Under the pieces are notes generated by a model. That model did no database searches. It was not told the DNA's origin and saw only the letters and a list, made by a program, of their open reading frames with translations. DNA of 38,845 nucleotides from an uncultured Trueperaceae bacterium (GTDB taxonomy: Bacteria; Deinococcota; Deinococci; Deinococcales; Trueperaceae): positions 1-38,845 of the forward strand of contig CAJXOA010000024.1 of NCBI GenBank assembly GCA_913057685.1, given 5' to 3'. Position 1 is the first letter of the stretch, and every line of letters begins with the position of its first letter. The translations under genes and the position numbers were made by a program. Below are positions 1-38,845 of this stretch, piece by piece.

Positions 1-115
<115 letters not shown>

Positions 116-160
116 AGGAGTCGAACACGGGTCGAAGCGAATCGGATTGCTGGAGTCGAA

Positions 161-190
161 CGCGCACCTCTTCGGAGGTGCGCGTTTTTT
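161..190 (+). terminator. Intrinsic terminator after 16S rRNA
   Basis: A perfect 10-bp GC-rich stem (161-170 with 175-184) is closed by a TTCG tetraloop in C(UUCG)G context and followed by six T (185-190). It lies about 47 nt past the 16S 3' end and before the stop codon of the convergent aminotransferase gene at 223. It is a textbook Rho-independent terminator for the solitary 16S transcript. Confidence 0.95.
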
Positions 191-222
191 GTTGCCGGCC
201 CCACGCGGGACACCGTGCGCCC

Positions 223-1707
223 CTACATCTGCGAAGGAGGGGCGGGACGCCCTTCGTGCGGTCCGCCGCGCGTCGCGATCGACGCGAGGCGCGCCAGGCG
301 CGCCGGCCCCGCCGACGCCGCCAGTCGCCACGCCTGCGGGAACGCCGCCCCGAACGCGTCGACGCGGTCCCACAGCGTGGCCTGCAGCTCGTCCGGCATG
401 TCGAGCGCCGGCGTCAGCCGCACCACGCCGCTCGCCGCGAGACTGACGATGGCGTGCACCCCCTGCCGGTGGAGGCTGCGCACGCCCAAGCCGCTGGCCA
501 GCAGCCGCGCGAGGGCCGGACGGTTCCCCAGCAGGCCCGGCGCGACCGGGTCGTGCAGGACGAGGGCGAACAGCATGCCGGAGCTGCGGACTTCGCGCAG
601 CAGGCCGGGACGGCGTTCGGCGAGGGCGTCCAGGCGCGCGCGACCCCGCGCCCCCGCCTCCCGCGCGCGCAGGTCGTAGCGACCGTCGACGAGGGTCTCG
701 AGGGCGGCCAACCCCACGTGCATCGCCAGGGCGTTCCCTGCGAACGTGCTGGAGTGCCGCCGCGACGAGAAGCCCGGGAGCATCGCCTCCATCATCTCCG
801 GCCGCGCGATCGTCGCCCCGATCGGGACCAACCCCCCCGACAGCGGTTTCGCGAGGGTGACGACGTCCGGATCGAGGCCGCCCGCGACGCTGGCGAACCA
901 GTGCCCCGTCCGCCCCAACCCCGTCTGGATCTCGTCCGCGACGATGGCGACGCCGTAGCGTTCACCGAGCGACCGCAGGCCCGGCAGGAACCCCTCGGGC
1001 GGCGTCACGACGCCCCCCTCGCCCTGCACCGGTTCGACGACGATCCCCGCGACCTGGTCGGCCCCCAGCACCAAGAGTTCCCGCTCGACGGCGTCCAGGT
1101 CCCCGTACGGCAGCGAGCGGATGCCGGGCAGGAGGGGCCGGAACGCCGCCTGGTACTCCTCGGTCGGGGTGATCGACAGCGCCCCCATCGTCTTGCCGTG
1201 GTAGCCGCCGTCGAACGTCAGGATCCAGGGGGCGTCCGGCTTCGACGCCCGGAGTAGCTTCAGCGCGATCTCGATCGCTTCCGCACCGGAGTTCGAGAAC
1301 AGCACGCGGTCGTCGGTGTGGCGGGGCGCCTCGTGCGCGAGGAGCGCGACGAGGTTCGCCGCCAACGCGGCGCGCGCCTCGGAGGCCGCCTGCTGCGCGA
1401 ACGCAGGGGTCGCGAACGTCTCCAGGTAGGTGCGGGCGGCCGCCACGAGCGCCGGGGGGCCCTCCCCGAACGGCAGCGCGGCGTACCCGCCGGCGTGCAC
1501 CAGGTGCCGCCCGCGCGGGTCCTCGAGCTCCCACGGCGACAGGCGCCGGAACGGTCCGGCGATGCCGAGCGCGTCGAACACCCGCACGAGGTCGCCGTTG
1601 CCGAAGGTGCGCTCGACCGCGAGCGCGTCCAGCGCCCCACCCGCCTGGACGTCCGCAGCGCGGTAGGGGAGGCGCGGGCCGGGCGCGGCCGACGCGTCCT
1701 CGCTCAC
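223..1707 (-). CDS. Class III PLP-dependent aminotransferase
   Basis: A 494-residue fold-type I class III aminotransferase (ornithine/GABA/acetylornithine aminotransferase superfamily), moving an amino group from an amine or amino acid to an oxo-acid, presumably in the cytosol. Visible motifs are SNSGAEA (138-144, phosphate loop), YHGKT near 169-173, DEIQTGLGRTG (258-268, Asp258 binds the pyridine N), LAKPLSGG with Lys287 as the Schiff-base lysine, and HSSTFAGN. About 40 N-terminal residues precede the conserved core, making it longer than most members (430-460 aa). The GTG start at 1707 is chosen because it overlaps the stop of the upstream lipoprotein gene by 4 bp (GTGA), indicating translational coupling. 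The amino donor cannot be read from the sequence; GABA, putrescine, ornithine and other omega-amino substrates are all possible. Confidence 0.88.
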   Translation of the reverse strand: MSEDASAAPGPRLPYRAADVQAGGALDALAVERTFGNGDLVRVFDALGIAGPFRRLSPWELEDPRGRHLVHAGGYAALPFGEGPPALVAAARTYLETFATPAFAQQAASEARAALAANLVALLAHEAPRHTDDRVLFSNSGAEAIEIALKLLRASKPDAPWILTFDGGYHGKTMGALSITPTEEYQAAFRPLLPGIRSLPYGDLDAVERELLVLGADQVAGIVVEPVQGEGGVVTPPEGFLPGLRSLGERYGVAIVADEIQTGLGRTGHWFASVAGGLDPDVVTLAKPLSGGLVPIGATIARPEMMEAMLPGFSSRRHSSTFAGNALAMHVGLAALETLVDGRYDLRAREAGARGRARLDALAERRPGLLREVRSSGMLFALVLHDPVAPGLLGNRPALARLLASGLGVRSLHRQGVHAIVSLAASGVVRLTPALDMPDELQATLWDRVDAFGAAFPQAWRLAASAGPARLARLASIATRGGPHEGRPAPPSQM

Positions 1708-2318
1708 TCCACGCTCCGGGCGGTCACGTTCCCCGCCCCGTCCTCCACCACGAGGGTCGTGCCGCCCTCGGGGACGTCCACCGCGAACCGGTGCTCCGCC
1801 GCCGGCGCGAACGCGAGCGGGACGTCGCCCGCACGGATGGCGCTGACCGCCACGTCGTCCCGGGCGACGCCCTCGATGCGGGTGCCGCCCCCGTCCAGCG
1901 CTTCGCGCCCGACGATCTCGAGGGTGGGGGGCGTGACGTCGATGCGGAGGGTGTGCAGCAACGTCGAGGTGCGGCCCGACACGTCGCGCGCCACGATCCG
2001 CGTCGTCGTTTCGCCCTCCCCGAGGTCGGGGATCGTGAAGACGAACTCGACGAAGCGTTTGCCGCGCTCGCCGGCGTAGACGTCGAACGCCAGCAGGTCG
2101 GTCCCGTCCACCTCGAGCGCCGCGACGCCCTCGTCGTCCATGACGTAGCCGACGATGCGCAGGTCCTCCGTCGTTCGCGTCGTCCCGCTCTTCGGTTCGC
2201 GGATCGCCACGAGCGGCGCGAGCGCATCGTCCCGCCCGAGGCAGCCGGTCAACGTCGCGACGGCGAGCAGGGCGGCGGCGAGGAACCGCGCGGTCGGGAG
2301 GGGGCGGCGACGCGTCAC
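1704..2318 (-). CDS. Lipoprotein with Ig-like/beta-sandwich domains
   Basis: A 204-residue predicted lipoprotein. The N-terminus is basic (TRRRP), followed by a hydrophobic stretch and a lipobox LTGC with Cys26 as the lipidated residue. The mature part shows two segments typical of bacterial Ig-like or cadherin-like repeats: 'LRIVGYVMDDEGVAALEVDG' and, after a VTPP linker, 'GGTRIEGVARDDVAVSAI', each ending in a strand-rich tail. Such domains usually serve adhesion or scaffolding; no enzymatic motif is seen. The GTG start at 2318 lies 6 nt after a -10 box (TAGCAT), so the mRNA is probably leaderless. The gene heads a two-gene operon with the aminotransferase, an unusual pairing with no obvious functional logic. 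Confidence 0.75.
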   Translation of the reverse strand: MTRRRPLPTARFLAAALLAVATLTGCLGRDDALAPLVAIREPKSGTTRTTEDLRIVGYVMDDEGVAALEVDGTDLLAFDVYAGERGKRFVEFVFTIPDLGEGETTTRIVARDVSGRTSTLLHTLRIDVTPPTLEIVGREALDGGGTRIEGVARDDVAVSAIRAGDVPLAFAPAAEHRFAVDVPEGGTTLVVEDGAGNVTARSVE

Positions 2319-2324
2319 GAGCGC

Positions 2325-2330
2325 ATGCTA
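2325..2330 (-). promoter_or_regulatory. -10 box of leaderless promoter (lipoprotein gene)
   Basis: TAGCAT, preceded by GG, ends 6 nt before the GTG start at 2318. No TTGACA-like -35 is seen 16-18 bp upstream. It matches the recurrent GG-TANNNT-N(5-8)-start pattern of this window. Confidence 0.65.
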
Positions 2331-2390
2331 CCGCGCCACCGCGACGCGTTCTCGGCACGAGCGACCGGCCCCTCGCGGCACCCGACGCAG

Positions 2391-2418
2391 GCGCGCCGGC
2401 CCCTGGGGGCCGGCGCGC
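2391..2418. terminator. GC-only hairpin downstream of importer operon
   Basis: Perfect 13-bp inverted repeat (2391-2403 with 2406-2418), essentially all G and C, with no T tract on either side. It sits between the stop of the permease gene (2443, minus strand) and the divergent-side promoter of the lipoprotein gene. Probably a U-less terminator or 3'-end-stabilising hairpin for the importer mRNA. A very similar hairpin follows ftsH (21651-21682). Confidence 0.55.
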
Positions 2419-2442
2419 GACGGGGGGATGGCGGGACGGACG

Positions 2443-3480
2443 TCAGGCGTCGCGCGGGTCGAGGGCGTCGCGCAGCGCGTCGCCCAACAGGTTCCACCCC
2501 AACACGAACACCAGGATCGCCATGCCGGGGTAGACCGACGTGTACCAGTACGCCAGCGGGTCGCCGGGCGGCCCGAGGATCCAATTGCGGGCGAAGTTCA
2601 CCATCTGCCCCCAGTCGGCGTAGCCGACGGGCGGCCCCAACCCCAGGAACGACAACGCCGCCGCGGTGAGGACGACCGACCCCATGTCGAGGCTGGCGAC
2701 GACGACGAGGGGCGCGAGGGTGTTCGGGAAGATGTGGCGGGAGAAGATCCGCAGCCCCCGCCCCCCGAGCGCCCGGGCGCTCTCGACGTAGTCGAGGGTC
2801 TTCAGCTTCAGGATCTCCCCGCGGATGACGCGGGCGTAGTTCGGCCAGGCGACGAGCGAGATCGCGACGATCACGTTCGTCAGCGTCTGCCCGAGGATCG
2901 TGACGATCACGATGGCCAACACGAGGCTGGGGAAGGCGATCACGACGTCGGTGAAGCGCATCAACACCTCGTCGACCCACCCCCCGAAGAACCCCGCGAG
3001 CCCACCGACCAGCAGGCCCAGGACGATGCTGATCCCGACGATGATGAGGCCGATCTGGAACGCCGTCCGGGCGCCCCACACGAGGCCGTAGGCGATGTCG
3101 TAGCCGTTGCTGGTCGTCCCCAACGGGAACGCCTCGGAGGGCGACTCGGGGATCGGCGAGTAGCTGGCGCGCGGCATCGTGTAGCACGCCTCGGGCGAAG
3201 CGAAGATCGAACGCCAGAACAGGCCCTTCGTGGGGTCGTTGATGTCGTTCATCGTGGCCGCCGTCGCGCCCAGGTCGCGCAGGCACGTCCGGCCCGGTTC
3301 GCTCAACTGCGGCGCGAACAACGCGACGACGGCGAACGCCGCGACGAGGATCGCGCCGGTGATCGCGAGCGGGTTGCGGCGGAAGCGCTTGGCGGCCTTG
3401 CTCCGCCACCAGCGGGTGGGGGTGGGCGCGCCGCCGGCCGGCGCCTTCGACAGCGCGACGGGCGTCTCTTCGCGCGCCAT
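2443..3480 (-). CDS. ABC transporter permease, DppC/OppC-like
   Basis: A 345-residue inner-membrane permease of the peptide/nickel importer class (DppC/OppC). It has an N-terminal cytosolic segment, a first membrane segment (ITGAILVAAFAVVALFAP), a periplasmic insertion of roughly 70 residues, then a five-segment BPD_transp_1 core. The EAA loop that docks the ATPase is visible (DYVESARALGGRG...HIFPNTLAPLVV), as is the C-terminal GWNLLGDALRDALDPR typical of DppC. The insertion contains two cysteines (TCLRDL, EACYT) that could form a periplasmic disulfide. The ATG at 3480 overlaps the last base of the upstream permease stop (TGATG), implying coupling. It forms a heterodimer with the 3480-4538 product. 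No ATPase gene is in the operon. Confidence 0.92.
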   Translation of the reverse strand: MAREETPVALSKAPAGGAPTPTRWWRSKAAKRFRRNPLAITGAILVAAFAVVALFAPQLSEPGRTCLRDLGATAATMNDINDPTKGLFWRSIFASPEACYTMPRASYSPIPESPSEAFPLGTTSNGYDIAYGLVWGARTAFQIGLIIVGISIVLGLLVGGLAGFFGGWVDEVLMRFTDVVIAFPSLVLAIVIVTILGQTLTNVIVAISLVAWPNYARVIRGEILKLKTLDYVESARALGGRGLRIFSRHIFPNTLAPLVVVASLDMGSVVLTAAALSFLGLGPPVGYADWGQMVNFARNWILGPPGDPLAYWYTSVYPGMAILVFVLGWNLLGDALRDALDPRDA

Positions 3481-4538
3481 CAGCCGTACCGGATCCGAGG
3501 ATCGACGATCGCGTACAGCACGTCGACGAGGAGGTTCCCGACCACCACGATGAAGGCCGTCAGGACGGTGAAGCCCATGATGGCGGGGTAGTCGAGGGCG
3601 ACGGCGGCGGAAGCGAACCAACGCCCGAGGCCGGGGTAGTTGAACACCGTTTCGGTGATGACGACGCCGTTCAGCAGGAAGATCAGGGTGAAGCCGGCGA
3701 GCGTGATGACGGGGATGAGGGCGTTGCGGCGGGCGTGCTTGAAGTGCACGATCTGGTCGCGCAAGCCTTTGGCGCGCGCGGTCCGCACGTAGTCCTGCGA
3801 CAGCGTCTCGAGCAGGCTCGAACGCATGACCCGCATGATCAACGCCGACGACGTCGCCGCCAACGTGATCACCGGCAGGATGAGGTGCCGCAGCGCGTCC
3901 CAGAAGACGTCGGGCCGCCCCGCGAGCAACGAGTCGATCAGCAGGAAGTTCGTGCGGATCGGGAAGGTGCCGTTGGCGATCTGAATGGCGACCTCGGTCG
4001 ATACGCGCCCCGGCTCGAGGCGGAACGCACCGCCCGCGAAGTCGCGCAGGACGTCGCCCAAGCCGCCGTAGAAGAGCACGAGCAGCCAAATGCCGAGCAC
4101 GAAGTTCGGGAGCGACCACCCCACGATCGCACCGACGCGGGTGATCTGGTCGATCGCGCGGTCGCGATTCAATGCCGCCAACGTCCCCAACCAGATCCCG
4201 AGACCGATGACGGGAATGAGGCTGACGAGGGCCAACTCCGCACTGGCGGGCAGGCGCTTGCGGATGGTCGTCGCGACCGGTTCGCTCGACGCGGTCGAGA
4301 AGCCAAGGTTGCCCTGCAGGGCCTCACCGACCCACGAGGCGTACTGGACGTGGAACGGTTCGTCGAGACCGTACTGTTCGATGATGGCGTCGAGATTCTT
4401 GAGTTGCGCGTCGCTCGAGACGAACGCCGCCGCCCGCTGGGCGGGCGACAGGAGCTGCATCAGCAGCACGATCATCACGGTGACGCCGATGAATACGAAC
4501 GGGATAAATAGGAGCCGTCGAACGATGTAGGCGAACAA
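3480..4538 (-). CDS. ABC transporter permease, DppB/OppB-like
   Basis: A 352-residue DppB/OppB-type permease. The N-terminal signature YIVRRLLFIPFVFIGVTVMI is typical of the family, followed by a periplasmic region and five more membrane segments. The EAA motif is seen in SQDYVRTARAKGLRD...NALIPVIT and the protein ends in DPRIRYG, as DppB proteins do. The start is a TTG at 4538 with an AAGGGG Shine-Dalgarno about 7 nt upstream; no in-frame ATG precedes the conserved N-terminus. A large perfect inverted repeat separates it from the binding-protein gene, which may lower permease expression relative to binding protein. Confidence 0.93.
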   Translation of the reverse strand: MFAYIVRRLLFIPFVFIGVTVMIVLLMQLLSPAQRAAAFVSSDAQLKNLDAIIEQYGLDEPFHVQYASWVGEALQGNLGFSTASSEPVATTIRKRLPASAELALVSLIPVIGLGIWLGTLAALNRDRAIDQITRVGAIVGWSLPNFVLGIWLLVLFYGGLGDVLRDFAGGAFRLEPGRVSTEVAIQIANGTFPIRTNFLLIDSLLAGRPDVFWDALRHLILPVITLAATSSALIMRVMRSSLLETLSQDYVRTARAKGLRDQIVHFKHARRNALIPVITLAGFTLIFLLNGVVITETVFNYPGLGRWFASAAVALDYPAIMGFTVLTAFIVVVGNLLVDVLYAIVDPRIRYG

Positions 4539-4557
4539 TGAAGTGCCCCTTCGTGGG

Positions 4558-4589
4558 TTCGAGGGGGAGGCGTGCGCCTCCCCCTCGAA
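4558..4589. repeat. Perfect 15-bp inverted repeat between binding-protein and permease genes
   Basis: Arms 4558-4572 and 4575-4589 are exactly complementary (15 bp, 2-nt centre, so effectively a 14-bp stem with a tetraloop). The repeat fills the 65-bp gap between the substrate-binding-protein stop (4604) and the TTG start of the first permease (4538). There is no T tract, so it is not a full intrinsic terminator. Its position is that of known intercistronic stem-loops which attenuate read-through or protect upstream mRNA, giving excess binding protein over membrane components. Confidence 0.85.
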
Positions 4590-4603
4590 TCACGTGGCGG
4601 TCC

Positions 4604-6343
4604 TCAGTCGAGGACGATGTCCTTCCAGAGGAACTGGCCGCCGTACATGGGGTTGAGGTAGACGCCCTGCACGTTGTCGCGCGTGACGATGAACTCGTTG
4701 GGCGAGGGGTAGGGCAGCATCGGCATCTCGTCGTAGGCGATCTGGCCGACCTGCTCGTAGAGGTCCTCGCGCTCGTCGGCGTCGACGGTCTCGCGCGCGG
4801 CGTCGATCAGCGCGTCGAGTTCCGGGTTGTCGATGCCGGTCCGACCGGCGTAGAAGCCCTCGGAGTGATAGAAGGGGTGCAGGAAGTAGTCCGAGTCGGC
4901 GTAGGACGGGGCCCAGCCGAGCGCGAACATGGTGCCCTTACCCTCGTCGGTGTAGGCGAGGTAGTCGGGCCACGCGAGCTCGCGGACGTTCATGCGGAAG
5001 CCCGGGTTCATGAACTCGATGTTGTCCTTGATGATGTTCAGCGCCGCCTGGCGGGTGGTGTTGCCCGCGTTGTAGGTGGCGGTGAACTCGAAGCCGTTCT
5101 CCCACACGGCCCCGCCGTGCGCAGCCTGGCAGGCCTCTTCCGCGGCGGCGTAGTCCACGTCGTAGACCGGCAGGTCGTCGCGGTAGCCGAGGAAGGAGGG
5201 CGGCAGGCCCATGGTCAGCGCCTGGCCTTGGCCCTGGAGGACCTGGTCGATGAAGGCCTGCTGGTCGAAGTTGTACGCGAAGCACTTGCGCATGTTCGCG
5301 TCGTCGAAGAAGTTGGCGGGGATGCCGTCGCCGTCCAGCTGGCCGCTGCCGACGTCGGGGTTGTTGTCGGTGTTGATGTCGCTGTTGAAGAACACCATGC
5401 CGACGGTGGTGGAGAGCCAGTTGGGGTCCTCGTGGATCGTGACGCCTTCGGCGCCGCGAAGCTGCTCGAGGGTGGCGCGGTCGCCGACCTGCACGCGACT
5501 CGCGTCGCCCGCCTGGATGGCGAGGAGGCGGGTGGACTGCTCGTCGACGGTCTGGACGACGACGTCCTGCACGGCGGGGGTGTCGCCCCAGTAGCCGTCG
5601 TAGCGCTGGGCGACGAGTTGTTCGCCGTCCCAGTCGACGAGTTCGTAGGCGCCGGTACCGCTGGCGTTGTCGTGGAGGTGGTACTCGCGGAGGTTGACGC
5701 CGATCCAGTCGCGCCAGGTGGCTTCGGTGCCGTCCCAGAGGCCGTTGTCGATGGCGTAGTCGCGGTCGACGATGCGGGCGACGTCCGACATCATCTTCAC
5801 GAAGAAGGTGGGGTCGGGGGCGTCGAGGGTGAACTGGATGGTGGTGTCGTCGATGCACTCCGCGGCGTTTTGGATGCGGGCGAAGTAGTCGGCGTAGTCG
5901 GCGTCGGTGGCGTCGTCACCGAGGAACGAGTCGGCGTTCGCCTGGGTGCCGAGGAACGACTCGGCGAGGAACCACACGCCGCCGTCGCTGGGGTTGTGCA
6001 CCAGCATGCGCTCGACGGTGTACTCGACGTCGGCGCAGGTGAACTCGTTGCCGCTGTGGAAGGTGACGCCTTCGCGGAGGGTGAAGGTGTACTCGTCGCC
6101 GGCGTCGTTGGCGGACCAGTCGGTGGCGAGCGAACCTTGGAACTCCGTGACGCTTTCGCCGACGTAGTCGTAGAGGGTCTCGTAGATGTTCTCGATCGCG
6201 ACGCTGGACGCCGTGTCGTACGCCTGGGCGGGGTCGAGCGTGTCGATGCCCCCGAACGTCTGGTACACGAACGTGTTCTGCGCCGAGGCGCCCCCGAACA
6301 GGAGCGCGGCTGCGAGCGCGAGGCCGGTGAAGGCTTTTCTCAT
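4604..6343 (-). CDS. ABC transporter substrate-binding protein (SBP_bac_5, peptide/solute)
   Basis: A 579-residue periplasmic family-5 binding protein (DppA/OppA class), the ligand receptor for the two permeases downstream. A Sec signal peptide MRKAFTGLALAAALLFGGASA ends in an ASA-Q cleavage site with no lipobox cysteine, so it is soluble or retained otherwise. Family features include FGGIDTLDPAQAYDTAS near the mature start, ENIYETLYDYVG, the Trp/Asp-rich YTFTLREGVTFHSGNEF, and the C-terminal AYDEMPMLPYP. The length is on the long side for the family. The ATG at 6343 is chosen for the signal peptide and the AAAGGAAG Shine-Dalgarno just upstream. Unlike many genes here it has a genuine leader. 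The ligand (peptide, sugar, opine, nickel) cannot be fixed from sequence. Confidence 0.93.
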   Translation of the reverse strand: MRKAFTGLALAAALLFGGASAQNTFVYQTFGGIDTLDPAQAYDTASSVAIENIYETLYDYVGESVTEFQGSLATDWSANDAGDEYTFTLREGVTFHSGNEFTCADVEYTVERMLVHNPSDGGVWFLAESFLGTQANADSFLGDDATDADYADYFARIQNAAECIDDTTIQFTLDAPDPTFFVKMMSDVARIVDRDYAIDNGLWDGTEATWRDWIGVNLREYHLHDNASGTGAYELVDWDGEQLVAQRYDGYWGDTPAVQDVVVQTVDEQSTRLLAIQAGDASRVQVGDRATLEQLRGAEGVTIHEDPNWLSTTVGMVFFNSDINTDNNPDVGSGQLDGDGIPANFFDDANMRKCFAYNFDQQAFIDQVLQGQGQALTMGLPPSFLGYRDDLPVYDVDYAAAEEACQAAHGGAVWENGFEFTATYNAGNTTRQAALNIIKDNIEFMNPGFRMNVRELAWPDYLAYTDEGKGTMFALGWAPSYADSDYFLHPFYHSEGFYAGRTGIDNPELDALIDAARETVDADEREDLYEQVGQIAYDEMPMLPYPSPNEFIVTRDNVQGVYLNPMYGGQFLWKDIVLD

Positions 6344-6486
6344 GCGACTTCCTTTCGCCAACGGGATTCCGCCGTGCGCCACACCACCTCGACCGCGGCA
6401 TCGGCGCAGGAGCGGGAAGGTCCACCAGCGCTCCGTGGTCTTCGGGCGAACCAACGACCGAAGGCGGCACGGAGCCCGGAACGTAT

Positions 6487-6492
6487 AAAGTA
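6487..6492 (-). promoter_or_regulatory. Candidate -10 box for importer operon
   Basis: The minus strand reads GG-TACTTT-ATACGTT here, an AT-rich island in GC-rich DNA about 145 bp upstream of the binding-protein start. It fits the window's GG-TANNNT pattern but has no clear -35. It implies a 5' leader of roughly 135 nt. The rest of the 6344-6543 gap holds no reading frame that I support. Confidence 0.4.
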
Positions 6493-6543
6493 CCACATCC
6501 TGCGCGGGACCTTTCCCTGTCTGGCGCCGTGCCTCCCCGAGCT

Positions 6544-7086
6544 TCAGGGGAGGCGGGCCGCGTCGTCCGCGAGGTTCGCGTCCGCTTCGGTCAGGAACGC
6601 CACGATCGCGTCGTACTCCGCATCACTGAGCGCACCGGGGAACGGGCGCGGCATCGTCGCGCTCACGTACCCCTCGAGCGCCGCGGCCGACCCGAAGCGC
6701 CGCACCGCACCGTGCGGCCCCAGGAGCGCCGGGCCCTCCCCGACGCTGAACGCGTTGTTCGGGCGGATCCGCGACCAGTCCATCACCCGCGGGTTGGCGG
6801 GGCGGTGGCACTTCGTGCACGTTTGGTGCGAATCGGGGAACGCCGCGACCGCCTCCTCGAACCCCTGGCCGGTGTCGCCGTGACAGGCGGCGCAGTGGAA
6901 GGCGTACAGCGACGCGCCGGTGCGGACCTGCGCGTCCGCGCCGGGCACGAGCGCCAGGCTGGCGCGCGCCTCCGACGGGTCGGGTTGCGCGACCGCGGCC
7001 GTCGTCCCGAGAAGGGCGAGCGCGACGGCGAGGCGAACGAGGGCGAGGCGAACGAGGTGGACGGGAACGGAAGGAACGACGACCAC
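6544..7086 (-). CDS. Exported c-type cytochrome with two CXXCH motifs
   Basis: A 180-residue exported cytochrome c. A hydrophobic signal segment (about residues 10-33, ending AVAQ) precedes CAACH (65-69) and a second heme motif CTKCH (90-94) only 25 residues later. A candidate axial Met145 lies in ATMPRPFPG, the usual position for a class I cytochrome. The C-terminal helix (SDAEYDAIVAFL) is also typical. One class I fold plus an extra CXXCH suggests a compact diheme protein, though the second motif could bind another heme or be unused. Likely a periplasmic electron carrier. The GTG start at 7086 lies 2 nt after the stop of the 133-residue membrane protein, so the pair is one operon. The signal-peptide code contains a 15-bp tandem duplication. 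Confidence 0.85.
   Translation of the reverse strand: MVVVPSVPVHLVRLALVRLAVALALLGTTAAVAQPDPSEARASLALVPGADAQVRTGASLYAFHCAACHGDTGQGFEEAVAAFPDSHQTCTKCHRPANPRVMDWSRIRPNNAFSVGEGPALLGPHGAVRRFGSAAALEGYVSATMPRPFPGALSDAEYDAIVAFLTEADANLADDAARLP
7027..7056. repeat. Perfect 2 x 15-bp tandem repeat in signal-peptide coding region
   Basis: The unit GGCGAGGCGAACGAG occurs twice head to tail (7027-7041, 7042-7056) and is in frame with the cytochrome gene, giving LVRLA-LVRLA at the start of the hydrophobic segment. A duplication of five codons lengthens the signal sequence without a frameshift. Confidence 0.9.
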
Positions 7087-7088
7087 CC

Positions 7089-7490
7089 TCAGGGCCGGTC
7101 GTCGTCCGACGCGTCGTCCGCGTCCGCCGTGGGCGGGGCGTCGTCCTCACCGCCGCCGGCCTCCGGGGCGTCGGCGGCGGGCGCCGGAGCGTCCGTCCCG
7201 GGCCCCTCGGTAGACATCGTCCACGGCGACGGGGGCGACCCCACGTCGGGGGCGGCGCCGTCGACGCCCCGCGTGTTCAGGTAGCGAACCAGGAGGTACA
7301 CCGCGCCGGCGACGAGCGCGACCGGCACGAGGAACCGCAGCAACGCCCACACGAGCCCCGCGAGCCAGGTGAGGAGGGTGCCGATGCCCCCGAGGATCCA
7401 GCCGCTCAACCACACCGCGCCGGTCCCGATGATCACCGCGACGAGCGCGAAGACCACGAGTTCGACGACCTCCTGCAGCGAGCGATTCAT
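7089..7490 (-). CDS. Small membrane protein with acidic, Ala/Pro-rich tail
   Basis: A 133-residue protein I do not recognise. The first about 72 residues carry two or three hydrophobic segments (VVFALVAVIIGTGAVWLSGWIL; IGTLLTWLAGLVWAL; FLVPVALVAGAVYLLVRYL). The remaining about 60 residues are Pro/Ala/Asp/Glu-rich and probably disordered, ending DDASDDDRP. The ATG at 7490 sits 6 nt downstream of TATACT, the best -10 match in the window, so translation is probably leaderless. It is first in an operon with the cytochrome c, so a role in assembling or anchoring an electron-transfer component is possible, but this rests only on context. Confidence 0.75.
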   Translation of the reverse strand: MNRSLQEVVELVVFALVAVIIGTGAVWLSGWILGGIGTLLTWLAGLVWALLRFLVPVALVAGAVYLLVRYLNTRGVDGAAPDVGSPPSPWTMSTEGPGTDAPAPAADAPEAGGGEDDAPPTADADDASDDDRP

Positions 7491-7496
7491 GACCGC

Positions 7497-7502
7497 AGTA
7501 TA
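7497..7502 (-). promoter_or_regulatory. -10 box of leaderless promoter (membrane protein/cytochrome operon)
   Basis: TATACT on the minus strand, 6 nt before the ATG at 7490. It is one base from the TATAAT consensus. Divergent from the methyltransferase promoter 31 bp away. Confidence 0.75.
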
Positions 7503-7532
7503 GCAGCCGCCGGCCGGCGGGCCCGCCGCGGG

Positions 7533-7538
7533 TACGCT
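7533..7538 (+). promoter_or_regulatory. -10 box of leaderless promoter (RNA methyltransferase)
   Basis: GG-TACGCT followed by 6 nt and the GTG start at 7545. No -35 match upstream. Confidence 0.6.
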
Positions 7539-7544
7539 GCCGGG

Positions 7545-8777
7545 GTGCCGGACCGATTCGAACCCGAACGCATGGTGCACGGCGGGCACGCCCTCGCCCG
7601 CACGCCGCAGGGGGAGGTGGTGCTGCTCCGCGGTGCCCTCCCCGGCGAGGTCGTCGAGGCCGACGTGGAGCGCAGTCGCGGCGTGCTTCGGGGGCGCGTG
7701 ACGCGGGTGATCGAGGCCAGCCCCGACCGGGTCGAGGCCCCACGCCATCCGGGGCTCGACCTGGCGTTCGCCGCCTACCCCGCCCAGCTCGCGCTGAAGC
7801 GCGACGTCCTCGCCGACGCCGCCCGCCGCGCCGGGGTCGTCCTCCCCGACGGCGTGCCCGACGTGCGTCCGTCGCCCCGCACGTGGGGCTACCGCAGCGT
7901 CGTGCAGCCCGCGGTGCGGGAGGGCCGCCTCGGCTACCGGCGCGAGGGCGAGCGCGTCGTCGTCCCGCTCGACGACGACCCCACCGCGATGGAGAGCGTG
8001 CGCGCCGCCTGGCGCGCCGTCGCCGAGCTCCCCCCACCCCCCGGCGTCGAGGAGGTCGTGCTCCGCGGGACGGAGGCGGGCGAAGCGCTCGTCGCCTGGA
8101 TCGCCGACGCCCCCGCCAGCGCCCTCCTCGACGGCGCGCACGCCCTCGTCCGCGCCGGCGTCGCCGGCGTCGCGCGCGCCCCGCGCGACGCGCGCGGTCG
8201 CTTCCGCAGCGGCAAGGAACGCCTCGCCGGCGCCCGCGAACTGCGCGAGCGCTACGGGCGCGTCGAGGTATCGGTCAGCGCGACGGCGTTCGCGCAACCC
8301 AACCCCGCCGCCGCCGGAGCGATGTTCGAGGCGCTCGCGGCGCTCGCGCCCGGGGGGCGGCGGGCGGTGGAGCTGTACGCGGGAAGCGGCGTCGGCGCGA
8401 TGCACCTCGCGGACCGCTACGACGAGGTCGTCGCCGTCGAGGTGTCCCACGAACTCGTCGCGCGCGGGCGGCGCGACGCGGCCCGCGCCGGCCTGGACGC
8501 CGTCCGCTTCGAGCGCGGCGACGCGCGCCGCGCCTCGCTGGCCGGCGCCGACACCGTCCTCCTCGACCCACCCCGCGCCGGCGCCTCGAAGGGGTTGCGC
8601 GACGCCGTCACCGCCGCACCCGCCGCGACGATCCTGTACGTCGCCTGCGACGTCGCGACGTGGGCCCGCGACGTCGCCGCCTGGACCGCGCAGGGGTGGC
8701 GCCTGACGCACGTCGAACCGTTCGACTTCCAGCCGCACACGCACCACCTGGAGCTGCTGAGCCGACTCGATCGCTGA
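7545..8777 (+). CDS. TrmA/RlmD-family RNA (uracil-5-)-methyltransferase lacking Fe-S cysteines
   Basis: A 410-residue SAM-dependent m5U methyltransferase of the TrmA/RumA family, acting on 23S rRNA or tRNA. It has an N-terminal TRAM-like segment (1-60), a central domain, and a Rossmann methyltransferase domain with VELYAGSGVGAMHL (SAM site), LLDPPRAG and the catalytic YVACD (Cys368), ending with a His/Glu-rich HVEPFDFQPHTHHLELL that supplies the general-base Glu. Where relatives carry the [4Fe-4S] ligands (a CX2C just before the AQLALKR helix), this protein reads HPGLDLAFAAYPAQLALKR, and Cys368 is its only cysteine. It therefore cannot bind that cluster. The GTG start is fixed by the leaderless promoter and the conserved N-terminus. 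The exact target uridine is not determinable. Confidence 0.87.
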   Translation: MPDRFEPERMVHGGHALARTPQGEVVLLRGALPGEVVEADVERSRGVLRGRVTRVIEASPDRVEAPRHPGLDLAFAAYPAQLALKRDVLADAARRAGVVLPDGVPDVRPSPRTWGYRSVVQPAVREGRLGYRREGERVVVPLDDDPTAMESVRAAWRAVAELPPPPGVEEVVLRGTEAGEALVAWIADAPASALLDGAHALVRAGVAGVARAPRDARGRFRSGKERLAGARELRERYGRVEVSVSATAFAQPNPAAAGAMFEALAALAPGGRRAVELYAGSGVGAMHLADRYDEVVAVEVSHELVARGRRDAARAGLDAVRFERGDARRASLAGADTVLLDPPRAGASKGLRDAVTAAPAATILYVACDVATWARDVAAWTAQGWRLTHVEPFDFQPHTHHLELLSRLDR

Positions 8778-8805
8778 GCCCCCCGGGTCTCCGCCGCCGA
8801 GGCGG

Positions 8806-8811
8806 TATCGT
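8806..8811 (+). promoter_or_regulatory. -10 box of leaderless promoter (hisF)
   Basis: GG-TATCGT followed by 5 nt and the hisF ATG at 8817. It lies in the 39-bp gap after the methyltransferase stop, so hisF can be transcribed independently. Confidence 0.6.
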
Positions 8812-8816
8812 CCGGC

Positions 8817-9611
8817 ATGCTCGCCAAGCGCATCATCCCCTGCCTCGACGTGCACGACGGACGCGTCACCCGCGGCCAACAGTTCGGCCGCGCCGAGGAG
8901 GGGGGCTTGCGCGACGTCGGCGACCCGGTCGAGATGGCCGTCCGCTACGACGCGCAGGGCGCCGACGAACTCGTGTTCTACGACATCACCGCCACCGCCG
9001 AAGGGCGTGCCTCGATCCTCGACGTCGCGACCCGCGTCGCGGAACGCTGCTTCATGCCGCTCACGATCGGCGGCGGGGTGCGGACCCTCGAGGACGTCAC
9101 GGCGTTGTTCCGCGCGGGCGCGGACAAGGTGTCGATCAACTCCGGTGCGGTCGCCGACGAAACGCTCATCCGCCGCGCCGCCGAGCACTACGGCGCCCAA
9201 GCGGTCGTACTGTCGATCGACGCCAAACGCCGCCCCGAAGGCGGCTGGGAGGTCCACACCGCCGGCGGGCGGACCGCGACCGGCCTCGACGTCGTCGCGT
9301 GGGCGGAGCGCGGCCAGGCGCTCGGGGCGGGCGAGATCGTCCTCAACAGCATCGACGCCGACGGCATGACCACCGGCTACGACCTCGACGCGACCCGCGC
9401 CGTCGCGCGCGCCGTCGACCTGCCCGTCGTCGCGTCGGGCGGTGCAGGCCACGCCGACCACATGCGCGCGGTGCTGCAGTACGGCGAAGCGGACGCCGCG
9501 CTGGCGGCCGGCATCTTCCACCGCGGCGAGACCACCGTCCCCGAGGTGAAGCGCGCGCTGGCCGACGCCGGCCTCCCGGTCCGCCTGGACGAGCTGGGGA
9601 CGGCCGCGTGA
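8817..9611 (+). CDS. hisF: Imidazole glycerol phosphate synthase cyclase subunit HisF (divergent)
   Basis: A 264-residue (beta-alpha)8 barrel. HisF takes ammonia from HisH and converts PRFAR to imidazole glycerol phosphate plus AICAR in histidine synthesis. Catalytic Asp11 (IPCLDV) and Asp135 (SIDAKR, the Asp130 of Thermotoga) are present, as are the phosphate-binding [14 protein letters not shown] and [11 protein letters not shown]. Oddities against Thermus and Thermotoga HisF: Lys19 of loop 1 is Arg; loop 1 carries an extra five residues ([11 protein letters not shown] instead of FxxLRD); and the usual SIDRDGT reads SIDADGM. The protein may still be a true cyclase, but these changes fall at the active-site face. 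No hisH or hisA is nearby. It is coupled by a GTGA overlap to the next gene. Confidence 0.93.
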
Positions 9612-10795
9612 GCGGCGGGGGAAACGGCGGGAACCGCGACGCGGACGACGCGCCGCACCTCGCGACGGTCGCGGTGCACGCCGGCGCGGAGGTCGACCCC
9701 GAGACGGGCGCCGTCACGCCCCCGATCCACCCGAGCACCACCTTCGTGCAGGAGGCGGACGGCTCCGCGCGCGCCGGGTACGTCTACGCCCGGACCGGCA
9801 ACCCGACGCGCACGCGCCTCGAGCGCGCCGTCGCCGCCCTCCACCCCGCCGCAGGCCCGAACGCCGCCGCGGCGGCGTTCGCGTCGGGCTCCGCGGCGGC
9901 GTCGGCGGTGCTGCGCAGCGTCGATCCGGGCGGCGTCGTCGTCGTGCCCGACGACATGTACCACGGCATCCGGCGGCTGCTCGCGGCGCAAGCGAGCCGG
10001 TGGGGCGTCGCGCTTCGCGCGGTCGACACGTCCGACCTCGGCGCCCTCGAGGCGGCCCTCGCCCCGGGCGACGTCGCCCTCGTGTGGCTCGAGACGCCGT
10101 CGAACCCCAGCCTCAAGATCACCGACGTCGCCGCCGCCGTCCGCCTCGCGCACGGCGCCGGCGCCCGCCTCGCGGTCGACGCCACCTGGACGCCGCCCGG
10201 CGTCGCCGACCCCTTCCGCCAAGGGGCGGACCTGGTGATGCACAGCAGCACCAAGTACCTCGCGGGGCACTCCGACGTCCTGGGCGGCGTCGTCGTCGCG
10301 CGCGGCGAGGACGACCCGACGTTCGCCTTCGTGCGCGAGTTGCAGGGCCTCGAGGGGGCGGTCCCCTCGCCGTTCGACGCCTGGTTGACGCTGCGCGGCC
10401 TGCGGACGTTGGCGTTGCGGGTGCGCGCCGCGTCGGAGTCCGCCGAACGCCTCGCGGCGTTCCTCGCCGACCACCCCGCCGTGCACGTCGTCGCCTACCC
10501 CGGGCGTCCCGACCACCCGAACCACGCCGTCGCGAAGGCGCAGATGGAGCGCTTCGGGGCGATGCTGTCGTTCCGGGTGCGCGGCGGGGCGGACGCCGCC
10601 CGCCGGGTGGCGGCCGCCCCCCGCTGGTTCCGCTCCGCCACGAGTCTCGGGGGGGTGGAGAGCCTCATCGAACACCGCGCCCCCGTCGAGGGGCCGGACA
10701 CCCCCACGCCGGACGACCTGCTGCGCGTCTCGGTCGGCATCGAGGCGACCGACGACCTGCTTCGCGACCTCGAGGGGGCGCTGGCGCGGGTCTGA
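9608..10795 (+). CDS. Cys/Met-metabolism PLP enzyme (cystathionine gamma-synthase/lyase-like)
   Basis: A 395-residue member of the trans-sulfuration family (cystathionine gamma-synthase, gamma-lyase, O-acylhomoserine sulfhydrylase). Motifs include [10 protein letters not shown] and the [15 protein letters not shown] block (partner-subunit phosphate binding), [11 protein letters not shown] (PLP phosphate loop), [18 protein letters not shown] (PLP-binding Asp) and [12 protein letters not shown] with the Schiff-base Lys. The C-terminal [13 protein letters not shown] is characteristic. The GTG start at 9608 overlaps the hisF stop as GTGA. Subfamily cannot be assigned safely: the VDATW variant of the usual VDNTF makes substrate prediction uncertain. 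Its coupling to hisF is not a known pathway link. Confidence 0.86.
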
Positions 10796-10818
10796 CCGGG
10801 GCCGCCGCCCGCCGCGGG

Positions 10819-10824
10819 TAGACT
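10819..10824 (+). promoter_or_regulatory. -10 box of leaderless promoter (hisIE)
   Basis: GG-TAGACT followed by 6 nt and the ATG at 10831. The same TAGACTCGCGC(C)ATG string recurs before glpX and before the TPR gene. Confidence 0.65.
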
Positions 10825-10830
10825 CGCGCC

Positions 10831-11520
10831 ATGGACGCCGCCTCCCCCCTCACGCTGGACGACGTCGCCTTCGGTCCCGACGGACTCGTGACCGTCGTCG
10901 CGCAGGACGCGGCGTCGGGCGAGCTGTTGATGCTCGCGCACGCCGACCGCGAGGCGCTCGAGGCCACCCTCGCGACCGGCGAGGCGCACTACCGCAGCCG
11001 CTCGCGCGGCGAACTGTGGCACAAGGGCGCGACCAGCGGCCACGTCCAGCGCGTCCGCACCGTCACCCTCGATTGCGACGGGGACGCCGTCCGCTACCAG
11101 GTGGAGCCGGCCGGCCCCGCCTGCCACACCGGCGCACGCAGCTGCTTCCACCGGCCCCTCGCCCACGATGCGGCGTCCGGCGGGGCGGTCCCGGCCGACG
11201 CCTACGGCCTGCTGCAGCGGGTGGTCGACGCCCGCCTCGCGGCGTTGCCCGCCGGGTCGTACGTCACGCACCTCCACGAGCGCGGCACCGGGTACGTCGC
11301 GCAGAAGGTCGTCGAGGAGGCGGGGGAGAGCGTCGTCGCCGCCCTCGAGCAGGACGACGACGGCCTCCGCGAGGAGGCCGCCGACCTGCTGTTCCACCTC
11401 ACGGTGCTGCTCCGCGAGCGCGGTCTCGGCCTCGACGACGTCGCGCGGGTGTTGCTCGCGCGCCACGAGGAGGCGACCGGGGCGGGGGAGGCCGCGTCCG
11501 AGGGCGACGCCGCCCGGTAG
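10831..11520 (+). CDS. hisIE: Bifunctional phosphoribosyl-AMP cyclohydrolase / phosphoribosyl-ATP pyrophosphatase
   Basis: A 229-residue fusion of HisI (N-terminal, about 1-115) and HisE (about 122-210), catalysing the second and third steps of histidine synthesis. HisI shows [26 protein letters not shown] and the metal-binding DCDGDA...CHTGARSCF. HisE shows [12 protein letters not shown] and EAADLLFHL, the MazG-like helices with acidic metal ligands. The fusion order is the common one. It is separated from hisF by one PLP-enzyme gene and has its own leaderless promoter. The TAG stop at 11518 doubles as the first three bases of the next gene's -10 box. Confidence 0.95.
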
Positions 11521-11523
11521 ACT
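11518..11523 (+). promoter_or_regulatory. -10 box of glpX promoter, containing the hisIE stop codon
   Basis: GG-TAGACT, then 5 nt, then the glpX ATG at 11529. The TAG of the box is the in-frame stop of hisIE. Confidence 0.6.
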
Positions 11524-11528
11524 CGCGC

Positions 11529-12539
11529 ATGCCCCCCGAACCCCCCGGCGAGCCCGACCCGACCGCCCTGGAGCGCGCCCTCGTGCTCGATACCGTCCGC
11601 GTCACCGAACAGGCCGCGATCGCTGCGAGCCGCGTCGCCGGCATGGGCGACGAGGACCTCGTCGACCAGGCCGGAACCGAAACGATGCGCCGCATCCTCG
11701 GGGAGCTCGACATCCACGGCCGGATCGTGATCGGCGAAGGCGAGCGCGACGACGCCCCGATGCTGTACATCGGCGAGGAGGTGGGGCGGGCCGGCGCCGA
11801 CGCCTGGCCGGTCGACATCGCCGTCGACCCGGTCGAGGGGACCGGCATCACCGCCCGCATGGTGAACGGCTCCGTCGCCGTCATCGCCCTCGCGGAGCGC
11901 GGCGGGCTGCTGCACGCCCCCGACGTGTACATGGAGAAGTTGATCGTCGGGCCGCCCGCCGCCGGCTCGGTCGACCTCACCTGGCCGGTCGCGGCGAACC
12001 TCGCGGCGATCGCGGCCAGCCTCCAGCGGTCGGTGTCCGACCTGACGATCGTCGTGCTGGACCGCCCACGCCACGCCGAGCTCGTGCAGGAGGTGCGCGA
12101 GACCGGCGCGCGCGTGAAGCTGATCGGGGACGGCGACGTCATCGCCGCCCTCGCCGCCGCGGTGCGCGGTACGAACGTCCACGCGGTCATGGGGACGGGC
12201 GGCGCGCCGGAGGGCGTCCTCGCCGCCGCCGCGCTGCGCAGCATCGGCGGGGAGATCCTCGGGCGTTTCGCCCCGCGCGACGCGGACGAACGCGCCCGCC
12301 TCGATGCGTCCGGCGTCGACGCCGCGCGCGTCTACCGCACCGAGGACCTCGCGCCCGGCTCGCAGATGGTGTTCGCCGCGACCGGCATCACCGACGGCGA
12401 CCTCCTGCGCGGCGTGAAGTTCTTCGGGGGCGGCGCCCGCACGCACACGATCTCGATGGGGCTTCGCTCCCGCGTCCTGCGCTTCTCCGACGCCGTCCAT
12501 CTCCTCGACGACGGGGCCCGCGTTACCATCCAGGTCTGA
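11529..12539 (+). CDS. glpX: Class II fructose-1,6-bisphosphatase
   Basis: A 336-residue GlpX-type phosphatase hydrolysing fructose 1,6-bisphosphate to fructose 6-phosphate, the committed step of gluconeogenesis (some homologues also act on sedoheptulose bisphosphate). Visible features are [34 protein letters not shown] and DPVEGTG, the lithium-sensitive phosphatase metal-binding motif, plus [17 protein letters not shown] near the substrate site. Length matches the family. The ATG follows a leaderless promoter. The stop overlaps the start of the next gene as TGATG. In this window gluconeogenesis meets glgC, the glycogen-precursor enzyme, about 11 kb away. Confidence 0.95.
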
Positions 12540-13792
12540 TGCCTCGCGACGACGCCCCCACCCCACCGACCCAGCACGACGCCGCCTCCCACCCCGACGA
12601 CGCCCGCCCGCGCCTCGCGACCCGCGCGGTGTGGAGCGGCGAGGACGGTCCGTGGACCGGCGGCGCGACGCAGGTCCCGGTGGTCAAGAGCGTGGCGTTC
12701 GGGTACGACGACCTCGACCACTGGCGCGACGTCGCCCTCGGGCGGGAGGAGGGCCACATCTACGGCCGGAACACCAACCCGACCGTCGCGGCCTTCGAGG
12801 CGAAGGTCCGCGACCTCGAGGGGGCGGAGGCGGCCACCGCCTTCTCGACCGGCATGGCGGCGATCAGCGACACGCTGTTCACCCTCCTGACGCCCGGCGC
12901 GCGGGTCGTGTCGGTCAAGGACACGTACGGCGGAACGAACGTCGTGTTCCGCGAGTTCCTTCCGGCGTGGGGCGTCGACGTCGCGTTGTGCGAGACGCTG
13001 GAGCACGACGCGATCCTCGCGGAGATCGCCAAGGGCGCCGACGTGCTGTACCTCGAGTCGCCCACGAACCCCACGACGAAGGTCCTGGACCTGGCCGCCC
13101 TCGCCGCCGCCGCGCACGAGCAGGGCGCGACCGTCGTGGTGGACAACACCTTCGCGACGCCCATCAACCAACGGCCCCTCGAGCTCGGCGCGGACCTGGT
13201 CCTGCACAGCGCCACGAAGTACTTAGGCGGCCACGCCGACGCCCTCGGCGGCGTCGTCGTCGGTGCGCGCGACCTCGTCGCGCGCATCTACCACCACCGG
13301 GAGATCAACGGTGCGGCCTTGCACCCCGGCGCGGCGTACGACCTGCTGCGCGGCCTGAAGACGTTGGCGTTGCGCGTCGAGCGGCAGAACGCCTCCGCCC
13401 TGCGCATCGCCACCTGGCTGGAGGCGCACCCGCACGTCGCGCAGGTGCACTACCCCGGTCTCGCGTCGCACCCGGGGCACGCCGTCGCCGCCCGCCAGAT
13501 GCCGGGCGGGTTCGGCGGCATGCTGTCCTTCGACCTGCACGGTGGCTTCGCCGCCGTCGAGCGGGTCGTCCCCCGCCTGCGGTTCGCCCACCGGGCTGCG
13601 AACCTCGGGGCGGTGGAGACCGTCGTCGCGCCCCCGCGGACGGGGTCGCACGTGGAGTTGAGCGAAGCGGAGCGCGCCGCGATGGGGATCCCCGAGGGCC
13701 TCGTCCGCTACTCCGTCGGCATCGAGGACCCCGACGACCTGATCGACGATCTCGCGGCGGCGCTGTCCGTCCTCGACGCTCCCGACCGCTGA
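12539..13792 (+). CDS. Cys/Met-metabolism PLP enzyme (methionine gamma-lyase/cystathionine gamma-synthase type)
   Basis: A 417-residue trans-sulfuration-family enzyme, distinct from the 9608-10795 gene. It shows YGRNTNPTVAAFEAKVRDLEGAEAATAFSTGMAAIS (in parts: the phosphate loop STGMAAIS), ESPTNPTTKVLDL, VVDNTFATPINQRPLELGAD with the canonical PLP Asp, HSATKYLGGHADALGG with the Schiff-base Lys, and a C-terminal NLGAVETVVAPPRTGSH. The N-terminal about 40 residues are extra and probably disordered. The canonical VDNTF places it closer to classical cystathionine gamma-synthase, methionine gamma-lyase or sulfhydrylases; I cannot choose between them. The ATG overlaps the glpX stop by one base. Confidence 0.87.
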   Translation: MPRDDAPTPPTQHDAASHPDDARPRLATRAVWSGEDGPWTGGATQVPVVKSVAFGYDDLDHWRDVALGREEGHIYGRNTNPTVAAFEAKVRDLEGAEAATAFSTGMAAISDTLFTLLTPGARVVSVKDTYGGTNVVFREFLPAWGVDVALCETLEHDAILAEIAKGADVLYLESPTNPTTKVLDLAALAAAAHEQGATVVVDNTFATPINQRPLELGADLVLHSATKYLGGHADALGGVVVGARDLVARIYHHREINGAALHPGAAYDLLRGLKTLALRVERQNASALRIATWLEAHPHVAQVHYPGLASHPGHAVAARQMPGGFGGMLSFDLHGGFAAVERVVPRLRFAHRAANLGAVETVVAPPRTGSHVELSEAERAAMGIPEGLVRYSVGIEDPDDLIDDLAAALSVLDAPDR

Positions 13793-13871
13793 GGACCGAG
13801 CGGGGGGACGCCGACGGGGATCGGTGTGACGGGGATGGGCGCGAAACGGACGGATGCGAAGAGGCACGGCC

Positions 13872-13904
13872 AAAGGAAACGCGGCGTCCGAAACCGGACG
13901 CCGC
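13872..13904 (-). terminator. Terminator of tRNA-Ala
   Basis: A perfect 10-bp stem (13881-13890 with 13895-13904, AAAC loop on the plus strand), starting 7 nt past the encoded CCA on the minus strand. It is followed by a T-rich tail (GTTTCCTTTG, 13880-13871). Together with the promoter upstream, this makes the tRNA a single-gene transcription unit. The remaining 13793-13870 bases hold nothing else I can support. Confidence 0.82.
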
Positions 13905-13911
13905 GTGCTCG

Positions 13912-13987
<76 letters not shown>

Positions 13988-13998
13988 GAGCGTCCCCA

Positions 13999-14027
13999 AG
14001 CGTACCGCACGCCCCCCCGCCGGTCAA
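13999..14027 (-). promoter_or_regulatory. Sigma-70-type promoter of tRNA-Ala
   Basis: Minus strand: -35 TTGACC (14022-14027), exactly 17 bp spacer, -10 TACGCT (13999-14004, preceded by GG), then about 11 nt to the tRNA 5' end at 13987. This is the only promoter in the window with an evident -35, and it confirms TANNNT as the -10 form used here. Confidence 0.82.
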
Positions 14028-14067
14028 ACGCCGCGCCCGCCTCGCACGCGTCCCGCCGCGGGGACGG

Positions 14068-14073
14068 TACGAT
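14068..14073 (+). promoter_or_regulatory. -10 box of leaderless promoter (431-residue protein)
   Basis: GG-TACGAT followed by 6 nt and the ATG at 14080. It lies 41 bp from the divergent tRNA promoter. Confidence 0.65.
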
Positions 14074-14079
14074 GCCCCC

Positions 14080-15375
14080 ATGAGCGACGGTTCGCGCGAC
14101 GCCTCCTCCCCCGGTCCCGAGACGCACGACGCGCTCGGGGTCGTCGAAATCGTCGCGCCGTTGCCCACCAGTCGCGTGCAGCGCGTCGCCGCGGACGCGT
14201 CCGAACGACTCGACCTCCCCGTCGAGAAGTTGGTGCCCCTCCTCGACAACCGCGTCGGGCCGGTCACCAAACCGCTCCCCCTCGCCAGCGCCCAGCGGGT
14301 CGCGGAGGTCCTCGACGCCGTCGGCGTCGAGGTGGAGCTCCGTTCGGTGCCGCCCACCGGAACGCCCGACGCGCCCGAGGCCCCAGCGGGGCCTCCCCCC
14401 GCCCCTGCGCCCGACCCTGCGCCCGCCTCTACACCCGATCCTGCCCCGGAGGCGTCGGCCTCCCCGGCGTCGGAAGCCGGCGGCGAGGCCCCGGCCTCCG
14501 ACGCGGACGGTGCCGCGCCGAGCGAGCCGCGCTGGCGCCCCCCGCTCCTGCCGCGCGACGGCGCCCCCGACCGGGACGCCGCGCAGGGCGTGGAGGCGGA
14601 CCCGGCCGGCACGGACGCGACGGAGCCGGTGGAGCCGGTGGAGGCTGCGGAGTCCGGCGGCGACGCCGCCCCCCCATCCACGACGCCCGCGGAGACCGAC
14701 GCCGCGGTGCAGGCCAGCGAGGCCCGCGACGTCGGCGAGGCGGGCGAGGCCCACGAAGTGATGGAGGACCCGGACGCCGCCGAGGACGTCGGTCCGGACG
14801 CTCCGCTCGACGCGGCCACCGACGTCCCGCCCGCGTCCGGCGCGCAGGCCGCCCCGGACGGGGGCACCGACGACCCGTGGCGGAACGTGCTCGAGCCCGA
14901 GGACGAAGACGACGGCTTCGGGACGTTCTCGGCGCCGCGGGCCGCGACCCGCACGCCGCCCGCCGCCCCCGTCGAGCCCCCCGCATCCGCGTCCCCCGCA
15001 CCGGAGTCCCCCGCACCGGAGTCGCCCGTGCAGACGTCGTCCGCCGTCGCGGCATCGGCCGCACCCAGCCCGGTCGAACCGGAGGAGGGGGCCGCCGCAC
15101 CGGGCGTCGGGGGGACGCCCGGTGCGCAGCGCGCGGAGGCGGACGGCGTCGAGGACGAGGCGTGGGGCGCTGGGGGCGGTGGGGCGCGGCCGGCCGACAC
15201 GAGCCCCTGGATCCGATCCGGCTTCGACGAGGACGACCCGCGTTGGGCGGCGGGGACGCGCGACCCGTTCGCGGAGGCGGAACGGCGCGAGCGGGCGGTG
15301 CGGCGGCTGGTCCTGGGGGTCGCCCTCGCCTTGGCGGTCGGGGTGTTCGCGGTCCTGCAGTGGCTCTACGCCTGA
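14080..15375 (+). CDS. Ala/Pro/Glu-rich protein with C-terminal membrane anchor and L7/L12-like N-domain
   Basis: A 431-residue protein of unknown function. Residues about 18-90 form the only ordered-looking region: VEIVAPLPTSRVQRVAADASERL...LLDNRVGPVTKPLPLASAQRVAEVLDAVGVEVEL in outline, reminiscent of the ClpS/L7-L12 C-terminal fold in its 'pass-over residues, then helix, then Gly-x-x-Val-Glu strand' pattern. Residues 95-400 are low-complexity Pro/Ala/Glu/Asp, with short repeats (SPAPE twice; VEP twice) and scattered Trp-containing patches (DDPWRNVLEPEDEDDGF; DTSPWIRSGFDEDDPRW). A single membrane segment at the very C-terminus (RLVLGVALALAVGVFAVLQWLYA) makes it tail-anchored, so most of it would face the cytosol. 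The fold suggestion is weak; the rest is directly visible. Confidence 0.7.
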   Translation: MSDGSRDASSPGPETHDALGVVEIVAPLPTSRVQRVAADASERLDLPVEKLVPLLDNRVGPVTKPLPLASAQRVAEVLDAVGVEVELRSVPPTGTPDAPEAPAGPPPAPAPDPAPASTPDPAPEASASPASEAGGEAPASDADGAAPSEPRWRPPLLPRDGAPDRDAAQGVEADPAGTDATEPVEPVEAAESGGDAAPPSTTPAETDAAVQASEARDVGEAGEAHEVMEDPDAAEDVGPDAPLDAATDVPPASGAQAAPDGGTDDPWRNVLEPEDEDDGFGTFSAPRAATRTPPAAPVEPPASASPAPESPAPESPVQTSSAVAASAAPSPVEPEEGAAAPGVGGTPGAQRAEADGVEDEAWGAGGGGARPADTSPWIRSGFDEDDPRWAAGTRDPFAEAERRERAVRRLVLGVALALAVGVFAVLQWLYA

Positions 15376-15407
15376 CGCGTCGTCACGAACCTCACGAACC
15401 GACCTGC

Positions 15408-15413
15408 TACCCT
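15408..15413 (+). promoter_or_regulatory. -10 box of leaderless promoter (173-residue secreted protein)
   Basis: TACCCT followed by 7 nt and the ATG at 15421. A perfect tandem 9-mer TCACGAACC (15383-15391 and 15392-15400) ends 7 bp upstream of the box. Confidence 0.55.
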
Positions 15414-15420
15414 GCTTCGC

Positions 15421-15942
15421 ATGAGACGCGCCCTTCGCCCGCTCGCCGCCCTCCGCCGCACGCTCCTCCTGCTGGCGTCCGCCGCGTGGCTCGCGACGGC
15501 CGCGACCGCCGTCGCGCAGGCGGACGGCATCGCCTTCGACGTCGAGATCCTGCGCGTCGACCTCGTCGTGAACGACGAGGGCGAGACCGTCGAGCGGTTC
15601 GAACCGGTGCAGGAGGCCCCGCCCGGCGAAGAGATCGAGTACCGCGTGACCGTCCGCAACGACGGATCGCGGATCTACCGCCCCGGGACGCTGCCGATCC
15701 GCCTCCCGATCGGGGAGGGCGTGCAGTACGTCGAGGGCTCGGCCGGCCCGCAGGGCGGCGACCTCGTCGTCGAAGCGTCGGTCGACGGCGGCGCGACGTT
15801 CACCGAGCTGCCCGTCGAGGCGGCGGAGGGGGACGCCCCGGCGTTCGACCCGGCCGCGGTCGACACCCTGCGCTGGACGCCGAGCGTGCCGTTCGAGCCC
15901 GGCATGGAGTTCGTCCTCGTCTACCGCGTGCAGGTCCTCTGA
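15421..15942 (+). CDS. Secreted protein with one DUF11-like beta-sandwich domain
   Basis: A 173-residue exported protein. A twin-basic, hydrophobic signal peptide ends near ATAVAQ (about residue 36). The mature part (VDLVV..GEEIEYRVTVRNDGSRIYRPGTLPIRLPIGEGVQYVEGSA) resembles the DUF11/'conserved repeat' beta-sandwich found in bacterial surface proteins: the E-Y-x-V-T-V-x-N core followed by 'P.G..YV.GSA' and a closing strand W-x-P-x-x-PFEPGMEFVLVYRVQV. No lipobox, sorting signal or catalytic motif is seen, so it is probably periplasmic or surface associated. The gene converges on the ABC exporter genes, leaving 25 bp between the two stops. Confidence 0.72.
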   Translation: MRRALRPLAALRRTLLLLASAAWLATAATAVAQADGIAFDVEILRVDLVVNDEGETVERFEPVQEAPPGEEIEYRVTVRNDGSRIYRPGTLPIRLPIGEGVQYVEGSAGPQGGDLVVEASVDGGATFTELPVEAAEGDAPAFDPAAVDTLRWTPSVPFEPGMEFVLVYRVQVL

Positions 15943-15967
15943 GCCCGGCTCACGGGGCGCGGGACGC

Positions 15968-17950
15968 TCAGGCGTCCGGCGCCTCCTCGTACTGCAGTTC
16001 GTACAGCCGACGGTAGTACCCGTCCTGACGGAGGAGTTCCGCGTGGTTGCCCTGCTCCACGAGGCGACCCTGCTTCATGACGAGGATGCGGTCGACGTTC
16101 TGGATGGTCGACAGGCGGTGCGCGATCACGATGCTCGTGCGCCCCTGCATCAACTTCTCGAGCGCGTCCTGGATCAGGTCCTCGGTTTCCGTATCGACGT
16201 TCGCGGTGGCCTCGTCGAGGACCAACAGGATGTCGGGGTTCTGCACCAGCGCGCGCGCGAACGCCAGGAGTTGCTTCTGGCCGGTGCTGAAGCCCGCCCC
16301 CCGCTCGCGGACCGGCGTGTCGTACCCCCCTGGAAGGCGCGCGATGAAGTCGTGCGCGTTGACGAACCGGGCGGCCTCCTCGACGCGCTCGTGCGGGATG
16401 CTCGCGTCCCCGAGCGTGATGTTGCTGCGCACGGTGCCCGAGAACAGGAACGGATCCTGCAGGACGATGCCGACGTGGCGGCGGAGGTCCACCTGGTCGT
16501 AATCGCGGACGTCGCGCCCGTCGAGCCGCACCGCGCCACGCTGGACGTCGTAGAAGCGGCTGACGAGGCTGATGATCGTCGTCTTGCCCGCGCCGGTGTG
16601 CCCGACGAACGCGACCGATTCGCCCGGCTGGATGGTGAACGTCAGGTCCTTCACGACCCAGTGCTCGTCGTCGTAGGCGAACGACACCCCGTCGAACGCC
16701 ACCTCGCCCCGGAAGTTCGTGTCGAACGCGTCGGGGTCGGGCCGGTTCGTGACCGCCTCGGGCGTGTCGAGCAGACCGAAGATCCGTTCGCTGGACGCCA
16801 TCGCCGCCTGCAGGATGTTGAACTTGTCCGACAGGTCCTGGAGCGGCCGGAAGAACATCTGCGCGTACTGCTGGAAGGTGATCAACGTCCCGATCGTGAT
16901 CGCCTCCACCCCGCCCGGCCCCACCAGGTGCCAACTGGCGAAGGTGAGGATGAGGGCGGTCGTGAGGCCGCTGGCGACGTTCACGGTCGGGAAGAACAGG
17001 CTGAACCAACGCACCTGCTCCGCGTGCGCGTCGAGCAGCGTCAGGTTCAGGTGATCGAAGCGCTTCTGGTTGCGGTCCTCGCGGTTGAACAGCTGCACCG
17101 TCCGCATGCCGTTCAGGTTCTCCGCGAGGTACGTGTTCGACCGGCTCGTGCGGAGGCGGACGGTGCGGTAGGCGTCGCGCAACCGCAAGCGTAGGAACGT
17201 GAGGGCCACGAACAGCAGCGGCATGACCGTCAACGTGATCAACGCGAGGCGCCACTCGATCGTGAACATGTAGACCATCAGGCCGGTCAGGATCCCGACG
17301 TCGGCGATCAGGCCCACGACGCCGTCCTTCATCATCATCTCGATCGCGTCGACGTCCCCGGTGATGCGGGTGATGAGCCGCCCGACCGGCGTGCGGTCGA
17401 AGAACCCCAGGTGCAGCCGCTGGATCTTCGCGAAGATCGCCCTGCGGATGTCGTACACGATGTGTTGCCCCATCCACGAGACCGCGTACGTGTAGCCGTA
17501 GCGCAGACCGAAGTTCACGAGCGCCAGGGCGACGTACAGCCCCACGATGCCGGTGAGGCCGCGCAGGCGTTCGTTCAGGTCCAACGACGCCCACGGCTCC
17601 TGGGCGGCGAGCAGGTACCGGTCGACCGCCGCCCCGATGAGGCTGGGGAAGACCGGCGCGATCGCGCTGTAGGCCAGCAGCAGCCCCACCCCCAACGCGA
17701 GCGGTCCCTTGTACGGCGCGACGAACGCCAGGAGGCGACGCATCAACTGCCAGTCGAACGTGCCCTCCATCCGCTGGCCCTCCTCGTCGTACTTGCCCTC
17801 CTCGCGGAGCTTCCCGACGAACGCCTTGCGGTTCGCCTTGTAGTCCGCCTTCGTGGCCTGCACGTCGTACGCCGGGTCCTCCATGTCGGTGAGGGCCTCG
17901 CGCGGGGCGGGCACCGAGGCGCGGCGGGGGTCGCGGGGGGCGCGGCTCAC
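15968..17950 (-). CDS. Heterodimeric ABC exporter, catalytic-Glu half (TmrAB-like)
   Basis: A 660-residue half-transporter: about 75 extra cytosolic N-terminal residues, six membrane helices (ABC type-IV exporter fold; WMGQHIVYDIRRAIFAKIQRLHLGFFDRTPVGRLITRITGDVD marks coupling helix 1 in outline), and a C-terminal nucleotide-binding domain with Walker A GHTGAGKTT, Q-loop LQDPFLFSG, a non-canonical signature FSTGQ, Walker B LLVLDEAT with catalytic Glu, and switch His (AHRLST). The GTG start at 17950 overlaps the partner stop as GTGA. The variant signature faces the partner's Asp-type Walker B, as expected of an asymmetric exporter. Likely exports lipids, peptides or drugs; the substrate is unknown. 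Confidence 0.92.
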   Translation of the reverse strand: MSRAPRDPRRASVPAPREALTDMEDPAYDVQATKADYKANRKAFVGKLREEGKYDEEGQRMEGTFDWQLMRRLLAFVAPYKGPLALGVGLLLAYSAIAPVFPSLIGAAVDRYLLAAQEPWASLDLNERLRGLTGIVGLYVALALVNFGLRYGYTYAVSWMGQHIVYDIRRAIFAKIQRLHLGFFDRTPVGRLITRITGDVDAIEMMMKDGVVGLIADVGILTGLMVYMFTIEWRLALITLTVMPLLFVALTFLRLRLRDAYRTVRLRTSRSNTYLAENLNGMRTVQLFNREDRNQKRFDHLNLTLLDAHAEQVRWFSLFFPTVNVASGLTTALILTFASWHLVGPGGVEAITIGTLITFQQYAQMFFRPLQDLSDKFNILQAAMASSERIFGLLDTPEAVTNRPDPDAFDTNFRGEVAFDGVSFAYDDEHWVVKDLTFTIQPGESVAFVGHTGAGKTTIISLVSRFYDVQRGAVRLDGRDVRDYDQVDLRRHVGIVLQDPFLFSGTVRSNITLGDASIPHERVEEAARFVNAHDFIARLPGGYDTPVRERGAGFSTGQKQLLAFARALVQNPDILLVLDEATANVDTETEDLIQDALEKLMQGRTSIVIAHRLSTIQNVDRILVMKQGRLVEQGNHAELLRQDGYYRRLYELQYEEAPDA

Positions 17951-19725
17951 GACGCCTCCAGGTCCCGCTCGAGCTGTTGCCGGCGGTCCATGTCGGCGTA
18001 CCACCCGTCCTGCGCGAGAAGGTCGGCGTGGCTGCCCTCCTCGACGATGCGGCCGCGGTCCAGGACCAGGATGCGGTCGCTGCTCCGGAAGGCGGACACG
18101 CGGTGCGCCACGATCCACGTCGTGCGGTCCTTCTGGACCTCCTCGAGGCCCTTCAGGATCGCCGCTTCGGTCTGGGTATCCACCGCCGACAGGGCGTCGT
18201 CGAGGATCAGGATGGCGGGATCGCGCACGAAGGCGCGCGCGAGCGCGGTGCGTTGGCGTTGCCCCCCCGACAACGTCACGCCCCGCTCGCCGAGGTGCGT
18301 ATCGAACCCCTCGGGGAACCCCTCGACGTCGTCGAGGACCTGCGCGAGGCGGGCGACCTCGCGGATGCGCGGCATCAGGGCGTCCGTGTCCTCCTCGGGC
18401 AGTCCGTAGGCGATGTTCTCCGCGATCGTGTCGCTGAACAGGTACGGCTCCTGCGGCACGACGCCGAGGTGCCGCCGCACCACCGCGATGGGGATGGTGT
18501 CGATGGGGTGGCCGTCGATGCGGATCTCGCCCTCGTCGGGCAGGATCGTGCGCGTCAACAGGTTCACGAGCGTCGTCTTCCCGGCACCGGTCCGGCCGGT
18601 GATCCCGATCGTCTCCCCGGCGCGCACGTGGAAGGAGACGTCGTCGAGGGCGACGAAGTCCCCGAAGCGGACGGTGACGTGCTCGAACGTGACGTCCCCG
18701 CGGATCGTGCGGATCGTGGGGTCGACGTCGGGCCCGTCGCGCACCTCGGGCTCCTCGTCGAGGATCTGCTTCAGGCGTTGCCAGCTGGTGACGCCCCGCT
18801 GCACGACGTTCGCGATCCAGCCGAGGGCGATCAACGGCCACTGGATCCCCATGAACAACAGCACGAAGGCGCTGAACTCGCCGATCGACAGCGCGCCGCC
18901 GGCCCCGAGCACCTGCCGACCGCCGAGCAGCAGCAGCGCGCTGATGGTGAGCGAGAAGAACACCTCCATCAGCGGGAACAGCGGCCCGTCGACGCGGGTG
19001 AGCGCCAGGTTGCGGCGGATGAACTCGTCGTTCAAGCGTTCGAACGTCGACTCCTCGCGCGCTTCGATGCCGAACCCCTTCACGACGCGGATGCCGCTGA
19101 AGTTCTCCTGCGCCATCGCGCTGACGTCGCTGAACTGCTCCTGGACGCGTTGGTAGCGGCGGTGGATGATGCGAAGCAGCACGAAGAAGGTGAGGGTGAT
19201 GAACGGCACCACCAGCAGCGTCAGCAGCGTCAGCGGCACGTTCAGGGACGCCATGCGCGCCAGCGTGAAGCCGAGCAGGAGCGCCGTGTTCGCCCCCTGG
19301 AACACCGCGACGCCGACCACCATGCGTACGGCGTTCAGGTCGGTGGTGAGGCGCGCCATCATGTCGCCCACCCGGTGGTCGTCGTAGAAGCCGGCGTCGA
19401 GCGCCGTGAAGTGCCGGAACAGGTCGTGACGGACGTCGAACTGCACCTCCCAACTGGCGTTCAGGAGGGTGCGGCGGACGCCGATCATCGCGGCGGCGGC
19501 GGTGGTCATCACCAGAAGGATCAGCAGGATGGTGCCGAGCACGTCGCCGAACGTCGCGGGGGCGCCGCCGTCGCCGGCGGCCTGGAGGGTATCGATCACG
19601 CGGCCGACGAGGACCGGCGCGAACGTCGTCAACGCCGCGAACGTCACCAGCAGCGTGAGGCCGGTGAGGTAGGCGCGGGGGTAGCGGCGGGCGTAGGCGA
19701 ACAGGTCGCGGAAGGTGGCGCGCAT
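17947..19725 (-). CDS. Heterodimeric ABC exporter, degenerate-Walker B half (TmrAB-like)
   Basis: A 592-residue half-transporter with an N-terminal six-helix membrane domain (DLFRHFTALDAGFYDDHRVGD near the coupling helix, in outline) and an NBD with Walker A GRTGAGKTT, VPQEPYLFSD, a canonical LSGGQRQR signature, Walker B LILDDALS in which the catalytic Glu is Asp, and switch His (AHRVSA). It pairs with the downstream half in the manner of Thermus TmrAB and Thermotoga TM287/288: one consensus ATP site, one degenerate. The ATG at 19725 is preferred to upstream codons because it has a GAGGAG Shine-Dalgarno 3-4 nt upstream and begins at the conserved RDLFAYARRYP segment. Confidence 0.92.
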   Translation of the reverse strand: MRATFRDLFAYARRYPRAYLTGLTLLVTFAALTTFAPVLVGRVIDTLQAAGDGGAPATFGDVLGTILLILLVMTTAAAAMIGVRRTLLNASWEVQFDVRHDLFRHFTALDAGFYDDHRVGDMMARLTTDLNAVRMVVGVAVFQGANTALLLGFTLARMASLNVPLTLLTLLVVPFITLTFFVLLRIIHRRYQRVQEQFSDVSAMAQENFSGIRVVKGFGIEAREESTFERLNDEFIRRNLALTRVDGPLFPLMEVFFSLTISALLLLGGRQVLGAGGALSIGEFSAFVLLFMGIQWPLIALGWIANVVQRGVTSWQRLKQILDEEPEVRDGPDVDPTIRTIRGDVTFEHVTVRFGDFVALDDVSFHVRAGETIGITGRTGAGKTTLVNLLTRTILPDEGEIRIDGHPIDTIPIAVVRRHLGVVPQEPYLFSDTIAENIAYGLPEEDTDALMPRIREVARLAQVLDDVEGFPEGFDTHLGERGVTLSGGQRQRTALARAFVRDPAILILDDALSAVDTQTEAAILKGLEEVQKDRTTWIVAHRVSAFRSSDRILVLDRGRIVEEGSHADLLAQDGWYADMDRRQQLERDLEAS

Positions 19726-19806
19726 CGTCTCCTCGGACGTCGGGTGGGCGAGCGGGTCGGCGTTCGTGCGCGCGGGCGAGCGGGGTCGCCGGCGCGGCGG
19801 CCCCGT

Positions 19807-19812
19807 AGGGTA
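19807..19812 (-). promoter_or_regulatory. Candidate -10 box for ABC exporter operon
   Basis: Minus strand TACCCT about 80 nt upstream of the exporter ATG, between the exporter and PASTA genes. It would give a leader of about 75 nt. It has no clear -35 and is not preceded by GG. Confidence 0.4.
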
Positions 19813-19853
19813 CACCCGCCGCCCGACCGACGACCGCGCGCGCGACTACCGGG

Positions 19854-21623
19854 TCAGGGGCGGTCGACCCCGTCCATGACCGTCGCGCGCCCGTAGGGCG
19901 TGCCGTCGATGCGCAGGTCGAACGTCACCGGCCCCGGTTGGATCGTCGGCCACGTTCCGCGGAGGACGTCGCCGCCCTCGACGTCGGTCCGCACGACCTC
20001 GCTGCGGACCCCGTCGCGCGTCGTGGCCAGCACCACCGCCCGACTCGCGGGGAGCCCCTCGGGGACCTCGAAGCGGTACGGCATCCAGCGCACCTCCGGT
20101 GGGGCGGCCGGCACCTCCGGCGTGGGGCGGGGGAGCGCCCGCGGGGCGCCGTTGACGACCAGCCGCACGGCGTCCCCCGCCGCCGCCCGGGCGCTGCCGG
20201 GCGGCGGGTCCTGCAGGAGCACGCCGACCGGGAGGTCGGCGGTCTCGACGGCGTCGACGCGCGCGTCGAGGTCGGCGCGGGCGAGGCGGCGGCGGGCGTC
20301 GGCGAGCGGAAGCCCGACGACGTCCGGCACGGTCGGGCCGAGCGTCGGGGGCGTCTCCACCGCCGCGTCGTTCGCGTTCTCGTTCGCGGCGTCGTTCGCA
20401 TCGTCGTCGCGGGCGTCGACGTCGCCGTCGTCGGGCGGTTCGGGGACGGTGCCGTCGAAGAACGGGGCGCCGCCCGGATCGCCGACGAGCAGGCGGACGG
20501 TGGAGCCGCCCACGCGGACGGGATGCCACGGCGCCGGCGTGGTGGCGATCACCGTACCGGGGGCGGCGCCGTGCGCCGCGACGCGTTCGACGACGATGCG
20601 GTCGGCGCTCCACCCCGCGACCCGCGCCAGGTCGCGGGCGGTGCCGACGTCCAGGCCGCGCAGGTCGGGGAGGAACGTCCGGTCGGGCGTGGGGCCGTCG
20701 CTCACCAGCAGGTGCACCGCGCTGCCCGGGGGGCGCGCCGCCTCCGGCCCGGGGGTGTGCGCGAGGACGGTGTCGACGGGGAGGCCCGCCGGGATGCGTG
20801 CGACGTCGCCGACGACGAACCCCGCCGCGCGGAGGGCGTCTTCGGCGTCCGCCCGGGGACGGCCGGCGAGCGACGGGAGGGGACGGGCGGCGGGCCCGGC
20901 GTTCGCCTCGACGTACGTCAGGCGGACCGTGCGGCCCGGGCGCAGCACGGTGCCGGCCGGCGGGTCGCTGCGCAGGACGGTGCCCGCCGGCGCGTCGCCG
21001 GGCACCGCGACCGGCGCGACCGCGAGACCGAGGGCGGCGAGGTCGGCGGCGGCGTCGGCGGCGGGCGCACCCGCGACGTCGGGGAGGCGGACGACGGCGT
21101 CGTTCACGGTGCCGCGCCACCCGACGAGGGCGAGGAGGACGGCGACCCCGAAGACGAGGGCGGTCGCCGCGGCGGTGCGGACGGCGCGCGGGCGACGGTC
21201 GACGGCGGGCACGCCGTCGGGTGCGGTGGCTGCGACGTCGTCGAGGTCGCCGTCGAGGCCGGCGAGGACGACCGCGTCCCCGTCGCGGCGGAGGTCGGCG
21301 GCGGTGGGGTCGAGCCCGACCGCCTCGAGGCGGGCGCGCCAGGCGTCGTCCATCTCGGCGCGCGGGAGGCCGGTCGGGTCGGCCCACACCGCGTAGCGGG
21401 CGCCGGGGCGGGCGACGACGTCGAGGAGGCGGACGTCGTCGTCGCGCCCGAGGCGCTTGATCGTTCGCCGGTAGGTTTCGAACGCCGCGTCGGCGTCGGG
21501 GGGGAGGTCGTAGACGACGATGCGGACGGGGGTGCCGGCGGGGTCGGTGGCACGCACGAGCGTCCGACCGTCGCCGGTCGCCCACCGTTCGAGGATTTCG
21601 TAGGTTCCGTCGATCAAGGGCAC
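19854..21623 (-). CDS. PASTA-repeat membrane protein with kinase-N-lobe-like remnant
   Basis: A 589-residue protein. Residues 5-80 resemble the start of a PknB-type Ser/Thr kinase (DGTYEILERWATGDGRTLVRATDPAGTPVRI in outline, then a YxxxxKxLxxLDxV helix), but the glycine loop is broken, the ATP-binding Lys is absent, and no catalytic lobe (HRD, DFG) follows, so it cannot be a kinase. A membrane helix (about 150-168) is followed by four PASTA repeats (about 177-241, 248-312, 315-384, 425-490), some with the PDVVGL-type opening. PASTA repeats bind muropeptides or beta-lactams in PknB and PBPs. The C-terminal about 95 residues form another beta-rich segment. The GTG start has a GAGG Shine-Dalgarno. 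Likely a peptidoglycan-sensing or scaffolding protein. Confidence 0.82.
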   Translation of the reverse strand: MPLIDGTYEILERWATGDGRTLVRATDPAGTPVRIVVYDLPPDADAAFETYRRTIKRLGRDDDVRLLDVVARPGARYAVWADPTGLPRAEMDDAWRARLEAVGLDPTAADLRRDGDAVVLAGLDGDLDDVAATAPDGVPAVDRRPRAVRTAAATALVFGVAVLLALVGWRGTVNDAVVRLPDVAGAPAADAAADLAALGLAVAPVAVPGDAPAGTVLRSDPPAGTVLRPGRTVRLTYVEANAGPAARPLPSLAGRPRADAEDALRAAGFVVGDVARIPAGLPVDTVLAHTPGPEAARPPGSAVHLLVSDGPTPDRTFLPDLRGLDVGTARDLARVAGWSADRIVVERVAAHGAAPGTVIATTPAPWHPVRVGGSTVRLLVGDPGGAPFFDGTVPEPPDDGDVDARDDDANDAANENANDAAVETPPTLGPTVPDVVGLPLADARRRLARADLDARVDAVETADLPVGVLLQDPPPGSARAAAGDAVRLVVNGAPRALPRPTPEVPAAPPEVRWMPYRFEVPEGLPASRAVVLATTRDGVRSEVVRTDVEGGDVLRGTWPTIQPGPVTFDLRIDGTPYGRATVMDGVDRP

Positions 21624-21650
21624 GCCGACCGCCTCACGGGACGATACCGC

Positions 21651-21682
21651 GCACCGGCCGGCCCTGCGGGGCCGGCCGGTGC
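21651..21682. terminator. GC-rich hairpin after ftsH
   Basis: Perfect 14-bp inverted repeat (21651-21664 with 21669-21682, TGCG loop) in the gap after the ftsH stop (21708). No T tract follows on the minus strand. Similar to the 2391-2418 hairpin, so this genome may use U-less terminators or Rho with strong hairpins. Confidence 0.6.
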
Positions 21683-21707
21683 GGTCGGGGTGCGTGCGGC
21701 GTGCGGC

Positions 21708-23717
21708 TCAGTCGCCGGCGTCCGGTGCGGGGCGCGGCGGGAGGCCGGGCGCGGGGCGTTCCGGGCGCTCCTCGTCGGACGCCTCCACCCCCTCGCCGTC
21801 CTCCTCGGCGTCGGCGGCGTCCTCCTCGGGGGGGTCGGCCGGCGCCTCCTCCTCGCGCGTTTCGTTCACGAGCCACTCGACGATGTCGTCCGTCGGTTCG
21901 CCCGCTTCGCTGCGTTCGTACGCTTCGTGCACGAGGCGACCGTCGATCGTTTCGCTGCGCAGCAGCGCCTGCGCGACCGCCTCGACGGCGGGCCAGTGCT
22001 CGTCGATCAGGGCGCGACAACCGTCGTACGCCTCCTGCAGCATCTGCGAGACCTGCCCCTCGAGTTCGCGGGCGGTCTCCTCGCTGAAGTCCTTGCGGCG
22101 CGAGATCTCCCCGCCGAGGAAGACCGGGCCCTGGTCGGACCCCCAGGCGACGAACTCCGCGTCGCCCATGCCGAGGTCCAGCACCATCTGTTTCGCGGTT
22201 TCGGTCGCCTGCTTGAGGTCGTTGCTGGCGCCGGAACTCAACGTCCCGGTGACCTTCTTCTCCGCGACGCGCCCCCCGAAGGCGACGATGAGTTGCGCCT
22301 TGAAGCGGTCGACGCTGTGGAACATCTCCTCCTTGGAGAGGGGCGCCATGAAGCCGCCCGCCCCCCCGCGCGGCATGATCGTGACCTTGCGGATCTGCCC
22401 GAGCGCCTCCTGCGCGGCGAACGCGATGGCGTGCCCCGCCTCGTGGTACGCGAGGATCTTGCGTTCCTCGTCGCTCGGCACGAGGCTGCCGCGGCGCAGG
22501 CCGAGGGTGATGCGGTCGAGCGCCTCGTTGAAGTCCAACCAGCGGATCTTCTTGCGGTCGGACCGCGCGGCGACGAGCGCCGCTTCGTTCGTGAGGTTCT
22601 CGAGGTCCGCGCCGCTGAACATCGGCGTCGCTTCGGCGAGGCGGTGCAGGTCGACGTCCGCTTCGGTCGGTTTGCCGCGCACGTGCACGCCGAGGATCTC
22701 CTCGCGTTCGCGCATCGTCGGCAGCCCGATCGTCACCTGCCGGTCGAACCGGCCGGGCCGCAGCAACGCCGGGTCGAGGATGTCCGGCCGGTTGGTGGCG
22801 GCGACGATGATGACGCTCGTGTCCTTCTCGAAGCCGTCCATCTCCGACAGGATCTGGTTGAGGGTCTGCTCGCGTTCGTCGTGCCCACCGCCGATGCCGG
22901 CCCCGCGACGCCGACCGATCGAGTCGAGCTCGTCGATGAAGATGATCGCGGGGGAGGACTTGCGGGCCTCCTCGAAGAGGTTGCGGACGCGGCTGGCGCC
23001 GACCCCGACGAACATCTCCATGAACTCCGACGCGCTGACCGTCAGGAACGGCACGCCCGCCTCGCCGGCGACGGCGCGCGCCAAGAGCGTCTTCCCGGTC
23101 CCGGGCGGCCCGACGAGGAGCATGCCCTTGGGGATCTCCGCCCCGATCGAGTGGTACTTCTGCGGGTTCTTGAGGAAGTCGACGACCTCGAGCAGTTCCT
23201 GCTTCGCCTCCTTGTGGCCGGCGACGTCGTCGAAGGTCGTGTCGACCTTGTTCTCCCGCCCGTACGTCTTCGCCTTCGACTGCCCGAACTGCATCACCTG
23301 GCTCGGGCCGCCCTGCGCCCGCATGAAGATGAACCAGAAGAACGCGATGAGGACGACGATCGGCAGGATCGAGACGAGGAACCCGACCCACTGCGACGGG
23401 TTGCGGACCGTGAGGTCCGGCACCTGCGTCTCGAGGTCGGCGACCAGCGAGTCGGTGATGATCGCGGTGGTGGAGAAGCGCTCGATCGTGCGCGCTTCGC
23501 CGTCGATGGTGACCTGCGTCGGGCCGGTCAGGGTCCCCTGGATCTCGCCCGTCGAGCGTTCGATCGTCATCTCCGCGACGCGACCGTCGGAGACGAGCTC
23601 CCGGAAGGTCGTGAGGTTCACTTCGCTGCTGCCGGTCCCGGTGCCCAACTGGTTGACCACGAAGATGCCGAGCACGAGCAGCATCACGATCAGCCAGGGA
23701 TTGAACGGTCGTCTCAA
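21708..23717 (-). CDS. ftsH: ATP-dependent zinc metalloprotease FtsH
   Basis: A 669-residue membrane-anchored AAA+ protease that degrades misfolded and regulatory membrane and cytosolic proteins. It has membrane helix 1 (8-23), a periplasmic domain (about 25-107), membrane helix 2 (about 111-131), Walker A GPPGTGKT (203-210), Walker B IIFIDELD, the second region of homology NRPDILDPALLRPGRFDR (in outline 309-325), and the zinc-binding HEAGH (425-429). The C-terminal about 60 residues are acidic and Pro/Ala-rich. The start is TTG at 23717 with a CGGAGG Shine-Dalgarno about 7 nt upstream. Length is normal (610-670). Complete and likely functional. Confidence 0.97.
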   Translation of the reverse strand: MRRPFNPWLIVMLLVLGIFVVNQLGTGTGSSEVNLTTFRELVSDGRVAEMTIERSTGEIQGTLTGPTQVTIDGEARTIERFSTTAIITDSLVADLETQVPDLTVRNPSQWVGFLVSILPIVVLIAFFWFIFMRAQGGPSQVMQFGQSKAKTYGRENKVDTTFDDVAGHKEAKQELLEVVDFLKNPQKYHSIGAEIPKGMLLVGPPGTGKTLLARAVAGEAGVPFLTVSASEFMEMFVGVGASRVRNLFEEARKSSPAIIFIDELDSIGRRRGAGIGGGHDEREQTLNQILSEMDGFEKDTSVIIVAATNRPDILDPALLRPGRFDRQVTIGLPTMREREEILGVHVRGKPTEADVDLHRLAEATPMFSGADLENLTNEAALVAARSDRKKIRWLDFNEALDRITLGLRRGSLVPSDEERKILAYHEAGHAIAFAAQEALGQIRKVTIMPRGGAGGFMAPLSKEEMFHSVDRFKAQLIVAFGGRVAEKKVTGTLSSGASNDLKQATETAKQMVLDLGMGDAEFVAWGSDQGPVFLGGEISRRKDFSEETARELEGQVSQMLQEAYDGCRALIDEHWPAVEAVAQALLRSETIDGRLVHEAYERSEAGEPTDDIVEWLVNETREEEAPADPPEEDAADAEEDGEGVEASDEERPERPAPGLPPRPAPDAGD

Positions 23718-23778
23718 GGAAAGCCTCCGTGGTGCGCCGCGAACGCGGGGCGAATCCCCCGCGGGGCGCAGCGCGAGA

Positions 23779-23784
23779 AGCGTA
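23779..23784 (-). promoter_or_regulatory. Candidate -10 box for ftsH
   Basis: Minus strand TACGCT, about 60 nt upstream of the TTG start. This is the same hexamer as the tRNA-Ala -10. A TTACAG further upstream is spaced 21 bp, too far for a standard -35. Confidence 0.4.
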
Positions 23785-23844
23785 GCACCGGGGTGCGCGC
23801 CGCACCTGTAAGCCGCGGGACGATGCCGAGCGGGCGACGGCGCG

Positions 23845-25092
23845 TCAGAACCGGTACGACTTGGGGACGGCGGTCACCCCGTTCGCGGTGACGGTGAAGC
23901 CCCGCGCCCGGTCCGCCTCGGCGTCCACGCCGATCTCGGTGCCGGCGGGCACCTCGACGTCCTTGTCGATGATGGCGTTGCGGATCGTGCAGTTCCGGCC
24001 GATCGTCACGTCGTCGAACAACACCGACCGCTCCACCGTGGCGTAGCTGTTGACGCGCGCCCGGCGCGAAAGCACCGAGCGTCGCACCGTCCCGCCCGAC
24101 ACGATCACGCCCCCCGCCACCAGGCTGTCGACCGCCGACCCCCGCCGGTCGTCGGCGTCGTGCACGAACTTCGCCGGGGCGCTGTACTGCGCCGACGTCC
24201 GCAGCGGCCAGGCGTCGTTGTACAGGTCGAACTCCGGGTCGACCGCCACGAGGTCCATGTTGGCCGCGTGGTAGCTGTCCAGCGTCCCGACGTCCCGCCA
24301 GTACGTGTTCGGGCCCGCCTGGCCGGGGATGGGGTTGCGGGCGAAGTCGTACGCGAACAACCGCCGGCCCTGCGCCAGGGCGGTGGGGAGGACGTCCTTG
24401 CCGAAATCGTGGTCGCTGGCGTCGTCCGCCGCGTCGGCGGACAGCATCTCGAACAGCGCGTCGCGACTGAAGACGTAGTTCCCCATCGACGCCAACGCCA
24501 TCGACGGGTCGCCCGGCATCGGCTTGGGGTCCGCGGGCTTCTCCTGGAACTCGGTGATGCGGAACGCGTCGTCCACCTGCAGCACCCCGAACCGAGTGGC
24601 GTCGGCGACCGGCGTGGGGTAGGCGGCGACGGTGACGTCGGCGCCCTTCTCCAGGTGCTCCTCGATCATGTGGGCGATGTCCATCTTGTAGATGTGGTCG
24701 CCGCTGAAGATCGCGACGAGGTCGGCGTCGGCGTTGTCGATCAGGTGCAGGTTCTGGTAGATCGCGTCCGCCGTCCCCCGGTACCACTCCGCGCCCAACT
24801 CCTCGTAGAGGTACATCTGCGCCGGGGCGAGGGTGATGAAGTAGTCGGACAGGATCCCCCCGAACCGCCAGTTGCGTTGGATGTGCTCCGTCAACGACTG
24901 CGCCTTGAACTGCGTGAGGACGTACATCCCGAAGATGCCGCTGTTGATCATGTTGTTGAGCGCGAAATCGATGATGCGGTACTTGCTGCCGAACGGCACC
25001 GCGGGTTTCGTGCGTTTCCACGTGAGCGGGTGCAGGCGCGAACCTTTGCCGCCGGCGAGCACCATGCCCACCGCCTTGTGCCGGGTCGTCAT
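23845..25092 (-). CDS. glgC: Glucose-1-phosphate adenylyltransferase
   Basis: A 415-residue ADP-glucose pyrophosphorylase producing ADP-glucose for glycogen synthesis. It has the nucleotide-binding [27 protein letters not shown] (in outline, residues about 9-35), [16 protein letters not shown], the catalytic-region [19 protein letters not shown] (glucose-1-phosphate site Lys), and a C-terminal left-handed beta-helix of hexapeptide repeats ([24 protein letters not shown] in parts) for subunit contact and allostery. The ATG at 25092 has a GAGGAGG Shine-Dalgarno 7 nt upstream. No other glg gene is in the window. Confidence 0.97.
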
Positions 25093-25172
25093 GCGGTCGC
25101 CTCCTCGGGCGGTCGCGAAGGCCCCCGCACCGCGCGCGCGGTGCCGAGGGCGGGATCGGGTCGGACGCCGCC

Positions 25173-25178
25173 ATCGTA
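25173..25178 (-). promoter_or_regulatory. Candidate -10 box for glgC
   Basis: Minus strand TACGAT, 80 nt upstream of the glgC ATG and 40 bp from the divergent leaderless promoter at 25219. A normal leader with a strong Shine-Dalgarno follows, in contrast to the leaderless partner. Confidence 0.45.
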
Positions 25179-25218
25179 GCCGGTGTTCCGGCCCGCGGTA
25201 CGTGCCCTGCGTAGCGGG

Positions 25219-25224
25219 TAGCCT
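25219..25224 (+). promoter_or_regulatory. -10 box of leaderless promoter (173-residue unknown / rlmN)
   Basis: GG-TAGCCT followed by 7 nt and the GTG at 25232. Confidence 0.6.
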
Positions 25225-25231
25225 CCTCGGC

Positions 25232-25753
25232 GTGGAGCACGTCCTCGAGTACCAGGATTACCTGTTGGCCTACCGCCTCCGCGCGCACGTGGGGGGCGCC
25301 CTTCGGCCCCCCCGGCGCGAACTCGGCCTCGCGGAGTACGCCGCGAAGCGGCTCGAACGCCAACGCCTCGCCCGCGACTTGCTCGGGCGCGACGACTACC
25401 GCGACGACATGCGCCGCGTCGACGCGCTCACCGACGAACTGAACTTCGGCCTGTGGCACAACCCCGGCGAGACCGTCGCGTTGCTCCGCAAGGTCGCGGC
25501 GGCGGGCGGGACGCCCGCCATCGAGAGCGAAGCGGGGTTCGTCGACGCCCTCCTCACCCGCCGCGAACGCGCGCGGCTCGGCGAGGAACGCGCCCTCCGC
25601 CTCGCCCGCTACTACCTCGCGCTCCTGCGGGCCAGCGCCGCCTACCTCGACCCGGAGATCTTCACGCGCCTCCGCGACGAGATCGATCCCGACCGCCCGC
25701 ACCTGCCGATCTTCGTCGAGCTCGGCGAGGGGGAGGACGCGACGCCGGCATGA
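25232..25753 (+). CDS. Unknown helical protein coupled to rlmN
   Basis: A 173-residue protein I do not recognise. It is charged, soluble, mostly helical in appearance (Arg/Glu/Ala/Leu-rich), has no cysteine and no signal or membrane segment. Notable stretches are [63 protein letters not shown] and the C-terminal [16 protein letters not shown]. The leaderless promoter and GTG give the start; the stop overlaps the rlmN ATG as ATGA. The gene pair suggests a role near ribosome modification or translation, but only by context. Confidence 0.72.
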
Positions 25754-26811
25754 GCGACGCCGCCCCCCTCCTCCTCGACCTGCCCCTCGACGAGCTCCCC
25801 GCCGAGGCGGGCCGCAGCTACCGCCGCGACCAGCTCGCCGGTTGGCTGTACGCCCGCGGGGCGGGCGACGTCGACGCCATGACCGACCTCCCCCGCGCCT
25901 GGCGCGCGGAGCTCGCGGGCGCCTGGCGGGTCGATCCGTTCGACGGTTTCGAGCGTTTCGCGTCCCGCGACGGCTCGGTGCGCTACCTCTTCACCCTCCC
26001 CGACGGCCGCCGCACCGAAGCGGTGTACATGCCCTACGCCCGCCGGACGACGGTGTGCATCAGTTCGATGGTCGGGTGTCCCGCCGGCTGCACCTTCTGC
26101 GCGACCGGCGCGCTCGGCTTCGGCCGCAACCTGACGCGCGGCGAGATCGTGGGGCAGCTCCTCGCCGTCGCCCGCGCCGAAGGGGTCGCGCCCACCGTCA
26201 TCCGCAACGTCGTGCTGATGGGGATGGGGGAGGCGCTCCTGAACTACGACGCGGCGGTCTCGGCGATCCGCACGATGATCGACCCGCGCGGCCTCGACCT
26301 GTCCCCGCGCCGCATCACCCTCTCCACGGTCGGGCTGCCCCGCCGCATCGAACGGTTGGCGGGGGAGGGCCTGCCGCTCACCCTGGCCGTGTCGCTGCAC
26401 GCCCCCGACGACGAGACGCGGCGCACGATCATCCCGACCGCGCACGCGCACGACGTCGACGACGTCATGGCGTCGCTCCACACCTGGTACGCCGCGACGA
26501 AGCGGCGGGTGTCGGTCGAGTACACGATGCTGCGCGGCGTGAACGACGCGCCGTGGCAGGCGGACGCCCTCGCCGACCGACTTTCGGGGCTGCTGTCGCA
26601 CGTGAACCTGATCCCCTTCAACGTCTGGGACGGCAGTCCGCAGGCGGGCAGCGACCGCGCCACGATCCAAGCGTTCCGCGACCGCCTCGAGGCGGCCGGC
26701 GTGTCGGTGTCGGTGCGCTTCAGTCGCGGGCAGGACAGCGGTGCGGCGTGCGGGCAACTGTCGTGGCAGCAGAGCCACGGCGCGGCGGGCGCGGACGCCC
26801 CCGCCGGCTGA
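25750..26811 (+). CDS. rlmN: Dual-specificity RNA methyltransferase RlmN
   Basis: A 353-residue radical-SAM enzyme methylating C2 of adenosine 2503 in 23S rRNA (and A37 of some tRNAs). It has the [4Fe-4S]/SAM motif C110-PAG-C114-TF-C117, the RlmN-type Cys103 seven residues before it, MGMGEALLNYD, and the methyl-carrying Cys334 in GAACGQL. N-terminal about 90 residues form the RNA-binding accessory region; the tail after 340 is short and Ala-rich. Length matches the family (340-385). It overlaps the upstream unknown gene by 4 bp (ATGA) with no promoter of its own. Confidence 0.96.
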   Translation: MSDAAPLLLDLPLDELPAEAGRSYRRDQLAGWLYARGAGDVDAMTDLPRAWRAELAGAWRVDPFDGFERFASRDGSVRYLFTLPDGRRTEAVYMPYARRTTVCISSMVGCPAGCTFCATGALGFGRNLTRGEIVGQLLAVARAEGVAPTVIRNVVLMGMGEALLNYDAAVSAIRTMIDPRGLDLSPRRITLSTVGLPRRIERLAGEGLPLTLAVSLHAPDDETRRTIIPTAHAHDVDDVMASLHTWYAATKRRVSVEYTMLRGVNDAPWQADALADRLSGLLSHVNLIPFNVWDGSPQAGSDRATIQAFRDRLEAAGVSVSVRFSRGQDSGAACGQLSWQQSHGAAGADAPAG

Positions 26812-26875
26812 CCCGGCGCCCCGCGCGTCGCCCCGCGCGCCCGCGAGCGTCACCGCCCTGCGGCGCACCCCCGTG

Positions 26876-26881
26876 TAGACT
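26876..26881 (+). promoter_or_regulatory. -10 box of leaderless promoter (TPR protein)
   Basis: TAGACT followed by CGCGCC and the ATG at 26888, identical from the box to the ATG to the hisIE promoter. Confidence 0.65.
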
Positions 26882-26887
26882 CGCGCC

Positions 26888-28471
26888 ATGACGGACTCCG
26901 CCCCTTCGCATCGGTCGGCCGGCCTGCGGTCGGTCCTGGCGTTCGTGCTCCTCGCCGCCGGCGTCGCGTTCGCGCAGGACGCCGATGGGGACGCCGCACG
27001 CGACCCCGTACCGGACGGGGGGCCGGACGTCGCGGAATTGCGCGCGGCGGTCGACGCCGACCCCGACGCCCCCGCCCCCTGGATCGCGCTCGGGACCGGC
27101 CTCCTCGAGACCGACCCCGACGCGGCGGGCGCGTCGTTCCTCGAGGCGCTCGCCCTCGACTACCGCGCCTGCGACGCGCACTTCGGCCTCGGCCTCGCGG
27201 AAACCGCGCAGGGCGACGGCGACGGCGCCCTGTTCGCCTTCGACGAGGTCGCGCGCCTGTGCCCCACCCGCTTCGACGGGCACTACAATCGCGGCGTCAC
27301 CCTCGCTCGCCTCGACCGACCCGAGGCGGCCGCCGGCGCCTTCCTCCGCGCGCTGGAGGAGGCCGAGCCCGAGGCGAGCGCCGCCGACCGGGTCGCCGCC
27401 TGGCGGGGCGTCGCGACGCAACGCACCCGCCTCGGGGAGCACGGCGCGGCGGCGGAGGCGTACGCCGAAGCGCGCACCGTCCGCCCCGGCGACGCCGACC
27501 TGATCTACCGCCACGCCGAAGCGCTCCACCGCGCCGGGCGCGGCCTCGAGGCGCTGCCGGACCTGACCGAGCTGGCCCGCACCGGCGCCGAAGCCCGCGT
27601 GGACGTCCTCGTCGCCGACGTGTACGCCGCGGCGGGACGCCTCGAGTACGCCTTGCGGACCCTCGAACGCGGCATCGAGCGCGCCGCGGAGGCCGGCGAC
27701 GACGGCGGGCGCGCCGCCCGCTGGCTGGCGCTCGGGCGCCTCCAGGACGGCGTGGGGCGCAGCGACGCCGCCGCCGAGGCGTACCGCACGGCGGTCGAGA
27801 TCGACCCCACGAGCGCCGAGGCGTACACCGCGTTGGGCCTGACGCTCCTCGACGCCGGCGACGCGGCGGGAGCGGCCATCGCCCTCGCGCGCGCCGGCGA
27901 GATCGCGCCGGACGACGCCGCCATCGCCCTCGCGCACGCCGACGCGTTGGCGGCGCAGGGGCGCCACGCCGACGCGGTCGCCGCGGCGCGGCGCGCGCGG
28001 GACGTCGCGCCCGCCGACGCCACCGACGTGCGCCTGGAGGCGGAACGGCGGATCGGCGTCGCCGCCTACGCGCTCGGGGACCTCGAGGCCGCCGGGGCGG
28101 CGTGGCGGGCGGTCACCGACGCCCGGCCGGAGGACGCGGACGCCTGGACGTGGGTGGGCCTCGTCGCGTACGCCGGCGGCGCGTACGGCGACGCCGTCGC
28201 GGCGCTCGAGACCGCCACCGACCTCGATGCGGACGACCGCGTCGCGCGCCGCAACCTGGCGGCGTCGTACCTGGCGGTCGAACGCTACGAGGAGGCCGCG
28301 AACGTGTACGCCCTCCTCGTCGGGCAGGACCCGGACGACGCGGAGGCGGCGTACCACCTGGGGTGGGCCCGGTGGTCGCTGGAACGCCCCGCCGAGGCGC
28401 GCGACGCCTGGGCGGACGCCTGCGATCTGGGGTACGGTTCGGCATGCGACGCGTTGGACGAGCTGTTCTGA
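26888..28471 (+). CDS. Exported TPR-repeat protein
   Basis: A 527-residue protein with a signal peptide ending GVAFAQ (about residue 30) followed by about ten to twelve tetratricopeptide repeats covering almost the whole length. Recognisable repeats include AWIALGTGLLETDPDAAGASFLEAL (in parts), HYNRGVTLARLDRPEAAAGAFLRAL, RWLALGRLQDGVGRSDAAAEAYRTA, YTALGLTLLDAGDAAGAAIALARA and AYHLGWARWSLERPAEARDAWADA (quoted in outline). TPRs are protein-docking scaffolds; the exported form is common in periplasmic or outer-membrane assemblies. Immediate neighbour is a SPOR-domain protein, which hints at envelope or division work. Confidence 0.85.
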   Translation: MTDSAPSHRSAGLRSVLAFVLLAAGVAFAQDADGDAARDPVPDGGPDVAELRAAVDADPDAPAPWIALGTGLLETDPDAAGASFLEALALDYRACDAHFGLGLAETAQGDGDGALFAFDEVARLCPTRFDGHYNRGVTLARLDRPEAAAGAFLRALEEAEPEASAADRVAAWRGVATQRTRLGEHGAAAEAYAEARTVRPGDADLIYRHAEALHRAGRGLEALPDLTELARTGAEARVDVLVADVYAAAGRLEYALRTLERGIERAAEAGDDGGRAARWLALGRLQDGVGRSDAAAEAYRTAVEIDPTSAEAYTALGLTLLDAGDAAGAAIALARAGEIAPDDAAIALAHADALAAQGRHADAVAAARRARDVAPADATDVRLEAERRIGVAAYALGDLEAAGAAWRAVTDARPEDADAWTWVGLVAYAGGAYGDAVAALETATDLDADDRVARRNLAASYLAVERYEEAANVYALLVGQDPDDAEAAYHLGWARWSLERPAEARDAWADACDLGYGSACDALDELF

Positions 28472-28519
28472 CGCGCGGCGCCGACCCACGCCCGACGACC
28501 GACCACGGGCGGGTCGGAG

Positions 28520-28559
28520 CCCGGAAGGGCCGCCCCGCACACCGCGGGGCGCGGCCGGG
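28520..28559 (+). promoter_or_regulatory. Two-part GC hairpin in leader of SPOR gene
   Basis: Inner 8-bp stem 28531-28538/28544-28551 and outer 5-bp stem 28520-28524/28555-28559, ending at the Shine-Dalgarno (GGGAGGAG) of the SPOR gene. It could terminate the TPR mRNA, occlude the ribosome site, or both. There is no T tract. The rest of the 28472-28571 gap shows nothing further. Confidence 0.4.
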
Positions 28560-28571
28560 AGGAGCGACGCC

Positions 28572-29588
28572 GTGGATTGGTTGAGACGGAATTGGCCCGA
28601 TCTGTTGATCGGGGTCGCGTTGATCGCCGTGATCGCCGGCATCGTCACGACCCTGCTCACCGGAGGTTCGTTGGTCCCGGGCGGCGGTAGCACGCCCGCG
28701 ACCGCGCCGCCGGCGGACGCCGACGTCGCCGTCGTGCCCGACGACGACGTCGAGGCGCCCGCCCCCGCCGAGGCGGAGGGCGACCCGGCGCCCACCGACG
28801 CGGACGGCGACGCCCTCGCGGCGGAGGCGGACGCCCCGGCGCGCGTCGAGCCGGTCGATCCCGGCGCCGGCCTCGACGCGCCGGCGACCCCGCCCGGGGC
28901 GCCCGACGCCGACGTCGAGGAGGCCGACGCGGCCCCCGCGGAGGCGGACCCGGGTGCGGAGACGCCCGCCGCCCCGGCCGCCCCGGCCGAGCCGGCCGAG
29001 CCGGCGGAGGCGGCGGCGGCCGCGCCGCCCACCGACGTCGACCTGGCCGCCGACGGTGCCGACGCGCCGTACCGCGTGGCGGTCGGGACGTTCGGGGGGC
29101 GCGAGAACGCCGAGGCGCTCGCGAGCACCTTCCGCGCCGACGGCTACCCGGTGTTCCTCGGGACCCAGGACGACCTCGTCGTCGTGCTCGTCGGGCCGTA
29201 CGCCGACGCGGACCGCGCCGACGCGGTCGCCGCCACCATCCGGGCGGGCGACTACGGCATCGAACCGCTCGTCTACCTGTTCGAGCCCGACGCGACGCCC
29301 GCCGCGGACGCGGCGCCCGCGCCCGCCCCCACGCCCGATCCTGCCCCGGAGGCGGAGGCGGCGCCGGCGCCCGCGAGCGGCGACGCGCGCACGCTGCAGC
29401 TCGGCGCGTTCGAGAACGACGACAGCGCCGCGCCGCTCCTCGACGAGCTCCGGGCCCTCGGGCTGGCGCCCGGCGTGGTGCGCGAGGACGGCCTCGTGAA
29501 GGTCGTCGTCGGGCCGCTCGAAGGCGCCGCGCTCGAGGACGCCCGCACCCTCCTGGACGGGGCGGGCCTGGAGTACTTCAACCGCTGA
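28572..29588 (+). CDS. Membrane-anchored protein with two SPOR domains
   Basis: A 338-residue protein with one N-terminal membrane helix (about 11-29), an Ala/Pro/Asp/Glu-rich linker (about 31-163), SPOR domain 1 (about 166-236: APYRVAVGTFGGRENAEALASTF..), a second short linker, and SPOR domain 2 (about 272-338: ARTLQLGAFENDDSAAPLL...). SPOR domains bind denuded peptidoglycan glycans at division septa. The topology (short cytosolic tail, membrane, long periplasmic arm) matches FtsN/DedD/DamX. Start GTG at 28572 with a GGAGG Shine-Dalgarno 8-9 nt upstream. The stop overlaps the rex ATG by one base. Confidence 0.87.
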   Translation: MDWLRRNWPDLLIGVALIAVIAGIVTTLLTGGSLVPGGGSTPATAPPADADVAVVPDDDVEAPAPAEAEGDPAPTDADGDALAAEADAPARVEPVDPGAGLDAPATPPGAPDADVEEADAAPAEADPGAETPAAPAAPAEPAEPAEAAAAAPPTDVDLAADGADAPYRVAVGTFGGRENAEALASTFRADGYPVFLGTQDDLVVVLVGPYADADRADAVAATIRAGDYGIEPLVYLFEPDATPAADAAPAPAPTPDPAPEAEAAPAPASGDARTLQLGAFENDDSAAPLLDELRALGLAPGVVREDGLVKVVVGPLEGAALEDARTLLDGAGLEYFNR

Positions 29589-30235
29589 TGGCGTCGATCC
29601 CCAGCGCCACCGTCGGGCGTCTCGTGACGTACCTACGGGTCCTCGCCACCCTCGCCGACCGCGGGATCGTCCGCACCTCCAGCGACGACCTGGCGCGCGA
29701 AGCGCGCGTCTCCGCCTTCCAGGTCCGTAAGGACCTCGCCTACTTCGGGCGCTTCGGAACGCGCGGCGCGGGCTACGACGTCGACGCGCTCTCCACCGAA
29801 CTGCACCGCATCCTCGGCCTCGAGCGGGCGTGGAACGTCGCGATCATCGGGATGGGGCGGCTGGGCAGCGCCCTGGCGGACTACCCGAACATGGCGCGCT
29901 ACAACTTCTGTCTGCAGGCGGCGTTCGACGTCGCTCCGGAGAAGGTCGGCACCGTCGTCGCCGGCGTGCCCGTGTACGCCATGCGCGAGCTTCCCGAACG
30001 CGTCCGCGAGCACGACGTCCAGGTCGCGCTGTTGACCGTCCCCGGCGAGGGGGCGCAGGCGGCGACGGAGGCGCTCGCCGCCGCCGGCGTGCGCGGGATC
30101 GTGAACTTCGCGTCGACCGTCCTCGACCCGCCCGAAGGCGTGCACGTCGAAGCGATCGACTTCCTCGCCGGCCTCAAGCGCGTCTCCTACGCCCTCCACG
30201 CGGAAACGTCCGATGACGAGCGTGCTGCCAGCTGA
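29588..30235 (+). CDS. rex: Redox-sensing transcriptional repressor Rex
   Basis: A 215-residue NADH/NAD+-ratio sensor. It has the N-terminal winged helix (about 1-80; SSDDLAREARVSAFQVRKDLAYFGRFGTRGAGY in outline), and a Rossmann domain opening with NVAIIGMGRLGSAL, the GxGxLG dinucleotide site. Rex usually represses respiratory, fermentative and NAD-dependent genes. Length matches the family (205-220). Its ATG overlaps the stop of the SPOR gene (TGATG). No Rex operator (TTGTGAAN6TTCACAA-like) is seen in the window, so its targets lie elsewhere. Confidence 0.96.
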   Translation: MASIPSATVGRLVTYLRVLATLADRGIVRTSSDDLAREARVSAFQVRKDLAYFGRFGTRGAGYDVDALSTELHRILGLERAWNVAIIGMGRLGSALADYPNMARYNFCLQAAFDVAPEKVGTVVAGVPVYAMRELPERVREHDVQVALLTVPGEGAQAATEALAAAGVRGIVNFASTVLDPPEGVHVEAIDFLAGLKRVSYALHAETSDDERAAS

Positions 30236-30243
30236 CGCCGGGG

Positions 30244-30249
30244 TACCCT
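30244..30249 (+). promoter_or_regulatory. -10 box of leaderless promoter (polyprenyl diphosphate synthase)
   Basis: GG-TACCCT, with 8 nt to the ATG at 30258, the longest spacing among the candidates. Confidence 0.5.
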
Positions 30250-30257
30250 CTCCGGCG

Positions 30258-31205
30258 ATGCCTCCCGCCCTCGCCGACCGCCTGGCGACGTTCGAGCGCC
30301 GCATCGCCGACGTCGTCCGGAGCGACGTCGCCTTCATCGAAGCGATCGGCGAGGACCTCGTCACCGCCGGCGGCAAACGCCTGCGCCCCACCCTCGCCTT
30401 CCTCGCGGCCGACCTGGTCGGCGCCGACGAAGACATCGGCATGGAGGTCGCGCTCGCCGTCGAGCTGCTGCACTCCGCGTCGCTCCTGCACGACGACCTG
30501 ATCGACGACGCCGACACCCGCCGCGGCGCCGAGGCGGCGTTCCGGCGCTACGGCAACGTCGTGAGCGTCATGTCCGGCGACTTTTTGTTGGCCCGCGTCC
30601 TGATGCTCCTCGCCCGCTCGGGCGACCCCCGCTTCACGCACCGCATGTCCGAGGCCGCCGCCCGCATCTGCGAGGGGGAGGTCCTGCAGTTCCAGATGGC
30701 GACGCTGGAGACGTGGGAGCAGCGCTTCTACCGCGACGTCATCGAGGGCAAGACCGCGGAACTCCTCGCCACCGCCCTGGAGGGCCCCGCCCTCCTCGCG
30801 GACGCCCCGACCGACCAGCGCGAAGCGCTCGCGACGTTCGGGATGGCGTACGGGCGGGCGTTCCAGATGCAGGACGACCGCCTGGACCTCCTCGGGGACC
30901 CCGACACGCTCGGCAAGCCGGTCGGGGGGGACCTGCGCGAAGGCAAGGTCACGCACACGGTCCTGGTGCTGATCGAGCGGGGCGTCGAGGAGGCCGCCGA
31001 CATCGTGCGGCGGCACGCCCGCCGCGACGGCGACGTCGAGCGCATGCGGGCGCTCGTCGCGGAGCACGACGCCGACGCCGCCACGCGCGAAGCGATCCGC
31101 GCCGAGGTGCGCACCGCCACCGAAGCGCTCGCGCCGTTCCCGGACGGCGACGCCAAAGGCGCGCTGACGCAGCTCGCCGAACGCGAACTCGGGCGGCTGG
31201 ACTGA
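30258..31205 (+). CDS. Long-chain trans-polyprenyl diphosphate synthase
   Basis: A 315-residue all-helical prenyltransferase that extends allylic diphosphates with isopentenyl diphosphate, probably making the side chain of menaquinone (hepta- or octaprenyl type, one-component). It carries GGKRLRP (38-44), the first Asp-rich motif DDLID (79-83, DDxxD), and the second DDRLD (206-210). Chain length cannot be read reliably, although the lack of bulky aromatics immediately before the first motif (ELLHSASLLHDD) fits long products. An in-frame ATG exists at 30213 inside rex, but the start at 30258 is favoured by the -10 box and conserved length. The stop is one base from the convergent SDR gene stop. 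Confidence 0.92.
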   Translation: MPPALADRLATFERRIADVVRSDVAFIEAIGEDLVTAGGKRLRPTLAFLAADLVGADEDIGMEVALAVELLHSASLLHDDLIDDADTRRGAEAAFRRYGNVVSVMSGDFLLARVLMLLARSGDPRFTHRMSEAAARICEGEVLQFQMATLETWEQRFYRDVIEGKTAELLATALEGPALLADAPTDQREALATFGMAYGRAFQMQDDRLDLLGDPDTLGKPVGGDLREGKVTHTVLVLIERGVEEAADIVRRHARRDGDVERMRALVAEHDADAATREAIRAEVRTATEALAPFPDGDAKGALTQLAERELGRLD

Positions 31206-31206
31206 C

Positions 31207-32670
31207 TCAGGCGGCCGGCCGGTCGGCCCGGCGGGCCTCCGCCCGCCGCGCGATCTCGCGCGCCATCGACGGGAAGATCAGGGCGTGGAGGGGCGCCACC
31301 AGCGTCCAGTACGCCCACCCCGCGAACCCGCGCGGCTCGAAGAAGGCGGTCTGTTGCAGGGTCGTGCCGCCCTCCGCAGTGGGCTGCAGGTCGAAACGAA
31401 GCCACGCCCGACCGGGGAGCTTCATCTCCGCGCGCAACTGCAGCAGGCGGGTCTCGCGGATCGCTTCGACCCGCCAGAAGTCGAGGGCGTCGCCCGGCGC
31501 GAGGCGTCGCGGGTCGCGCCGACCGCGCCGCATGCCGATCCCGCCGACGAGGCGGTCCAGGATCCCGCGCAACTGCCACAGGCCGTCGTAGGCGTACCAG
31601 CCGTTCTCGCCCCCCAACCGCGTGACCTCGTCCCAGACCGCGTCGGGGGGTGCGGCGACCGTCCGGACGCGACGGTCGAGGCGCATGCCCTCCTCGTCCG
31701 CCCACCGGTCGCTCGGGGGCGTGCCGCGCGGGACGGCCGACATCGCGTCGCTCCACAGGGTCAACGGCGCGCCCTGCGCGGTCCGGTCGAGCGCCAACTC
31801 GACCGCCCGGCGGTAGGGGATCGGCGTGACGTCGTAGCGGCGGGCGGGCGCCGGGTCGCGCACCACCACCTCGCTCGTCAGGCCGTCCACCAGCGGCCGG
31901 GCGATGCTCGCGGGGATCGGCGTGACGAGGTTGATCCAGTAGCTCGACAGGCGCGGGCTGAGGACCGGCGTCGGCACGATCCAGCGCCGCAGCCCCCGCA
32001 CGTCGGCGTAGATCTCCATCAGGTTCCGGTACGTGTGGACGTCCGGCCCCCCGATCTCCACGATCCGGTGGCCGTCCGGCGGGTGGCGGAGCGCCTCGCG
32101 GAGGTACGCCAGCACGTCGCGCACCGCGATCGGTTGGATGCGGGTCGTCACCCAGCGCGGCGTCGTCATGACGGGCAGGCGTTCGGTGAGGTAGCGGATC
32201 ATCTCGAACGAGATCGAGCCGCTCCCGACGACGATGGCGCTGCGGAATTCGGTCACCGGGACGCCGTGGCCGGCGAGGACGCGGCCGGTCTCCTGCCGCG
32301 ACGCCAGGTGCCGGCTCATGCCCCGGTCCGCGTCGCCCAGGCCGCCCATGTAGATCAGGTGACCGACGCCGGCCCGCGCCGCTTCGGCGGCGACGTGGTC
32401 GGCGGCCCGCCGGTCGCGATCCTCGAACCCCGCCGCGCGGCGGCCCATCGAGTGCACCAGGTAGTACGCGGCGTCGCAGCCGTCGAACGCCCCGCGCAAC
32501 GTCGCCGGCTCCAGGGCGTCCCCCTCGACGATCTCGACGTCCTCCCGCCACGGTTTCGTGAGGCGTTCGGCGTCGCGCACGAGGCAACGCACGTCGTAGC
32601 CCGCCTCCAGCAGGCGGGGCACGAGCCGCCCCCCGAGGTACCCGGTCGCGCCGGTCACGAGGACCTTCAC
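31207..32670 (-). CDS. NAD(P)-binding SDR with C-terminal DUF2867 domain
   Basis: A 487-residue two-domain protein. The N-terminal about 290 residues are an extended/atypical short-chain dehydrogenase (GATGYLGG at 7-14 binds NAD(P); LVHSM and EFRSAIVVGSGSISFEMIRYL follow). The C-terminal about 180 residues (RTVAAPPDAVWDEVTRLGGENGWYAYDGLWQLRGILDRLVGG.., in outline) are a START-like DUF2867 domain, ending FFEPRGFAGWAYWTL. This pairing is widespread; its substrate is not known. The start is ambiguous: GTG at 32670 begins VKVLVTG, with a G-rich weak Shine-Dalgarno; GTG at 32682 would add four residues. Confidence 0.88.
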   Translation of the reverse strand: MKVLVTGATGYLGGRLVPRLLEAGYDVRCLVRDAERLTKPWREDVEIVEGDALEPATLRGAFDGCDAAYYLVHSMGRRAAGFEDRDRRAADHVAAEAARAGVGHLIYMGGLGDADRGMSRHLASRQETGRVLAGHGVPVTEFRSAIVVGSGSISFEMIRYLTERLPVMTTPRWVTTRIQPIAVRDVLAYLREALRHPPDGHRIVEIGGPDVHTYRNLMEIYADVRGLRRWIVPTPVLSPRLSSYWINLVTPIPASIARPLVDGLTSEVVVRDPAPARRYDVTPIPYRRAVELALDRTAQGAPLTLWSDAMSAVPRGTPPSDRWADEEGMRLDRRVRTVAAPPDAVWDEVTRLGGENGWYAYDGLWQLRGILDRLVGGIGMRRGRRDPRRLAPGDALDFWRVEAIRETRLLQLRAEMKLPGRAWLRFDLQPTAEGGTTLQQTAFFEPRGFAGWAYWTLVAPLHALIFPSMAREIARRAEARRADRPAA

Positions 32671-32760
32671 GGCGCCCCCCACCGAACGAATCCGTTCACG
32701 CCCCCAGCCTGACAGGAACGCCGGCGCGGAACGGCGGGCTCGCTTGCAATGCGCGCGCCG

Positions 32761-33222
32761 CTACGCCCGGCCGGCCGGCCGGACGGGCGCCGCCAAGCGA
32801 ACGGCGTGGACGGCGTCGAACACCCACAGGAAGCCGCCCTGCACCGCGACCCCGAGGGCGTGCCCCAGCCGCGCCGCGCTCGGGTCCCCGACCGTCGCGA
32901 GGGCCGCAGCGACCGCGAGGTAGCCGACGTCCAGGCCGGCGTTGATCCACAACAACCGGTGGGTGCGCCGCCGCTCCGCTTCGCTCGCGTCGAGCGAGGC
33001 GGGCGCGCCGGCGGCGACCTTCGCCCCGTGCCCGCGGAGGCCGGCGACGGCGATGGCGGCGTCGATGGCGCCCCACACCGCGAACTGCAGGGCGACGGCG
33101 GAGGCGAACGGGCTCGGGTCGCGCACGGCCAGCCCCGCCGCCAACGCCAGCGAGGCGGTCGCCCACCCGAGCAACTGCACCGGAATCGCGCGGTGGCGAC
33201 GCCAGAACGCCTCGTTCGTCAC
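32761..33222 (-). CDS. Small polytopic membrane protein (possible DUF6992)
   Basis: A 153-residue integral membrane protein with four hydrophobic segments: GWATASLALAAGLAV, AVALQFAVWGAIDAAIAVAG, LLWINAGLDVGYLAVAAALA and GHALGVAVQGGFLWVFDAVHAVRL. The spaced motifs FAVWGAIDAAIA and RRTHRLLWINAGLDVGY repeat a W/N-x-A-x-D pattern, suggesting an internal duplication of a two-helix unit. I believe this corresponds to the uncharacterised DUF6992 family but cannot verify it. The GTG at 33222 begins one base after the beta-barrel gene stop, so it is the last gene of the envelope operon. Confidence 0.7.
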   Translation of the reverse strand: MTNEAFWRRHRAIPVQLLGWATASLALAAGLAVRDPSPFASAVALQFAVWGAIDAAIAVAGLRGHGAKVAAGAPASLDASEAERRRTHRLLWINAGLDVGYLAVAAALATVGDPSAARLGHALGVAVQGGFLWVFDAVHAVRLAAPVRPAGRA

Positions 33223-33223
33223 G

Positions 33224-34300
33224 TCAGAACGCCGTCCGGAGCGCCACGCCGGTCCGCAGCGTCCGCCCCGCGGGCCCCCCGGCGACCCCGGCGTCGAGGA
33301 CGAGGTCGGCGTCGCCGCTCGGGCGCGTCCACGTCGCACCGGCGTCCCAGTGGGCGGCGCGCTCCCCCGCGACGTCGGGCCAGGCGACCCCGGCCGCCGC
33401 CTCCAGGGAGCCGCGCGCGCCGATCGCCCGCGAGGCGGACGTCCGGAGGGCGGGGCGGGTGCCGTCGACGGCCGCGCCGTCTACGTCGCGTTGACGGGTC
33501 ACCCCCCCGCCGGGGGGCGCGAGGTGCGCCTCCGTCGTCCACAACCAGTCGCCGGCGTACCCCGAGGCGCCCACCCCGCCGCGGAGCGCCACGGGGTCGC
33601 TCAGCGCCCACGCTTCGCCGTAGACGACCTGCCCGCCGACCGTCGCCGAGGCGCTGCCGCCCGCCGCGAGGCGGGCGCCGCCCGAGGCGTCGCCGGCGAG
33701 GGGGGTGCGCAGCAGGTGCAGTTCGACCGTCGCGTCGCCGTCGATGCGGACCGACACCCCACCCCCCGGGCCGGCCTCGGTCCGAGGGGAGAGGTCGTCG
33801 TCGCGCCCCACGGGCCAGCGCACGCCGGTGCGGATGCGGGCGTCGCCGGCGTAGCCGCGGACCTGGACGCCCCACGCGCCGCGCGGGGCGCCGCTCGCGA
33901 GTGGCGCGTCGAGCGTCACCGCCGGCGCGAGCCGGAGTTCGCCGAGCGCCCACCGGTGTAGCCCCGCGCGGACCCGCCAGGCGTCGACGTCCAGCGCGAC
34001 GTAGGCCTCCTGGAGGCCGTGACGGACGCTCACGCCGTCGGTCGCGGCGTCCCGGCGGACGGTCGGGGTGGCCTCGGCGTGCAGCGTCACGGCGTCCGCG
34101 ACGCGCACCCCGAACGCCAGGCGGGCGGTGGCGTCCGCCGCGAGATCGACGGCGTCGACGCCGGCGTCGTTCAGGGGGACGGTGGGGGCCAGGCGCGCCT
34201 CGAGCTCGACGCGGAGGACGTCCTGCGCGAAGGCGGGCGCGCCGAACGCCACCGCCGCGACGAGGACGGCGCGCATCGCGAGGCGGCCGGCGGCGGTCAC
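33224..34300 (-). CDS. Predicted outer-membrane beta-barrel protein
   Basis: A 358-residue exported protein. The signal peptide (MRAVLVAAVAFGAPAFAQ in the first about 26 residues) precedes a mature sequence of alternating hydrophobic and polar strands (VRAGLHRWALGELRLAPAVTLDAPL, VSVRIDGDATVELHLLRT, ALRTSASRAIGARGSLEAAAG and similar), many turns rich in Gly/Asp, and a C-terminal strand RTLRTGVALRTAF ending in Phe. A terminal aromatic residue is the hallmark of BAM-recognised outer-membrane barrels. It is not a close match to a porin family I recognise. The GTG at 34300 overlaps the ATPase stop (GTGA). Its presence inside a LolCDE-like operon suggests an outer-membrane acceptor or conduit. Confidence 0.77.
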   Translation of the reverse strand: MTAAGRLAMRAVLVAAVAFGAPAFAQDVLRVELEARLAPTVPLNDAGVDAVDLAADATARLAFGVRVADAVTLHAEATPTVRRDAATDGVSVRHGLQEAYVALDVDAWRVRAGLHRWALGELRLAPAVTLDAPLASGAPRGAWGVQVRGYAGDARIRTGVRWPVGRDDDLSPRTEAGPGGGVSVRIDGDATVELHLLRTPLAGDASGGARLAAGGSASATVGGQVVYGEAWALSDPVALRGGVGASGYAGDWLWTTEAHLAPPGGGVTRQRDVDGAAVDGTRPALRTSASRAIGARGSLEAAAGVAWPDVAGERAAHWDAGATWTRPSGDADLVLDAGVAGGPAGRTLRTGVALRTAF

Positions 34301-35022
34301 GGGGTCGCCTGCGACGCAGGTGCGTCGGTCGCGTCGGTCCCGTCGTCGACGACGCGGCCGTCCTCGAGCCGGACGATACGGTCGACGCGGTCGAGGAGCC
34401 GGGGGTCGTGCGTACTGAAGACGAAGGTCACGTCCTCCTCCTCGTTGAGGCGCCGCATCAGGTCGATGAGGTCGGCGCCGGCCCGCGAATCGAGGTTCGC
34501 GGTCGGTTCGTCCGCCAGGACGATGGCGGGGTCGGCGGCGATCGCGCGGGCGATCGCGACGCGTTGGCGTTGTCCGCCGGACAGTTGGTTCGGGCGGCGG
34601 TCGGCGTACGCCGCCATGTCGAGGCGCGCGAGGGCGTCGCGCGCCTTCGCCTCCCGCGCCGCGCGGTCCTCCCCCCGCAACTCGAGGACGAAGGCGGCGT
34701 TCTCGAGGGCGGAGAGGACGGGGATCAGGTTGTACGCCTGGAAGACGAAGCCGATGCGGGCGAGGCGGAGGCGTGCCGCAGCCCCGCGGGGGAGACGGTC
34801 GATGCGTTCCCCGCGCAACCACACCTCGCCGGCGTCGCCGTGATCGAGGACCCCCATCAGGTGCAACAGCGTCGATTTGCCGCTGCCCGACGGTCCCGCG
34901 ACCGCCGTGAACTCGCCGGCGGCGACGTCGAGGTCGACGCCGGACAGGGCGGACGTCGTCACCTCCCCCACGCGGTAGCTCTTGCGCAGGTCGCGGACGC
35001 GGTAGAGCGGTTCGGCGGTCAC
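34297..35022 (-). CDS. ABC transporter ATPase, LolD/MacB-type
   Basis: A 241-residue ATPase of the LolD/MacB/FtsE class: A-loop Tyr in LRKSYRVGE, Walker A GPSGSGKST (43-51), Q-loop FVFQAYNLIP, signature LSGGQRQR (147-154), Walker B IVLADEPTANLD (in outline 167-178) and switch His (FSTHDPRLL). It drives mechanotransmission through FtsX-type permeases rather than transport through a membrane pore. The C-terminal 15 residues are polar and extra. It overlaps the upstream permease (GTGA, 35019-35022) and the downstream barrel (GTGA, 34297-34300). Confidence 0.94.
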   Translation of the reverse strand: MTAEPLYRVRDLRKSYRVGEVTTSALSGVDLDVAAGEFTAVAGPSGSGKSTLLHLMGVLDHGDAGEVWLRGERIDRLPRGAAARLRLARIGFVFQAYNLIPVLSALENAAFVLELRGEDRAAREAKARDALARLDMAAYADRRPNQLSGGQRQRVAIARAIAADPAIVLADEPTANLDSRAGADLIDLMRRLNEEEDVTFVFSTHDPRLLDRVDRIVRLEDGRVVDDGTDATDAPASQATP

Positions 35023-36248
35023 GCTTGGAACCTCATCGCCTCGACCGGTTCGATGCGCGCCGCGATCGTGGCGGGCCAGGCGGCGGCGAGGACGGCGGTG
35101 AGGACCGCGAAGCCGACGGCGAACGCCACCTGCCCCGGATCGATCGAGAGGTAGAAGACCGGGTCCAGCCCGAACGAGGCGTAGTACGACGCGAGGCCGG
35201 GGATGCGGAACCCGTCGGCGTACGCCGCGACGAACGCCAACCCGCCGGCCGTCCCCACCGCCGCCCCGACGACCGCCAGCAGGACGCTTTCCGTCGCGAC
35301 CATCGCCAGGACCCGCCGGTCGCCGGCCCCGAGGGCGTGCAGCACCCCGAACTCGTGGATGCGTTCCATGACGCTCAGGTAGACGGTGTTCAGCATCAAC
35401 AGCCCCGCCAGCACGAAGAACAGGACCGAGACCGCGAACAGCAACGGATCGAGCGCGTTCAGCAGCTGCTGCGTCGACGGGTTCGCGGTCCGCCAGTCCT
35501 CCACCCGCAGGTCGGGGAGCGCCGCGCCCAACGTGGCCGCCAGCGCGGCGCTGACGTCGTCGTCGGCGATGCGGCGCAGCGACGTGCCGTGCACCTCGAT
35601 GCGCTGCACCGCGCCGGGTGCCGCCAGCTGCTGCGTCGCGGCGAGCGTCGTCCAGGCCGCGGCGATCTCCGCGCCGGGGTCGGCGAGGTCGACGGTGCCG
35701 ACGAGGGCGTACGCCGCGACGCCGTACCCCGCCCCGCCGGGGGCGTACGCCACGACCTCGTCGCCGATCGCGACGTCGAGGGCGCGCGCGAGGGCGGCGC
35801 CCAGCACGATCTCGTCGTCGCCCTCGAGGAAGCGACCCTCCAGCGTCGCGTCGTCCAGGCGGCGCTCCCGCGCGGGGTCCGGCCACGGTTGGCCGTGGAT
35901 CGCGACGCCGCGCGAGCGGCGTTCCCCGGACAGGAGGGCGGGGACGTCCAGGGTCGGCAGGACCAAGGGGGCGGCCAGCGTCGCGTCCGCCTCCCGGCGG
36001 ACGGTCGCGATGGCGGCGTCGGCGTCCTCGACGAGGGTCGCCTCGAACCGGGTGGCGTCGTCCGCACCGGGCGCGGTCACGATCACGTGCCCCCCGCGTT
36101 CGGTGAGGGTCTGGTAGAGCCCGTTCTCCGCCGCGCCGCCCAACGCGAAGTACGCGACGCTGAGCAGCACGACCAGCCCGACCGCGCCGGCGGTGACGAG
36201 GCTGCGGCGGCGTTGCCGCCAGAGGTTGCGCCAAGCGAGGGCGATCAC
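35019..36248 (-). CDS. FtsX-type ABC permease, LolC/LolE-like (second of two)
   Basis: A 409-residue type-VII ABC permease: one N-terminal membrane helix (AWRNLWRQRRRSLVTAGAVGLVVLLSV), a periplasmic domain of about 230 residues, then three C-terminal helices (FAVSVLFFVLAGLLMLNTVYL; VATESVLLAVVGAAVGTAGGLAFV; VAFAVGFAVLTAVLAAAWPA). The MERIHEFGVLHALGAGDRRVL coupling segment is the FtsX/LolC signature. It ends PVEAMRFQA. The GTG at 36248 overlaps the LolA-like stop by GTGA. It most likely forms an asymmetric pair with the 37104-38336 permease around the ATPase. Confidence 0.9.
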   Translation of the reverse strand: MIALAWRNLWRQRRRSLVTAGAVGLVVLLSVAYFALGGAAENGLYQTLTERGGHVIVTAPGADDATRFEATLVEDADAAIATVRREADATLAAPLVLPTLDVPALLSGERRSRGVAIHGQPWPDPARERRLDDATLEGRFLEGDDEIVLGAALARALDVAIGDEVVAYAPGGAGYGVAAYALVGTVDLADPGAEIAAAWTTLAATQQLAAPGAVQRIEVHGTSLRRIADDDVSAALAATLGAALPDLRVEDWRTANPSTQQLLNALDPLLFAVSVLFFVLAGLLMLNTVYLSVMERIHEFGVLHALGAGDRRVLAMVATESVLLAVVGAAVGTAGGLAFVAAYADGFRIPGLASYYASFGLDPVFYLSIDPGQVAFAVGFAVLTAVLAAAWPATIAARIEPVEAMRFQA

Positions 36249-37096
36249 CAGCGGCACCCCGTCTCGAGCGCTTCGAGCGTGAAGCAGCGGTCGGGCGGCT
36301 CGACGCCGAACGTCGCGTCCTCCCACGTCGCGATCGTCCGGCCGCCCCCCTCCGTGAGGTCGACGACCTCGAAGCGGGTGGGGACCGTCCGGCCGTCCTC
36401 GAGCGTGCGTGGATCGTGCAGCGTCAGGCGTTTCACGGGTGCGTCGCGCTGGTCGAGGTACGTCAGCTCGAGCGGCGTCAGGTCGGGCAGGCGGGCGGTG
36501 AGGCGGAGTTCTCCGTACGGGGTCGCGGCGCCGGCGCGTGGCACGAGCGAGACGACGACGCGGTCGTCGGTGCGTTCGGCGATCGCGGCGTCGTACGTGT
36601 CGCGAAGCTCGTCGCCGGCGAGGTCGTCGTACGACAGGTCGCTGCCGAGGAAGCCGTCGCTGCGGCCCGAGGGCGGCAGGCGCAGGCTGCGCCCGACGCG
36701 GGGGGCGTACACGAACAGCTCGCTCCCGTCGACCAGGAAGGCGCGCCCCGCTTCGTTCGGTGGGGCGACGACCCGCGTCAGGGCCCGTTCGTCCCCGTCC
36801 CCGATCGTCTCGAGGACGTACCGGTCCGTGGCGTCGTCCCGCTCGACCGTCATGCGGATCGTGGCGCGCTGTCCACCGCCGCGGAGGTTCTCGACGATGC
36901 GGTCGACGATCGCGTCGGCGTCGGCGGGGACCGCGGCCTCCTGCGCGAGGGCGCCGCCGGCCACGAGGACGGCGGCGAGGACCGCCGCCGCCCGGACCGC
37001 CGCGGTTCGCATCGCTGCGGTCCGCACCGCAGCGACCCGGAGCCGCGCGATGCGGGCGGCGGAGGACCCGAAGAGGGGGAGAGGGAACGTCGTCAT
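36245..37096 (-). CDS. LolA-like outer-membrane lipoprotein-sorting protein
   Basis: A 283-residue exported protein matching the 'outer membrane lipoprotein-sorting protein' family (LolA-like, PF17131-type): after a long signal (cleavage near GGALAQ) come ADAIVDRIVENLRGGGQRATIRMTVERD, LETIGDGDERALTRVVAPPNEAGRAFLVDGSELFVYAPRVGRSLRLPPSGRSDGFLGSDLSYDDL and PLELTYLDQRDAPVKRLTLHDPR in outline. The YDDL and 'DxxLW.Y.P' features are typical of the half-barrel lipid/lipoprotein carrier. Ends TLEALETGCRW. The ATG at 37096 is chosen for GAGG 5 nt upstream; the signal peptide could instead begin at Met 37012 after a repeated VRTAA stretch. Confidence 0.87.
   Translation of the reverse strand: MTTFPLPLFGSSAARIARLRVAAVRTAAMRTAAVRAAAVLAAVLVAGGALAQEAAVPADADAIVDRIVENLRGGGQRATIRMTVERDDATDRYVLETIGDGDERALTRVVAPPNEAGRAFLVDGSELFVYAPRVGRSLRLPPSGRSDGFLGSDLSYDDLAGDELRDTYDAAIAERTDDRVVVSLVPRAGAATPYGELRLTARLPDLTPLELTYLDQRDAPVKRLTLHDPRTLEDGRTVPTRFEVVDLTEGGGRTIATWEDATFGVEPPDRCFTLEALETGCRW
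36993..37037. repeat. Three imperfect 15-bp repeats in LolA-like signal-peptide region
   Basis: Three head-to-tail 15-mers (36993-37007, 37008-37022, 37023-37037) differ from their neighbours at about four positions each. In frame they give pentads resembling (V/M)RTAA. The signal peptide is thus built from a repeated motif, as in the cytochrome gene. Confidence 0.75.
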
Positions 37097-37103
37097 GGGC
37101 ACC

Positions 37104-38336
37104 TCATTCGGCGGCGCGCATGGCCTCGGCGGGCACGAGCCGGGCGACGCGGCGGGCGGGGGTGAGGGCGGCGAAGAGGGCGGCGAGCGCGACCGTGACG
37201 CCGGCGTACGCGAGGTACTCGAGGCGGACGTCGGCGCGGATCTCGTCGCCGAGCGCCAGCCCGGACAGGAAGTCGCCGTACACGCCGGTGAACAACGGAC
37301 CGAGCACGTTGACCTCGTGCAGGACGAACAGCAGCGCGTAGCCGAGGACCGCCCCGACGCCGTAGCCGAGCAGCGTCCCGAGGATCGCCTCGAGGACCAC
37401 CATCCAGGCCAGGCGGACGTGCCCCAGGCCGAGCGCGAGGATGACGCCGAACTCGCGGGTGCGTTCCATGACCGACACGACGAGGCTGGAGGTGACGGCG
37501 ATCGCGCCGAAGAGGCTGAAGAGCAGCCCGATGGGGATCATCGAGACGCGCTCCGCCGCCAGCCCGCGCGCGAGCTCCCCCATCTGGTCGAGGATCCCGT
37601 ACGCCCGCACGCCCTCGGGCAGGCGGTCGCTGGCCGCCGCCGCGACGGCCGCTTCGCGTCCGCGGGGCACGTCGAGCGCGAGTTCGGTGGCGCCGTCGAC
37701 GCCGGCGAGGGCGCGGGCGTCCGCGAGGTGCGCGAGGACCGTGCCGGCATCGACCGCCTCGATGCCGGTGTCGATGAGGCCGACGAGGCGGAGGCCGGTC
37801 GCCGCGGGGCCGCCGACGGCGGCGACGTCCACCGCCACCCGTTCCCCGAGCCGGACGTCGAGCGTCTCGGCGAGGTCCGCGCCGAGCACCAGTTCGCCGG
37901 GCGCTTCGAGCATGCGGCCGTCCTGGATGGCGTCCGGGAGGTCACTGACGGCGGACTCGCCGGCGGGATCGACGCCGCGGAGCGTCGCGCCGCGCTGAGC
38001 GTAGGGGCTGCGGAGGAGGGCGGGCACGTCCAACCTCGGGGTGGCGGCCCGAACGCCGGGCACCGCCGTCACCGCCCTCCGGACGTCGTCGAGCCCCGCG
38101 AGGGCGTGCACCGGGTCGGGATCGGCGTGGTAGGCCTCCGTCGTCACGGCCACGGGGGCGGCGACGAGGCGCGCCTGGCCTTGGAAGATGGCGTTCAGGA
38201 ACCCGTCGGTGAAGCCCCAGAAGAACAGGATCGACAGGGTGGCGTAGGCGACGACCGCAATCAGCAGGGCGGTGCGGAGCCGCTGGCGGAACAGCGACCT
38301 CCACGCGAGCTTGAGCGTCGCGAGGGCGGCGTTCAC
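37104..38336 (-). CDS. FtsX-type ABC permease, LolC/LolE-like (first of two)
   Basis: A 410-residue permease with the same layout as its partner: helix 1 (KLAWRSLFRQRLRTALLIAVVAYATLSILFF), a periplasmic domain of about 210 residues, then helices near IPIGLLFSLFGAIAVTSSLVV, VVLEAILGTLLGYGVGAVLGYALLF and YLAYAGVTVALAALFAALTPA. The MERTREFGVILALGLGHVRLA coupling segment and ending PAEAMRAAE are FtsX/LolE-like. Gene order permease-LolA-like-permease-ATPase-barrel-small membrane protein makes it first in the operon. The GTG start follows TAGCGT by 6 nt and is probably leaderless. Confidence 0.9.
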   Translation of the reverse strand: MNAALATLKLAWRSLFRQRLRTALLIAVVAYATLSILFFWGFTDGFLNAIFQGQARLVAAPVAVTTEAYHADPDPVHALAGLDDVRRAVTAVPGVRAATPRLDVPALLRSPYAQRGATLRGVDPAGESAVSDLPDAIQDGRMLEAPGELVLGADLAETLDVRLGERVAVDVAAVGGPAATGLRLVGLIDTGIEAVDAGTVLAHLADARALAGVDGATELALDVPRGREAAVAAAASDRLPEGVRAYGILDQMGELARGLAAERVSMIPIGLLFSLFGAIAVTSSLVVSVMERTREFGVILALGLGHVRLAWMVVLEAILGTLLGYGVGAVLGYALLFVLHEVNVLGPLFTGVYGDFLSGLALGDEIRADVRLEYLAYAGVTVALAALFAALTPARRVARLVPAEAMRAAE

Positions 38337-38342
38337 GGCCGT

Positions 38343-38348
38343 ACGCTA
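38343..38348 (-). promoter_or_regulatory. -10 box of leaderless promoter (envelope operon)
   Basis: Minus strand GG-TAGCGT, 6 nt before the GTG at 38336. It is the only promoter candidate for the six-gene operon. Confidence 0.62.
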
Positions 38349-38404
38349 CCGCAGGTTCCGCGTTCCCGAGGGGCGTGCGCGCCGTCGGGGCGCGCGGTCC
38401 GACG

Positions 38405-38725
38405 TCAGGGCGTCGTTTCGTCCCGAACCCAGGCGAGGTAGGCCTCCGCCCCGGCGTCGACGGGCCACGCGACGACGCACGGCACGTCGTAGGGGTGCAG
38501 CGCTTCGACGGCGTCGACGAGTTCGTCGAGGCGTCCTTCGCGGGTCTTCAGGATCATGGCGACCTCGCCTTCGTCCTGCACGTCGCCGTCCCAGGTGAAG
38601 AACGACCGCACGCCGGGGAGGACGTTGGCGCAGGCGATGAGGCCGCGCTCGAGGAGGGCGCGCGCGAGGGTGGCGGCGTTGTCGGGGGTGTCGATCGTCA
38701 CGTACACGCTTCGCACGTCGGTCAT
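38405..38725 (-). CDS. cutA: Divalent-cation tolerance protein CutA
   Basis: A 106-residue trimeric CutA protein. Family hallmarks are VYVTIDTPDNAATLARALLERGLIACANVLPGVRSFFTWDGDVQDEGEVAMILKT in outline, and LHPYDVPCVVAWPV. The conserved GLIACANVLP and YDVP segments are present. The cellular role is uncertain: first linked to copper tolerance in E. coli, later to signal-like trimer assembly. The ATG at 38725 follows TATCCT by 6 nt. It converges with nothing; the envelope operon lies downstream on the same strand with its own promoter. Confidence 0.95.
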   Translation of the reverse strand: MTDVRSVYVTIDTPDNAATLARALLERGLIACANVLPGVRSFFTWDGDVQDEGEVAMILKTREGRLDELVDAVEALHPYDVPCVVAWPVDAGAEAYLAWVRDETTP

Positions 38726-38731
38726 GACGAC

Positions 38732-38737
38732 AGGATA
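38732..38737 (-). promoter_or_regulatory. -10 box of leaderless promoter (cutA)
   Basis: Minus strand TATCCT, 6 nt before the cutA ATG. Not preceded by GG. Confidence 0.6.
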
Positions 38738-38795
38738 GGCGGTCGCAGCCGCCGCCGTCGGGGGCGGAGGCGACGTCGTTCGGGCGCCCGCGACG

Positions 38796-38830
38796 TCGTC
38801 CGCCGCCCCGAGGGTGGGGGCGGCGGACGA
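38796..38830. terminator. 14-bp GC hairpin near right edge
   Basis: Perfect inverted repeat 38796-38809/38817-38830 with a 7-nt loop. Upstream of cutA on the minus strand, so it probably ends a transcription unit to the right of the window. No T tract beyond TT on the plus strand. No gene is visible in 38738-38845. Confidence 0.5.
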
Positions 38831-38845
38831 TTGATCGGGCGTGGC

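Follow-up and report, generated by a model that had tools for sequence, protein, structure and literature searches.

A Deinococcota operon joining LolC/E-type permeases, a LolA-like carrier and a predicted outer-membrane barrel

Genes at the locus

The window (the whole 38,845-nucleotide stretch of DNA analyzed here) comes from a 2.3-Mb draft genome that is 98% complete. Six genes lie together near the end of the window, all on the minus strand at the coordinates given in the initial annotation. Three of their junctions are exact GTGA overlaps, as had been described (36245-36248, 35019-35022 and 34297-34300), and the remaining junctions are gaps of 1 to 7 nt. P1 and the carrier gene are separated by 1 nt if the carrier starts at the GTG at 37102 and by 7 nt if it starts at the ATG at 37096, and a single nucleotide separates the barrel gene from the DUF6992 gene, which has a GTG start at 33222. 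From the upstream side, the features are as follows.

38405..38725, minus strand: cutA-like gene, outside the conserved unit (ORF translation; family by inspection)
37104..38336, minus strand: P1, a LolC/E-type FtsX permease and gene 1 of the operon (FtsX PF02687, 6.8e-12; MacB_PCD PF12704, 1.2e-6; TIGR02212; LolC in the PDB)
36245..37096, with an alternative GTG start at 37102, minus strand: LolA-like periplasmic carrier (PF17131; PDB relatives)
35019..36248, minus strand: P2, a second LolC/E-type FtsX permease (FtsX PF02687, 5.5e-17; TIGR02212; LolF in the PDB)
34297..35022, minus strand: LolD-like ABC ATPase (ABC_tran, 2.7e-32; best NCBIfam model TIGR02211)
33224..34300, minus strand: predicted outer-membrane beta-barrel, probably a divergent member of a DUF1302-like superfamily (AlphaFold2, Foldseek, profile match)
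32761..33222, minus strand: DUF6992 membrane protein, a genus-specific passenger or accessory gene (PF22503, 5.2e-25)

The carrier matched the LolA_like family (PF17131) at 8.3e-31, with 107.5 bits against a gathering score of 30, and is the sole PF17131 protein of its genome. It begins with a signal-type sequence that has no lipobox, and its relatives in the PDB are 3buu, 4z48, 3bk5 and 9tp6. The nearest named relative that we found, 79% identical, is its counterpart in an uncultured Trueperaceae MAG (L036), which points to a deep-branching Deinococcota diderm as the host; the genome also encodes an Omp85-family protein, as expected for a cell with an outer membrane. The suggestion that such a diderm carries an inner-membrane, a carrier and an outer-membrane component in one operon was borne out by the Pfam matches, by the barrel prediction and by the conserved gene order described below.

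Conservation of the operon across Deinococcota

We compared the locus with its relatives and found that the order P1-LolA-P2-LolD-barrel recurs across Deinococcota genera and families, far beyond chance. The barrel gene adjoins the ATPase gene in 28 of the 32 loci of the window type with sequence reaching that far. A transposase gene interrupts this adjacency in L191, and in two loci of genus g2 (L123 and L125) the barrel is not adjacent, a homologue being present elsewhere in the genome (L022 and L026). No barrel was found beside the operon in L200 and L201. The carrier has been lost in L121, and L120 retains the barrel alone. The conserved unit is five genes: two permeases, the carrier, the ATPase and the barrel. 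The expectation that relatives would keep all six genes in order was therefore correct for these five across the phylum but not for DUF6992, whose gene sits next to the other five in the window's genus alone and is found at a distance from them wherever another genus has the family. We dropped DUF6992 as a core part for that reason.

The cutA-like gene lies 68 nt upstream of the operon and has the same position in L018 and L036. In other genera, this upstream slot is instead occupied by a MarR-type gene or by nothing recognized. MarR-type genes accounted for 24 ORFs of the locus set, usually directly upstream of P1 and none of them in the window's genus; in most relatives outside that genus, the MarR-type gene is the first of the operon. 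TetR and PadR genes were also found beside such operons. These neighbors suggest that use of the module is inducible rather than housekeeping. No conserved biosynthetic neighbor of the operon was seen among the loci compared. The carrier family itself is unevenly distributed in the phylum: of 111 Deinococcota genomes, 84 gave a match of any kind and 71 gave one over the cut-off, many of the weaker matches resembling another LolA-type protein.

The barrel and its relatives beside other motors

The barrel had no Pfam or NCBIfam match, and searches of PDB sequences yielded nothing meaningful. The Pfam model for DUF1302 (PF06980) matched neither the window barrel nor its 13 homologues. The protein begins with a signal-type sequence and ends in Phe, and its lag-2 amphipathicity z score was 4.0, compared with −0.1 to 1.4 in the other proteins of the window. 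An AlphaFold2 model made with three sequences was all-beta at moderate confidence (pLDDT 67, pTM 0.62). Searched against the PDB with Foldseek, this model matched porins at probability 1.00 and E values of about 1e-8 to 1e-9, among them OccAB4, Campylobacter MOMP, OccD2/OpdC and AlgE; with TM-scores of about 0.4 to 0.6, the prediction concerns the fold and not the number of strands. The initial annotation had taken the protein for a true barrel rather than a soluble one, and the model agrees with it, predicting an OprD/AlgE-like outer-membrane porin fold.

Profile comparisons matched the window-type barrels to barrels linked to RND pumps (95.8 to 96.8%, E 8e-9, stable across gap settings) and matched the RND-linked barrels to a DUF1302-containing ABC set (99.93%, E 1e-35). 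Without their first 34 residues, the window-type barrels still matched all other carrier-linked barrels combined (95.5%, E 1.5e-8). As controls, reversed profiles and unrelated families scored below 1%, and the reversed combined set scored 0.07%. The Deinococcota Omp85 barrel profile scored 0.07 to 0.39% and the top Foldseek matches were porins, which places the window barrel outside the Omp85 family. The homology match spans about 130 columns, not the full barrel, and the signal came with the larger profiles; a first alignment compared with three DUF1302-type proteins by hhalign had given a weak match (3%, E 0.015). Since the direct comparison of the window-type barrels with the DUF1302-containing set alone was also weak (13.9%), the link to DUF1302 runs via the RND-linked barrels. 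These profile matches indicate that the window barrel probably belongs to a wider DUF1302-like barrel superfamily.

PF17131 loci were collected by a carrier search of named genomes and of Deinococcota and Nitrospirota genomes. In nearly all of the loci examined, the neighbor of the PF17131 protein was a motor, either an ABC transporter of the FtsX type or an RND/MMPL pump. The ORF following the unit usually had a signal-type N terminus, and its last residue was aromatic in 52 of the 70 units, compared with 11 of 313 control ORFs, a count that depends on a heuristic choice of ORF and includes related loci that are not independent. In the Nitrospirota locus L053 this ORF matched DUF1302 above the Pfam cut-off; that of L046 matched it weakly, and the L046 carrier matched DUF1329 too. 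Exceptions to the usual pattern were the Verrucomicrobiota loci L050 and L052 and also L181 and L182. The pair of shuttle and barrel occurs in several other phyla, sometimes with an RND pump. The literature on PF17131 with MMPL pointed to iron-regulated operons of Porphyromonas and Prevotella (PMC10434189).

In a tree of 83 carriers, those of the window type formed one clade (33 rows, SH-aLRT 100). Placing the motor label on this tree (54 ABC, 24 RND) required four changes by parsimony, at least two of which are forced by starred branches; some long branches are unsure, and the count of motor changes is provisional. Because kindred barrels stand beside carriers with either an ABC or an RND/MMPL motor, the carrier-barrel pair appears to be the constant part and the motor the exchangeable one. 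On this comparison of sequences, motor exchange around the pair is likely.

Function of the operon and comparison with known systems

We consider it probable that the operon serves as an accessory module that exports a lipid or a hydrophobic small molecule across the envelope, inferring its direction, its docking and the class of its cargo. In favor of this reading stand the conserved gene order, the ABC or RND motor beside nearly every carrier, the aromatic ends of the following ORFs, the profile matches among the barrels, the motor changes in the carrier tree, the regulatory neighbors and the published work on AmeABCD, PP_0765/0766 and YbbAP described below; the moderate confidence of the barrel model, the lack of a conserved biosynthetic neighbor and the loci with no adjacent barrel (L200, L201 and those of genus g2) weigh against it. 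The ABC transporter would be an ATP-driven extractor at the inner membrane. The PF17131 carrier, the fold of which is assigned by family, would receive the cargo, shield it in its hydrophobic half-barrel and cross the periplasm. It would then dock on the co-encoded DUF1302-like barrel, whose fold is predicted, and the cargo would pass into or across the outer membrane. A lipid cargo, initially offered as the second choice, is the best-fitting reading.

A variant of the Lol system was the first choice. According to this idea, lipoproteins extracted by P1, P2 and the LolD-like ATPase would travel with the carrier, and the barrel would stand in for LolB and might set them on the cell surface. We regard this as unlikely, even though the operon shares with LolCDE-LolA a heteromeric FtsX permease pair, a LolD-like ATPase and a LolA-superfamily periplasmic carrier. 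In searches of PDB sequences, LolC, LolF and LolE were nearest to P1 (E values of 1e-10 to 1e-13; LolC best, 5.4e-13), and LolF was best for P2 (1.7e-7). The lolCE model TIGR02212 gave 90.7 bits for P1, far above its MacB score, and 73.4 bits for P2, and the LolD model TIGR02211 was the top-scoring NCBIfam entry for the ATPase (210.8 bits). The permeases being nearer LolC/E than MacB, lipoprotein cargo stays among the candidates. Profile searches of the genome at E 1 detected neither LolB (PF03550) nor a PF03548 LolA, and a Borrelia cluster of the same logic has been tied tentatively to lipoproteins (PMC13078400).

LolCE and LolD are thus the best-matching families, yet the permeases and the ATPase fall short of the curated cut-offs (362.45 and 307.75 bits), and PADLOC matched P1 only weakly, to the LolE type. 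By these membership tests the operon is outside the Lol system. It also differs from LolCDE-LolA-LolB in having its own outer-membrane barrel, no LolB and a PF17131 rather than a PF03548 carrier, and in being accessory and often beside a MarR-type gene. The Hook of E. coli LolC (amino acids 167 to 179; 13 residues) is reported to recruit LolA, to be essential for lipoprotein trafficking and, by prediction, to be general (PMC10865981). The stretch aligned with it is shortened to 2 to 6 residues in 31 of 31 P1 proteins and to 6 residues in 32 of 32 P2 proteins, as judged by alignment only; the AlphaFold2 model of P1, made with three sequences, had a pLDDT of 49.9 and was left out of the analysis. 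A separate LolCE-like permease (C4:74845; 195.8 bits, under the cut-off and also without the Hook) and a separate LolA-like protein (C4:47225) are encoded elsewhere in the genome, and with them the idea of the operon as the cell's only Lol system was dropped. The patchiness of the carrier family, the MarR-type neighbors and the pairing of related carriers and barrels with RND pumps further argue against a lipoprotein route in which the barrel replaces LolB.

Movement in the opposite direction seems improbable. Here the barrel would admit a hydrophobic compound, the carrier would move it inward and the ABC transporter would power its entry into the inner membrane or its removal from there. Growth of Pseudomonas putida on Tween 20 needs PP_0765/0766, a DUF1302/DUF1329 pair predicted to bind each other, a finding that leaves direction undefined (PMC10866462); related systems could serve uptake as well. 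However, type VII ABC transporters of known function are described as acting outward or extracting from the inner membrane, YbbAP of the YbbAP-TesA system being one that extracts hydrophobic compounds (PMC12646458), and AmeABCD of Castellaniella defragrans, which gives monoterpene tolerance, was interpreted as an efflux system (PMC6394551).

A drug exporter of the MacAB-TolC type shares the FtsX and MacB_PCD domains but is very improbable and was dropped, since in this operon the ATPase and permease are separate, there is no MacA-type adaptor or TolC-type duct, a soluble shuttle takes the place of a continuous channel, the MacB profile gave only 20 bits (P1) and 31.8 bits against a cut-off of 966, and a MacA (HlyD)-MacB-OEP set sits on contig C27 of the same genome. 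A complete LolABCDE set elsewhere combined with a MacB-type exporter here, which had been named as evidence against a Lol-like operon, was not found: LolB was absent, and the MacB-type genes are those at C27.

Beyond the exporter that we favor for this locus, PF17131 carriers and DUF1302-like barrels may together make up the outer, conserved half of a widely occurring machine that moves hydrophobic molecules across the envelope and is driven by either a type VII ABC or an RND/MMPL motor, with the Deinococcota operon as the ABC version with a LolC/E-type pair; we judge the case for this to be evenly balanced. This wider idea is the more interesting part of the finding. The finding bears on the question of how hydrophobic molecules and lipids traverse the periplasm without a continuous duct, for which the operon offers a compact Deinococcota set of inner-membrane motor, soluble carrier and matching barrel. 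If true, it would add a further envelope route for greasy molecules, in several phyla, beside tripartite ducts and lipid bridges. In the accessible parts of the open-licence literature, we found no description of the Deinococcota operon or of ABC/RND exchange around a carrier-barrel pair. Nor did we find in that literature, the coverage of which is not proof of absence, a paper joining AmeABCD, PP_0765/0766 and the Borrelia cluster.

AmeABCD, PP_0765/0766 and the Borrelia cluster are the closest precedents of the operon, and comparison points to the carrier-barrel pair as a unit that can be reused. AmeABCD comprises the DUF1302 protein AmeA, the DUF1329 LolA-superfamily protein AmeB, AmeC and the RND pump AmeD (PMC6394551). 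It and PP_0765/0766 share with the operon the combination of inner-membrane motor, LolA-superfamily carrier and DUF1302-type barrel in one functional set. AmeABCD differs in its RND motor, where the window has an ABC motor, in its DUF1329 carrier and in the extra periplasmic AmeC, and the window barrel is shorter than barrels of the AmeA/PP_0765 type and is missed by the DUF1302 Pfam model. The Borrelia BBJ23-29 cluster, described computationally, likewise joins a type VII ABC transporter, a LolA-like protein and an outer-membrane barrel in one cluster, for which a non-polar ligand was proposed; its barrel is of the Omp85 family, its permease is homodimeric, it adds two TPR proteins and its seven genes are reported in Borrelia only (PMC13078400). 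BstABC of Methylococcus capsulatus, a set of proteins that bind sterols at the inner membrane, in the periplasm and at the outer membrane (PMC10942540), resembles the operon in co-encoding lipid-binding parts that are inner-membrane, periplasmic and outer-membrane associated, but its motor is of the RND type, BstB and BstC have different folds and there is no DUF1302-like barrel.

ABC and RND/MMPL versions of the module

An additional ABC gene order in Deinococcota, LolD-FtsX-FtsX-LolA_like, was found at loci L124, L132, L136, L194 to L197, and L205. In most of these loci, the LolA_like carrier gene is followed by an open reading frame (ORF) of 431 to 441 amino acids, and the ORF downstream of LolA_like in L132 weakly matched DUF1302, a Pfam family that includes carrier-linked barrels of other loci (E = 0.0022). 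Operons that encode, in this order, an RND/MMPL pump, a LolA_like carrier and a barrel are also present in Deinococcota (L126 to L129, L131, L133, L135, and L187); their barrels are 403 to 439 amino acids long and end in Phe, and a TetR-like gene lies close to some of them.

Among Nitrospirota and Desulfarculales (L046, L047, L049, L053, and L180), we found an ABC version in which the two permeases are fused into a single protein of ~860 amino acids. In L046, L047, L053, and L180, the last residue of the barrel ORF is Trp, and L046 has a PadR gene upstream.

Interrupted and solitary barrel genes

The barrel gene of L191 (minus strand, from about 4802 downwards) is split by a transposase gene, yet all four ABC and carrier genes are intact. 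In L120, from a near-complete genome, an orphan barrel gene (5665-6687) has no ABC, carrier or RND gene among its neighbors.

Other permeases and candidate loci

The best LolCE-like permease of the window's own genome (G000:C4:74845-75966; loci L029 and L209) is not flanked by a LolD gene and contains no LolC-type Hook, the LolA-recruiting stretch of LolC.

In L039, from a metagenome-assembled genome of about 0.9 Mb whose title, Rickettsia typhi, looks doubtful, LolA-FtsX-FtsX-LolD is followed by a signal-bearing ORF of 408 amino acids. Consecutive genes in L207 (66-2998) encode an FtsX protein, a second-type LolA-like protein and a signal-bearing 317-amino-acid ORF, a row that is possibly a further version of the module.
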